A program made the translations under genes and the position numbers. From Blepharisma japonicum (Eukaryota; Ciliophora; Heterotrichea; Heterotrichida; Blepharismidae), in the NCBI GenBank assembly GCA_949751835.1, contig CATKHK010000043.1:310001-374000 (forward strand): a stretch of 64,000 nt of DNA. The letters are read 5' to 3'. Shown here piece by piece: positions 1 to 64,000 of the stretch; positions within the stretch are counted from its first letter, which is position 1, and each line of letters opens with the position of its first letter. The notes beneath the pieces are model-generated. The model was given only the letters and a program-made list of their open reading frames with translations. It had not been told where the DNA came from and ran no database searches.

Positions 1-38
1 ATACAAAAAGAGCTTTTATAAAAGTACTTATTAATAAA

Positions 39-2328
39 TTAATCACTTTCTTCGTTAAAATCTCTTTTGTTTATGATTTCAAATAAAACAGAGCGGCTTT
101 TGTCTTTTTCTGGCTCGAAGACCAAGTTTCTTGCTTCTCTTTCTTTATCGACATCTGAAAGCTTGCCCCAAAGTTTTTCACAGCGGACTCTTGTGCTCCA
201 TTGTATGCCTTTACGTACAATGGCTGGGACATCAGGTATGAATACAGAAAGTATCATTTTGAGAAGGAAAAGAATATGCTCCATTATAATGAAGCAAATT
301 CATTGATCAGTTGTGGAGTTAAAGTGAAAGACGTCTCTTGTGAAAACTATTAAGCCTGCATTTGTACCTGCCCCGATGAAAGAGATGATTTGAATTATTA
401 CCATTCATACACCAATAGAGTTGTCTTGGTGAGGAAAAGGCCTTCTTGAAACTTTGATTAATTTTCAGGCATCAACTCTAAGTTCTATTACACATAACAA
501 TAGTGTTAATAATGGACTGAATGGAAAAGAAATCCCAAAAAGAACGACATATCCATAACCAATAATAACTTCCATGTAATCCTCCAGAGGAGTCTCATAT
601 TCACTTAGATTATACTGGTACTCTTCAACTGACAACTCTATATGATTTGGCATTTCTTTTAGTCTTTTATTTTCTTTGTAAAGTTTGACATATTTTTCTA
701 CAATTGGATATCCCATTTCTATCAGATTTAAAAGCAAGCTAATAATAAAAATCACTCCTAACTGCAATCCCAACTCTGACATGCAATCATTATTATCACA
801 CCCTTCATACCTGCCTTTGAAAAACGCTATATAAAATAGAGAGGAATAAGAGTTTACAAATTGAAAAGAAAAAAACTTGACAGTCAAAGCATTCAAATAT
901 TCTGAATCGCTTTCATGATTTTCCCAATCAGTCAGCTGTGCTGATATTTTTTGATAGACAATGTTTAAAATCTTGATTTGGATTGCATTAAATAATCCAG
1001 CTACTCTTGGGCCCCACGAATCTATATTGTTATATGACCGATATATAAAAATTGCAATCAATGAGGCAATAACAAGAGAAACAAAAAAGGCAATCATGCT
1101 TATGGTAAGCATATTTTTAACACAAGCATGCTTTTCATTTTCATTTATTTTTTTCATTTTCCCACTTATTGGATCTTTTTGATATACACCTTTATATTCA
1201 GGTCTCTGCTCTTCATGGACCTCAAACTCTGAAACACCCCATTCCCAAGCCAAAGTTTTCTCTCTTCTTACCCAAATCTGGTCCATAAAAGTGCTTCCAA
1301 TGCTTAGCATCCATGCATAAAGCATAAAAGCAACTTCAGCCCCATTCATCGCTGTACTTTCAGGATCGTCAGCTGAATAAATGATAATACCAAAAATGCT
1401 TCCTATAACCGAAGGGATAACAAGCCACGCTGTATAAGTTTCAAGCCATGCAAAATACATCGCTATTTTCTCTCCAAAATAATCTTTTACTTTAGCTATT
1501 TTTTGAGCCCTTCAGAAATGCCTAAAAGTTACCCATTCTTTATCTAGATATCTCAATATTGCTTTATCATGCTGGGGAAATTGTGATTCTAATATCTCTT
1601 TAGCAGTGAGCTCACCAAGATCGACTACGCTAGTAATCATACTATATACAAGTCTAGCTTTGTCTTTATACTTAAAGATACTCCCATCTGTAAATTCATT
1701 TCCAAACTGGTCATATCGCTGATATATGTGCTCTAAATATTTTTTACCTTTGATATCTCCTTTATTTTCAACGTCCCTTTCATAAGGGCCATAAGGAGCT
1801 ACTTTTTGAAAATCCAATGTATCATTTGGATCAGTTTGAAATTGCAGCTGGTAATCTACTAAATCTGCTTGGACTTTAAGATTGTGCTCACTGCTTGAAA
1901 GCTTATAAAATAGTTTATCACCTAAAACTGACACTGTCACACTTACATTGAGCTGTAAATGATCTTGAAATATTTTCAGCATTGTTGTTAATACTTCTTG
2001 TATGATTATCTTCATTTGGATAGTTGGATTTGTTGAAAAATAGCCTCGGATTTTCCCTAAGCCTTCTTGATAAATAGGGTCATTCTCACTGATCATGAAA
2101 TAGCGCTTAAATTTTTTCTCTGCTGATCCTGCTGGCACATCTTGGTCAAAAAGGTCACATTTGTAATTTTTACTTTCCATATCAAAGGGATTGTTGAAAA
2201 CCAGGATGTAATGATGCAATTTCTCTGAGTCTAGTACTATTCTTTTGCCATTTGAGCTCTTAGAGGTGTTTGATTCTTCAAAAGGCAGCTAAGATACAAC
2301 TTACCACTGTCTTTACTTTGCTAATCAT
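39..2328 (-). CDS. Anoctamin (TMEM16) family membrane protein, paralog A
   Basis: Predicted 757 aa. Anoctamins are multi-pass membrane proteins acting as Ca2+-activated anion channels or lipid scramblases. Residues about 1-270 form the cytosolic N-terminal region; the rest carries the transmembrane core with family hallmarks: LTDWENHESDSEYLNAL, then FVNSYSSLFYIAFFKGRYEGC, then YMEVIIGYGYVVLFG and IELRVDA. The Glu and Asp of the last motif match Ca2+-binding TM8 residues of the family. Four in-frame TGA codons read as Trp. The start is ATG at 2328: an 8-codon first exon is joined by a 16-nt intron (2289-2304) to the long exon, which otherwise has no ATG at its head. It is followed downstream on the same strand by nothing in the window and preceded by a close paralog (2503-4758). 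Channel versus scramblase activity cannot be told from sequence alone. Confidence 0.92.
2289..2304 (-). other. 16-nt intron in anoctamin A
   Basis: Read on the minus strand it is GTAAGTTGTATCTTAG. Removing it drops a TAG that would otherwise end the frame and joins an ATG-bearing exon to the anoctamin frame. Confidence 0.85.
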
Positions 2329-2502
2329 ATTTAATGAAACTGTTGCTTTTTAATAAAATGAGACAAATTTCATGATTTTTCCAGAGTAATCGATGATTTT
2401 TAAAATAAAAAATTAGTAATTATGGTCACCATATTTTGAATAATAAAAGAATTTAGAGGGTTTTTTATTAAGATATTAAATTAAGATATAAAAAATATTT
2501 TA

Positions 2503-4758
2503 TTATTGATCGTTTTTATTATAATCGGAAAAGGTTTTGTCTGCGATTTCTATTAAATCATATTTTCTTTTATATTCAAGTGGCTCAAATACTAAATTTC
2601 TAGCTTCTCTTTCTTTGTCAATATCAGAAAGTTTCCCCCATAATATTTCTCCTCTTACCCGAGCACTCCATTTTAAACCATTTTCAACTATCCCAGGGAC
2701 ATCAGGAATAAAAACAGAAAGTATCATTTTCAAAATAAAAAGAAAATGCTCTAAAGCTATGAAACAAATCCATTGGTCAATTGCTGAATTTAAATGAAAT
2801 ACATCTCTAGTGAATATTATTAGACCCATATTTGTGCCTGCTCCTATAAATGAAATTATTTGAATAATTACAATTCATACTCCAATCGAGCTTTCTTGTG
2901 CAGGGAATATTCTTCTTGTTGCCTTAATTAATTTTCATGCATCTACTCGAAGCTCTATAATGCAGAGAAATAAAGTCAACAAAGGACTGAATGGAAAAGA
3001 GATCCCAAATAAAACAACATAGCCATAGCCAATAATTACTTCCATATAATCATCTAAAGGGGTTTCATACTGGATTAAATTATACTCAATTTCTTCTGCA
3101 GATAAACCAATCTTGGCATCATTTTCTTTAATTTTTTTATTTTCTTTATATAGGTTTATATAATTTTGAACAATTGGCAAGCCAATTTCAATGAGATTCA
3201 AGCAAAGAGTTATAATATATATTACCCCCAATTGGAATCCAAGCTCATATACACAGTTTTCACTATCACAGCCTTCATATTTCCCTTTAAAATATGCAAT
3301 ATAGATCAATGAAGAATAAGAATTAACAGACTGAAAAGCAAAAAGCTTGATTGTAAGTGCGTTCTGATATTCCGATTCAGTTTCACAATTTTCCCAATCA
3401 GTCAACACTACAGCAATTTTTTTGTAAATGATATTCAAAATTTTTATTTGAATTGCATTAAAGATTCCTGCAATTCTTGGTCCTCATGAATTGTCATTAC
3501 TATTTGCTCTGTAAAAGAAAATTGCTACTAATGAAGCAATTACAACTGTAACAAAAAATATTATGGTGCTTAAGCCTAAGACATTTTTTAAAATCGAGTG
3601 CCTTTTCTTCTCATATATTTTCTTCATTTTTCCAGATATTGGGTCCTTTTGATAAACTCCTTTATATTCAGGCCTTTGTTCTTCCTGACCTTTTATGTCA
3701 CAAACTCCCCATCTCCATCCTAATACTTTTTCTTTCCTTAGTCATATTTGGTCCATAAAGGTGCTTCCAATACTCAAAAGAAATGCATATAAAAAATAGC
3801 AAACTTCACCTGCATTTATTGAATCAGAAGGGCCAGAGTCAGCTGAATAAATAATAATTCCAAAAATGCTTCCAAATATAGAAGGGATAGTAAGTCATCA
3901 TATATAATTTTCTAATCATGCAAAATACATTGATTGCTTTTCCCCGAAATAATCATTTATTTTGTCAATGTTTTGGCGCCTCCAAAAATTTTTGAAAGTC
4001 ACTCACTCTTTATCAAAATAAGTTAGTATTCGATGATCGTGCTGAGGAAATTGAGCATCAAGAACTTTTTGTGTGGTTAATTCTCCAAGCTCAATAACAC
4101 TTGATATCATGCTGTATACCAATCTTATCCGATCTTTATGCTTAAATATGCTCCCATCTGGGGTTTCATTCCCTAGCTTATCGTATCGCTTATATATTCT
4201 TACTAAATAAAAATCACCTTTCTCATCTCCTTTATTCTCTGCATCTCTTTCATATGGACCATAAGGTGGTACTTTTTGATATTTCAAATCATCATTTGGA
4301 TTAGGCTGAAACTGAAGCTGATAATCGACTAAATCCGCTTGAACTTTAAGATTGTGCTCTGTACTAATCAGTTTAAAAAAGAATTTATCTCCTAGAAGTG
4401 ATAGTGTTACTGTAACATCAAGCTGCAAATAATCTTGAAAAATTTTTAAAGTTGTTAATAAGAATTCTTGAACCAAAATTTGCATTTTGACTGCCGATTT
4501 TCCAGAGATTTGACTTCGAATTCTATCAGTAGCTTCACGATAGGCAGATTCATCTTCACTTATATTAAAGAACCTTCGAAATTTAACTTCAGCTTTCTCT
4601 GAAGATATCTCAGAATCATAAAGTTTGCATTTGTAAGATTTCTTTTCTGAGTCAAAAGGATTGTTGAAAACTAGTATATAATCATAAAGCTCAACTGCGG
4701 GTGTCTCAGTGTTCTCATCTATTGAATCATTCAGCATTGATGATACATCATTAGCCAT
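2503..4758 (-). CDS. Anoctamin (TMEM16) family membrane protein, paralog B
   Basis: Predicted 751 aa in one uninterrupted frame once TGA is Trp; it uses TGA for Trp many more times than paralog A (for example NDSWGPR and ENYIWWLT). It has the same domain order: cytosolic N-terminus starting MANDVSSML, then the TM core with DWEN...SEYQNALTIKLF, VNSYSSLIYIAYFKGKYEGC and IELRVDA. The C-terminal helix region contains FIPDVPGIVENGLKW. It lies head-to-tail with paralog A, 174 bp apart, and the two are similar along their whole length, so this is a tandem duplication. It has no N-terminal intron, unlike paralog A. The start at 4758 is the first ATG and is not preceded by similar sequence. Confidence 0.92.
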
Positions 4759-5186
4759 CTTATAAATACTGATTTTGTGAAGGCAATTAAATATGATTAG
4801 TTTGAAACTTTTTAAAAGAGCAGCTATTCGAATAATTTTTAGTAGTTTCTAAATCTAATACATATGAATTAATAATCTTTATTAAAGAGAGATTTCAGTA
4901 ATTAATTTTGATCTCTTATTTATTTGACAGTTTTAAATCTCAATTTTTATTGTAAAATAAAGCCAAAATTTAGACTTCGTTTTACATTATTTGCTAGCCG
5001 CTTTCTATTTGGCTTTTATCTTGATTTATTAGTAGAATATTTTCAAAAATAAAAATTCTTAATTTTAATTAATGAATTTGAATTTAAAAGGAATAGATTT
5101 GATAAGCTAAATGAAATATTTGTGCTGCTACATTGGTTCTAAATATTAATAACTAATACCTAATTTATATTAGTAATATTTAAATA
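4759..5186. other. Intergenic, AT-rich
   Basis: It lies between the 5' end of anoctamin B and the 3' end of the PX gene. I see no coding-like frame, RNA gene or repeat in it; it presumably holds the anoctamin B promoter. Confidence 0.6.
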
Positions 5187-6815
5187 TTATTTAATTTGTT
5201 CGTCAATTTTGTTGAGTCTATCTATGAACTCAACCCAAACGCTTTTAAGTTTTGTATGTGATTTTATTTCTTTATTTGCATATGTCTCTAATTCCATTAT
5301 ATTCCTCCTTGTTGTGAAAGGTATAAACCACATAGTTTCTTCTCTGAGTTTATAATTATGGTATCCATATCTATCTTTTAGCTTTTCTACATCCCTTGTT
5401 TCTTGGTGCAGCATTTTCGGAATTGCAACTTCTTTGTCACTTTTCATAGCTGCAACGTTTATATTAGCATCATTAGGATCTAGCTCCCATTTTAGTATAT
5501 CTCCATGGTTCCACAATTTTTCTTTTTTCCCTCTAAGCCTCCTATTTTCTTTCTGATATTTATTCAAATGTCTTTCTCTATCCTTAATTAAATCTCTAAA
5601 TGGAGCACTTTCATTATATGTAAATTTAAATAAAGTGCTAATATGGTCTTTAACAAAAACAGCTCTTTTCTCATCACTTTTTGCCAACGTCCCTAAAACT
5701 CCTTGAAGAGCTCTAAATATTTCTACATTTAAATTCGTTTGAGAAAGCATTTGCAGTCTTTCCATATCATTCATTGATTCTTTGAGCTCTAGCATGAGCT
5801 CAGATGTATTATGGAGCTGCTTTTCAAGCTTATTTGCTTGTCGTTTAATTCTCCTTTGAATTTCTATTGCAGAATTGACGTAATCTCTTAATCTTTCAGT
5901 ATGATCTTGTGAAGTTGAAGGGTTGCATCATACAAAGCCTTCTAATGAAGGCATTTCATCAGTAGTTGATGGCTCACGAATTGAATTAGTCTGCGTTTTA
6001 AATAAATCATATTTCAAGTTATCATTTTCTTTTAAAAAATGAACAAGATATAAAGATCTGCTTAATAATGGGTGAGATAGAATATTTTTCATAAATCGGG
6101 TTAAGAACCTCTGATCTTTTCTATTTGTTTCCATCACATTTTTAGTAGTAAAACGCTTGGGTAGCTTTGGTGGCACATAAACTCCAGGAAAAGTTCTTGC
6201 AAGTATATCTCTTAGCCAATAAAAATCATTAATCTCTCTTTCTACAGTCCAGTCTAATGGCATAGTTCTCAATATATATTTTCCAAGACTGATCTTATTG
6301 GTTGACGCTCCTGTGATTGGCTTGCTCATAATAGTAACTTCACAAAGATTCGCAGAAATTTCGGTATCAGGAAGAGTCTCAGCTTTGACTTTATATATTT
6401 CTGCTTGTGCGTCTTCTTCTATTAACGCAGCCCTAACGCTTGACCTTGCCATCTTGATTTCTTCAAATCTATCAGGCATTGACTGAAATCTTTTATAATC
6501 AGGCTTCACAGAATTTTTTTCTTTTATTTCTGTTGAAAATCTCTTAAAGTTGTCAGGCAGGAAATCTTCCCATCTTTCTTCTTCTTTATTAGACTCATCT
6601 AATGGAGGTTCAAAAAATGGCTTTCGGTCTTCTGACTCAATATCTGATTTTGTGGTTTGTTTTGTTTGTGTAAGGATCTCAATCTTTTGAGTAATTATTT
6701 TTGTGTTTCCTGTAGTGTCTGCAGATCGGAGACTCATGTCGGGATGAATGGGAAGTTTATTGACTTCACCTTGGATGGGAAATTCGTAAATTTTTTCAGG
6801 CTTGGCTTCTTCCAT
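5187..6815 (-). CDS. PX-domain protein, sorting nexin-like
   Basis: Predicted 542 aa. A PX domain binds phosphoinositides and targets proteins to endosomal membranes. It lies at about residues 155-275: SLGKYILRTMPLDWTVEREIN, the Pro-rich loop VYVPPKLPKRF, and the closing helices RFLTRFMKNILSHPLLSRS. Residues 1-150 are charged and low-complexity. After one in-frame TGA (Trp, codon 296) comes a helical, charged C-terminal half (residues about 300-542), consistent with a BAR-like dimerisation region as in SNX-BAR proteins, though the BAR assignment is an inference. Single exon, start at the first ATG. The neighbouring Rab is on the same strand. Confidence 0.85.
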
Positions 6816-6937
6816 TTTTGAGTGTGATTTTTGTAATGGATATAAATTGATTTTGAGATTTTTTGGTTTTTTAATAGAAAAAGAAAAGACAGCGATTATT
6901 TGGTTAAATTGCGATTTTAGAGATAATTATAGATAAA

Positions 6938-7549
6938 CTAGCAACATTTTTTTGCTTTTTCCTTTGGCTGAGGTTGAAGCAATAACGCATCGCTGCCTCT
7001 ACTTGAGCTAGATAATGCAGATTTATCTTCTAAAATTTTTTCTACTAGGACATGAAATAATTTTTCAACATCAGTCCCATCTTTAGCTGAAGTTTCTAAA
7101 TATTCCATTTCATGCCTTTTTGCAAAATTTTGCCCTTCTTTTGTAGTTATTATTCTTTGACCTGTTAAATCAATTTTATTGCCTACAATGATTTTTTTTA
7201 AATTTGGTGGAGCGTTATCTGTCACATCTTTAATTCACCAATCAAGCTCATTGAATGATTCTCTTTTGGTAACATCAAATACAATAATAGCTCCGCTAGT
7301 TTGCTTATAATAAAGTTTATTGACAACTCTAAATTTCTCTTGTCCAGCTGTATCCCAAATATTGAGCGTTATATCTTTATCATGTATTCGAATGTTTATT
7401 GTTTTCTCTGATAATCCTATTGTTGGTCCTATACTAAAAGTGAAAGTTCCCTCGCAAAACCTTTTCATTAAACTGCTTTTTCCTACCGTAGGAGCACCTA
7501 TAATAACGACTTTTATCTTGTGAGCAATGAATTGTTTACTTGATTCCAT
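6938..7549 (-). CDS. Rab-family small GTPase
   Basis: Predicted 203 aa. Small GTPase of vesicle traffic with every G motif: G1 GAPTVGKSS, switch I GPTIG, G3 WDTAGQEKF, G4 NKID, G5 ETSAK. The C-terminus is KKCC followed directly by TAG, the substrate motif for Rab geranylgeranyl transferase; because it must be C-terminal, it shows that TAG is a stop here. One in-frame TGA gives the WW of NELDWWIKD. The ATG at 7549 (MESSKQF) is chosen over one 35 codons upstream because the upstream extension is hydrophobic, AT-rich and not part of the Rab fold. The subfamily cannot be assigned with confidence. Confidence 0.93.
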
Positions 7550-8214
7550 CTTATATATTTTGCAACATAAATGCAATTGTATACTGTTAATAACTATCAG
7601 CTTTGTGAGACATGCAAAATTTATAAGAAAGATAAAATAGATTTTATTAAGCATAAAGCAAGAGCCTAATTGAAGAAATGATCCCTAATCAAGATTGTAA
7701 TTATTTATGCAAAAATTATTTTTCTTTCCTCATACACCCCAATTTTTATTTAAAAAGGTAAAAAAGTGAAAATTAAGGATTAAATTATTATTCTCAAAAA
7801 ATAAATCTCATCAAATCATCATGGATAAGAAAATATTAAGAATGAAAATATTTCAATTGCAAATGATGCCATTTAATGCAAAAATATAAGCATTTCTCAT
7901 ATAGAGATGAACTAATAAACTTTAGCCTTAATAAATATAGGCTTATAGCATGCTCTAGCACCACTGAAAACAAAGAGGTGGGTATTTATTGATTATATAG
8001 GTGTTTTTCGATTTTCTTTATATTTTGAAACAAATAATTAAGTTTAAATTAAATGAAAATACTTTAAAGAAGGTGAAAATTATAGCAATACAAAATATTA
8101 TGAAGGATAATTATTATTTCGTTATATTACTCAGTATAACCTGTAAATCATTACTCCAATCAAAATTCTTTATCTTTCTTAACTTACCTTAACTCTCTGA
8201 ATAAAATAAAACTC
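7550..8214. other. Intergenic, AT-rich
   Basis: It lies between the Rab 5' end and the SmD3 3' end. Short open frames here are Ile/Lys/Phe-rich and look like noise from AT richness. No RNA gene was recognised. Confidence 0.6.
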
Positions 8215-8604
8215 TTAGAATCTTAGCTCATTCTTTAATGGCATCATTACCTGTTTTCCTCTTTGCTGTGCTGTGAGCAAGCCTGCCTTCCCTCTTAACC
8301 CTCTTCCTCTCGTAATTGCTATTCCTTTTCCTGTTGAGGTCTGTTTGATTCTTTTAAACATCGGCGCATTTTTGAACATATCAGGTACAATCACGAATCT
8401 TATTTGTGCGCCTCTGATATAAACTTGCTCTAAAACATATACATTGCCATCACGAGAAGTGACAGTCACTGTTTCCAGTCTGCAGTTCATTGTGTCTTCT
8501 GCATCAACTAAATATCCTCTATACAGTTCACCTGTTTTCAGCTCAATTGTAATCACATGGTTCTCAGCTTCATGCAATAGCTTAATTGGGACACCTATGC
8601 TCAT
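8215..8604 (-). CDS. SNRPD3: Small nuclear ribonucleoprotein SmD3
   Basis: Predicted 129 aa. A core component of the heptameric Sm ring on spliceosomal snRNAs. Sm1 motif: [19 protein letters not shown] followed by DAEDTMNC. Sm2 motif: [16 protein letters not shown]. These match SmD3, including VYIRG and the basic, Gly/Arg-containing tail ([12 protein letters not shown]). Length agrees with the family (about 126 aa). Single exon. The start is 7 bp from the ATG of the divergently transcribed RTF1 gene, so the two genes must share or overlap their promoters. Confidence 0.96.
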
Positions 8605-8611
8605 AATAAAT

Positions 8612-10028
8612 ATGAGCTATACTCGAAGGCCCAAAGACTCTGACACAGAATCAGGTGAAGAAAAAGAGGACAACCAAGACCTTTACGAGTCTGAGCAAGA
8701 TCGATATTATATAAACTCTTTACCAGAACTTGAAAGAGAAAGAATTCTATCTGAAAGATATGAAAAAAAACTAAGGGAAAAAGACAGAGAAAGGATGCAA
8801 ATGCAGCTGGAAAAAGCTCAAGAGAGGAAACAACCTATTGTAGAAGGCATGGAAGAGTTTTCTGACGAAGAAAAACGAGGAAGAAGAAAAAGAAGGAAAA
8901 AAAGCGACGATGATTATGAACCAGTTGCCAAAATGAAAAAAAGTAAGCTCCAGATTAATGAAAAACAAGAACAGACTTATGACTATAAAAAAGAGTCAGC
9001 AATTGTGCAGCTTGAAGATATTGAAAGAATCAGATTAGGAAGGGATCAGCTTGTGAAATGGTGTCCACATTTGTATTTTGACAAAACAGTGAAGGGCGCT
9101 TTTGTGAAAATTAATATTGGAAAGAAAAAAGGCACAAATGAAAGCGTGTATTTAATGTGTGAAGTTGTTGATGTACTTACTGGGGAGTATTATGAAATCC
9201 CTGATAGCAAAATTAGTACAAACAAATATCTACATCTAGCTCATGGAAAAAACAAAAAAACCATGAAAATCGACATTGTTTCTAAAAAGCCTTTTACAAG
9301 CGAAGAGTTCGAAGCATATGCAGAAAAACTCAAAAAAGACCATATAAATCCAGTTACCAGAAACCATCTTGATACCAAGCTTGTCGATATTCAAGCTGCC
9401 CACAACTACAAATACACAAGTGAAGAAATCGAAATTATGGTAGAAAAACAGCTTGAAGAAAACATCGCAAAAGGAAATATCGAGTCCTTTGCAACCTTAG
9501 AGCTCGAAAAACTCAAAGTTAAGCTGGAAGACATGAAAGCAGAAGGAATAAATGATGAAGAAAAAAAGAAAAAACCTCGAACTTCAGAGGAGATAAAAGC
9601 AGAAGCAATTCTTGAAGAAGAAAAAAAGAAAAAAATCCGAAGTCTTGAAGATATGATTAAAAAGCTGGAAAATGCATTGAAATTTGATGACAAAATTGTG
9701 GTAGGCGAGACTGTTCAAATTTTAAATGAAAGAAATAGAACTAAACAACTAGAAATTGACTTATGGAGAGTAAGATATTATTAAGGCTGAACAAAGAAAG
9801 CTGCATAAGCTTGAAGAAGCGAAGCAAGAAAATAAAAAAGTAGAAGAAGTGAAACCTAGTATGAAATAATTAGAACTTTCTCAATATGAAATGGACCAGC
9901 TCGCAAAGCAGAGACTATTAAGTATTCATTCTGTTGATTTAGAAATTGATGATTGGATACCGCTTACAGGGCCGTTGAGAGTACCAACAAGAGAGTATCC
10001 TGCGCTAGTCACACCTTATCCTCTTTAA
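8612..10028 (+). CDS. RTF1: RTF1 homolog (Paf1 complex, Plus3 domain)
   Basis: Predicted 461 aa from three exons. RTF1 is a Paf1-complex subunit that couples RNA polymerase II elongation to histone modification. The N-terminus is acidic/charged ([11 protein letters not shown], then Arg/Glu-rich). The Plus3 domain at about residues 130-260 begins [18 protein letters not shown] and includes GAFVKINIG and [20 protein letters not shown] coiled, Lys/Glu-rich C-terminus follows. Introns at 9770-9785 and 9859-9873 remove in-frame stops and extend the protein to ...VTPYPL, ending in TAA. The ATG at 8612 is chosen because it lies just after the SmD3 start; frame upstream of it is only antisense SmD3. 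Confidence 0.93.
9770..9785 (+). other. 16-nt intron in RTF1
   Basis: GTAAGATATTATTAAG. It contains an in-frame TAA when unspliced; removal gives LWRAEQRKL. Confidence 0.85.
9859..9873 (+). other. 15-nt intron in RTF1
   Basis: GTATGAAATAATTAG. Removal gives VKPKLSQYEMD and a further 52 or so coding codons. Confidence 0.8.
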
Positions 10029-10132
10029 TAATATAATTTAAATCGAAATATTGAAATGTATGGTTATTCATAAAAAAATTATATCAACTGTTAATTAATA
10101 ATTTAATTATTATTATGAATTAATTATATACA

Positions 10133-10864
10133 TTATTCACCAATGTATCTTGGCTGATATGTAGGGGAAGGACTCTCACTTTCTCCAGGGCTGCCTTCAA
10201 ATGTAGGCAAAAATGCCCTGCTTTCAAAGGAATAATTCTCAGAATGATATTCATTTGGAAGAGGTTTTAATTTTATAACAGAATTATCCTCGATTTCAGA
10301 TTGAGTTCTTTTGATTTTTTCGCGAGCCATTACTTTTTCAATTCCATTTGGTAAGGAATTAAAAACATTTTTCATATCTAACAAAGCAAACCTTTTCGGT
10401 TTAAAAATACTGGAATCAAGCTCAATCGGCTCCCATTTTTTATCAGAATATTGAGCTGTGAATCTTGAATTTTGATTATTTTTGCTGTTTAAACTTAGCC
10501 TTCCAGTCCCAAAAGCAGGATGCAGTCTTGAATTGTTATTAACTTTGCTAATAGAAGGTAAATTTTCTTTTTTAACACTTATTGAATTAACTAAATCACA
10601 TTTTGTGCTTCTTTTCGTTGAATGACTTCTTGATCTCATTGACAGTTTGTTTGGCCCAAATCTAATTGTGCTTGGGATTTGCGTGGCTTTAAATTCATCT
10701 CTTTGTGAAGAATTATAACTTTTATACAAACTTAAATCGTTTTTTGATTTTTTCAACAATTCCTTTGGATTAATATCTGAAATATTCAAGAAGCTTGATG
10801 AATCAAGTTGGCAACTATGCATTCTCACTACATTTTTATGTCTCTGTCTTAACGGATTCTCCAT
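10133..10864 (-). CDS. Hypothetical basic, Ser-rich protein
   Basis: Predicted 243 aa, no recognised domain. The chain is basic and rich in Ser, Asn and Lys (for example SMRSRSHSTKRS), with little predicted hydrophobic character, so it is probably a disordered cytosolic or nuclear protein. The tail holds a run of Ser-Pro and Pro sites (GESESPSPTYQPRYIGE) that could be phosphorylation targets. No in-frame TGA. Its start is 36 bp from the divergent gene at 10901, so the pair probably shares a promoter region. Confidence 0.7.
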   Translation of the reverse strand: MENPLRQRHKNVVRMHSCQLDSSSFLNISDINPKELLKKSKNDLSLYKSYNSSQRDEFKATQIPSTIRFGPNKLSMRSRSHSTKRSTKCDLVNSISVKKENLPSISKVNNNSRLHPAFGTGRLSLNSKNNQNSRFTAQYSDKKWEPIELDSSIFKPKRFALLDMKNVFNSLPNGIEKVMAREKIKRTQSEIEDNSVIKLKPLPNEYHSENYSFESRAFLPTFEGSPGESESPSPTYQPRYIGE

Positions 10865-10900
10865 TTTCTAATTTTTAGGCTATTTAGATAAACTCTAATA

Positions 10901-11884
10901 ATGGCAGATGAACTAATTATTGATGCTAATCGTTGTGCTTTCCAAGAGCTATTTAACAAATTAAAGCAAAAAGAAAAGCTGCTAACTTTCAATGAATTAT
11001 TCAAATTTTTAGAAAAGGTGCATGTTTTTCCTGATTTACTAGATATTTATAGACTGAAATCCTTGATTTTGGATACCGCTAAAATCAATGGAAACTATGA
11101 TAAGAAGCCAAGTTTTTCATATATGGGATTTGAAATTTTATTATGCGAACTAGCTAATAAAATATATGAGAAACACCCTCAACATGAAAGGTTAAAACTC
11201 TTGATAAGGCATATAGTGATTTCATGCAGGTTGCTGTATGGAGTTCATTTGACTCAGACTTTGTCACAAGACCCGCTTGATACCCTTAATTCTGAATCAA
11301 CAAATTCTTTATTTTTTGCCGCTGAAGACAAGCGCTTAGTAAAAGCTCAATCAGTTAAGGGCTTAACTTCTCCATCTAAGGCATTTAAGCATCCCAGGGA
11401 TAATTCTTTCAAAAATATTACTAACAGCCTACCAGTAACTAGCCTTGGAAACAATTTTAAGCCCACACTAAATAAAAATAAGACAGTTAATATTCTTTTA
11501 AAGACCAAAAGACCAAATCTGCAATCTCCCAACCAAATTGCGCCAGAAATTATTGGAAAATTAATTGGATCAAAGTCATTAGTAGTTTCTCCTCTAACTG
11601 TTTCTGAAATTCCTTCACCAAATTCTCCAACTCAAAATTCTAACGATTTGAGTATTTCATTAGATGATAAATATGAAAAGATTGTAGAACTATTCAGTGA
11701 GTTTAAGAAAAAGAACGAATCACTAAAATTACCAAAAGCAAGCTGCATTAATTCGAAGGTTTTAGAATTCATATGCCATATAAGAAACCGAAGCGTAGGA
11801 ATGGTAAGCTCTATATAGAAGTATTTATTGAAGATAAATTTTGATATATGGAAATTAAAAAGTCTACGAAAAAAATTAAATTAA
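10901..11884 (+). CDS. Hypothetical protein with helical N-terminus
   Basis: Predicted 322 aa from two exons. Residues about 1-115 look like a compact helical domain (FQELFNKLKQKEKLLTFNEL, then LANKIYEKHPQHERLKLLI), possibly EF-hand-like in spacing, but I cannot assign a family. The middle is Ser/Pro/Asn-rich and likely disordered (SPLTVSEIPSPNSPTQ). A 15-nt intron (11804-11818) removes an in-frame TAG and adds a basic 22-residue tail ending KSLRKKLN. It is divergent from the gene at 10133-10864 and only 13 bp upstream of the PLAC8 gene. Confidence 0.72.
11804..11818 (+). other. 15-nt intron
   Basis: GTAAGCTCTATATAG in the gene at 10901. Unspliced reading stops at its terminal TAG; spliced reading continues 22 codons to TAA. 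Confidence 0.75.
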
Positions 11885-11897
11885 ATATAAAATTAAC

Positions 11898-12254
11898 ATG
11901 GAAGAATGGAGCTATGAGATCTGCGATTTTGCTAAAAATCCATTCATGTTTGCTTGGTCTCTTTGTATCCCATGTGGGCTCCATTGCATGCAAACTTGTA
12001 ATGCAAAGCATGCAGATCCTTTAAATAAACACTCAGCTTTGCGAGCTTACTTATGTGTTTTATTATTTGGATGTGTAGGGGCATCAATCAACCGCAACCT
12101 ACTTAGAAAATCATTGAATATAAAAGGCAATCTCCTTTATGACTTCGCACATTTGATCATTCCTTGTTGCGCTGTGACGCAAGAATGGATGCAAGTTATG
12201 AAAGTAAAGAAGGGGAGCCCAGAGCTTTTAATTACTCAACTTAAAGTTATTTAA
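11898..12254 (+). CDS. PLAC8-family Cys-rich protein
   Basis: Predicted 118 aa. It matches the PLAC8/cornifelin/plant FWL family: an N-terminal EWSYEICDFAKNPFMFAWS, the Cys-rich core CIPCGLHCMQTCNA, then a hydrophobic segment AYLCVLLFGCVGASINRN, and a second Cys pair in IIPCCAVTQEWMQV. Length is typical of the family. Members are membrane-associated, and some affect metal or Ca2+ handling and organ size; the role here is unknown. Single exon, no TGA. The start is the first ATG after a 13-bp gap from the previous gene. Confidence 0.87.
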   Translation: MEEWSYEICDFAKNPFMFAWSLCIPCGLHCMQTCNAKHADPLNKHSALRAYLCVLLFGCVGASINRNLLRKSLNIKGNLLYDFAHLIIPCCAVTQEWMQVMKVKKGSPELLITQLKVI

Positions 12255-12732
12255 CCATATTAATCCTGCCCAATAAAAAGATAGGAAGTAAAAAACTATT
12301 TAGTCTATGTTTTGAAAATTTTTGTAAATTGTAAATGGAGGCACCATAATTAACTAATTATTGAGTTTATTATGCAATTAAATTTTTTTGGCTATTGATT
12401 AAAAATTATAATAAGAAAATAAATAAAAACTACTCAAACTCTTCTGTTTCTGTTAATATTTATTTTAATAAAATGTTATTATGATAATAATTAATGAAGC
12501 AATGCAATTAGAAGTTTGGAATCAAAATTTATAAAGTATTTTCCACTTGTCGTATAGAAAATAAATTATTCAATTATTTACGAGAAGATTATCAATAATT
12601 CCTATAAAAAATTACTATGGCTTATATAGTTTTCATAAATAATCTTAATTTCATTGCTAAAATTCTTAATGACATTTCACTTGCATCTTTTAATTGACTC
12701 TATTTTATTATCTATATTTAGAATAATTATGT
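12255..12732. other. Intergenic, AT-rich
   Basis: It lies between two converging 3' ends (PLAC8 and NOT4). No coding-like frame, RNA gene or repeat seen. Confidence 0.6.
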
Positions 12733-13794
12733 TCATGCCTTCGAAGACGCTAAGACAAATTCATCTCTTTGGCTAGCTACTGACTTGAATTGCGCTTCTT
12801 CGATGTGTAGTAGATCTTTTACCCAAGAATTCCTCAACAGTTTTGGCACTTCAGTTGCCGGGAGTTTCACGATTTCTTGAGTCGGTGAATTCAAAGCCAA
12901 GATTTTTCTTAAGAACTCAGGTGTTTCAACTGCATCCTCATTGCTTTCTTCGACGAAATCAAAGCGACTATGAAGTCTTCGAGGCGCGAAGTCAAAACTA
13001 GAGACTCTTGGCTTAGTTTTTGGAGGAGTTTGAAATTCTTCACTAGAAACTCTTGCTCTTTGAACTCTCGCCGAAGGAAGTACATGATTTTTATCTGGTT
13101 TTGTCACAATGACATTTAGTAGTGGAAATATGGAATTATGAGGCTGGATGTGGCAATTATGCTGAATGTCTTCACGTGTAAAAGTATCTGACAAGCTTCC
13201 TTCTTCATGTAGATACATACACTCAGGATTTTGACATCTAGTTCCTTTTACATATGAATTGCAATATTTAGTAGTCCCATATGTACCTTTTATTTCTCTG
13301 TCTTCATACACAAAGCCATCACAAGCCTAATTAGATTTTACTTTAATGCACAAAGTTGCCTCGACCTCGCTGTGATATGTTAAGTATGCACTATATGACA
13401 AACCTGAAGGATTTGTATATGCATTTGCTTTATTTACAACACATTTTTTTATTCTGCCATATTGACCAAAAAACTTGTCCATACTCATAACCTAAATAAA
13501 ACTGACCTTCTCATCAGCCAAACTGGGAGAAAGCCCTATCAAGTAGACAAGATTTCTTTGGATTACTCGATATTTTGCGAGCTCAGCTCTACTGTTTTGG
13601 TCACAGAGTTTTGAATATGATGAACTGAATAAGGCTTACTTAAAAAATAAAGCTCTGTGGCAATGTGGACATCTGGGATTTATCGCATCTTCTGTTATAT
13701 GGTTAGCACATTTGGTACACAGGACTTGTCCGCAGTTACACAACTGACGTGATGGTAACGCTGCCTGGCAAACACCACAAATTCTGTCTTCCAT
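12733..13794 (-). CDS. CNOT4: NOT4 (CNOT4)-type E3 ubiquitin ligase: RING-RRM-zinc finger
   Basis: Predicted 338 aa from four exons. NOT4 is the ubiquitin-ligase subunit of the CCR4-NOT complex. The N-terminal C4C4 RING is visible as CGVC, CNCGQVLCTKC and CPHC within the first 50 residues. The linker and RRM follow: YRVIQRNLVYLIGLSPSLAD, MDKFFGQYGRIKKCVV and SAYLTYHSEVEATLC. The C3H zinc finger follows as GTTKYCNSYVKGTRC then PECMYLHEEGS. That RING-RRM-C3H order is specific to NOT4. Introns 13625-13639, 13492-13506 and 13327-13341 each restore the frame. It is shorter than animal NOT4 because the C-terminal tail is brief. Confidence 0.93.
13327..13341 (-). other. 15-nt intron in NOT4
   Basis: GTAAAATCTAATTAG on the minus strand; removal joins TLCIK to ACDGFVYED inside the RRM. 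Confidence 0.88.
13492..13506 (-). other. 15-nt intron in NOT4
   Basis: GTCAGTTTTATTTAG on the minus strand; removal joins SLADEK to VMSMDKFFGQYG. Confidence 0.88.
13625..13639 (-). other. 15-nt intron in NOT4
   Basis: GTAAGCCTTATTCAG on the minus strand; removal joins the RING exon to the linker and RRM. Confidence 0.88.
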
Positions 13795-14787
13795 AGGTTA
13801 ATTTATAATAAAAGTTATCTGATATCAAAGCCATTAGTTCAATAAACGCTTTAAATTTGAAAATTTAAACTTATTTTGGTGTAAAGGAAATGGCGTAGCA
13901 GATTAATCAGTAAGGATTAAAATAGGAATTAAAATTTTTGAATTTGAATTCGAGCGGGTTTGGTTCTCCCTATTAAATTATTTGTTTATTTAGACAAAGG
14001 GATTTCTGGATAGCCTTTCTCTAGAGCAATAATCTTAAGAGAGGTCTTTGCATTTAATTCTCAGCTATTATAATAGTGTCAGCATTATTTCAAAATATAA
14101 TTTTTATTTAAAATTTACTTAAGGTTAACGAGAAATTGGTAAATTATAAATGCTTATAGTTATCTTATAATTTCTTATTATTCTGTGCGCTGATGCATAA
14201 AATTAACAATAAAATGTAAAATATAATGTTTATCTGTACTGCAAAAATCAAAGAAATTTTAAATAGTTATATGATAAATTCGTAGCTCTATTACTATAAA
14301 TCATCTAAATATTTGTAAAATAATAAAATTATTTTTGAAGCGCTGAAATAATTGAAGGATTCAACTAAACTCACAAAAGCAGCTCAATTATCAATTTATT
14401 TAAACATCATGACTTGGTAACTGGAATTAATAGTTATTTCAATAATTATATAGAAATTGCTACTTTATACAAGAAAATTAAAAAAATCAAAAGCTGAGAT
14501 TTAGAAGAATTTTATTTATTATTCTATCACCCAGATAAAGAAGATTAATTTTCACCGTTAGTAGACCATCTCAGCTTTTTTCTTCATCCAAAGGTTTCAT
14601 CGCTAAGCGACAGCAAAAATCATGGAAATTCACATATTTTCTGCTGTTAATCACTTATCATTTAAAACTAAAATAAATTTTATCTATTTAGTTAAAATTA
14701 TTGCAAAAACGAACTATCCGCATTTTCCTAACCGTTTTAATTTTAAATTTAAGTTAACTGAAATGAAAATACTAATTCATATAACTA
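13795..14787. other. Long intergenic region between divergent genes, with an inverted repeat
   Basis: It lies between the NOT4 start (leftward) and the ABC transporter start (rightward). I see no frame with coding character. It contains a 12-bp perfect inverted repeat (14489-14500 and 14568-14579, AAAAGCTGAGAT and its complement), listed separately. Confidence 0.6.
14489..14579. repeat. 12-bp inverted repeat, 67-bp spacer
   Basis: AAAAGCTGAGAT at 14489-14500 pairs perfectly with ATCTCAGCTTTT at 14568-14579. It could be a hairpin RNA, a small element's ends, or chance. No box motif of a known RNA class is clear. Confidence 0.5.
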
Positions 14788-17700
14788 ATGACTAAGCCTA
14801 CCTTTAGATACGATGAAGCGAATTGGATAAATGATGTTTTATTTACATGAGCATTCTCCCCTATACGGTTTTGAGTTAAAAATAAGCCAGATCCTTCAAA
14901 TTTAGTGGATGTTCCGAAGAGACTTAAGTTTAACGAATCTGTTGACAAGCTAGAAAAAGAATGAGAAAATGAGCTAAATAGTAAAAACCCGAGTTTTTTT
15001 AAAGCCTTGATTAGAGTTGTGGGCTGAGATTTTATAAAATATTGTATACCAGGAATAATAGGCTACAACTTAGGACTGGTCCAAGCTGTCCTTGTTATTT
15101 TCTTAGTTGAATATATGCGCGATGAAAATGCAGACCATTATGAAGCAATTTATTTGGTTATTGCATATGCTGCATCAGTGATATCAGCTCATTTTTTGTT
15201 TACTATCAGCTCTTTTAAATTAAGGGTCTTAACTGCCAGAATCAAATCAATAATCCCATGTGTTATTTTTAAGAAAGTCTTATCAATGTCTAATGTAGCA
15301 ATTTCAGAAGGAGACAACAAAGGAAAACTCTCTAATGTGATTGCTACAGAGCTAGAATTTCTCGATCTTTTGTTTGTGACTATGCTTGTACTTGCTATGC
15401 CAATTTTTATAATAGGATCATACGTTATTTTAGGCATTTTAATTGGCTGGGCCGGAATAATTGGATTAACCATAGACATTCTTCATTTTCCTATAATAGT
15501 TCTATTAGCGAATATTGTAGGGAATTATAGGCTAAAAATCGCAATCCATAGTGATGGAAGAGTGAAAATGATCACAAATCTTATTGAAGGCATTAGAATT
15601 ATCAAACTTTATGGGTGGGAAGATCCATATTTAGCTCTCATTTATAAAAAAAGGCTAGAAGAAATAAGAGAAGCTATCCATAAAATCAATGTTTTTTCTA
15701 TAGGAAACACAATAGGAACAGCAGGATCATGTGTGATTTTGCTTATTACTTTTTGGCTTTTTGTGCATTTTGGGAATGATTTAAGTAGTGGGGAAGTATT
15801 TTGTGCAGCAACACTTTTATTGATGGCTCATGTGCTGATCACTAGATCAGGAGTGGTGGCAATTACAACAATAGTGCTGCTTATTCTGTCAATGCAAAGA
15901 GTAACTCAAATTATTTTACTGAAACCAAGGCCAAAATCTCAAAATTCAGATACAATGGGACATTCTGTGACTGTGAAAAATGCCAGTTTTGGATATAATG
16001 GGACTAATACCGGTAATAACTCTGAGCTACAAAAATTAAACGAAACACATGGAGAAAAAGAGCCTGCGCTTATTGGCATTAATTTTGGGCTTGAGATTGG
16101 TGAAGTTTTAATTGTAGTTGGACCTTCAGGATCTGGAAAAAGCACTTTACTGATGGGATTACTACAAGAAATTGCTTTAAAGTCTGGCAACTTTGGAGTT
16201 AATGGAAAAATTGCATATTCTGGAGATAATCCTTGAATTGTTTCTGGTACTATAAAGGAAAATATTTTGATGGGCAGTGAATATAATGAAGAGCTATATA
16301 ACCGAGTAATTTTTGCATGTGCACTCGAAAAAGACTTAAAATTGCTTGCATATGGAGATAATACAAATATTGGAAATCGAGGAATAACTTTAAGTGGAGG
16401 CCAAAAAGCAAGAATATGCCTTGCCAGAGCAGTCTATACTAATAGAGATATAATTCTTCTTGATGATCCTTTAAGTTCTTTTGATCCAGAAGTAAGCGCT
16501 CATATATGAAAATACTGCATTAAAGGAATATTAAATGGTAAAACTGTATGCATTGCTACTCACCACCTTCAGCTTGCTTCAAAAGCAGATAAGATTTTAA
16601 TTCTATATCAAGGAAGACAGATTTTTTTTGGAAATAGTGAAGAGTTCAGTGCAAGAGAAGACATCGTGGATATTATTGGTGATTTAAACGATACTTCATC
16701 TGTATCTACTATTAAAAATAGCGACCTAGACAGTCTAATCAGCGTGAGTATTAATCAAGATAAAATTTCTATTGAAGATGAGGTAAGCTGCAAGCCAGTT
16801 GTGGTGAAGTCTTACTTTAGGTACTTGCTTTATGGGTATAAATACTCATTTGTTTTTGTCATAATTTTTCTTATTTTAATCGCAGCCCACGTAGCAAGTG
16901 TTGCTGTAATGTGGTGGCTTGCAATATGAGCTGCACAATCAGAAAGCGAGCAGGAAAATAATTACTATGTATATGTCTTTGCAATTATTTCTTTGCTAAG
17001 TTTGATTTCAGCATTTCTAAGATGCTACATCTTGTATTATGGCATGGCTATAAGTGGTAGAAATCTCCACAACGCTGCATTAGCAGGGATTACAAAAACA
17101 AATACATGATATTTTGATAAAAACCCTACGGGAAGAATGATAAACAGGTTTTCAAAAGACACATTATTAATGGATGAAATTTTAATGATGCATCTCTTTG
17201 AATTCTTACATACACTAATTTTGCTTTGGGGCACATTTATAGTAGTTACCATTGTAGCTCCTCTCAATGTATTTGCTATTACTGCCTATCTGATTTATGT
17301 GATATTCTTAGCTCTAAAACTAGTCCCTATTTCTAAAGAACTAAGATCAATTGAGCTGATGTCTAAAAGTCCAATTTTTTCTATATGCAATGAATCTGTT
17401 CTAGGGCTAGTCTATATAAGGTCTCTTGATCTCCAAGAAAAGTTTATTTTAGACCTGAGGAATGCTGTGGAATATAATCTTAAATGTATATTAAATAATG
17501 AGCTTTGCATAAGGTTCTATCAGGCATATATCGAATTAGGAGGCACTTTATTGAATATTGTAAATGTCATTATACTTGTTGTTTTCCGAGATTATGTAAG
17601 GGAAGAATTTGCAGCTATGAGTATGTCACTCTTAATATCAATTTTAGCCTTGGCGTCTTGGTGGGCTGAAATGATGATTGAGACTGAAAATTTAATGTCT

Positions 17701-18546
17701 TCTCCACAAAGGCTGATGGAATATGCAGATTTGCCTGTGGAAGGAAACTTTGACTCAGTCAAAAAATTTGTGATCCACTCAGGCAAAATCCAAGTCCAAA
17801 ACTTATGGATGAGATACCAAGATAATTTACCATTTGCTCTCCATGATCTTGATTTCACTATAAAACCTGCTCAAAAAGTTGGAATTGTAGGGAGAACTGG
17901 ATCAGGGAAATCCTCTTTTATGCAAGTACTTTTCAGACTGATCAACCCTTACTCTGGCACAATTATAATTGATGGACAAGATTACAAAGAAGCTGGACTT
18001 CATCAGTTACGCAAACAGATGTCAGTGATTCCTCAGTCTCCTACAATATTTTTAGCAAGCTTCAGAGATAATCTTGATCCTTTCCATGAGCACACTGAAG
18101 AGGAAATCATGCAAGTCCTTAAAGAAACTAGACTTTATGAGAAAATAAATTCGTATCCTGACGGCCTTAACCACATTTTAAATGGCGACGGAGGAGGCTT
18201 ATCTGCAGGACAAAAACAATTAGTTTGTTTAGCAAGAGCAGTGATAAGAAAAAACAAAATTGTGATGATGGATGAAGCGACTTCTAATGTCGATTTTGAG
18301 ACTGATAAATTTATACACAAAAAAATTAAAAAAATGTTTGCTGACAGCACTTTACTTATAATAGCTCACAGATTGAGAACAATTATTGATATGGAAAAGA
18401 TCATTGTGATGGAAGAAGGAACTTGCAAAGAATTCGGGGATCCGAAAGAGCTTGTGAAAAATGAAGATTCTTTGTTTAGAAAAATGATAATGTATACTGG
18501 ACAAGTGGAGTCTCAGTATTTGCTGAAGAAATTAATAATTGATTAA
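14788..18546 (+). CDS. ABCC-type (MRP-like) ABC transporter
   Basis: Predicted 1252 aa in one frame with TGA as Trp. An ATP-driven exporter of the ABCC subfamily, with two TMD-NBD halves and no TMD0. The N-terminus is [16 protein letters not shown]1 spans about residues 95-400. NBD1: Walker [10 protein letters not shown] (about 445), Q-loop region PWIVSGTI, signature LSGGQ (about 534), Walker B ILLDDP, where Asp replaces the catalytic Glu as is usual in ABCC NBD1. TMD2 spans about 685-960. NBD2: Walker [10 protein letters not shown] (about 1034), signature LSAGQ, Walker [12 protein letters not shown] with the Glu kept, and [11 protein letters not shown]1 is therefore probably degenerate for hydrolysis and NBD2 active. 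Substrate unknown. No introns. Confidence 0.94.
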
Positions 18547-18592
18547 TATGAATTTTATTAATAAATAAATAATTTTGCAAAGAAAATAGAGA

Positions 18593-20938
18593 ATGTCGAT
18601 TGAAGAAGGCCAGAATTGATCTCAGTGACCTAATCCAGATGCACAAAGTGGAGATCAAGCTGTCGTTGATCCTTCTAATGTTGAAGAAACTAGCAATCCA
18701 GAGCCTGACTATGAGGAATTTGTTTACCAAAAATTGATTAGGCCTTGCAATCGATATGATGAGTTTATGGGGAAATTTATTGCGAATGGATCAAGGCCAC
18801 CTCCTTGTTTGGCTCAATATTTTGTGAAAGAAGAAAAAGTATCCAATCCAAGGTTCCTCAAATTCACATGCACTAATTGCTCTCTTAATGAAAATATACA
18901 ATATAATATAGGAATTCCTCTAGGTGCAATTTGACAGCCTTTGGCAGAACTCTCGCCTAAAGATGATGAGGTACCTTTAATAGAAAGAGAGCCTCTTAGA
19001 TGCACAAACTGTCTTGCCTATATGAATGGGCATTTTAAATTTTCGAATAACAATTTCAAATGCAATATATGTGGACATGTACAAGTATATCCTAAAGAAT
19101 ATTTTAAATCTCAAGACTCATTTCCAGAATTTAGTCGAGGAACATATGAATATTTAATATCAAAAGAATTGCAGGGAAACACCGACAAAAATATATATTA
19201 TTTGTTATGCATTGATATAACAAAATTTTCTTTAGAGATGGGTGTATATCAACAAGCTTTATCATCAATAAAAGATATTTTGAACTATATCCCTAATCCA
19301 GAAATTGTAAAAATTGGAATCATAGTATATGACTCATTTCTCCACTTTTTTAGTTTAAATAGTTCTGCTGAAAGTATCCAAGAAATAATTGTTTCAGATG
19401 AAAACGATTTATTTATCCCATTCCATTTTTCATCATTATGCTATAATGCACATACTGAAAAAGAAAAGATTGAAAACTTAATAGAAAGTTTATTGCAGTG
19501 AAAGTTCTCTGAAATAAGAAAGAATCATTTGCCTGTTGCCACTATTATTAATTTAGCTAAAAATCATTTTAATGGAGATGCTGCATGCAGGCTTCTTTTA
19601 TTTTCAAGTAAGGCTGAAAGTCTAAAAACAGAAAGTTTAAACTTTTTCGGTTCAACAGAAGAATGCACTAGGCTTGGTAAAGAATGCACAGAAAATGCTC
19701 TATGTGTTGATTTATTTTTATTTAATAAAAGATCTACCGATATCTCTTCTCTAGAAAAGCTTTCTTCACAAACTGGCGGAGATGTCTATTATTATCCAAA
19801 ATACTTATCAAAATATGATGGTGAAAAACTTTATTATCAGTTATTGAGGATATTTACTCGACCACAAGTTTTTGATGTAAACATGAGAATCCGATGCAGT
19901 ATAAAGATGGCTATTGATGATTGTATTGGAAATTTTATAAAGAAAAGCCCAGTTGAAATGCAAGTGGCTGCTATTGATTGTGATAAATCTATAGGAATAA
20001 TGCTGAAATATGACGGAGTACTTTTAGAAAACGAAAAAGTCTATATCCAATGCGCAATTTTATATAGAAATAATTTAGGACAGAAGATTTTAAGAATTTA
20101 TAATGGACTAATGATTGCGGAAGAGAATTCAAAATTCATGCATACTGAGTATGGACATTTGGATACAATTAATAATATTTTAGTTAAAAAATATGCAAAA
20201 ATGATGTTTGAAAAAGAACTGCAAAATGTGAAGAATGATTGATATAATTTCATCTATAGAGTCACTAATTATTATGGATGGATTGCTTCATCTGCAGGAT
20301 CAGATGTATTAAAACCACATTTTGTTGATATGCTGCCCTTATTTTATAATACGGCAAATAAGCTTGCAGGACTTTCTTATAGTCAGTCTTTATCAGATGA
20401 TGATCGACTGGTGTCTTTATTTTCTTTATATTCTATATCTTCATCAAAGTTACGGCTTTTACTATATCCAAATATTTATAAGCTCCATGATATATTGGAT
20501 CAGCCCCACCTCCCAGGGACTGCCTCGAGCTCAACCACAATTTATCTACCTGATACTGTGCCTTGTAAAAAGGGAAGTTTATCTTCTGAAGGTGTTTATT
20601 TGCTTGCAAATGGATATGTAATTGTTATTTTTATTGGAAAAAATGCATCAGAAACATTTTTAATAAAATTATTTGGGCAGCCATTTGATCAATTGAGTAA
20701 AGAAGAGATTGACATAAAAAATATAGGAACTGAAGAATCAGAAAAAATTTCTTTAATTATAAATGAGATACGAATAAAAAATCCAAATGGAATTCCTCCT
20801 CTTTATTTTTATTTAGATGGAAAAGAAGACTACGAATTAATAAACCAATTTATGGTAGAAGATCAAAATGGAAATGAAACAAGCTATGAATTATTTGTGC
20901 AAAATATAAATTCCTTGGTGCAATATTATGAAGATTAA
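18593..20938 (+). CDS. SEC24: COPII coat cargo adaptor Sec24
   Basis: Predicted 781 aa in a single frame with several TGA Trp codons. Sec24 with Sec23 forms the inner COPII coat and selects cargo for ER exit. The segment NPRFLKFTCTNCS then QPLAELSPKDDEVPLIEREP is typical of Sec24 just before the zinc finger LRCTNCLAYMN ... FKCNICGHVQ (about residues 130-160). The vWA-like trunk is next (YYLLCIDITKFSLEMGVYQQ), then the beta-sandwich with RIFTRPQVFDVNMRIRCS and YIQCAILYRNNLGQKIL, a helical part, and a C-terminal gelsolin-like region (about 620-720). The N-terminus is short compared with animal Sec24, lacking the long Pro/Gln-rich arm. Confidence 0.92.
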
Positions 20939-21146
20939 TTTTGAATTATATAAGGCAAGTTTAGTATTTATAAATTGTGATGAAATTTTCAATGATCAAA
21001 TTTTTGCAATTTCAGTTAATATAATTTTAATCAATATTTTCTCTCTAAAACTATTTTATTAATTTCCTATTATTTCTATTGATCCCTATTTCCTTCTAAA
21101 ATAGGACTACTTTTTCTATTCTCACATGTATCTATTTCTAATTAAA

Positions 21147-21695
21147 ATGGACATACAGTTTGTTCCTAAACAGCTATATGGAGGTGCTATTGAAGCAGAA
21201 TTTCCTAATTCCGTTAGCGATTTGTCTCAAGTTACAATTGTTCCAGATAACCAAGAAGTTTTTACAGATTTAAACACAGAAGCCACTCTTATACTTGACC
21301 TACTTGAGCGTGCAGAGTGTACAGATGAAAATTCTGCAGCTTATCATTATAATGATCTTGCTGGCCAAAACGAAAGTTCAAGTCCAGGACAATCCACAAT
21401 TATTTCAACACGTGAAATTTCTCCTCAAGAAATGCCAAATATTCCTGCTGATTGGAAAAAATACATAATTAAAGGCCAGATGTTGATAAAACCAGATAAA
21501 GGTCAATTTACCGATAGAGATCTAGTTAATATTCTGATGCTTATTATCAGGATCGCTGAAGTAGAAACAGATATTGTTTTTCATATTAACTTACCGGTAA
21601 AAGAAAGGATAGAACAAGAAAATGCTGTGATCGAAAAATACTTTAAACGTTTTATGGAGTCGTTTAAAATCAATGATATGGGCCTTTTTGGGTAA
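21147..21695 (+). CDS. MOG1: Ran-binding protein Mog1
   Basis: Predicted 182 aa. Mog1 binds Ran and promotes nucleotide release in nuclear transport. Family signs: the N-terminal KQLYGGAIEAEFP, then DLSQVTIVPDNQEVFTDLNT, and AAYHYNDLAGQNES; all align with yeast and human Mog1 at the same positions, and the length agrees (about 186). The start at 21147 (MDIQFVPKQLYGG) is chosen over an in-frame ATG 7 codons upstream because Mog1 proteins begin close to this motif. Single exon, no TGA. Confidence 0.9.
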   Translation: MDIQFVPKQLYGGAIEAEFPNSVSDLSQVTIVPDNQEVFTDLNTEATLILDLLERAECTDENSAAYHYNDLAGQNESSSPGQSTIISTREISPQEMPNIPADWKKYIIKGQMLIKPDKGQFTDRDLVNILMLIIRIAEVETDIVFHINLPVKERIEQENAVIEKYFKRFMESFKINDMGLFG

Positions 21696-21748
21696 TGAGA
21701 AAAAAATTAATATGAATTTCTAGATTATTGATTAATAAATTATTTTAT

Positions 21749-22492
21749 ATGAAAAACAACCAAGATTTCTTCTCCTTGCATTTCTGCTTACTGGGGACAG
21801 CTCAGCTTAGTCTTATTTATGGAAAAGCTGAATTATTAAAGGAGGTTCCATATGTCTTTATATTATCTCCATCACTGTGTTATTTATTGATAGAAATCAT
21901 CTTAGCTATTATAGAGATTATTAATTCTGAAGAAGTCACTCAATCAGAAGCTCTAAAAATTTTGATAAAATTTGCAACACTTGGACTTGCTTTTACAAGT
22001 ATCATTTTTTTGATCGAAAGCCTTGATTCAGGGTTTGAATCGTTAGTCCCTATCTTATTACCTTTATTTTTAATACTTGCAATACATAGCTCATGCAGAG
22101 TACTGCATAAGCCTCCACCAATAATTTCAGCAATCCTCAATATATTGCCGCCTACATTATCTGTTTGCACTATAAATGGGACATGTAGCTCAATGTATGT
22201 ATCTTTATTTTCTTCGGTTTTCAGTGCATTTGGGGCTTCTATTTCAGATTTTATTACAATTTTAAACCCTTTGACCTATCTTTTACTATTCTTAACAATA
22301 CTTTCACTATTTTTTTCAAAACATTCAATAAAGCATCCACCTTTTCTTTTGGGATTATTTTCAACTGTTGGAATATTATTGTTCCAATATCTGGACTTAT
22401 TTATGATGATTTTAATGTCAAATGGCTTACTAATGGTATCTGTATTATGGAATAACCAAATGATAAAAGTTGGGGAATTCAAACGTATTTAA
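21749..22492 (+). CDS. Multi-pass membrane protein, unknown family
   Basis: Predicted 247 aa, very hydrophobic, with about seven likely transmembrane segments (for example LCYLLIEIILAIIEII, LVPILLPLFLILAIH, LLLFLTILSLFF and GLFSTVGILLFQYL). There is no signature I can assign. The start is the first ATG in the frame (MKNNQDFFSLHF). No TGA. It lies 53 bp after Mog1 on the same strand and converges on the gene at 22549-23526. Transporter or receptor-like roles are possible but unsupported. Confidence 0.7.
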   Translation: MKNNQDFFSLHFCLLGTAQLSLIYGKAELLKEVPYVFILSPSLCYLLIEIILAIIEIINSEEVTQSEALKILIKFATLGLAFTSIIFLIESLDSGFESLVPILLPLFLILAIHSSCRVLHKPPPIISAILNILPPTLSVCTINGTCSSMYVSLFSSVFSAFGASISDFITILNPLTYLLLFLTILSLFFSKHSIKHPPFLLGLFSTVGILLFQYLDLFMMILMSNGLLMVSVLWNNQMIKVGEFKRI

Positions 22493-22548
22493 CTCTCTAA
22501 TCAATTTTATTGAATTGCGAATTCTATACTAATTAATTAAACCAAAAA

Positions 22549-23526
22549 TTAATTAAAAATATTTTCTTTATTTTCTTGAACATCTAAGTTAATTCTGTTT
22601 GAGAAATCTGATATCTCCTTCTGGTCATCATTGACATTACTATCTTCCATTTTAGTTTTCTCTTGAAAATTTAGCCTCAAAGGGCTGCCATTGAAATGTT
22701 TTAAAGGAGCAGAAGATGGCTCTGAATTGATTCTCTTTGGATGGACTGGCGGCTTTGCTGGGGTGCTTGGCTTAGAGTTTCTCAAATCTGTGTTAATGCT
22801 GTCAAATTCTCTCTGCTTATCAATTCATTCTTCGTTTCTTTTTATTGGTGAAACAGAAGAAATCCTCAGCTTATTTTGTACTTTGCTGTATTTTATTTCG
22901 ATATTTTTGCTTTTTATGTCCCCAAGATCCAAATTTGAGCTTTTAGATCTTTCTCTTCTTTCGCAGGATTTTTGTGTTTTTATAACTCTTTTAACTTCAT
23001 TTAAGATTTTTTGCTTCAATATATTGACTTGGTTTTCTATTGAAGAAGAAAGCCCTGATGAGCACTCCATTGATTGCTTCGAATGTTTTATGATGTGTTT
23101 GTCAGGAGAGTCAGTTAAAGGCTGTGCACATAACTTATAAGATTTGTATGATTTTGAATGAATAGCTTGATCTGATAGCTTTGTTAGGCTGACTAAGTAT
23201 TTTTTGTTTTGTTTTATGTTTCTGATGTGCTGTTTAATTTCTGAAGATAATACCTTTAAATCATCATGACCATTTTGTGAAGTTTCTATTCTTGCTCTGT
23301 TTAAAGTCATGATGCCTGAGATAACATCTTTGTGAGTTTTTATGATCTTATTGTATTCAGGCAAGAAAGGGGTGTGATATTTGGAGAGCAAAGATGAATA
23401 GGTACTGCTTAGCTTGCTATGAGCTTTGGCTGACTCTTTAAGGAATTTTTTAATTGATCTTACAAAAGTAAGGCAATTTTCCAATTCTTCTTCCGGAATA
23501 TCTAAGGTATTTGAAATAGTTTCCAT
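22549..23526 (-). CDS. Hypothetical coiled-coil protein with SP/TP-rich tail
   Basis: Predicted 325 aa with one TGA Trp. Residues about 1-200 are helical and charged, suggestive of coiled coil (for example ILKQKILNEVKRVIKTQKSC). The C-terminal third is rich in Ser-Pro and Thr-Pro and basic residues (SVSPIKRNEEW, SKPSTPAKPPVHPKR), typical of a phosphorylated, disordered tail. I do not recognise a family. The start at 23526 (METISNTLDIPEEE) is the first ATG. It lies 56 bp downstream of the GRP170 gene stop. Confidence 0.7.
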
Positions 23527-23581
23527 ATGATTATAGCATCCCCCTCTTAATAAACAATTTTCATTTTTCTAAAATAAATAA

Positions 23582-26350
23582 TTAGAGATCTTCTTTAAAA
23601 TCTTTATCTGTATTTCCCTCAGCTTTTTCACTTCCAGTCTCTCCTTCTGCAGCTTTTTCTTTATCATCCTTGATTTCCTCGCTCTTTTGTTCTTCATTTT
23701 TATTCTCTTCTTTCTTTCCTTCATTCTTCATATCTTCACTGCTATAAGATTCTCCATCTACTGTCACATTTTCCATCTTTACCTTGCTCCAGTCAAAATC
23801 TTTTCCAAAATTCATGAACTCAGGGACCTTTGGCTTAGGCTTTTGCATTCTTTGCAATTTTTCTACCTGCTTGACTACTTGGTCAAATTTACTCGAAATT
23901 TCGCTGGTTTTGAAAGCTAAAGGTTCCCAAGGGTTCTTAGCTTTTTGCTCTGCTACTCTTTCTGAAATCCAAGTACGAGTATTATTGATTGTGAGTCTGG
24001 TGAAAGCCATTTCTTCTTTTGGTATCCAAGGCTTTGTTGCGTTAATTGTAACAAGCTTTTCTTCTAGTTTTGTTATTTGAGCTAAGGCATCAGCTACAAC
24101 TTGATCTCTGATTTCTAATTCTTTTTCTCTTTCTAAAGCATCAGCAATTTTACCTTCCAAGTCTCTTTTGGCTTTTTTGATTTCTGTAGAATTTGCAGTT
24201 GTGTACTCGTCTGATTCCATCCAGTCGTGGGTTTCTGAGATGGATTTGGAGTATTCTTCACGTTCGCCTTCTTGGGTGACTTGAATAAATGCTGATTCTT
24301 CAAGTTTTTCTCGGAGATAATAGATGTAGGACTCCAAGTCGTTTTTCACTTCAGCTAATTTTTTCTTTTCTTCTTCTTTAGTCTTGAAAGCCCCAATGCG
24401 ATTCATAAGCTCATAAGCTGCTTCTTGTTTGAGAGTTCTTGGGATTTCTAAATCAGTTTCATTAAATTCAAGCTTCTTATCTTGCATTTCTTTTACAGTG
24501 ATTTCTTCATACTCAATTTTATCTGAAGTACTGTTTTTAGCTTCAGGGACTGCTTCAGTTTCTTTGCTTTCTTCTTTCTCTTTAGTTTCCTCTGCAACTT
24601 TTTCTTCATTTTTATTATCGCCTGACTCATTAGTATTTTCTTTTTCTTTATTTTCCTCTTCTACTTTATCTTCACCCTTGCTTTCTTCCTTTTTTTCGCT
24701 TTCTTCTTTCTCAGTAGTTTCTTCTTCCTTTTTTTCTTTTAACTTTGGAACCTTTTTAACTACATCAACTTCATGTCTACTATGAACTTCATATAAGAAA
24801 GGCAAATTGCTTGAGTCTAGTGCAAAAAGGAATAAAAGATCCACCTCTTTTCCAGACTGCACAGATAGGTCTTGAATTCCGTGGACATCATAACTGAGAG
24901 CATCTACCACTTTATCTCCATAAGCTATTTGTAAAATAATTTTAATGTCTTCTGTATGTTTCAAAATGACTCGTTCCAAATTTCTTACAGGAACTCCATA
25001 TGGGAAAACCTCTACTGTCTTAAAAGGCTCACTTCCATCCTTTGTGTAGAACTGTGCAGTTACATTATAAAGATTGATGTCAGTCAGCCACAGTGGCTTT
25101 ACATGTACAACTTGGCTGTAATTTGCAGCGAAAAGAGCGGCGCCATGGGCCATAGCTTCATCTCCATTTAGATGAGTCCCTAGTTCTACTTTTAGTTTTT
25201 CTTTTAGCACATCTTGAACTTTTGGAATTCTGCTGACTCCTCCTATTAGCTCAAAGCTGTTTATTTGTTCAATAGTTAGTCCGGCAATTTCTAATGCTTT
25301 GTTTACTGGTTCGACTAGTCTATCAAGGAATGGAGCCATCATATCTTCAAATGCATCTCTAGTTAGAGTGATTTTCAAGTCTTTTTCTTTATAAAGACTA
25401 TTTACTGTGACTGGGACAACTTTGCTAGCACTTAATGTTTTTTTGGTAGTCTGTGCTTGTTGGAATAACCTAATCATAGCTCTTGATGATTCTTTTGCAT
25501 TAAGTCCAGTGCTTTTTTGAAACTCCTCTACAAAATGTTCAGCTAAAAGCTTATCAAAGAAGCTTCCTCCCAAATATTTATCGGATGTATGTGCAAGAAT
25601 CTGGATATTTTCTATTTGCTTATTTGTAGTACCAAACATTCTCTCGACTGCTGAATACTCTGCAATTGTAACTTGTAAATAACTAGCCCCAAGGTTATAA
25701 AACAGTGCTCTATGAGTAGTAGTGTTATCTAATCTATCAATCCCATAATAAAACGCAGCAGCTGTATTTTCATTTACAAACGACAATACATTGAGTCCAG
25801 CTGCATAAGCAGAATATATCAATGCAAACCTTTGAGCTCTAGTCCAAAAACTTGGAACTGTGATTGCGCAATCCTTCACATGTCCCTCTGCAAACTTTTC
25901 TGTGATTTTTTTAGCGTGTTCCAAAACCATGACAACTGCTTCTTCATTAGTAAGGTCAAGCCCTTTAATTCTGTAGCTGATGCTAGTTCTGTTTTCATCC
26001 TCAAAAAGCTCAATTGGCTGGAATGTTGATAAGAAATTTTGACGAGCTTTTACATCATTATATGGGACACCTAAAAGGCGATGTGGAAAAGCTATTGCGA
26101 GATCTGGCTTTTTAGACTGCTCTTTTAAGGCGTTTTCTCCAAATAAGCGGCCTTGTTCTGTGAAAGCGATGGCTGAAGGAGTCGCTCTTTTTGAATGCTC
26201 ATTTTCTACGATAACGAGTTTTTTGCCAGGACGGATAAGCGAAATCTAGGTAAAAATTACTTTGAAATTGTCAGTCCCAAAATCAATTCCAATCACACTT
26301 GCAGTTGAAAGAAAAGTCAGAAGGCAGAAAAGAAAGATTGTGTTTTTCAT
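23582..26350 (-). CDS. HYOU1: ER HSP110/GRP170 chaperone (HYOU1-like)
   Basis: Predicted 917 aa from two exons. GRP170 is the large Hsp70-like nucleotide exchange factor and chaperone of the ER lumen. It starts with a signal peptide (MKNTIFLFCLLTFLSTASVI) followed at once by the Hsp70 phosphate-loop motif GIDFGTDN. The ATPase domain runs to about 400, with AITVPSFW, FVNENTAAAFYYG and FELIGGVSRIPKVQ. A Lys/Glu-rich low-complexity insert lies at about 530-605, as in the Hsp110/GRP170 loop, then a helical C-terminal domain. It ends KEDL, close to ER retrieval tetrapeptides such as KDEL/NDEL. The 15-nt intron 26246-26260 lies right after GTDNFK. Confidence 0.93.
26246..26260 (-). other. 15-nt intron in GRP170
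   Basis: GTAATTTTTACCTAG on the minus strand. It lies between GTDNFK and ISLIRPGKK, where Hsp70s are contiguous, and removes an in-frame stop. Confidence 0.9.
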
Positions 26351-26584
26351 ACACGTGTTTATAAATGGAGCAAGCTTATAAACTCACAAGGCATTTTTGT
26401 GAATTAGATATGAACTAAAGAAAGTCTTATCTTCCATGTGGATTTCATGATTAAAGATATATTTTTTTAATTTTTGAGGTTTTAATTCCCGTTTAACAAC
26501 TAATCTAGCTTATTCTAGGCCTTGCATATAGCCTATAAGAAAATGAGATTACTTATTATTATAAATTATTCATGAACCAGTTAT

Positions 26585-27589
26585 TTATGCTCTGATTGTG
26601 GTATTATGATACCCAGTAGAAGGCACAAATATTGTGGTGAAGACTGTTGAAGGGTTCAGTACAGGTGAAACTGAAAGTACATCAAAGAGCTTGTCGATAT
26701 TCATGTTAGCTTGGCCAATTTGCTCAATTTGCTGTATTGCAACTGTCTTTCTGTCATCATAACTTGGATCTACAAGCCAAGGATCATAATTGGTTTGCAC
26801 CAAATACCAAGCAGTTGAGTTCAGCTTTGGAGCATCAACAGTTTGAGCTCTGTCCCTTACAATTACAGATCCATCATTTTCATTTACCCCTCCAAGAATA
26901 TAATAAGTTGCATCAGCAAGTTTAGCATTATACAAATATGTAAATGCATCTTCATATGAGTTCAAATTAATCAAAGCTTGTCTAATCGCCCACAAATCCC
27001 CTTGATATCCTAAAAACAGTGCATAATTATTATCCAGCTTTGAGCCACTATCTCTTTGGTTTTGAGTAATAGAAAAGCCAGAGTAGCTTATTCCAGTTCC
27101 AACTCCAAGGTACCAAGCAAAACCAACTGATGTATAAAGGAGCTTCCCATCTTTGGTGACGTCAATAACTACAGTGGTGTTTCTTAAAAACTCTTCAGAG
27201 TCATAGTCAAGATTTCTTCCATGGATAATTGTGCCATTCGTTAATCTAACAACAATGGAGGTACAAAATGCATTGTACTCATACATGAAGTTTAAGAAAG
27301 CCGCTTCTTTGTAAGTGATGTTTACTGTTTGAGCCATCCCTTGGAGCTCTTGTTTGAATTCTGGGTTTATGTAGCCTCTATTGAGCAAAATCATCAAAAG
27401 ATCAAGCTTAATAGGAGTGATAGAATATTTAGCATAATTCTGAGCAAAAGTTTTGATGATGGAAGCATATGGAGCTTGCACATGAGCCCATCTTGTAGAC
27501 GGTGGGTCATTGAGACTGACTGTATAGTGCTCTGGGACTGAGCTACCAATTGCTGATAAAACGAACAAAGCAAAGAATAATAGCTTCAT
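26585..27589 (-). CDS. Acid ceramidase/NAAA-like lysosomal amidase
   Basis: Predicted 334 aa. Linear amide C-N hydrolase of the acid ceramidase family, which cleaves ceramides or N-acylethanolamines in acidic compartments. It has a signal peptide (MKLLFFALFVLSAIGSSVP). The N-terminal nucleophile appears as Cys109 in YEYNAFCTSIVVRL, followed by the family motif HGRNLDYD and a downstream Tyr/Asp/Arg region (YSGFSITQNQRD). In this family the precursor is cut just before that Cys. The ATG at 27589 is chosen since the signal peptide begins there; an in-frame ATG 17 codons upstream would bury it. No TGA. Substrate is uncertain. Confidence 0.88.
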   Translation of the reverse strand: MKLLFFALFVLSAIGSSVPEHYTVSLNDPPSTRWAHVQAPYASIIKTFAQNYAKYSITPIKLDLLMILLNRGYINPEFKQELQGMAQTVNITYKEAAFLNFMYEYNAFCTSIVVRLTNGTIIHGRNLDYDSEEFLRNTTVVIDVTKDGKLLYTSVGFAWYLGVGTGISYSGFSITQNQRDSGSKLDNNYALFLGYQGDLWAIRQALINLNSYEDAFTYLYNAKLADATYYILGGVNENDGSVIVRDRAQTVDAPKLNSTAWYLVQTNYDPWLVDPSYDDRKTVAIQQIEQIGQANMNIDKLFDVLSVSPVLNPSTVFTTIFVPSTGYHNTTIRA

Positions 27590-28021
27590 TATCTTTATAA
27601 TAATATATTCTCCTGGAGAAATTATCTCATTTAATTTCATTCAACTTGATACTCAAAAGACGAAGATAATCAACTTTTTTTAAATAGATTAAGATCCATA
27701 ATTTTTATTAGTAAAATTCTGCTGGCTGAGAGTTCACACCTGATAATTCATAAAAAGCATTAATTCATAATCTTATAGATATTTACTTATTTGAATTAAT
27801 TAATCCTTTGAAGCAGTCCAGCTGATAATATTCATGTTAAGTTTCAAGAATAAAATTCTTTTTAATTTCTATATGAATCAGTGATTTTATAAGCTAATCC
27901 CTACACAGTATTGAAATTTCAGATTCTCAGCATTATTAATTAGTGTAATTTTTGCCAATTTATTAAGAAATAGCTAAATTTATTTTATATTTGCAAAGAT
28001 TTAAAACAATTAACAAAATCA
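27590..28021. other. Intergenic, AT-rich
   Basis: It lies between the amidase 5' end and the RAD50 3' end. I see no coding-like frame or RNA gene. Confidence 0.6.
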
Positions 28022-31000
28022 TTAGTTAGACGATACTTTATTCACTACTGACTTTCCCCTTAGTTTTTCAACTACAAAATAGCTGGATCTTTCAGTAGAT
28101 CGTAATACTTTTCTGATGAAGTCTTGATCATGCGAAATTATCATCATTTGTAGCTTTGGATTTCCATTAACTAAGCTAGCAATTGCATCTCCTAGTCCAT
28201 CTGTATTATCAATATCCATATTAGTCGTGGGCTCGTCAAGCGCTATAATGCAGTTTCCACTCGAAAAGGCTTGAGCCAGAGCAATTCTAATTATTAAAGA
28301 TGCAAGCATCCTTTGCCCAGCTGAGCATCTTCCTCTCATATCTAATTCTGTATTATTGCCAATTAAAGTGATCCTATAATTATAAGAAACTCCTTTGTCT
28401 TTTTGAATTGGATCTGTTTTTATCATAATAGTCTCTATATCTCTTCCTTTATAAGTCTCTGTTCATAAAGTTCGAAGAATCATATTAATTTGGTCAATTT
28501 TTTGTTGGTGATATTTTATTATAGCATTGTCCAAACATTTTATAAATGATTTATGCTCACCAATTGATTTTTCCAATATTTGTGTTTCAATATAAAGATG
28601 TGCAGCTTTAGTTTCAGACATTGATGTTGGCTTTTTGCTGAGCTCTTTAAGTTCTTCTTGAATTGAAGATAAGCGTCCTTCAACCCTGCCTTGCTCTACT
28701 TTTATGTCCAGTTCTCTTTCTTGCAAGTCCTTAAGCATAACTCCATCAAATTGACTTAATTTTTGGTCTAGTTCTACTATTTCCTCTTCAAGCTTGCGCA
28801 AATCAATTTTAAATTCTTGCTGCTTTTTAAGCTCATTAAATTTGCTAAATGACACCTGCAAATCTAAAAGTTCTTTAGAAGCTGACTGGATAGTAATTGA
28901 TAGAGCTTTATGCTTTTCTTTTGAAATTGAAAGCTCAGATTGAATATTATCCATTAGGCTGTCTAATAATTTCATTTGAGATAATGTGTCTTGATGTGAG
29001 CTTGAATATGAGCAAGATTCAAGATATGAGTTGTAGATCGACTCAAATCGAGAAATTTTTGAATTCATTGCATTTTGATTTGAACATTTGTTCGATTTCT
29101 CGTTTTGGAGAGCTTCATCAGCCTCTTTGATTTTGGCTTTCAAAGGATCAATTTCGCTTAACTTTTGCTCTATTTGTTTCTTCTTATTATTGATTTCTTC
29201 TTCTAGTGAAATTAGATTAGGGATGTTTGATAATGATAAAAGTTGATTATTTAACTCAGAAATTTCAGTATAGCAGATATCGATTTGTTTCTTTAAACTC
29301 CGAATATTTTCATATATGCATTTTTTCTCATTATTCTTTGCATTAATTTCATTAATTATTTGAGAAATATCTACTTCTTCAGGTATATTAATAGTTTTTG
29401 TTATAATATCGGCATAGAGGGTTTTTGAATTGATTTCTAAGGATTCTATAATTGAGTTCATTTTAGTAATATTTTCCAATGCTTTACCTAATAAAGAGTA
29501 TTTTTCTTTTCAATTATCTCTTGCAGTTCTTGCTTCTTCGAGCTGAGGCATTTTTAAAGTTAAATCTTCTCTTAGTTTATTATAGTTTTCTCTTGCTTCA
29601 TCAATTAATTTATAGTTTTTAGAAAATTCATCTATTAAATTCAGGCATTTTTGAATGGATTCTATCTTGCTTTCTAAAGCACTCATATTTTCAGGCTCCG
29701 TTGATTCGACATTTTTTAATTCTGTGAGTTTCTGCTTTAAACAATCTATGCACGAATTGGTATCGCAATCACAAATAGGACAGCTGCCATTTTCAAGTGC
29801 TTCTTCAATCAAATGCCTCTTCGCCACAGCAAAATTCTTAAGATAAGTAAATTCATGATTGCTGTCCACTCGCATTTTTTCAAGAATACTCAGATATTCA
29901 GGAAATTCAGCTTTTTGAACTCCCAATGAACTTAGCAATAATGGTAAATTAGATTTTGAGGGAGTGCTTTTAGTAAGTTCGTTTATTTTTGCTTTCAATT
30001 TTTCTATCGAACAATTTGTAGATTCAATCCCTTCTTCAAGAATAGATACCTCAGTTAATTTTTCTATATATTTTTCATTTGCAACAGTATAGAACTCTTT
30101 AATCATATTTTGGTAGCTATTTATATGGATTGGCTCAAGACTTGGGTTTTCTGCAACAATTTTCCCAATTAATTCTTTTAATCTTGCTAAATCAGCTTCT
30201 TTCTGCAATGCTTTATTTCTGCTTTTGTTTTGGTCAAAACCAATCTGCTTTGAAAAATCTAAGTCTGATAGTTCTTTATCCAGAATCACAATGAGTTTTT
30301 CTGAGTTTTGATTTTCTTTATCAAGATCTTGGATCCTGATTTGCAATGACCTAAGACTTGATTCTAATGAAGATCGATTCGATTCTGATGATTTAACTCT
30401 GTATTCATTAAGATCAGCTTCTTGCAGCCTTGTAGATTCACGTAATGAATTTATTTCAAATTCCAACATACTGAGCTCATTTTTAAATTTTTGTAATTCG
30501 TCATTATATTTGGAGATCGAGATATCAAATTCATAATTCAATTTATTTAAATCGTGCTTTCATATATCAAGCATATTTTTTGGATTTTCTTCTCCGATCT
30601 CACTTCTAATTTGCTCCTCTAGTTGTGCTTTTTTGGCCAATTTTTCCTCATAAAAATCAAGTTTGCATTTTGTACTCCCAATTCTTTCAAGGATATTCCC
30701 TTTATCACTCTCAAGCTTCTCTATTTTCACTGTTAGCCCTTTGATTGAATCATCAATGCACTTTTTATCTGCTGTCAGCTTATTAATCTTATTTTCAGTT
30801 TCTTCTATATTATCAGAAAAAACAATATCTCCATATCCTTCAACTATTTTTTCTAGGCTGATTTTTTCATTAATTTTCGCTTCTTTGCAAGTCATCAGGT
30901 TTTGCATTCTATTTGCAGTTTTTTTCTCATTTTGTACATATAAAATTTCATTTTTGAGCTCTTCTCCCTTTGCTTTTAATTTAATTTCTTCTTCCTTTAA

Positions 31001-31684
31001 GTTTTTGATTTTTTCTCTATCTTGTCTCGCTTGATTTATGAGAGTTTGTGCTCAAATCATTTCGTTTTTCTTACCTTGTAAATCCTGTGACTGCTTCTTT
31101 ATGAATTTTTTGTGATTTTCTAAAGCTTTAGAAAAAGCTTCTGTCGAAAATATTTGATCGAAAATTCTTTTTAAATGTGAAGAGTCAGAAAAAGGCCATA
31201 AAGATTCGTCTTGATGGCAAAAAGTAACATATTCTAGAATTGGTGAAGAAAGCCCAATTAATTCAGGAACCAACTTATCTATATCTCCTACTCGCAAGCT
31301 ATTCTGGGCTTCTTTTCCTTCTTCATCTAGCGTGCAAACAATATTTTCTGATTTTTTAAGCTCTAATTTGTCACTCTCTCTTCTAACAAGAGAGATAAGC
31401 CTTCCAATCCGAATTGGCTTGCCTTGAGGAGTCCTAAAAAATAGTTTCATTGAGGCTTGTACTTCTGGCTTTTGAGCAATTTTTGGATCATGAATAAAAC
31501 TTTTACCTCCATCTGAGTTGGGCGGGAACAAACCAGTTGTGACCGCCTTCAAAGCCTCAATGATCGTAGTTTTTCCAGCACCATTGTGACCTAAAATTAA
31601 GGTTAATCTTGGATCAAAGTCAATAGTTATTTCAGAGCTTGAGCTGAAACTTCTAATGCCTGATATTTTTAAACGCTCAAGCAT
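28022..31684 (-). CDS. RAD50: RAD50 DNA repair ATPase
   Basis: Predicted 1220 aa in one unbroken frame, five segments joined through TGA Trp codons. RAD50 is the SMC-like ATPase of the Mre11-Rad50-Nbs1 complex. N-terminal half: MLERLKISGIRSF, Walker A LGHNGAGKTT, Q-loop FCHQDESLWPF (about 155). Two long coiled-coil arms flank the zinc hook SCPICDCD (about residue 634), where CxxC joins a partner hook through Zn2+. C-terminal half: signature RGRCSAGQR, Walker B IIALDEPTTNMD, D-loop and the switch His in MIISHDQDF. Length agrees with family members (about 1300). No introns. In ciliates RAD50 is also linked to programmed DNA rearrangement, which is context knowledge rather than evidence. Confidence 0.96.
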
Positions 31685-32285
31685 AATATGATAAATTATT
31701 AAAATGATTTAATTGATTGTTTTCATGAAATTAACATCAAGAAACTCTTAAAAATAAAGAAATTATATCAAAATTTATGTATCTACATGAATCAAAGAGA
31801 CCTGAAATTTCGATGAAAAATTTTAGATATATATTAACAAATTCCACTGTATAAGTTTCAGCTCAACATCTATAAGCTTATTATTGATGAAGAATTAAAA
31901 ATATCTTATAAATAGTTTCAAAAATTCAATTTCAAAAAATATAAAATAAATTAACTTAACACACTAAATATAAATTTTACTTGAAATTTAGTGGTAAAGC
32001 GCAAACTTAAGCTACCACTAAAAAATTAAACCATAAATAAAATTTACATATGTTATTTAATTAGAATCCTTAAAATCTGAGCAATATACCTGATTTCACA
32101 CTCATTTATATTGAAGACTTATATATATTTATAAGTTTGTGTTATGTAAGTAATCGATTGACATAATATTTTTAATACTAAACTATTTATCTTTTTGTAA
32201 TAAATTAACTCCTCAAAAGGAATCTTGTCTACACTCAAAAATAATCATAATTACTAGTTTTAAATCATATTTATAATTATTTTTT
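31685..32285. other. Intergenic, AT-rich, between divergent genes
   Basis: It lies between RAD50 (leftward) and EAF6 (rightward). No coding-like frame or RNA gene seen. Confidence 0.6.
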
Positions 32286-32696
32286 ATGAATTTGTCAAAA
32301 GACCTCAAAGCAATAGAAGACAAAAGAATGGCTGCTGAGAATGAGCTAAGGGAAATCGAAAGATTGATATTCAAGCTCGAAACAAACTATCTTAAAGATG
32401 TTTCAATCGATGGAAACGTAATTAGAGGCTGAGATGCTCTAATTAACCAAAAAGCGTCAAAAAATAGTGGATATCTGGGAAGAAAATACAGTAACAAGCC
32501 ATATTCAGAGAAAGACAGAATCTTTTCAATGTCTTCAGCAACGATTCCTTACAAACTCGCAGAAGATGAATTTCAAGATGGTCAGCTCCCGCTAAAAAGA
32601 AAATTAAATATTGGGGGAAAAAACACTCTAATTAAAAGGAAATCGAAAAGAAGACTAGATGATGATGCTGACTACAGCGAAGGGACTATTAACTAG
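32286..32696 (+). CDS. EAF6: EAF6, histone acetyltransferase complex subunit
   Basis: Predicted 136 aa. EAF6/MEAF6 is a small subunit of NuA4/HBO1/MOZ-type acetyltransferase complexes. The conserved N-terminal coiled core is present: ENELREIERLIFKLETNYL, then SIDGNVIRGWDALINQK, then YSEKDRIFSMSSAT. In human MEAF6 the equivalent stretch reads GNIIRGWDRYLTNQK, so the Trp here is encoded by TGA at an invariant position. The C-terminus is basic (IKRKSKRRLDDDADYSEG), as in homologs. Single exon ending in TAG. Confidence 0.92.
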
Positions 32697-32932
32697 CAAG
32701 ATAAGTCATTATCATTAATTTCTGTTTAAATATCTTTGTTTTTTCATCGTATCTTGTGTGAAATTAGTGAGTTTACTCATTTCGTTATATTATCTTCTAA
32801 GATTAGGGGCTTTTATTCTTTAAAAAACTAATAAAAAGCTTATTGTTGCTTACTAGCAGAACGAATGCTTTTATAAACTTATAATTTTCACTGCAAGATA
32901 TTAATCATGAAGATTGTTAATTACCTGAGAAG

Positions 32933-34369
32933 TTAGACCAGGGCCCAAAATTCAAGCTTTACTATATTAAAATATTCTCTGCCGCTTAAAGTATCATTTG
33001 CATACGTCTTGCAAAAACCGCTTGAGCCATGAACAAAGTTTCTATCAATATATAATCCAATTTTCCCGCCAGAACCCATAGAAATCCCATCAGAATCTGA
33101 ATTCATATAATAATCATTCTCCAATGTAGGGAAGAAACATTGCAATCTTCTCGATGTATGAAAAGTAAATAAAAAGCAGTCTCCGGTTCCATAAAATACT
33201 TTACTCGGTTTCCATTGATGCGAAGCAAATCCTCCAAAAATATGATGGTCGCTGTCTTCTATCACTACAACAGAAGGTCCGGCGCCTTCAAGAAGCCTGA
33301 AAAATACATCATAGCTTGTTCCATGGACTGTAAAAGAATATGAAAGATGCCAATTTCTGATTTGGAAAAGCATTCCCATGTTTTTTGTGATTTGCTTGAC
33401 CATTGACTCATTTAGTATCTCACTTGGCCTAGAAAGTTCAGGCAATATGTCTCCTTCATCTGGAATTACGCTGAACCTTATGCTTTTTCTGGTTTCTACC
33501 TGAAATTCTTCAATTTCTAGGTTTAAATCTTGGTATTTTTCTTCTTCATTTGCTTGCTCAAAAACTGACCCTTTCAATCCAATTTCTACATACTGCTGAT
33601 ATGACTTATTCAAATCGTAATAAGGCACAAAAGTCTTGCATCCGTGCATTGGTGACAATTTTTCAAGCTCTTGTCTTGCTTTTACAAGCCCAGCTAGTTC
33701 ATCTGCGTTTACTTTCTGTTCAAAATAGGTATACTGTCCATTTGGTCCCATATCAGAAATCTTAAAATACACATTGGCTTTAGGAATGTTCGTGCTGATG
33801 TCTTTTTTTTCTTTTCCTGTTTTAGTAATAACGAACTGGACAAAGAAGTTTTTGGCTTTATCTTCTGGGTTTAAGGCGTTCAATGATGGCAATTCTAGCA
33901 CACTGCAAGTTGCAATGTCTCTTATTGCAATGCACAAACGAAACTGGCTTGCTGGAGCTGAGTATTTCCTCGTGTTTGCAATGACTTCACATCTATCATT
34001 ATGTGACAATGGGCAAAAGATGACTCTATCGTGAGAAACACCGAGATCTCCTATTACATCTCCATCAGCGGTACAGTAAACAGATTCAACTGTATAGTCG
34101 TTTCTAGAGTCAATTGAAAAAAGAGTTTGCTCTAGTGATAAGCTTTTTACAGAGCTGGCGATATCAGTTTCATCTGTTTTATCTTCATATTCTTCGACCG
34201 AAAGAGATTTAAAATCTGAGGTCTGTACCTTCAAAACCATTCCAGGAAAAATATCTTCTTCCTCTTCAAGTTGGTTAATTTGGCAAAGATCCTCAATTGT
34301 CATACGGAGGGATGATGATATACTTACTAAAGAGTCTCCCGGTTTCACGGTATACCGTTCAAATTCCAT
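32933..34369 (-). CDS. LysM-TLDc domain protein (OXR1-like)
   Basis: Predicted 478 aa. LysM at the N-terminus (RYTVKPGDSLVSISSSL then IFPGMVLKV, residues 5-50), a GRAM-like middle (YCTADGDVIGDLGVSHDRVI) and a C-terminal TLDc domain (residues about 320-478) with WHLSYSFTVHGTSYDVFFRL, DSDHHIFGGFAS and FYGTGDCFLFTF. This is the OXR1/NCOA7 architecture: such proteins protect cells from oxidative stress and bind V-ATPase. The chain ends KLEFWALV, the usual TLDc terminus. Single exon with no TGA. Start at the first ATG, which lies immediately before the LysM. Confidence 0.92.
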   Translation of the reverse strand: MEFERYTVKPGDSLVSISSSLRMTIEDLCQINQLEEEEDIFPGMVLKVQTSDFKSLSVEEYEDKTDETDIASSVKSLSLEQTLFSIDSRNDYTVESVYCTADGDVIGDLGVSHDRVIFCPLSHNDRCEVIANTRKYSAPASQFRLCIAIRDIATCSVLELPSLNALNPEDKAKNFFVQFVITKTGKEKKDISTNIPKANVYFKISDMGPNGQYTYFEQKVNADELAGLVKARQELEKLSPMHGCKTFVPYYDLNKSYQQYVEIGLKGSVFEQANEEEKYQDLNLEIEEFQVETRKSIRFSVIPDEGDILPELSRPSEILNESMVKQITKNMGMLFQIRNWHLSYSFTVHGTSYDVFFRLLEGAGPSVVVIEDSDHHIFGGFASHQWKPSKVFYGTGDCFLFTFHTSRRLQCFFPTLENDYYMNSDSDGISMGSGGKIGLYIDRNFVHGSSGFCKTYANDTLSGREYFNIVKLEFWALV

Positions 34370-35041
34370 TATAGAATATGAAATTTATTAAGGCATTCAT
34401 TTAAAAAATATTATCCTAAAAAAATTTTTTGATTATTGACTCATTGATTAAGCAAATCCATATAACGGGAAGAGAAGGCAGCACCAAAGAGCTTGGTTCG
34501 AAAATTGCAAACTTGTTCAGGCGAAAGGCTGAATGAATGGTGTTATAACTATCTAGTTTAACCTTATCTTATCTTATAATACCATATAAAGCATAATCCG
34601 TTCAATAAAGGTATTTAAATTTATATTCAACTAGAGTTTAATATATCAAGGCTAAGAGGTAAAGGTTCTGGATCCTATTACATTAAGATAAAAAGGTTTT
34701 GAAATTAAGATTCTCCATTAAAAAAATCAACCCAAAATTATTAAAATTATTTTAAATACCCAAATAAATCAATACATAATTAACTACCTTAAAGTGATTT
34801 TGGTTGAAACCTCTGTATGATTCATATAATATAATAAATGATAGGCAGTCTTTATTTTATATCTATGCTAAGAATGATTAGGTTTAATTTAAATGGAGAA
34901 AAAATATAAATCAAATGAATTAAGCGAGATAAGAATTCTTTCTAAAAAATTAATCTCAGTGCAGAAATATAATATATTATAAAAGATTTTCATTTCAATT
35001 ATTTTATAGTAAGAAAGCAATTAACTAAACTTTTCATTAAA
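34370..35041. other. Intergenic between divergent genes
   Basis: It lies between the TLDc gene (leftward) and the ankyrin-DHHC gene (rightward). At 34420-34548 there is a stop-free + strand stretch (with TGA as Trp) that reads ITGREGSTKELGSKIANLF, of gene-like composition but with no ATG; otherwise AT-rich with nothing seen. Confidence 0.5.
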
Positions 35042-36662
35042 ATGTCAGAATCGCAGGCATTTATTTCATCTATCTATAAAGCTGATATCTCAGAAATCTA
35101 TCGAGTTCTACGCCGAACAGGCATTTTTCCACACAAATGCAAGGACTCAAGAGGCTATACAGCACTTCATATCTCTAGTATTAACTCAAATTATGCAGTT
35201 ATGGAATTTTTAGTTGATTATGTAATCATCATTTAGATCAGGCGAACATATGGCCTTGAAGCTCCAAAGATTTTAAAAGCTTGAGCGAATGAAAAAACTT
35301 CTGATGGATTTTTAGCCTTACACTTTGCTTCTTTCAGTGGGCATTTGGTATATTTAATATAGAGAATCATTAAACTTCTAATTGAAATTGGGTCAGAGTT
35401 ACATATAAAAAATAATCAAGGGCTTACTTTAATGCATGTAACAGCTCAAGGTGACCAGCCTTTGGTTTTAGCTTATTATAGAGAACTAGGTTTAAATATT
35501 GATGACATTGATGAAAAAGGGGGAACTCCATTGCACTGGGCATGCTATATGGGCTGTGAAACTGCAGCTTCTTTATTATTGGCATGAGGTGCAGATCCCA
35601 GCAAACAAGATTGCGAAGGACACACTCCTCTTCATTTAGCAACCACAGCTAACAACACAAGAATAATCAGAAATTTGTTACTAAAAGGGTCAAGCAGAAA
35701 CATAAAGGCAATATTTATATTAGGATAAGAAAGGTCGGTATCCTATTGATATAGCAAATGAAGGAAAGCAAAAATCATCAATAAAGTTACTTCGGCCTAT
35801 TGGAATTTTTTCTGAATGTGGAGTTAAGCCTCCATTACGGCCGCCTAAGAAAAGTTATTCTTCACTTTTAATATTTTTGTTGGTATTTATAGGAGGAAAC
35901 TTGCTAAAAATATTTATCGTTGATGAATATGTTGGAAAAGGATTGAGGATCACTTACAGCCTGCTAATTATTTTTGTATGCATTTGCTTTTTTATCACGT
36001 GGCTGAAAGACCCTGGATATATTAAGCCAGGCGAAAATGAATCAATATTTCATCTGTATGAGCAATACGAAACTCATTTAATATGCCCTGATTGTGCTGT
36101 TTATAGACCAGCAAGATCTAGACACTGCCAAACATGCAATAAATGCGTTGAGAAATTCGATCACCATTGTCCCTGAATTAACAACTGTATAGGTGCTAAA
36201 AATATTGGTGTGTTTTATATTTTCATATGTAGCATATGGACTTCATTGATTTTTGCAATTTCTTTGAGTTTAAAAGTTTTGATTAATCCTGAATTAGATG
36301 CACATGTATTTGATGTTGCACTTGAGACATCAGTAGCTTTTTCTGTGATAACAATAATTATTGCTAGTGCTTTTATGATGCCAGTCACATTTTTAGTGTC
36401 AGTCCAGACTAAAAATTTCTGAACTAACAGAACCACAAGTGAAAGATTTTCAAAATCGGTAAAATCCAAGGAGTCAGCTTCTTCAACTGTTTCTTTCTTT
36501 TCAAAAGACCAAAATGGCTTTAAAAATTGTTGGGAAATGTTATGCAATAAAGGAGTTTCTTCAAGAGTTTCTCATGAATTCAGACCTAGTGAAGATCATG
36601 AAGTCAGCTTTTTAGATATTGTAAAGAATTATGAGAAAGAATATGGAGACTCAAAAGTTTAA
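35042..36662 (+). CDS. Ankyrin-repeat DHHC palmitoyltransferase (HIP14-like)
   Basis: Predicted 524 aa from four exons. S-palmitoyltransferase of the ZDHHC13/17 type. Residues about 1-220 hold ankyrin repeats (GYTALHISS, DEKGGTPLHWACYMGC, CEGHTPLHLATTAN, KKGRYPIDIANEG). Two TM segments follow. The DHHC cysteine-rich domain is CPDCAVYRPARSRHC then CVEKFDHHCPWINNCIG, with the catalytic Cys of DHHC at about residue 358 and the following Trp encoded by TGA. Two more TM segments and a TTxE motif (NRTTSE) follow, as in other DHHC enzymes. Introns: 35222-35236, 35348-35362 and the GC-AG 35708-35723. Total length divides by three only when all are removed. Confidence 0.93.
35222..35236 (+). other. 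15-nt intron in ankyrin-DHHC gene
   Basis: GTAATCATCATTTAG; removes an in-frame TAG after FLVDY. Confidence 0.88.
35348..35362 (+). other. 15-nt intron in ankyrin-DHHC gene
   Basis: GTATATTTAATATAG; removal joins SGHL to RIIKLLIEIG inside an ankyrin repeat. Confidence 0.88.
35708..35723 (+). other. 16-nt GC-AG intron in ankyrin-DHHC gene
   Basis: GCAATATTTATATTAG. Unspliced reading meets TAA two codons beyond it. No GT-AG segment of 15 or 16 nt removes that stop, and cutting this one gives the ankyrin repeat SSRNIKDKKGRYPIDIAN. Confidence 0.7.
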
Positions 36663-36694
36663 TACAAAATATTTTAACAAAAATATCTAATTAA

Positions 36695-37441
36695 TTATTC
36701 TAATTCAGGATCAATGCTATCAGCACGAGAATCTTCTTTATTTTTTGGCAATATTAACTTATCATGCTCATCCACTAGAGTATCAGAAACTTCTGAAACA
36801 TATGCTCTTACTCCTTGGGGAGTTAATAAAAGACCATTTCTAAAAGTCGCAAAAAAACTAGCAAAAATTTCTTCATCAATTATAGTTCTAATTGGAGCCA
36901 TATTTTCAGCTATAAGCTTTGATGCAGCCTGAAAGGCTTTTTTAAGTTTCTCTACATACAACACATTTTTCACTTCATTCGCCATATTTGATTGTCCTTT
37001 GCAGACTAAACTTGGTAAAGTAACACAACAATGTTTTAGAATTGAAGGAATTATTTCTGTTTTGAGCCTTGGAAAATTAATTTTATTTTCTGACTTTTCA
37101 TCGAAAATTTGAAAAAGTAATCTTGATTTGGTTTTTGGATCAGATTTGCTGAGCATTACTCCAATTATTAATAAATCATATAATTTATAGTCTCCATCTT
37201 CTCCTTTTAAGCTTAAGTACATTTCGGTAATATTTTTGTGAGTGCTGTAGTTTTTGATTGGAATTAAGAGATTTTCGCTTACTTTTTTCAATTGAGATTG
37301 ATTTAATTTAGAATTATATGAATATTTTCGAAATATTGAGTCTGTTTTCTTTGAGCTTATAAGATGGAGTTGAAGGCCACGTTCAGCAAAAATAACTGCA
37401 AGTTCTTCAGAAGGTTGTCCTCGGGTTTCAACGCAACCCAT
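36695..37441 (-). CDS. Possible dually acylated, EF-hand-like protein
   Basis: Predicted 248 aa from the ATG at 37441, or 272 aa from an upstream ATG at 37513. The inner start gives MGCVETRGQPSEEL, where Gly2 and Cys3 form a typical N-myristoylation and palmitoylation site, so I prefer it. A segment YDLLIIGVMLSKSDPKTKSRLLFQIFDEKSENKI resembles EF-hand-pair spacing found in calcineurin-B-like and recoverin-like proteins, but the Ca2+-binding loop residues are poorly kept. I do not name a family. Single exon, no TGA. Its stop is 32 bp from the converging DHHC gene. Confidence 0.7.
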   Translation of the reverse strand: MGCVETRGQPSEELAVIFAERGLQLHLISSKKTDSIFRKYSYNSKLNQSQLKKVSENLLIPIKNYSTHKNITEMYLSLKGEDGDYKLYDLLIIGVMLSKSDPKTKSRLLFQIFDEKSENKINFPRLKTEIIPSILKHCCVTLPSLVCKGQSNMANEVKNVLYVEKLKKAFQAASKLIAENMAPIRTIIDEEIFASFFATFRNGLLLTPQGVRAYVSEVSDTLVDEHDKLILPKNKEDSRADSIDPELE

Positions 37442-37513
37442 TTTTAATTTTGAAATAAATTCGTTAGTTGAATAATTTTTTATTAAGTCGGGGTAAAGTA
37501 TGATTTTTTGCAT

Positions 37514-37885
37514 GCTGATTGTTTGAACATTATTATTAACTTTTTTCTTGTTATTAAAATGTGTATCATTAATTCTTTAATGCTATCTTTAGCATTAACC
37601 TAAACAATTAGTAACTAAACTATATTAATTCATTAGTAATTTGATCTTCAGTGAATAGTATATCAATATAAAAATTAAATGCCCAATTTTAATAATTGAA
37701 TAGCCCTCATAGGAATATTTATTTATTATTATGGTTATTATAAATATAGTTGGGATAACTCTTATTTAATATCTCAAATATAATATATAATATAAATTTC
37801 AGTTTAATCTTATATGCAAAGATTTTACTAAATTTTCTTAATATTATTTATAGTTATGTGTATAAAGAAGTTATGCTAATCACAA
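37514..37885. other. Intergenic, AT-rich
   Basis: It lies between the possible acylated protein's 5' end and the alpha-SNAP 3' end. Nothing recognised. Confidence 0.6.
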
Positions 37886-38803
37886 TTAGATGAATTCATT
37901 TTCTTCTGCTCTCAACAAAGTAGACTTAGCCTTTAGCAGCACATGGGTTTTCCATCTATCTAAAGGCGTAATCTTATTAAACTGAGCTGTGACTCCTTCA
38001 AACGCACCTTGGTCCCCAGTCCTAATAGCTGCAAGCAAATCTCTCACAAACCTGCATTCCCTCGAAGTTTCAAAGCTTGGGTCTCTATTCGAATACATAT
38101 TCAAGTTATTTTCAGCTCCAACTGTGTCGTCATTAGCTAAGAAAAGTAATGCCGCTTTAAAATAGCAATCTTTTGCTGAAAACCTTGTCAGATTATTCAT
38201 CAAATATCGCTGCCCAACTAGTTCAAAAGTCTATTTAAAAGATACTTTGATAGCTTTCAATACTGTTTCTCCATCCAAAGAATCCAATGTGCTTAATTCA
38301 GCTGCCTTTAAGTGGCAAGAGTTTGCAGTCCCATCACTATTATCTAATTCGAATAGCTCAGCAGCTTGCGAATAATTTTCAACGGCAAGGCCAAGCATTT
38401 CATCGGTTTCGTATATTTCTGCTATTTGTTTTCTCAGCCTTGCAGCTTGCCCAATTCGACTGCTATTAACCAAAATTTCAACAGCACGGTTGTAATGGCT
38501 GACTGCATCAGCTGAGTTCACTTTTCTTACGACGTTTCCTGCTTCTGAATAATAATTTGCAGCTTCGTCTGGGACACATTCAGCACACTTACAAAAAGCA
38601 CGAGCTGAAGAAATGTCTATATAAAAAATACAATCTTTGCCGAGACGGTAGTAATTTGCGGCTTGCTTGTATAGCTCAGCTGCTTCTTCATGCCGAGCAT
38701 CACGATTTGAAAACATTCTTCCGAAAACGCCTGGCTTGCATTTCTTTTCTGCCTGATTGAATGCTTCTTGGGCTCTCCTGATATAATTAGAGTCTTCAAC
38801 CAT
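37886..38803 (-). CDS. Alpha-SNAP (NSF attachment protein)
   Basis: Predicted 300 aa from two exons. Alpha-SNAP recruits NSF to SNARE complexes for their disassembly. Family features: AEKKCKPGVFGRMFSNRDA near the N-terminus and a string of TPR-like helical hairpins (AAELYKQAANYYRLGKD, AANYYSEAGNVVRK, AVENYSQAAELFE), ending in the conserved region FVRDLLAAIRTGDQGAF. Length agrees with the family (about 295). The 15-nt intron 38231-38245 joins AIK to TFELVGQRYLMNN. No TGA in the coding frame. Confidence 0.93.
38231..38245 (-). other. 15-nt intron in alpha-SNAP gene
   Basis: GTATCTTTTAAATAG on the minus strand; unspliced reading stops just inside it. Confidence 0.88.
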
Positions 38804-38900
38804 TTTTTAGCTAGCATTTGAAGAAGAGAATATTTTGACTAAAAATAAAATTCTATGAGTTTACATTATTGCATTCTATATTGAAATAATCCAAGAATTA

Positions 38901-40157
38901 TTAATTTAATGATTGCAATATAGATTTCAAAAAATCTTCAAGCTGAAGATGATCTTTTATGCAAGAACTGAAAAACTTGCACAAAGCTAGCTCATATTTT
39001 TTCGCTTTTTGATTTTTAAATAGTGGGATATCATTTTTCGATTGTTTGGAAACTAGGATTTTCCTTATAATCGTCAATGAGTTCACATCAGTTTCACTGT
39101 AAAGAATGCTATTTTCCATATGAGATATTTTCTTTTCCTTGCTTTTCATTGATATAAAGTTAATAAAAGATTTTTTATTCTGCTGAAAAGACTGCATGCT
39201 TGTTTTTTCATTATGCAGCTTATCTACAGCTCTTTCTAAAAACTTTTCATATTCATAGTTTCTTAATATTGCTTCAATCATGGCATTCAAATCTAAAATC
39301 TCTAGTTTTATTCAATCTAAAAGCCCTTTATAAGGATTTAGTGGCTTGCTTAAGTTTTGAAATCTTATTTCTCGGACCCCAAAACATTTTGCATATTTTA
39401 TATTTACTTCATTCAGCTCTCTAAAAAGTTTTTCACTTTCTCTCATTTTTCTTTCGTAGCATTCTTGGTTTCTTTTACAAATTTCTTTGAATTGCTCAAA
39501 AACTTCTAAGCAAGCTTTAAAAGCCCTATAACTACTATCAATAATTTGCTCATTATCATGGGAAATCTGATCGATATAATAATCAAGAAATTCATTTTGG
39601 TAAATATCAGCAATATCTTTAAATGACCTCCTTTTCATTTCATTAGCAAGCCTGTAAAAGTCATCTGGGTTTCTAATAAATTGCTGAAACTCTTCAGAGT
39701 TGTAAATTGGAGACAGTCCCGATGTCCTTTTCAGGAAAAAATCCAAAATAACTCTTCTTTCTTCAATAAAATCAGGATCTAAATTTCCAAGCATCTGCTT
39801 TGATGGTAGCTGAGGAATAAAACATCCAGGTCAATGTTGAATTAAAACACTTCTCAGAGCTGTGAAATCTTTGTATCTTCGTTCAATTTCAAAGTTCCCT
39901 TTCGCATCCATACCTTGAACTGTATAGATAGCGTGCTTTTTTAAAGTACGATCAATTATTTTTGGCTTTGATACTGATATAATTACTCGATCAATTTTAT
40001 TGAGTGCAGCTGGAGATGTAAACCGGTAATGATCGCTGGAGTTACTTTGGGAAAAATTTATATATTCTTCTTCAAGAGAGGAAGCTGTTGTGGATCCTGA
40101 AATTTGATATAGAGAGCTGCCTATATCCATATATTGGGTTTGATTTATATGAGGCAT
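38901..40157 (-). CDS. Sorting nexin, PX-BAR type
   Basis: Predicted 418 aa in one frame with two TGA Trp codons. PX domain at about residues 50-150: VIISVSKPKIIDRTLKKHAI, the phosphoinositide-binding Arg-Arg-Tyr of IERRYKDFTALR, then HWPGCFIPQLPSKQ and EERRVILDFFLKRTS. In this family the RRYKDF and PxxPxK positions bind PI3P. The C-terminal 250 residues are long amphipathic helices (for example LEVFEQFKEICKRNQECYE), fitting a BAR domain that tubulates endosomal membrane, as in SNX1/2/4/7/30. The exact subfamily is uncertain. Second PX protein in the window, not a close copy of the first. Confidence 0.88.
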
Positions 40158-40440
40158 TTTTTGGAAAAATTTATGAAAGAATTACATAATTTATTAGCCT
40201 TTGCCATTAGCAAGCAATGCTTAATGCTGCTAATTCAGGAATTAATTTTGAAGATCTTCTCAGAATTGGGCTTATTAATCAGCGAATAAAAATGCGGATT
40301 GTTGAAATATAAAATGAAGAGATGAATTTGCTTATCCCAAAATGCAAAGCAAATGCAATTATGTGCACTTATAAATGCAAACCAAAGGATATTTTGATTT
40401 AAGGAAAATAATTTCAGACAAATGATCATGTCTTTATTAT
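40158..40440. other. Intergenic with a short gene-like frame
   Basis: It lies between the sorting nexin 5' end and the carrier-like gene 3' end. It holds a 31-codon + strand frame (40217-40312, MLNAANSGINFEDLLRIGLI...) with coding-like composition, followed in the same frame by more open sequence; not enough to call a gene. Confidence 0.4.
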
Positions 40441-41403
40441 TTAATCTTCTGGAGGTGCAGAAACGTAGATTGCTGGGAACACTGCCTGGTCGAACACTCC
40501 AATTGAGTCCGCAAACCATGTAGTCAAGAACAAAGGCACTCCTGCCTTAACTAAATATGCATTGAACCCATTCCATAGCTGTGCAATATAAAATTGGTCT
40601 CCTAATACTTTCCAAAACGCTTCAGCATAATTATTGAAGAAAAGCTCTCCCTTTGAATTCTTCGGCAGCTCTTCAACAAAATGTCTCAGAAGTCTGAATG
40701 GATAACCCATAAACAATCCAGAATATACTCCAAGACTCACATAAGCAGCTCTAAGCCAGCATTCTGGAGTTCCGGGCTGATCAGTCCCCCAATGCTTCAT
40801 ATGCCTTGATTTCTCTTTTCAGAAATCAGTCCAAAAAAGCAAGCCCAAAGTTTCACCAAAAGCTTCCCCCATAATAGGCCCTGCGCTCCTTACAAATGGA
40901 TACATCCCATCTTTTCTTAAAATTGTTATAGCAGCATGCAGGTGATTTCTATATCCCCTTGCATACTCTTTTGGAAGAATTTTATCTTGATCAAATCTTA
41001 TTGAAACATTGTAGAAAGGAACAGGAATCCAACATGTCACGAGGCCAATAGCTCCAGCAGTGATTAAGCTTTTGCCTCAGTCTACATTTACAGTGTGGAA
41101 TTCATGTGGGTATCCTCCTGCATAGTCTTTCCAAAGATAAAATCTGGATGCTTGGAATGCAAGCCCATAGGCGCCATTAAACATAATGCCTGATATGACT
41201 CCGTGGCGGAAATTTTCCATTTTCATCATTTGTCCGACGAAAATTCTTAATGTGTGGAGATTGTCTGGGGCTTGGTAGAAGTGGAGCAGATCACTTGCTG
41301 GGCGATGAATCTGGTTCCATAGAGCTTTAGTGATGCAAAAATAAAGCCCGGAAAGCTGAGCTTGCTGAAGATTTCAAGCTGGGTTCCAGTTCGGTGGAGT
41401 CAT
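40441..41403 (-). CDS. Divergent mitochondrial-carrier-like protein
   Basis: Predicted 320 aa with TGA Trp codons. Length and the threefold pattern of helices suggest the mitochondrial carrier (SLC25) fold: repeats resemble GAIGLVTCWIPVPFYNVSIR, then YRNHLHAAITILRKDGMYPFV, and GYPFRLLRHFVEELPKNSKG. The canonical PxD/ExxK/R signature is not kept, so transport activity is doubtful. In ciliates, carrier-like proteins are known to be built into respiratory supercomplexes, which is one explanation. The ATG at 41403 (MTPPNWNPAWNL) starts the frame. It is divergent from the 7TM-pseudokinase gene, 239 bp away. Confidence 0.65.
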
Positions 41404-41642
41404 CCACCTATAATATATCATTCGGGTTCGAGCATTGTGATTTCTCGCGACTATCACAGGTTTCTGGCCTTCTATTTCTTGATACATATTTAATAAAACA
41501 AATTACTATAGTCCACTATTATTTGTTAATAGTCATGTTAAGCATATTGCTAATAAATATTGATAGAAGATTTGCTATAAAGATCCAGATAATATTGACA
41601 AGATATAGAGCTTTTTAAGTGTATTGAAATTTAATAAATTAA

Positions 41643-43400
41643 ATGAATGCAGCAGAAAGCTCAGCTATATTAGTATTTCTATGTCTTTTTCTTATCTACA
41701 GTGCAATAACAGTATTATGTGGCTTTAGAGCAGTCAGGCTTCACAAGTTCTCATCTGAGTGAAGGCATACTAAGTTTTTCTACCTTACAGTACTTTTTCA
41801 AGCCTTATTACGAGCTATTTGTTTCTTGGTGATCCTTACAAATATTGGAAACATCGATAATAAAGGAATTTACTTGTTACTCTCCGTTCCTGACTCTTTG
41901 TTCGTTGTGAGTTATTTGATGCTTACTTGGCAAACTCTAACAGTTTTTTACTATGCCCATCACTCTCAATTACGATCCTCTTTTTTGGCGAAACTTGCAA
42001 AAAGACCTACACATAGCTTTGCAAGTGCAATGCTTGTCACCTTGCTGATATTTTGGCTCTTTGCGCAAAGCTTGCTTTATCTATTGATGATAGCTAATAT
42101 TATAACTGAGACAAATATTTCAACGGAAATAGGACTGGTGAATTTTATTCTACCTGTTTTTGTAATAGGATGCATGATTTATCTACAGATTAAATATTCA
42201 GGAATGCCTGCAAGATCCTTAATATGAAAATCTAGGTTAAGGAAAATCAACTGTGTAACCATATTTTGATCAATTGCGAGATTTGCAGGAGGAATTGATA
42301 ACATTTTAGCTGAATACTCAGATCCAAGCATCAGTTCAAATATTACAAATAGAACTGATCATGCCATGGACACTGCTGCAGCTGCCTTAATGATTCTTTC
42401 TTTAATTATTAGCGAAGTTATCTGCATGGTCTTGGTACTAGATTTCAGCTTTATAGGAATTTTTTTATTCTCTGAAGAAGATGACCAGCAGAGTTTAATA
42501 GATCGAAGCCCTTCTGTGCAGCAAACCCGCTCAAGTGGGTCTTCAGAAAGAGATGACTATACAACGTTCAGTATGATCATTACTAATATGATGATGACAA
42601 TGGATGATTTAGAAATCAAAGAAGAAATTCCTAGCAGGAAAAACGGTTTCGGCAAGCTTTATAAGGCGAGCTATAAAGGTATGCCAGTTGTTTTAAGAAA
42701 AATTATCTTTAAAAGATTGAGTGGCTATGTGTTGGAAGAATTCACAGCAGAAATTGACTCATATCAAAATTTAATAAGCAATAAAATTATCCCAATTGTT
42801 GGAGTAATTTTGGATCTTCCTACCGTAGGCATTGTATCACCTTACATTAATGGAGGATCTTTATATAAAGCTCTTCATGTGGATAAGACTGATTTTACAA
42901 AGCAGGAAAAATATCATATGGCGCTTGAGCTTGCAGCTTGCTTAGAAACAGTTCATGCTCAGGGTAAAGTGCATGGCCATCTGAGCTCAGAAAATATTTT
43001 GCTTAATGATGAAGGAGTTGCCTTAATTTCTGACCTAGGATTTCAGAAAATGAAAAAATATGCAGGAATTATATTTGGGTATACAAATAAGTCAGGATGG
43101 AGCTCTCCGGAGATTTTGCAAGAAAAAAGACTTACACCTTTGAAAGTTGTACCAAGTGATGACATTTATAGCTTTGGGATGATTTTATGAGAATTAATTA
43201 CAGGACAAGAACCCTTCCCAGGCTACTCAAGTCAGCAGTTATATCAGCATGTAGTTGTTGATAATTATCGACCTATGGTCCCAGCTGAAATCCCAGAAGC
43301 TCTGCGGAGCTTAATTATTTCTTGCTGGAATAAAGAGCCAGCAAGCAGACCTTCAATGCAACTTATAGCTAGAACATTAACCCGTCTAATTAATGAATAA
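41643..43400 (+). CDS. 7TM (TOM1/THH1-like) receptor fused to a TKL pseudokinase
   Basis: Predicted 585 aa. The first 275 residues hold about seven TM segments resembling the TOM1/THH1 family (QALLRAICFLVILTNIG, LLLSVPDSLFVVSYLMLTW). A Ser/Asp-rich linker follows, then a kinase-like domain from about residue 320: FGKLYKASYKGMPVVLRKI keeps the ATP-binding Lys (about 351). The catalytic loop reads HGHLSSENILL in place of HRDLxxxN, so the catalytic Asp is absent, and the metal-binding DFG is DLG. The APE position reads SPE. It looks like a pseudokinase of the kind found in receptor guanylyl cyclases (HGNLKSSN) and JAK JH2. TGA Trp codons are used. Ligand unknown. Confidence 0.82.
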
Positions 43401-43410
43401 TAAATATAAA

Positions 43411-44277
43411 ATGTTTCGAGCAATCCCTACAGGAAATAAAGTGCTGACTAAGAAATGAAATGAAAGAAATGACGAACTCTTAGGCAAAAGGATTAAAAAC
43501 ATCCGTCCTATGATTGATAACACTTGTCCAAGTTCTTTTGGAGTCCAAAAAAAGTTATCAAAAAGAGAAAAACTGATCGAAGGTAACATCTAAAAAGATC
43601 GATACTCAGAAATAGAAAAAGATAACAGACATTTGCTTGAAAGAATGTCACAAATCATGAATAACCGAGCACAATCTTGCAAGCCAAAGACGCATTCAGT
43701 CAAAAGTTTAAATTTAGACTCAAGGAAAAGGTCTTTAATAAACATCACTTTAGAAAACCAAGCAATGCTTAAAAGGCTAAGGAGCAAAAAAGCAGTTTAT
43801 AGTGTCAAAAAATGAGAAGAAGAAAGAAAAAACAACGAAAACATTTTGAATGTGATTTGCGAATTTCCGTATAAATTAGGCAATAATTTGAGAATCAGAA
43901 AAACACTTTCAGAAACAAGCTTCAAAAAAATAAGGCAGCGCGGATCAATTGATAGTAATATTGAAAAGCCTATATCACAAGAGCTTTTGTTCAAAAAAAG
44001 TGTTGTGATATCAGGGCAGAGTTTCATGTTAGAAATTATGAAAGGAAATACGTAAAATCTATATAGCCATATACAAATTTTTGTAATTGATGGAGAAAAT
44101 CAAAGATGTTTTAATTTAGAAATGTCAATTAAAGAAGTACATAAATTAATCAGAGGAGATAATTATGAAGATTTAGTAAAAATGTTGATGCTAGAAAATG
44201 ACGAACTTGTATTAGTCAAATATGAAACGAAAAATAAAGACGAAAAGACACCAAATGTTTCATGTCCGAGCATATAA
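43411..44277 (+). CDS. CFAP97/Hemingway-like ciliary protein
   Basis: Predicted 278 aa from three exons. It contains the conserved block of the CFAP97/CFAP97D family (Drosophila Hemingway), which is needed for axoneme maintenance: RYSEIEKDNRHLLERMS, then SLNLDSRKRSLINITLENQA and KRLRSKKAVYSVKKWEEE, where the Trp is TGA. Introns 43583-43597 and 44052-44066 are required to keep the frame. The start lies 10 bp after the stop of the 7TM gene. The rest of the chain is charged and of unknown fold. Confidence 0.8.
43583..43597 (+). other. 15-nt intron in CFAP97-like gene
   Basis: GTAACATCTAAAAAG; phase-1 intron, removal gives LIEDRYSEIEKD. Confidence 0.82.
44052..44066 (+). other. 15-nt intron in CFAP97-like gene
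   Basis: GTAAAATCTATATAG; removal gives KGNTHIQIFVIDGEN and another 66 or so codons to TAA. Confidence 0.8.
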
Positions 44278-44341
44278 ACTACCATTATAGATAGTGGAGT
44301 TTTGGATAAATAAGAAATATTTTTTCTTCGTAATATTTAAG

Positions 44342-44602
44342 ATGGCTGAGAGGATCATAGTGTGCGAAATGACTGACGATATGAGAGATGATGCAATTAA
44401 AGAAGCAAGGCATGCAGCTGAACAAAAAGAAAGCGAAAAGGAGATTTCGCGAGCCATAAAAAAATTCTTCGATAGTAAGTACTCCCCATGCTGGCACTGT
44501 ATTGTGGGTAAAAGTTTCAATGCTTATGTCTCTTATCAAACTAAGCACTTCATTTTCTTTTATGTCAAGCAGATCGCGGTTCTTTTATACAAAATGGGGT
44601 AA
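44342..44602 (+). CDS. Dynein light chain LC8-type
   Basis: Predicted 86 aa. LC8 is a dimeric hub protein of cytoplasmic and axonemal dynein. Family motifs: DAIKEARHAAEQKESEKEIS, FFDSKYSPCWHCIVGKSF, then YVSYQTKHFIFFYVKQIAVL. Human DYNLL1 reads CATQALEKYNIEKDI and WHCIVGRNFGSYV at the same positions. Start is MAERIIVCEMTDDM; an in-frame ATG 16 codons upstream would add a hydrophobic extension not seen in LC8. Single exon, no TGA. Confidence 0.95.
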   Translation: MAERIIVCEMTDDMRDDAIKEARHAAEQKESEKEISRAIKKFFDSKYSPCWHCIVGKSFNAYVSYQTKHFIFFYVKQIAVLLYKMG

Positions 44603-45210
44603 TGTTTTAAGTAACCGATAAATCAATAACTATTTAAGTGGGACTAATAAAATAATAAATCAAACAGTAAACTTATGGTATTTGCTTCTAAGAAAACTAA
44701 ATAGCTGAAATTTGCAGTAAAGCTAAGAAAACAAGGATTTTTTATTAAATCTGGGCTAAAATCAATTATAGATTATAACAAATAATTTTTGCTTCACCTC
44801 CATATTATAAGATTTTTTCATTCATTTTCCATAAATTGCAGAATGTGCTATTCTAATTTTCCTTTTATTAATTTCGATTTTCAGCATGATAAAATCTAAA
44901 AATGGCATTATTTTAGCACTTTTCCAGAGAGAAAAATTAATTTGAAAAATTGTAAACAAAATCATCACTTAATACGTTTTGCTATCTTATCTCAATTCAA
45001 AGAATGACCTGTTAATTCTTATTTTAGCTTCAAATTTTTTTTTGTTCAAATTCATACATAATAAAAAATAAGCACCATTAATTATATTAAAGATATTTTT
45101 AAAAATTTGCATAATCACTAATCTTTCTATTCAGCATTCGAGCAATTATGGCATTAAATAATAAAGTCCTTTCAAAGGGAAGGCCATGCTTGTAATTTAT
45201 TGTTCAAAAC
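44603..45210. other. Intergenic, AT-rich
   Basis: No gene-like frame. A 16-codon open frame (ATG at 45150) lies just upstream of the gene at 45211 and might be an upstream ORF in its leader; otherwise nothing. Confidence 0.5.
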
Positions 45211-46119
45211 ATGTCAGAAAACAACGCCAAAAAACGTGGGAGAAAAAGGTCCATTATCAAGCCACCAAGTAAAAAGCTCAAGCTCGAGGCCTCTCCTTCT
45301 AAAGATCGATCAATTTTCCCAATAAATCCTATAATTTCCTTTGATTTCCTCAAAAATAAAAACAAGTCTAGCAATGAGCTCTTGCAAGATTATCAAGAAT
45401 TGCATTCCTCCTTCACCACAATTTGTTCCTTTCATCAAAGCAAGACCCTAATTAAAAATATTGCCAAAATTATTGAATCCCAGTTTGAAATAGATGGACA
45501 ATCTTTGATTGAAATGCTGAATGCAATTCAAAATGATTTGGCTATGAGTGACTTTGAATTACTGACATGAGCAGCAATTCTTGAAAGGATCAACGCTAAA
45601 GAATTTTTAATTCCAATCAGAAATTTATTAAGCAATTTTGCATTTGTTGCAAAAAGTTCTTTAAATGACGGTATGGAGCCTTTTCAAGCCTTTATGGTTT
45701 CAAAGAGACCAAACTTTGTAGAAGAATACAATGAATGAATTAAAACAGTTAAGGATTCATTCTCAATCAATTTAAGAGATATTAACCAGAAATACAAAGA
45801 GTTGCGAAAGACAAGAGATGATAGCCCTGCAGAAAGTATTTCAACCTGCTATTCTATTTATGTAGATGATGAACTCAATTTAACTTCTCCCTATGACTAT
45901 GACATACTGACAAACGAAAACGGAGAATATCGAAGTTCAAGGGAAGATCCAGTAACACCGAAAAAAACACCGGATTTTCCACAATTCGAAAAATCTGAAA
46001 GTTTAAGTGCGGAGATTGAGTATTATTTTAAGTCTGATAGACTTTCGCCCTATTGTACTTTTGAAAACCCTGAAAATAAAGCTGACAGTGACTCGTCATC
46101 ATTACTGAGTGCAGAGTAA
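45211..46119 (+). CDS. Hypothetical nuclear-type protein with basic N-terminus
   Basis: Predicted 302 aa with two TGA Trp codons. It begins with an AT-hook-like and NLS-like basic stretch (KKRGRKRSIIKPPSKKLKL). Residues about 40-200 look folded and helical (for example SFTTICSFHQSKTLIKNIAK). The C-terminal third is acidic and Ser/Thr-Pro-rich (SREDPVTPKKTPDFPQF), probably disordered. I do not recognise a family. Composition suggests a chromatin- or DNA-associated protein. Confidence 0.68.
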
Positions 46120-46443
46120 GAAATTTAATTAAATTTTTGAAAGGAATAAATGGTAGTCCGAGAAGGCAAGATTTGGCCAGGATTGTTGAAATATTACTTA
46201 AGCAGCGTTAATAAAGTTTACTGTATTAAGATGGAGAGGTTAATAGATGATAACCATGTGATTCATTAATTTATTAGAAATAAATAATTATTTTCAAAGT
46301 TTTATTAACAAAATCAACAATTTTTTTCTTATTTGCTTTTAAACTTTTATTATCACCGAACTATAGATCTTTATAAGCAGCCGATTAAGCTTAAATATCC
46401 ATTGCTCTTAATTACTGTTAAACTAATACCTAATATTTTTGTT
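46120..46443. other. Intergenic with a short open frame
   Basis: It holds a 39-codon frame (46150-46269, MVVREGKIWPGLLKYYL...) of gene-like composition but no homology I recognise; otherwise AT-rich. Confidence 0.4.
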
Positions 46444-48477
46444 ATGAATAAAAAGACCCAGTATCAAGAAGATATCATAAAATCAGTTCTTGGTCTGCTC
46501 CATTCCAATCAATACTTTAAAGCGCTTACTTCGCTTGAACAAGAATCTAAAATCAGGCTGCACTCTTATGGGAAAGAAATTGATTTTCTTTATGATCTTC
46601 TAATGGATGGACGATTTGATGATGCGGAAAAGTTTATCCAGCCTCTGCGTTCTCGCTCCGAATTTAACTATACAAAAGTTTTATATGAAATTCGTAAACA
46701 AAAATTCCTTGAATCAATCGAAAATTCAGATTCACCAAACCTTCAAGAGCTTGTGAATGCTTTAAAAGAAATAGAGTCTTTGGCAAGTAAAGAAGAATTC
46801 AACACACTTTGTTTATGCCTCAGCCTCGATAAAATCACTGATCATGCTGATTACTCCGACTGAACTATATGGAAAGGCCGTTATTATTGCTTTAATGAAT
46901 GCATAAAATACATGAATCATGTATATCCTATAACAAACTATCAGAAACCCAAAATAAATTTAGAAGAAGTTGTCCTGAAATCTCTTGACTCTGAATTTTC
47001 TCCTAAAAACGAAAAAATCGAAGGCACAAGCCCAAGGGTTTTGAAAACAAGCACTCAAGGCTCCAGAGAAAGTTCGCGGTACTCTTATAACATGAACCCA
47101 GAAAATAAAAAAATTGAACCAAATGAAGGGAGTTTTGTGATTAATGAAAGCGAAACAGACAAAGAAAGCAAAAAAAGCGTCAGCTGGAATATTGGCAGCA
47201 AAGAAGAACAAGAAATAGGAAAAGACCCGGAAAATCCCAAAAGTGTGTTTATTGAGTCGCTTGATATTTCAAGTGAAGAGCCACAACAAGAAGAAAAAGA
47301 GGAAGAAGAAGACGAAAGCCATGGCTTTGCACCGACGAATTATGAATTGATGGCCCAATTCGATCCAAGCACTTTAAGAGAAGTCACCAAAGTAAAAGAT
47401 ATACAACCTATCCGTGCCTGTGCATTTAACCATGATGGGGATTATTTTGTATTAGGAACGAACTCAAAAACGCTCAAAGTCTGCTCATTGCATAACATTG
47501 TTGATGGACTAATTTATAATGAGCAGCAAGGTAGGGAGCAGTTTATTGATATTGTATTTGAAATGAATAATGTTCATTATGGCTCAGTTTACTGTGTAGA
47601 TTGGTCAAATTCAGGACAACAAATTGCTTCAGGGTCCAATGATAAGTCAATAAAAGTCATTTATGCACCTGATTTTTTGACTCTTCAAGAAACGAACTCA
47701 GAAACAGTGATTTATTCAAATGGGAGATATCTAACTGGGGAAGGAGATTTACCAGAACTGCAAGAAAGACTGCTAACAGGCCATGAAGGAACGGTAAGAA
47801 CTGTGCTGTTCCATCCTGTTGACGAAAGAGTATTAATGAGTGGAGGTATTGCAGATGCTTCTTTAAAATTATGAAATACAGAAACTGGGCAAAATTACCA
47901 AAGTTTAACTGGCCACTTAGGTGCAATTTACAGCATTGCAGCAGCTGGAGATGGCACTTATGTTTGTAGTGTAGGGACAGATAAGAAAGTCAGGGTTTGG
48001 GATATAAGAAGCGCTAAATGCGGTATCAGCATGAATGGAGAAATGTTTTCAGAAATGAACTCGATCACAGTCAATAATTCTATCCAAAATATCAAAGCGG
48101 AAACCAAAATAAAAATCGCCAAAATGTACATGAATAATAGAGCCTTGAATAAACCCCAACAAAATAATCAGAAATTAGCTGCAGTTGGACATACAGACGG
48201 AACTGTCTCTATTTGGGATATCACAGCTGGTAAACTCTTCAGTAAATATACATATCACTCATCAGAGTGCCGATCTGTTGACTTCTCATCAAATGGGCAA
48301 TGGATCGCATCAGGGTCTTTTGACTCAACATTAGGACTTATAGACATGTCGAAAGGCCAAGTTTTCAAACTCGAGCCCCACATGGATCGCATTGTGAGTG
48401 CTAAGTGGCATCCATCTCTCCCTATTTTGCTCTCAACATCTGCAGATAAAACTGCACGCATTTTTTCTATATGCTAA
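46444..48477 (+). CDS. WDR47: WDR47 (Nemitin)-like WD40 protein
   Basis: Predicted 677 aa. WDR47 associates with microtubules and is needed for ciliary central-pair formation in animals. The N-terminus has the LisH/CTLH region: QEDIIKSVLGLLHSN, LYDLLMDGRFDDAEKFIQPL, then LCLCLSLDKITDHADYSDW, matching human WDR47 including the final Trp (here TGA). A charged, low-complexity linker follows (about 155-310). The C-terminal WD40 propeller has repeats such as GSVYCVDWSNSGQQIASGS, SLKLWNTETGQNYQSLTGH and GTVSIWDITAGK. The ATG at 46444 (MNKKTQYQED) is chosen over one 37 codons upstream because the upstream part is hydrophobic noise. Single exon. Confidence 0.88.
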
Positions 48478-48497
48478 GATAAATATTCTATTATTAA

Positions 48498-49997
48498 ATG
48501 GACCCTTTTTTCATTGCAGCAAGCAAACTTCGTAGGAAGCATTATGATGAATGTATTGAAATATGTGACCAATTACTAGCAAAAAATGCATATGATCAGG
48601 CTGCGTGGTTCTTGAAATGTAGAGCTTTAACGTTAAAATGCTGGATTGATGATCTTGAAATTGATGAAGAAGGTATGGCCGATATTATGCTTGATGAAAA
48701 TTCAGTCGCTGCAGTTCCAAGGCCAGGAACTTCAATTCAAAGACCAAATACTTCAGCAAGTGGGGGAATTTCTCCAGCTATGAGGCCAGTTACTCGAGGT
48801 GGGAGACCTATAACTGGATTTGCGAGACCTGGATCTGCAAGACCAACTTCATCATCAGGTTCTATAGAAGCTGCAATTAGATCACAAACTGGAAAACCAG
48901 GCACGGCAAGGCCGGTCACAAGCTCTGGAAGATATCTAAGATTAGGGACAGCTTCAATGCTAAGTACCGGAGATCAATTTATTGTTGCAGAAAAACTTGA
49001 TATGAAAAGAATGGCTCAAAAGCAGGCTATCGCTAAAGCGCTATGTGATTATTTGATATATGTTGACCATAACCCAAAAAAGGCTTTAGAGTTATGTGCC
49101 GAAGCTACAGTTGTGTCTGGCTTTCAAGATTGATGGTGAAAATCGAGACTTGGAAAATGCTATTTCCAGCTTGGACTGTTTAGAGATGCACAAAAGCAGT
49201 TTGAAAGCAGTTTAAAACAAGAAGATATGATTCCTACACATGTAGAACTAGCAAAAGTGTATATCCGGCTAGATCAACCTAATTTCGCACTAAATCAGCA
49301 TAAAAAAGCACTAGATAAACATCAAGAAAATGAGAATTTGACATTAGCATTAGCCAGAGTCAATGAGCTCATGAATAATGCTGATTTAGCTGCTTCTCTT
49401 TTTAAAGCAGTTTTGCAAGTAAACCCATGCAATATTGAAGCAATAGCATCCCTCGCTTCTCACAATTTCTATACAGACCATCCAGAAGTTGCCCTAAGGT
49501 TTTATAGAAGGCTGCTACAGCTAGGAATCAGCAACGTAGAAATTTGGAATAATTTAGGATTAGCTTGCTACTATGCAGGACAATATGACTTGTGCATGAA
49601 ATGCATGGAAAGAGCTTTGGATGCTGACGATAGCAATGGAGATGTGTGGTACAACATTGCAAATATCGCAATAGGCATGGGAGAGCTGAACATGGCTTAC
49701 CATGCCCTTAAAGTTGCTGTAAGCGTAGAAAATACACATGCAGAAGCTTTTAATAATTTAGGAGTTCTAGAATTGAGAAAAGGAAATGTAGAGCAAGCAA
49801 GAAATTATTATCAGTCAGCCATAAGGATTGCTGACTATTTGTATGAACCACTCTATAACTCAGCGCTGCTTGCATTTAGAACTGGAGAAATGCAAGAAAG
49901 CTACAACCTTGTGCAGAAAGCTCTAACAATATTTCCTGATCATGCTGACTCTAAGGAGCTCTTAAAGACCCTAAAACAGCATTTTGATTCTTTATAA
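48498..49997 (+). CDS. BBS8: BBS8/TTC8 BBSome subunit
   Basis: Predicted 499 aa. BBS8 is a TPR subunit of the BBSome, the coat that moves membrane cargo in cilia. Diagnostic conserved stretches: the Arg/Pro/Gly-rich PVTRGGRPITGFARPGSAR, TARPVTSSGRYLRLGTASML, then FQDWWWKSRLGKCYFQLG, where human TTC8 reads KDWWWKVQIGKCYYRLG. TPRs fill the C-terminal half (for example RFYRRLLQLGISNVEIWNNL, NLGVLELRKGNVEQARNYY), ending LKTLKQHFDSL. In the WWW, codons are TGA-TGG-TGA. 20 bp after WDR47. Decayed partial copies lie at 51589-51885 and 54890-54960. Confidence 0.96.
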
Positions 49998-50010
49998 GTT
50001 AATTTTAAAC

Positions 50011-50994
50011 CTATTTCTTCGTAAATTTTTTCTTTCCTGGTCTAAAAGATGTAACGACGTCCAATCTTTGGGTGATATTATATATTCCGGCCATTTGTAT
50101 TCCTGATTTCAAAGCATAATTTGGTCCTGTGTATCCCCAATAGTCCCAACTCCCAAAATAATTAATTTGCCCTAGTGTGAGGCACTGTGGGTAAATGACA
50201 ATGATGTTATTGGCTTCAGCCCATTCATTAAGACCAGTATCCTTAACGAATTCGAGTCCAATCCAGTAGTGATTCTGCTTCCAGCTATGAAGTGCGACAT
50301 GAACTTTGCATGGGTTATCAACGCAATACTCAGGTTGATAAATGTAGCCGAAAGTGTCCATTCCTGCGCTGGAATTAGATACAAACTCATGCTGAGGGAA
50401 ACTGTACAAATTTGAAGAATTCTGAGTAACTGGTGGCTTTAAAGTGCCATAAATTGTTTTTAACAAAAGTCCAGCTGCATCAACATTGCATTTGTTTATG
50501 TATGGAAGATCAGGAAAATCACAAGGATTTCCTTTATCGACAGTAATCCATCCATACTCAACTACCAGGTTAGTTGCTGTAGTAATTCTACTAGTATTCA
50601 TAAAACTTTGATAATAAGCATAGAGTTTTTTTCTCACACTATTAATTGTAGTTATATCTTCAGATGATTCAAAAATTCAAACGCGATTATTTGCTAAGTT
50701 TGCAACATCGTCAATATTCCCTGCTGAAGCCTGTTCTTTAGTATATTGAACTAAAGCATCAATATTTATTAAATATCCAGCCTCGCTACATGCAGTGTCT
50801 GACGTTACAGATGAACCTTGGGCGCAGTAATACGGCACACCTCAAAAAAGGCCTACTCCCTCGCAATCTGCAGAGAATGCAACATTTAGCTGGACTGCCA
50901 TATTTGCTCCAGGATCCAAACCTGAGGCACTGAATGCCTGGGATGATAAAGAAAGACCTAAAAGTCCCAAGAAGAAAGCAAATTTCTTCACCAT
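50011..50994 (-). CDS. Secreted PHB-depolymerase-like protein, copy 1
   Basis: Predicted 327 aa with in-frame TGA Trp. Signal peptide MVKKFAFFLGLLGLSLSSQ. It belongs to the circularly permuted alpha/beta-hydrolase family of poly(3-hydroxybutyrate) depolymerases: N-terminal box then ANMAVQLNVAFS, PYYCAQG, Asp in ESSEDITT, His in HVALHSWKQ, and SWDYWGYTGPNYALKSGIQM. The nucleophile box GLSSG of active enzymes reads GLDPG, so the catalytic Ser is missing, and the oxyanion Cys motif (HGC/GCWDWW) has also changed. It may be an inactive esterase or a secreted binding protein. Copy 2 is nearly identical. Confidence 0.85.
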
Positions 50995-51411
50995 ATTTTA
51001 GTATACAAGACCGCAGAGTAAGTGGCGGAATAAAATAATGTTATTTAGATGATTAATGGTCATTTTTGATAAAAGATTAGCAGTTCATAATAAAAATTCA
51101 AAGGAATTTCTAATTCTTAGTAAATCATTTCAAATCTATCCAAATGGCTATCCTTTAACAGTATTGAAAATATAGAAATTTTTAGCTAAAACAGAGTAAT
51201 ATTTCAAAATAATTTATATATATTTTAAAAATTATTTCTAATTGTTTTCTTTAATTAAACTATCAAGTTTTCATAACTAATAGTTGGGAAAATTTGATTT
51301 TGTCGAGATGATAATGATGACAATAATAGGAAAGTAAAGATAAAGCATTTTTGAGCGCAAACAGATTGTGAAGATTTATGAAAACATTTAGCACTTAATT
51401 ATCCTTAGAGT
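50995..51411. repeat. Duplicated 5' flank of PHB copy 1
   Basis: It resembles the flank of copy 2 (53221-53640), for example the shared stretch beginning near TTATTTCTA and the segment ending ACTTAATTAT. The first part also resembles the flank of copy 3. Confidence 0.65.
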
Positions 51412-51567
51412 ATACAAATTTGTAAAATTTGAGAAATTGCTAGTTGTAATGTGCAATAAATCGATTCAGCAAAAGACCAGCTACATCGAGTTGTATGCTA
51501 TTTAAAAATGGAGCTCCATAATACCAGCAAGGATTTTCTTCATTGCTAGTAATCCATGCAAAATTAT
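51412..51567 (-). pseudogene. Fragment of a PHB-depolymerase-like gene (copy 3 type)
   Basis: It is similar to 55366-55518 within copy 3 (shared CAAATTTG, AAATCGATT, TGGAGCTCCATAATACCAGC), covering only an internal part of the gene. No complete frame. It abuts a BBS8-derived fragment at about 51589. Confidence 0.75.
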
Positions 51568-51588
51568 AGAAGCTGATTATATCATAAA

Positions 51589-51885
51589 CCGGAAAAACTA
51601 GGCATGGAAAAGCAGGTCACACAAGCTCTGGAAAACATCTAAGACTAGGGACAGCCTCAATGCTAAGCACTGTAGATCAATTTATTGTTGTGGAAAAACT
51701 TGATATGAAAAGAATGGTTCAAAAGTAGGCTATGCTTAAGCCCTATATGATTATTTTGATATATGTTGATCATAACCAAAAAATGGCTTAGGATTAGCTC
51801 GTTATTATGCAGGAATATATGACTTGTCCATGAAATGCATGGAAGGAGCTTTGGATGCTGACTATAGCAATGGAGATTTTGATAT
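51589..51885 (+). pseudogene. Decayed fragments of BBS8
   Basis: 51589-51792 matches BBS8 48889-49087 (GGTCACA, ACTTGATATGAAAAGAATGG), and 51793-51885 matches BBS8 49554-49645 (ATGACTTGT, GCTTTGGATGCTGAC). About 470 bp of BBS8 lying between the two matched parts is missing. The frame is broken by in-frame stops and small changes. Confidence 0.85.
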
Positions 51886-52248
51886 TTTTTATTTAATTTG
51901 ATATGATATAATTACTTTTAAAATTGACTATTTCATCATTTTTTGATGCCTAGGTCGAGAACATTTTTCGATTCTGAATAACTGATTGGAAAACATTCAA
52001 CCTTTAAAGCTTAAACCGTCTTACAAAAGATGACTCTCTTCCCAGCAGGTGATCCCGAAAAACTCCCGTCACCTTTTTCAGATAAGTTTTCATCTATCAA
52101 ATGACTGTAAAAAATTCTTAGTGTTTTTTATTTTTTAAAAATTATAAGGACGGCAGAAAAAAAGTCATATATGCTTAATTTAATTTGTGCTCAAATGCAA
52201 TGAATTGCACTTTTATTTAAAGTTATTTACATCTTCCTCAGTTATCTC
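51886..52248. other. Non-coding spacer in duplicated region
   Basis: AT-rich except for 52030-52110, a 26-codon open frame (MTLFPAGDPEKLPSPFSDKF...) with no homology I recognise; nothing else. Confidence 0.4.
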
Positions 52249-53220
52249 TTAGTTAAATTGTTTACTTGGTCTAAAAGACGTAACAACATCCAATCTTTGA
52301 GTGATATTATATATTCCGGCCATTTGTATTCCTGATTTCAAAGCATAATTTGGCCCTGTATATCCCCACCAGTCCCAACTCCCAAAATAATTTTGATTTA
52401 GTTGAAGCAGCTGTGGGTATATGACAATGATGTTATTGGCTTCAGCCCATTCATTAAGACCAGAGTCCTTAACGAATTCGAGTCCGATCCAGTAGTGATT
52501 CTGCTTCCAGCTATGAAGTGCGACATGAACTTTGCATGGGTTTTTAACACAATACTCAGGTTGATAAATGTAGCCGAAAGTATCCATTCCTGCACTGGAA
52601 TTAGATACAAACTCATGCTGAGGGAAACTGTACAAATTTGCAGAATTCTGAGTAACTGGTGGCTGTAATGTGCCATAAATTGTATTTAACAAAAGTCCAG
52701 CTGCATCGAGTTTGCATTGAACTATATATGGAATATCATTATAATCACAAGGATTTCCTTTATCGACAGTAATTCATCCATACTCAACTACCAGGTTAGT
52801 TGCTGTAGTAATTCTACTAGTATTCATAAAACTTTGATAATAAGCATAGAGTTTTTTTCTCACACTATTAATTGTAGTTATATCTTCAGATGATTCAAAA
52901 ATTCAAACGCGATTATTTGCTAAGTTCGAAACATCATCAATATTCCCTGCTGAAGCCTGTTCTTTAGTGTATTGGACTAAAGCATCAATATTTATTAAAT
53001 ATCCAGCCTCGCTGCATGCAGTATTTGATGTTACAGATGAACCTAAGGCACAATAATACGGCACACCTCAAAAAACACCTACTCCCTCGCAGTCTGCAGA
53101 GAATGCAACATTTAGCTGGACTGCCATGTTTGCTCCGGGATCCAAACCTGAAACACTGAATGCCTGGGATGATAAAGAGAGACCTAAAAGTCCCAAGAAG
53201 AAAACAAATTTCTTCACCAT
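52249..53220 (-). CDS. Secreted PHB-depolymerase-like protein, copy 2
   Basis: Predicted 323 aa in one frame through TGA Trp codons. Signal peptide MVKKFVFFLGLLGLSLSSQA. Very similar to copy 1 throughout, ending FRPSKQFN instead of FRPGKKKFTKK. As in copy 1 the nucleophile box reads GLDPG (no Ser), Asp is kept (SSEDITT), and the His motif reads HVALHSW. Located in the middle of the segmental duplication, flanked by decayed BBS8 fragments on the left and a decayed copy of the gene at 56279 on the right. Still an intact frame, so it may be expressed. Confidence 0.83.
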
Positions 53221-53909
53221 ATTTTTGTATAAGATACCACAGAGTAGTGCCAGCATAAGATTAGAATTTAAATAATGTTATTTAGATGACTAATTGTCAG
53301 TTTTAATAAAGATCAGCATGAATAAAATTCAATGGAATTTCTATTCTTAGTAATTATTTCGAATCTTTCTAAATGGCTTACCTTTAATAATATTTGGAAA
53401 TATAAAAAATTTTAATTAAAAGAGTAATATTTTCAATATAATTTATTTGTATTCCAAAAATTATTTCTACTTGTTTCCTTTAATTAAACAAACAAGTTTA
53501 CAAAATTAATAATTGGGGAAAAAAGTTTTTGTTGAGATGGTGATGACAAAATAATAAGGAGGTAAAATAAAGTTTTTTTAATCGTAGACAGACGTTGAAG
53601 CTTTTAGAAAACACTCAATACTTAATTATGCTTAGAGTGCAGGGGAGAAAAAGCAAATAATCCATTTGGAGCACATTTTCGTCATAAAGATGGATATGAG
53701 CTTTCCCTTTTGGTTTATGCCTGGCTTTTTGGTATTAGTTCCTGGAATAGATAATTGACTGCAAAAACCCAAGACCTCAAAGTAACTAGGAAGAGTATAA
53801 TTGAGCCCTGCCTTTCGGAAATACAAGCTTGGTAAGACAGATAAAGAGGAAGACTCAACTATTAAACCACTTTTTAAAAGTTGCTATATATCATATCTAA
53901 CAATTACTT
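53221..53909. repeat. Duplicated flank of PHB copy 2, with unexplained open frame
   Basis: 53221-53640 resembles the flank of copy 1. 53632-53826 (minus) holds a 64-codon open frame (MYFRKAGLNYTLPSYFEVLG...) of gene-like composition with no recognised homology. Confidence 0.5.
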
Positions 53910-54010
53910 TTTCAATTTCAGTCTAATAATAGAATTTAATATTGGAAAGATCAATATGCATTTTAATCAATAGCTTAGTTGTTTTGCCGAATTTTGCCCT
54001 AAAAGGAGTA
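53910..54010 (-). pseudogene. Decayed fragment of the 56279-56725 gene
   Basis: It resembles 56290-56420 (shared TCAGTCTAATA, GAAAGATCAATATGC), the 3' part of the gene next to PHB copy 3. No open frame of useful length. Confidence 0.7.
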
Positions 54011-54889
54011 GCTTATATGCTTAGCGTAAATTATTAAATCTTTTATTTCCACTTTTACATTTAAAAAGCTGTTCCAATTTTCAAATTGATCATTTCCTTA
54101 TTTTTAATAAACTGTGAGTTTATTTTACTAAATTAATATTTTGATTTCAAATATCTTAAAGACTTGTCTTGATTTCTTAAAACTTTATAAATAGAAAGCT
54201 TAATAAGCTATCAAAATATAAGAAACTCAAATAGCATCTTGTATTTTCGTAAGCTTAAAAATTTTAAATATCGCTCTGGGAGTTATATTACAATTGGGAT
54301 ATTTTGAATTAGCTTATACTTCCAGGATATGTTTCTAATAAACATATATTGATTAATTTGGCCTATTTAATATTCTTATTGTTAATTTTATATGTATTTC
54401 ATAGGATTTTTACATGGAGCTTCTAAATTATTTTGCGAGAGTTTTTCTCTGTTTTTTTCAACTGTGCTTCAAGTACTCCAGTAGATCTTTATGTAGGACA
54501 TTGAGATAGATAGATGAAGAAATTTCGCATTCATCGTGGGAAAAAACCAGAAGCAAATATCTGTGAAATGCTGCTACATATACTTTAAAAAGTAATTAAA
54601 AATAGTGATTCTGTAAAAAATAATCAAAGTTGATTATTACCTTTAGACATTAATTTTCTAGACTTATGCTCTAAAAAGCGCTCTTTTTATTGAATAATAA
54701 TTCTGCAGCCCTGAATAATAATATTGACAGTGAGGGCAAGCTCTAATAGTAAAATTGTCCAATGGACTGATAACAGCAAACTTATACTTCAGCAAGGGTG
54801 ATTTATGAACAAAATGATGTGTATCAGAAATCCAGAGTTCTCAACAACATCAATTGATCTAATCTTAAAGAGATTTGCAAAAATCATTT
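54011..54889. other. Spacer, AT-rich
   Basis: No complete gene. A + strand stretch near 54500-54595 has gene-like composition (IEIDRWRNFAFIVGKNQKQI if TGA is Trp) but no start or homology I recognise. Confidence 0.4.
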
Positions 54890-54960
54890 ATTACCAGAGT
54901 ATATGGACTTTAAGGGCCTACTAAAGACACTAAAACAGCATTTTTATTCTTTATAAGTTA
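54890..54960 (+). pseudogene. Decayed BBS8 3' end
   Basis: It resembles BBS8 49935-50010: the encoded PEYMDFKGLLKTLKQHFYSL versus PDHADSKELLKTLKQHFDSL, with the following TAAGTTAATTT also shared. It stands right before PHB copy 3, as BBS8 stands before copy 1. Confidence 0.85.
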
Positions 54961-54968
54961 ATTTAAAC

Positions 54969-55952
54969 CTATTCCTTAGTTAAGCTTATCTGGCCAGGTC
55001 TAAAAGATGTAATAACTTCCAAGCTTTGTGTAAGATTATAAATTCCAGCCATTTGGATCCCTGATTTCAAAGCATAATTTGGTCCTGTGTATCCCCACCA
55101 ATCCCAGCATCCATCTGAATTAATCTGTGACTGTGGAAGCACTTGTGGGTAAATGACTACAATGTTATTGGCTTCAGCCCAGCCGTTAAGGCCATTATTC
55201 TTAATAAAAACAGCTCCAACAGCATCATAGTTCTGATTGCAGCCATGAAGAGCGACATGAACTTTGCATGCATTTTCAATGCAATATGCAGGTTGATAAA
55301 TCCAGCCGAAAGTGTCCATTCCTGCGCTGGAGTTGGACACAAACTCATGTTGAGGGAATTGATACAAATTTGCAAAATTCTGAGAAACTGCTGGCTGTAA
55401 AGTGCCATAAATCGATTTTAGCAAAAGTCCAGCTGCATCGAGTTGACAGTTATTTATAAATGGAGCTCCATAATACCAGCAAGGATTTCCTTCATTGCTA
55501 GTAATCCATGCAAAGTTGGCTTGTTGGTCAAATGTTGCATTAATTCTATGATTGTCCATAAGGCTTTGGTAATAAGCATAGAGTTTTCTTCCTACGCTTT
55601 GGTTTACAACTTCATCCTTTGCTCCTGCAAAAATCCAAACATGGTCCGTTGCTACGTTCACTACATTGTCAATGTTCCCAGCTGAAGCTTGATCTTTAGT
55701 GTATTGGACTAAAGCTTCTGTATTTATTAAATATCCAGCATTGAGGCATGCAGTAGATGCTGTTACTGCTGAACCTTGGGCACAGTAATATGGTGCTCCT
55801 GCAATAAGGCCTGCTCCTACGCTGTCTGCAGAAAATGCAATGTTCAATTGGACTGCCATATTTGCGCCAGCACCCAAACCTGAGGCAGTGAATGCCTGGG
55901 ATGATAAAGAAAGGCCTAAAAGTCCCAAGAAGAAAACAATTTTCTTCACCAT
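54969..55952 (-). CDS. Secreted PHB-depolymerase-like protein, copy 3
   Basis: Predicted 327 aa with an uninterrupted frame and no TGA. Signal peptide MVKKIVFFLGLLGLSLSSQA. The least changed copy: it keeps Asp (AGAKDEVVN), the HGC motif (VALHGCNQN) and the SDGCWDWWGYTG region of PHB depolymerases. The nucleophile box, however, reads GLGAG where active enzymes have GLSSG, so the catalytic Ser is replaced by Gly. Active-site His and Asp remain, which suggests selection on the fold or ligand pocket. It begins 9 bp after a decayed BBS8 3' end, in the same relative position copy 1 has to intact BBS8. Confidence 0.87.
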   Translation of the reverse strand: MVKKIVFFLGLLGLSLSSQAFTASGLGAGANMAVQLNIAFSADSVGAGLIAGAPYYCAQGSAVTASTACLNAGYLINTEALVQYTKDQASAGNIDNVVNVATDHVWIFAGAKDEVVNQSVGRKLYAYYQSLMDNHRINATFDQQANFAWITSNEGNPCWYYGAPFINNCQLDAAGLLLKSIYGTLQPAVSQNFANLYQFPQHEFVSNSSAGMDTFGWIYQPAYCIENACKVHVALHGCNQNYDAVGAVFIKNNGLNGWAEANNIVVIYPQVLPQSQINSDGCWDWWGYTGPNYALKSGIQMAGIYNLTQSLEVITSFRPGQISLTKE

Positions 55953-56278
55953 ATTTTGTATAGTAAAACCAGCTGAGCAAGTGACGGCATAAGATTAAAA
56001 ATTTAAATAAAATTATTTAATTATCATTAAAATAAATGATTAATGGTCCTTTTGGAATAAAAGATTAACAAAATCATAAGTAAAAATAAAAAGGAATTCC
56101 AATTCTTAAATTAATTATATGGAATCTTCTGTATATGGCTATCCTACAGCAATTTTTGAAATATGAGAAATCTTTAATTAAAATAGCAATAATCTTTACA
56201 TAAATTAATTTATATTTTCAAAATTTATTTTTACTTGCTCGTCTTTAAATTAAAATTATCAGTTTGATGATCTAAATT
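55953..56278. repeat. Duplicated flank of PHB copy 3
   Basis: Its start resembles the 5' flanks of copies 1 and 2 (TTAATGGTC, GGAATTCCAATTCTTA); no gene in it. Confidence 0.55.
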
Positions 56279-56725
56279 TTACAAAATTTTTGACTTTTTG
56301 GTCCTCAGTCTAATACTAGAATTAAATCTCATAGGAGAAAGATCAATATGCTTTTCATGAAGTATCTTGCTCAATGGCTTAATTGTTGAGCCCAATTTCG
56401 GTCGAATAGGAGATTTTGATTGAGCAGCTTTTAAGTGTAGTCGTGAAGTACTTAAATCTCTTAAAGGAGACTCTCTTTTAATCATCCCAAAATTATGAAT
56501 GAAATGCGAGGTTCGCAACAGATCGACTTTTGGCTGTTTTGTAATCTTGCTCTGAGAGATGGAAATAGGTATAGTTTTTTCCTTTTCCTTTTCTGTTTTT
56601 AGTTTTGTTAATCTTCTGACAAGGTCGTTATATTCGAAATGAACTCCATATCTCATTTCTTCGCTTATAGTAGCTTGCTTTTGACTTTCTTCAATTAATC
56701 TTTTGTGGAAATCATTAGGCAGCAT
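56279..56725 (-). CDS. Hypothetical basic protein
   Basis: Predicted 148 aa. No recognised domain. The chain is Lys/Arg/Ser-rich and helical at the N-terminus (FHKRLIEESQKQATISEE, LVRRLTKLKTEKEKEK), with Ser-Pro sites (ESPLRDLST, SKSPIRPKLG, LSPMRFNSS) in the C-terminal half, which suggests a phosphorylated cytoskeletal or nuclear protein. Its 3' part has a decayed copy at 53910-54010, so it belongs to the duplicated block with BBS8 and the PHB genes. No TGA. Confidence 0.7.
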   Translation of the reverse strand: MLPNDFHKRLIEESQKQATISEEMRYGVHFEYNDLVRRLTKLKTEKEKEKTIPISISQSKITKQPKVDLLRTSHFIHNFGMIKRESPLRDLSTSRLHLKAAQSKSPIRPKLGSTIKPLSKILHEKHIDLSPMRFNSSIRLRTKKSKIL

Positions 56726-57058
56726 TAGATTGATTTCTATTACAGCTTTATGGAGAATTATATCATGGCGAAATGAAAATTATCCACTATTAATTAAAAG
56801 TAATTTTTATTGATGGAGGCATCTTTAGGACTGATTTTTAAAAAACTCTTAATGCGCTTAATTAAGCAAATACTTATATTTAATAAATATCAATTTAATA
56901 TGGCAATTATTAATTATGGGAACAGGAAATAGCTTAATGTATTATATCATATTTCATATGATAAATCACAGCCGTAATATTGGCATTAATTGTAAATCAA
57001 TGCTAATCTTTATTTAGTTAAATTTAAAAGTATTAAAATTGTAAGTGCTTATTGCATT
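56726..57058. other. Intergenic, AT-rich
   Basis: It lies between the 56279 gene 5' end and the dual immunophilin 3' end. Nothing recognised. Confidence 0.6.
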
Positions 57059-58456
57059 TTAATCTAATTGTCCACTTGAAATGATTCTAACCATTTTAGT
57101 AGGAACATCACCTTTTGTTTGAACATTTTCTATTTCCCTACACAACTCAAACCCTTCTATAATTTTCCCAAAAACAGTCTGTTTACCATCTAAATAAGGT
57201 GCAGGCCCAAGCATTATCATAAATTGTGTTCCATAAGTTCCATCACCATTACTAGTCATAGAAATAAATCCTTCCTCAGTATGCTTTAAAGTATAGTTTT
57301 CATTTTCGAATTTTGCATCGATTTCAATTCCTCCTTGTATCATTAGCCCTTTTATTATTTTATCTATCAAGCTTCCTTGATAGTAAAAATTTTCTTCGTT
57401 ATATTGAAATTCTCCAATGCATAGTCTTCGGAAAATCTCTGCTGTGTGTGGAGTAATATTCGCAAATAGTTCAAAAACAATTCTTTTTGGAGGAGAATTT
57501 CCTATTGAAATATCAAAATAGCATTTTGGGTTATCTTGATGGTGCTGGGTTGGCAATTTTTTTTCGCTTCATGATGAGAACATTTTTTTGCAGACTTCTT
57601 TTTCCTTTCCTACAGCCTTTCTTAATCTTTGGTTTATGTTAGCTTGAAGGTGAAGAAACTCTGAATTATTGAAATCCAGCTTAAGTCCATTTGTGCAGTC
57701 ATTAAGAGAGTCCTCAAGGTAATTTAATTGGAAGTTTGCTAAAGCTTTTCTATATATGACTTTTATATTAGTAGGATCAAGCTGCAAAGCCTTCTCTGAG
57801 TATTCCTTAGTTTTTATCCAATCCTGAAGTTTTGTATGGCATATTGCAGAGTTAGAGAATAATTGGATTTTTAGGAGTTTTTGCTCTTGGAGAAGATCTG
57901 ATGACTCATCTTCATCGATTGGGAAATCAGTCATAAGAGAAATTGCTGGGGTGTAGCATTCATCAATGGCTTTTTTGAATTCAGATGATTTCACTTTTTC
58001 ATTGCCGCTTTCTTTTAATGATTTTGCAGCTTCAATCCTTTCTCTGAGATTTGAATCACTGAATGGATTTTTATTCTTAGATTTTCCTATTAATTCCACC
58101 TCAAACTTCAGAGTCGAGAGAGGAGGAATTGATGGTGGCATTCCTTTTTCTCCATATGCATAGTCAGGGCGGATTATAAAATTAGCCTTCTCACCTATTT
58201 TCATTGTCGCTATTCCTTGATCAAGTCCTTTAATTATATGCCCTTCGCCTAATTTAAAAGAGAAAGTCTCATTCCGAGAATACGATGAATCAAATTCAGT
58301 TCCATCTTCAAAAAATCCTCTATAATGGATTTCAATTTCTTTTCCTTTCTCAAGAAGATTTGTTTTGCGACGAATTCCAGCCTCATCTGAATTATTTAAA
58401 GTATTTTTAAGGCTGATTGTTTCTTTAATTACACCTCCATCGCCGAAAAGATCCAT
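57059..58456 (-). CDS. Dual-family immunophilin: FKBP-TPR-cyclophilin
   Basis: Predicted 465 aa, one frame joined through a TGA Trp at codon 296. Residues about 45-135: FKBP domain (IEIHYRGFFEDGTEFDSSYS, IIKGLDQGIATM, DYAYGEKGMPPSIPP). The FK506-pocket Trp is Leu, as in several large FKBPs. Residues about 145-285: TPR region (AKSLKESGNEKVKSSEFKKA, YSEKALQLDPTNIKVIYRKA). Residues about 305-465: cyclophilin domain (FDISIGNSPPKRIVFELFAN, GLMIQGGIEIDA, LDGKQTVFGKIIEGFELC). The catalytic Arg is Lys and the cyclosporin-binding Trp is Tyr, so activity and drug binding may be weak. The same N-to-C order occurs in Toxoplasma FCBP57. Confidence 0.88.
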
Positions 58457-58536
58457 TTTATTGCTAATGAAGGTATTATTAATAGGAAAATTATAATGAG
58501 AAATACATTAGTTTCACGAAGGCTGCTCAACCTGAG

Positions 58537-59541
58537 TTATCTCCGAGCTCTTAAATTATAGCATATAAGTCTCGGATAAAATACAATCGTCAAAAATATA
58601 AACCCGTAAGTTAGGCTGCCAAGTATTAAGGCAGCCTCCTGCACGTCATCGTAGCAGTTCTCTTTTATACAGCTTGATCTTTGCATCACATATACCCCGA
58701 AAAAATTATAGCCCAGCACAGCAGCAAAATAAATATCTTTATACATAGTCATAAAAATAACTCCCAATACAAATAAGATGCTCATAATTAAAACAGTTCA
58801 ACTATTGAAGCTCATCCCAAATATTTCATCAGATTGAGCTTTGTCTATTTTTATTATTGTAATAATAATGCACCTGCAGAGCTCTACTAAGACAAGAGCT
58901 ACTAAAACTGAAAACTGCAGATGAATTCCGATATATTCCAGCCAAGTAACCATATACCTTCCATCTTCTTCATATTTTATATTGGAATATACAATAATTA
59001 GCAAAATTCCAACTGTAATCAAAATAAGGTCGTTGAAAATAAATGATATTGTTTCACTATATAGTCTTCTGGAAAAAATATAAGCTCCCAGTAATACACA
59101 TACAGGAAAGTGATAATATTTTAATTTTTCACTTAAGAATGAAATGGAGTTTGTTGACTTTTTAAATAAGACTGGAATCAAAAAGACTGAAAGAATCAAT
59201 ATAAAAATCCAAATTGAGGACTCAAAATAAGGATCAATTGTAAAAGGAGACTCATTTGTCGGTGCAGATCTTTCGCCAAATCTAGAAAAATATTCTCCAG
59301 CAATAAAACCGCTCAGTTCACAAGTAAGCCCTAGCAGATTTAAGCCTCTGAGGAAAAGTATATGGTGTTTGGAGTATTTATTATATAGCCAACCGCCTGG
59401 TATTCTTTCTATAGATGACTGATCGACTATTAAAGTTTCGGCTTCTGATAATATAGATTTTCCTTGTGTGTAAATGCTTCGTAATGCCAAATAATTCGAA
59501 TCGTCTACCATAAAAGTAGGATCATCATTCTTACTATCCAT
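58537..59541 (-). CDS. Multi-pass membrane protein, unknown family
   Basis: Predicted 334 aa with one in-frame TGA Trp. About eight hydrophobic segments (for example SIWIFILILSVFLIPVLF, ISFIFNDLILITVGILLIIV, VLVALVLVELCRCIIITIIK, MSILFVLGVIFMTMY). The N-terminus is polar (MDSKNDDPTFMVDDSN). I see no signature of a known transporter or receptor family. It ends RARR with TAA, 81 bp upstream of the dual immunophilin start on the same strand. Confidence 0.68.
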
Positions 59542-59563
59542 TTATAAATTAAAGTAATTTTAA

Positions 59564-61042
59564 CTATCGCCACTCAGGTTTTTTCGGCTCTTGATTCGCA
59601 GCTCTTTCTGCTTTGAGCATGGCCATATTCCTAGCAATTTGTTTTACATAGCTTGGGGCATCAATTGTTATTGGTGCATGCGTACATTCAGCGAGTTCTT
59701 GCTTTTCGCGTTCTTCTATGATGGATTTGACCCTTTGCTCGCTGATTCTTTGCTGGTCTTTCATTCTAGCTACGTATGAATCTGGATCATCTAAGATTTT
59801 TATTGTTGATGTTACATTTGTGTAGCGTTTGCTTTGGAAAAGACCAGAATCTAAAAAATTTCTGAAATTTTGGTTGATTTCTTCTTTTTTAGCGTTTATG
59901 TTTTCTTCTCGCTTCTTAGAGTCCCCGTGGCACATTTCAGCAAAGCTTCTGTTTTTCTTCAGTTTTGCCTTTTTTGTGATTTTTGGCTGAAAAGTGCAGC
60001 CTTCAGGTTTTTCTGTATTTTTTAGTGTTTTAAGTTTTTTCTCTATCATTTCATTGTTTCTTTCATAAAATTCTTTCTTCACCAGCTTCTTCGATCTTTC
60101 ACAAATCTGAGGAGCTGGAGCTGGCATGTTCTCATAATAATTTTTCTTTTCAATTTTCATTAATTCATAGAGAGCCTGCCTTTCAAAAAATGGTCTTGAA
60201 GAAAAAGAATCTCCATACTCTTGATATCCAGTAGAAGAAATAATTGATTGCTTAGAAGAAGAATTAATTTCCTCTTCAGGCTCTTTCGGTTCTTCTATCT
60301 CTTTAGGTTTAGATAATCTTTCAAAAGGATCTTGCTTTACGTACTCTTTAACAGACTTCATACCTTTCACAACTCCTTTTACTTTCGGTGCAAAAGTGCA
60401 CTGATCTTTTAGCATGAGTTTCAGCCTCGGACTCATCCTTTGTTCATTTGCATCTAAATATCTTGGCTGTATTTCAGTCCTATTGATTTCTGGCTTAAAT
60501 GTACATCCTCTTAATTCCTCTTCCTCTTTCATTCTTTCTTGCTCTTCTCTCAGCTGCTGTAGCCTGAAATTTTCTTTAATTCTGGAAAGTCTTTCAAAAG
60601 GGCTTTCAATGATTTCATGAGAAATTACGTTTGTTGTAGGCTTAAATGTACAATTTTTTTTAATTATTTGCTGCTGTTGGGATTTAAGTCTTTCTTGTTC
60701 GACAGAACGTCTGAGATCTCATTGGATTTGGCGATGTAAAAAATTTGATGATAAAGAATCTGAATAGTCTTTAGGAGTCATAGAAGGAGGAAGGCGAGGA
60801 TAATAGTCTTCATCTTCTATTAGGTAATTTTGTTCAAACTCAGTTTCATGGTCGGGGCTATTCTCTTGGGATATGTGGGTATCATCTGGAACCGTATCGA
60901 CACCTAAATAATTATTACAGGTTAATGTCTTTTCTGTTAGTGAAGATTGAGTGAAAAATGGTAAAGACACCTTTTCTATCATTTCTTCTTTGGTGATTTT
61001 CCCTTCTTTGAGTTGTTCAATAAGCTCCGCAACTGATGTCAT
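59564..61042 (-). CDS. CTFxP-repeat protein
   Basis: Predicted 492 aa with one in-frame TGA Trp. It contains five spaced copies of a short motif: NCTFKPTTN, GCTFKPEINR, QCTFAPKVK, GCTFQPKITK and ECTHAPITI, each followed by a basic helical stretch. Much of the rest is charged and coiled (ERLSRIKENFRLQQLREE). The motif is common in protist proteins, and I infer a cytoskeletal or ciliary role, but no family is firm. Start MTSVAELIEQLKEGK. It is divergent from the gene at 61239, 197 bp away. Confidence 0.72.
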
Positions 61043-61238
61043 AGTTTTTTGAAAATAAAAATTTATTGGGATTTGAATTTATTTAGTTTTGGTATATTTT
61101 TGTGTTCAGAAGATAATTATTCTAAAAAAATAATTAAAGAAAGCTTAATATTAGGAAGACATAAAAGAAAATAAATAATTATTGAAATTTTTGGTAAAAC
61201 TCGATAAAATAAATTTTTAGTACAAACGAAATTTTAAA

Positions 61239-61703
61239 ATGGACCCTTATCTAATTCAAAGATTGCAGCAAAGAAAAGAATTAACAAGAATAAGTTTCTG
61301 AGATTTGAAAGATGAAAGTTCGGATTCAGAAGAAAACTCAGAACCGAGAAAAAAATCAAAGCCTATTGAGAATGCCGAACCCCTCAAAAATACTAACGAA
61401 ATTCCTATTGAAGAGCAAGTAGAAGAGCCAAATGTTGTTATATGAGGAAATGACAGAACTAAAGAAATTCGCCCGACATTCAAGGAAGAATGCAAACAAG
61501 TTGATCCAAATATATTGGAAAAATTAGGATATGTCAATAGAAATTGCCGTCCTCCAAGCTCGAAGAGAAAAGAAATCTTGACTTCTGCAGATGAAAAAAA
61601 AGCAGGACATTCAATATCAATAGAAGAGAAAAAGCAAAAAGAAAAAAACAAAATTCAAGAAATTAAAAATCTGCTCCAACATAAAATGAAAAATAATTCT
61701 TAA
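61239..61703 (+). CDS. Hypothetical small charged protein
   Basis: Predicted 154 aa with two TGA Trp codons (ISFWDLKDE, VVIWGNDRTKEIRPTF). An acidic stretch (SSDSEENSEPRKKSKP) is followed by a more conserved-looking stretch NDRTKEIRPTFKEECKQVDP and a Lys/Glu-rich coiled tail (IEEKKQKEKNKIQEIKNLLQ). I do not recognise a family. Start is the first ATG (MDPYLIQRLQQRK). Confidence 0.7.
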
Positions 61704-61800
61704 ATTGCATACTAATTACTAAAAAATTCAAAGCTAGAAAGGAGATTAAGGCAGTCCAAAACCATGAAAAGTTATCAATTTAAGAGAAAAGATCTTTATC

Positions 61801-62823
61801 TTAGAATAAAGCTAATATCGTTGCTGTAATAGCAAGAATTACTCCTGAACTTTCTGCACTTTTGCATTCCTTATGCCATTTCTTTATCTTCTTATAAGGA
61901 ACAAAATCTATGGCATCATCAATATAGCAGTCACTTGCTTTTTCAATGACTGGATAATTCACTGCTTGGATATATAAATAAGCTGTTTTTTCAACATTTC
62001 CGTCGCTAGCAGTTGCAAGCCATTCTTTGGTAAGATCATCTGATTGATGAAGTCCACAATAGGAGTGTCCTTTGCTATCTGGAACGCAAATACATTGTCC
62101 AGGTGCTCCATTACTGGCTGTGCAATCACTATGCAATTGGCATTTCTTTGGTAAATCCCCAACAGTCTTCTGAGTAGCTTGGCAAACTCCATCCTTCACG
62201 GCGGCAGATTTGCAAGCAAAGAATGAATCTGCTGCTTCTCCGTCATCTACTGTCCAATATTTAATGCACTTTCCTTGATTGCAAATATGTCCAACCTTGC
62301 ATTCATCTAAGGCTTGGCATTGCTTACCTTCTCCAACTCTACTTGCACAATAAAAATTAGTTTCATTGTTTTTGCAGAAATAATCTGGGTGGCAGAATGA
62401 CTCACCTAAGACACAGACTTCGTTTTTCTTGAGGTACTTAATGCAAGTGAGATCGTCAATTTCTGGATCATCTTCAGTAACACAAGGAACTGATTCAGAA
62501 ACATTGAGAGGGAAGTATGGGCAATGAAGATCTCCTGTGCAGCCTCCTAAGGTGTAAGTGTAAGTTGTATCATCATAGTTGAGGCAAGTATCAGTTTCTT
62601 TATCAGAGCATTTGTATTTTGGACAAACCAAAGGCTCATCTACTCCAGGGACTGGCTCAGTAGTAGCTTCTCCTGCTGACTCTTCAGGGGCCTGCTCCTC
62701 AGTGGATGCAGCAGGTGCTTGCTCTTCAGTTGCTCCTTCTGATGCCTGCTCTTCAGTTGTTGCATCTTGACCTGCAACTAAGCCGAAAAGTATCAAACTT
62801 ATAAGAAGTGTTCTCCTCCACAT
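61801..62823 (-). CDS. Cys-rich, probably GPI-anchored surface protein
   Basis: Predicted 340 aa. Signal peptide MWRRTLLISLILFGLVAGQ, then an imperfect Thr/Glu/Gln/Ala-rich repeat (ATTEEQASEG, ATEEQAPAAS, STEEQAPEES), likely an extended stalk. The body has about 30 Cys in dense pairs (CSDKETDTC, CQALDECKVGHIC, CQLHSDCTASNG), as in secreted disulfide-rich domains. It ends SSGVILAITATILALF, a hydrophobic tail after a small-residue site, typical of GPI-anchor addition. No family assigned. No TGA. The surface antigens of ciliates have this general style but not this fold. Confidence 0.78.
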   Translation of the reverse strand: MWRRTLLISLILFGLVAGQDATTEEQASEGATEEQAPAASTEEQAPEESAGEATTEPVPGVDEPLVCPKYKCSDKETDTCLNYDDTTYTYTLGGCTGDLHCPYFPLNVSESVPCVTEDDPEIDDLTCIKYLKKNEVCVLGESFCHPDYFCKNNETNFYCASRVGEGKQCQALDECKVGHICNQGKCIKYWTVDDGEAADSFFACKSAAVKDGVCQATQKTVGDLPKKCQLHSDCTASNGAPGQCICVPDSKGHSYCGLHQSDDLTKEWLATASDGNVEKTAYLYIQAVNYPVIEKASDCYIDDAIDFVPYKKIKKWHKECKSAESSGVILAITATILALF

Positions 62824-63485
62824 TTATTTACTATGTAATTTGCCTGATATAAATCTAATATTTTAATTTTTATGGTAAAATGAAATTGTATTTACTTAGT
62901 ATTTCTTCGACAATTAATAATCATTTTACATAATCATTTAGGGATTTTTGAATATGTCTTTTAAGAGCTTTGAGGGAAAATCCCCATTATTGATTTAAAT
63001 CTGATTAAGTTGACTTTAGGCAATAATAAGAAAATTCTAAAGAACAAGAGATTAGCTCTGGTATTCCAAAGCATTATATTTATAATAAAGTTTTATAATA
63101 AAATACTCATAATTTATAGCCTCAATAAAAGATAAATTCAAATCTAGTTTCGCTCCTTAAAATATTTTAAAATGAGCTATGTTGTTTCGTTTTGCAAATT
63201 TCTTAGTTTGCAAAATATGGATAAATTATCATCAGAATCTGATTAAATCTTTTTTATTCAAATTTATGCACAATTAATAACCTATTTTAAATCCGAATTG
63301 AATATATAACTTCAAGGCCCTCTAAGTTATTGATTTTTGAAGAAAATCTACAATTTAAAGTCTTTAGTATGATTTTAAAATTTATTTTATAATCCATTTT
63401 CTTTATTTTCAAAATAAGTATATTATCAGTGCCTTCTTTCTCACATCAATTATCTTATTGATCAGAATAATTAAAGAGTTAAAAC
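62824..63485. other. Intergenic, AT-rich
   Basis: It lies between the Cys-rich gene 5' end and the aldehyde dehydrogenase 3' end. No frame or RNA gene seen. Confidence 0.6.
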
Positions 63486-64000
63486 TTAGCCAAAAGTGTA
63501 TGAATATGATTTCAATTGGTAAAATGGCTTATAGCCATGAGACGAGTACATCACTCCTTTACCCGCTTTTAAGCTTCCATTCCAAGGCAGTCTTGGGTGT
63601 CTAATACTGCATTCATTGATAAGGACTCTTGGACCTTTGATTTTATTAATGAATTCTATTGCTTTGCTTTTATCCTTTGAGTAAATTCCAGATGCGAATA
63701 AATAGGGATCATTATTAAATCTGTTCAATGCTTCTTCATCTGATTCGACTGGTGATATAGCTAAAACAGGCCCAATGAACTCCCCAACAAACAGATTATC
63801 ATGATCATCAAGATCTGTTATAATTGTTGGCTCATAAAATCTACCATTACCAGTTTCATCATTTGCAGGACTGCCTCCACATATCACTTCTGAGCTGTTC
63901 GCAACAGCTTGCTGAATGCTATTTTGTAAAAATTCAATACTATCAGGGTCAGCCATGGGGCCTAGAGTTGTCATTTCATCCATTGGATCTCCCATTGTTA
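63486..64000 (-). CDS. Aldehyde dehydrogenase, C-terminal part (cut by window end)
   Basis: 171 codons visible; the 5' part lies beyond 64000. ALDH family NAD(P)-dependent oxidoreductase, most like the succinate-semialdehyde dehydrogenase/YneI type: MGDPMDEMTTLGPMADPDS, GGSPANDETGNGRFYEPTII, the nucleotide-contacting Glu in VGEFIGPVLAI, FASGIYSKDKSKAIEFINK, then the C-terminal WNGSLKAGKGVMYSSHGYKP. The catalytic Cys and Glu lie upstream of the visible part. Ends SYTFG with TAA. Confidence 0.9.
   Translation of the reverse strand, partial: TMGDPMDEMTTLGPMADPDSIEFLQNSIQQAVANSSEVICGGSPANDETGNGRFYEPTIITDLDDHDNLFVGEFIGPVLAISPVESDEEALNRFNNDPYLFASGIYSKDKSKAIEFINKIKGPRVLINECSIRHPRLPWNGSLKAGKGVMYSSHGYKPFYQLKSYSYTFG

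Follow-up and report, generated by a model that had tools for sequence, protein, structure and literature searches.

The window, that is, the whole stretch of 64,000 nucleotides analysed here, contains at 41643..43400 (+) a gene for a protein of 585 aa, in which a predicted GPCR-fold receptor domain is joined to a TKL pseudokinase, and of which seven full-length paralogues lie elsewhere in the genome. The frame is single and unbroken, with an in-frame TAA abutting the ATG on the 5' side, a terminating TAATAA and no intron, and its four TGA codons are to be read as Trp. In an alignment of the eight paralogues, W40 (41760..41762, +), W209 (42267..42269, +) and W516 (43188..43190, +) occupy invariant Trp columns, and W195 (42225..42227, +) a column that is not invariant. 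The genome containing the window amounts to 45.2 Mb in 224 contigs; the genome of Blepharisma stoltei has been described as 41 Mbp, with UGA as Trp and introns predominantly of 15 and 16 bp (PMC9942806), so that the host of the gene is probably a heterotrich ciliate of Blepharisma type, with TGA specifying Trp.

Introns of the 15-nt heterotrich type occur locally, as judged from two individual cases: one at 38245-38231 (-), running from GT to AG and including a TAG in frame, which splits the neighbouring SNAP gene, and a second 15-nt GT...AG intron with an in-frame stop at 44052-44066 (+), found by eye in the gene that follows the receptor-pseudokinase gene. A crude count of GTA...TAG spacings across the window gave 21 against 16.3 +/- 4.0 for 15 nt and 24 against 17.8 +/- 4.9 for 16 nt, with no clear peak. 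Hidden introns in the receptor-pseudokinase gene itself were considered and rejected, since both of its GT...AG 15-mers fall in a gap-free region of the paralogue alignment and all four of its GT...AG 16-mers would disrupt the frame. A scan of the window for bacterial promoters gave matches at shuffle level only and is irrelevant.

The initial annotation had drawn attention to ciliary genes nearby. The next gene downstream (43459-44277, +) does contain a frame, 43645-44055, that matches Hemingway/CFAP97 just above the cut-off (E 6.1e-6); this neighbourhood carries no functional weight, however, because the macronuclear genome is gene-dense. Elsewhere in the window, three tandem paralogous ORFs of 327-335 aa with a secreted look lie at 50011-55952 (-), and the one that was checked has no Pfam match at E 0.01. 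Between them, at 51830-52138, is a piece similar to part of the TPR gene (48498-49997), probably the remnant of a segmental duplication. Also, a pair of multi-TM paralogues of 713 and 751 aa, putatively anoctamin/TMEM16-like as judged by eye, is encoded in tandem at 39-4758 (-), and a LysM and TLDc protein at 32933-34369 (-).

Domain organization

The first reading of the locus, as a single chain that combines a 7TM domain with a TKL pseudokinase, was borne out by the single frame, the seven predicted helices, a match to PF07714 (E 4.9e-39) and the existence of eight paralogues. AlphaFold2, run on an alignment of these eight sequences, placed the seven-helix domain at aa 3-267 (41649..42443, +), with helices at 3-33, 38-67, 73-112, 124-150, 156-184, 193-226 and 240-267, at a pLDDT of 73.6 and a pTM of 0.71. 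Hydropathy alone detected six or seven of the helices, and TM6 was missed in five of the eight members, including the window protein. The helix arrangement of the predicted N-terminal bundle is GPCR-like, as in the GPCR-TKL proteins, or GPCR-bigrams, and from this eight-sequence model (pLDDT 73.6) a GPCR fold is predicted, with the N-terminus outside and the kinase-like domain in the cytosol.

For the predicted fold, Foldseek returned no match at E <= 0.001, and GPCR family profiles likewise gave none. A profile of the 7TM half found none of the PDB sequences at E 10, and NCBIfam yielded a single match to that half at chance level (E 0.22). Among viral predicted structures, none matched at E <= 0.001, and the top rows were viral GPCR homologues, uncharacterised proteins and one phage membrane protein. 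DUF3810 matched one of the eight members with an E of 0.00058, under its cut-off, and was taken as chance.

The seven-helix domain is followed by a fast-evolving and probably flexible linker (aa 276-315; 42468..42587, +), where the pLDDT is below 50 throughout. None of the 45 positions from 276 to 320 is invariant in the eight paralogues, and in the L001-L002 pair the linker (alignment columns 283-332) has a dN of 0.70, against 0.26 in each domain.

The remainder of the chain, aa 315-585 (42585..43397, +), is a TKL-type kinase-like domain that reaches the C-terminus of the protein. PF07714 matches all eight members, and the best PDB matches are CTR1, MLKL, TNNI3K and MLT; Src/Abl-type kinases, Eph kinases and BRAF come lower down. 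In every member the protein stops at the kinase C-lobe, and a second catalytic domain after the pseudokinase is absent.

Loss of catalytic residues

The catalytic loop reads HGHLSSEN (aa 444-451; 42972..42995, +). The HGH in place of HRD that had been noticed at the outset is indeed found at 42972-42980, with an invariant His for the catalytic Asp in 8/8 paralogues; Asp stands at this position in all 22 other kinases fetched from the same genome (L009-L030). Four of these (L022, L027, L028 and L030), whose frame looked unclear, were excluded from the kinase alignment and tree and were read separately, the HRD/YRD Asp being present in 4/4; for two others, L020 and L026, the alignment does not include the N-lobe. 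The ATP Lys, by contrast with what the initial annotation stated, is not kept: the beta3 (VAIK) position is held by Arg352 (42696..42698, +), the Lys that was seen being the next residue, and it is Arg in seven of the eight paralogues and Lys in L008 only. Of the other kinases in the alignment, all 16 that cover the position have kept the Lys. The Gly-rich loop is degenerate as well.

Other parts of the site are conserved. The DFG-type motif is DLG (aa 464-466; 43032..43040, +), with Asp and Gly invariant, so that the Mg2+-ligand residues of active kinases, the DFG-type Asp (D464) and the catalytic-loop Asn (N451), are invariant in 8/8. The activation segment KKYAGIIFGYTNKSGWSSPE (aa 471-490; 43053..43112, +) contains the invariant elements KYAG, NK, W and SP.

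A family of eight fused paralogues

A protein search of the whole genome, in which the best 75 of 835 first-look candidates were scored and kinase counts are lower bounds, found eight full-length places (query 1-10 to 579-585), each on a contig of its own. The paralogues are 63, 35, 34, 34, 33, 32 and 28% identical to the window protein. The other 67 of the best 75 places match the kinase half, none beginning before residue 249, and 45 of them lay outside the fetched set. Two divergent members, the window protein and L007, were used as queries with their 7TM halves at E up to 10; all eight candidates scored in each search were the same eight genes, and the 7TM module was found neither alone nor with another partner in this genome. 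Homologues of the fusion split into separate genes, which the initial annotation had named as evidence that would tell against it, were thus sought in the same genome and none was found.

Three groups, L001 with L002, L003-L005 and L006-L008, are recovered both in the 7TM tree and in the tree built from the kinase halves. The L003-L005 group has moderate support in the 7TM tree (83/90), and within L006-L008 the two trees disagree (85/91 vs 85/86). When 26 kinase domains from the genome are placed in one tree, the eight kinase halves make up a single clade (100/100). Since the trees agree on the groups and the kinase halves are one clade, the fusion predates the duplications. In the closest pair, L001 and L002, pS is 0.74 and pN 0.22 in the 7TM half, and pS 0.67 and pN 0.22 in the kinase half; a chance origin of the frame is excluded because there are eight full-length paralogues in which synonymous change is near-saturated and nonsynonymous change limited. 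By these substitution measures constraint acts on both domains but not on the linker. Conservation is the higher in the kinase half, with 34 of 265 positions invariant against 15 of 275 in the 7TM half. Taken together, the comparison of the eight genes shows two domains in one frame, intact between the halves in every member, that have diversified together and have lost the catalytic Asp in 8/8.

Three scans of prokaryote and viral contigs found no relative. One further contig scan gave 14 loci, all matched from query residue 255 on (L074 from 255, L076 from 282, the rest from at least 311), 11 of them over at least 225 residues; the search-motif frame was present in 13/14 and seven helices in none. 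Their catalytic loops read HRD in seven, HSD or HAD in two and HRH in one (L079), with three unread. L079, from a Myxococcales record, is a soluble-looking kinase-like protein with HRHLQSHN for HRDLxxxN, that is, with His in place of the catalytic Asp. That these contigs hold no relative with the 7TM half is as expected for a eukaryotic gene.

Relation to described receptor-kinase fusions

The initial annotation knew of no described system with this pair of domains, a statement that proved too strong, as GPCR-TKL fusions have been published (PMC5784254, PMC6033456, PMC1420674, PMC12716839). They are recorded from oomycetes, with 17 in Phytophthora infestans, and from amoebozoans, and two accounts give "no evidence" of them elsewhere as of 2018 (PMC5784254, PMC6033456). 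The oomycete proteins are likened to the present family by architecture, with an N-terminal 7TM domain, a C-terminal TKL-type kinase and a lineage-specific set of paralogues; they differ in that 8 of the 17 P. infestans members carry a DEP domain, as described in the same sources, whereas our family has none and has lost the catalytic Asp in 8/8. The TKL family of P. infestans is reported to hold more members predicted to be catalytically inactive than any other family of that kinome, the majority of these inactive members having TM domains; individual receptor-like TKLs with a dead kinase therefore have precedents (PMC3019232). In Dictyostelium, 7TMK1 and 7TMK2 likewise have a kinase fused to seven TM segments, 7TMK1 being a TKL; these are two proteins rather than a pseudokinase family, and 7TMK1 has been discussed as a kinase that may phosphorylate tyrosine (PMC1420674). 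More recently, GPCR-TKL/Ks have been described from acanthoecid choanoflagellates and GPCR-TKs from choanoflagellates and sponges, with repeated independent fusion inferred (PMC12716839). Their architecture is that of our family and their lineage is different. According to that 2025 survey no GPCR-TKL fusion has been functionally characterised; the term pseudokinase occurs nowhere in its main text, and its section on GPCR-TKL/Ks names no ciliate member, despite ciliate proteomes in its taxon list (PMC12716839).

Ciliates are known to have 7TM-PIPKs, or GPCR-PIPKs (PMC3823935, PMC9960496), which resemble our family in joining a 7TM domain to a C-terminal kinase-type domain and differ in that this is a lipid-kinase domain (PMC3823935). 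The genome analysed here has three one-frame genes of this type (L060, L063 and L065), with multiple TM segments (6 to 8 hydrophobic peaks) and PIP5K; at two other PIPK loci, L061 and L066, a multi-TM frame directly precedes the PIPK frame. Kinship with the three one-frame genes was rejected, none being detected between the 7TM halves (hhalign probability 0.4%). Within open-licence PubMed Central text, excluding preprints and supplementary tables, we found neither a ciliate GPCR-TKL nor a 7TM-pseudokinase family. The architecture is thus already known, and what is new is its predicted family-wide inactivation in a ciliate.

A proposed mode of action and its alternatives

The initial annotation compared the HGH loop with the kinase-homology domain of receptor guanylyl cyclases and with JH2 of JAK, which are regulatory pseudokinases with an altered HRD and have their target, a catalytic domain, within their own chain. 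The altered HRD is common to these and to our family, whereas our protein ends with the pseudokinase and has no catalytic domain in cis. We consider it fairly probable that the gene encodes one of eight paralogous receptor pseudokinases, in which a shift of the 7TM bundle is relayed to a dead kinase with an allosteric or docking role. A ligand or membrane signal would shift the bundle, and the flexible linker would pass the shift on to the pseudokinase. The latter, with its conserved activation segment and possibly with a bound nucleotide, would work by allostery or docking to recruit or switch another protein, either an active kinase or a different effector, and would itself transfer no phosphate; the chain contains no other enzyme domain. 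Because the same dead site recurs in eight diverged copies, together with the invariant Mg2+-ligand residues and the conserved activation segment, a surface maintained for regulation or docking is the best reading.

A rather unlikely alternative would make the 7TM half an ordinary G-protein-coupled receptor, with the pseudokinase as a tail that does no more than tune it, through trafficking, desensitisation or scaffolding. The predicted GPCR-like fold would suit this, a comparable scheme (model E of the GPCR-bigram review) is in print for inactive bigrams (PMC6033456), and RGS and arrestin-fold genes are present in the genome, with nine RGS and 24 Arrestin_N places over the cut-off on their own, and one more of each that reaches it in combination with a neighbouring place. 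The Galpha profile PF00503, however, matched over at most 119 of 333 positions in a search without a eukaryotic positive control, mostly in the stretch shared with small GTPases, and its places over the cut-off are confined to one stretch of contig C42, where the longest table-4 frame is 212 aa. Ric8 was not matched in the genome, in a search likewise uncontrolled, and a better conserved kinase half is a poor fit with a mere tail. That the receptor couples directly to a heterotrimeric G protein is thus the less likely reading here. It may be observed in passing that the genome has RGS with no evident Galpha or Ric8 match, in searches that lacked a eukaryotic control genome.

We regard as quite unlikely a second alternative, in which the 7TM half is an endomembrane scaffold of the THH1/TOM1 type rather than a cell-surface receptor, and the pseudokinase its recruiting arm. 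TOM1 resides on the tonoplast and binds ARL8. The TOM1/THH1-like label of the initial annotation could not be established: PF06454 matches L002 co-linearly over 196 residues (11-206 on 19-204 of 273), at an E of 0.59 and with 9.9 bits against a cut-off of 25, and leaves the other seven members unmatched at E up to 10, a level at which HMMER filters discard most weak matches. Over the genome the profile gave no match in an uncontrolled search. The choanoflagellate RSF family is described as having a weak link to THH1/TOM1/TOM3 and a helix between TM6 and TM7 (PMC12716839), and our model likewise has a short helix there (230-235, pLDDT <50); the RSF motif NxLQxxMNxL, on the other hand, is missing from 8/8 of our 7TM halves.

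It seems distinctly improbable that the domain still works as a kinase, if an atypical one, with some other residue replacing the lost Asp. Certain families predicted to be inactive from their motifs, BUB, SCY1 and possibly SLOB, have been reported active (PMC1420674), and the DxG Asp, the catalytic-loop Asn and one loop glycine are invariant here. Against this, the HRD Asp is lost in 8/8 and the beta3 Lys in 7/8, the Gly-rich loop is degenerate, and the catalytic loop offers no other fixed acidic residue, position 450 being E, D, H or Q. Finally, a misreading of two adjacent genes as one, or a pseudogene, as the four TGA interruptions under the standard code might suggest, is contradicted by the paralogue alignment, in which all but one of the four TGA codons coincide with invariant Trp columns and all eight paralogues are fused, and by the codon constraint in both halves.

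Implications

Beyond the reading of this one gene as a receptor pseudokinase, we tentatively put forward a heterotrich class of GPCR-pseudokinases, in which the sole output of GPCR-fold receptors might be a dead kinase, selectively maintained throughout the family, with ligand sensing relayed by allostery or docking only, in a cell that may lack a heterotrimeric Galpha. One role proposed for GPCR-TKLs is phosphorylation by the attached kinase (PMC6033456). The same invariant His in place of the catalytic Asp across the family argues for signalling without catalysis in at least one lineage, and the family lends itself to a clean test of the way in which a pseudokinase can be driven by a bundle of GPCR type. 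With it, the published distribution of GPCR-TKLs is extended to ciliates, and a candidate sensory family becomes available in a group of single-celled organisms whose behaviour is rich.
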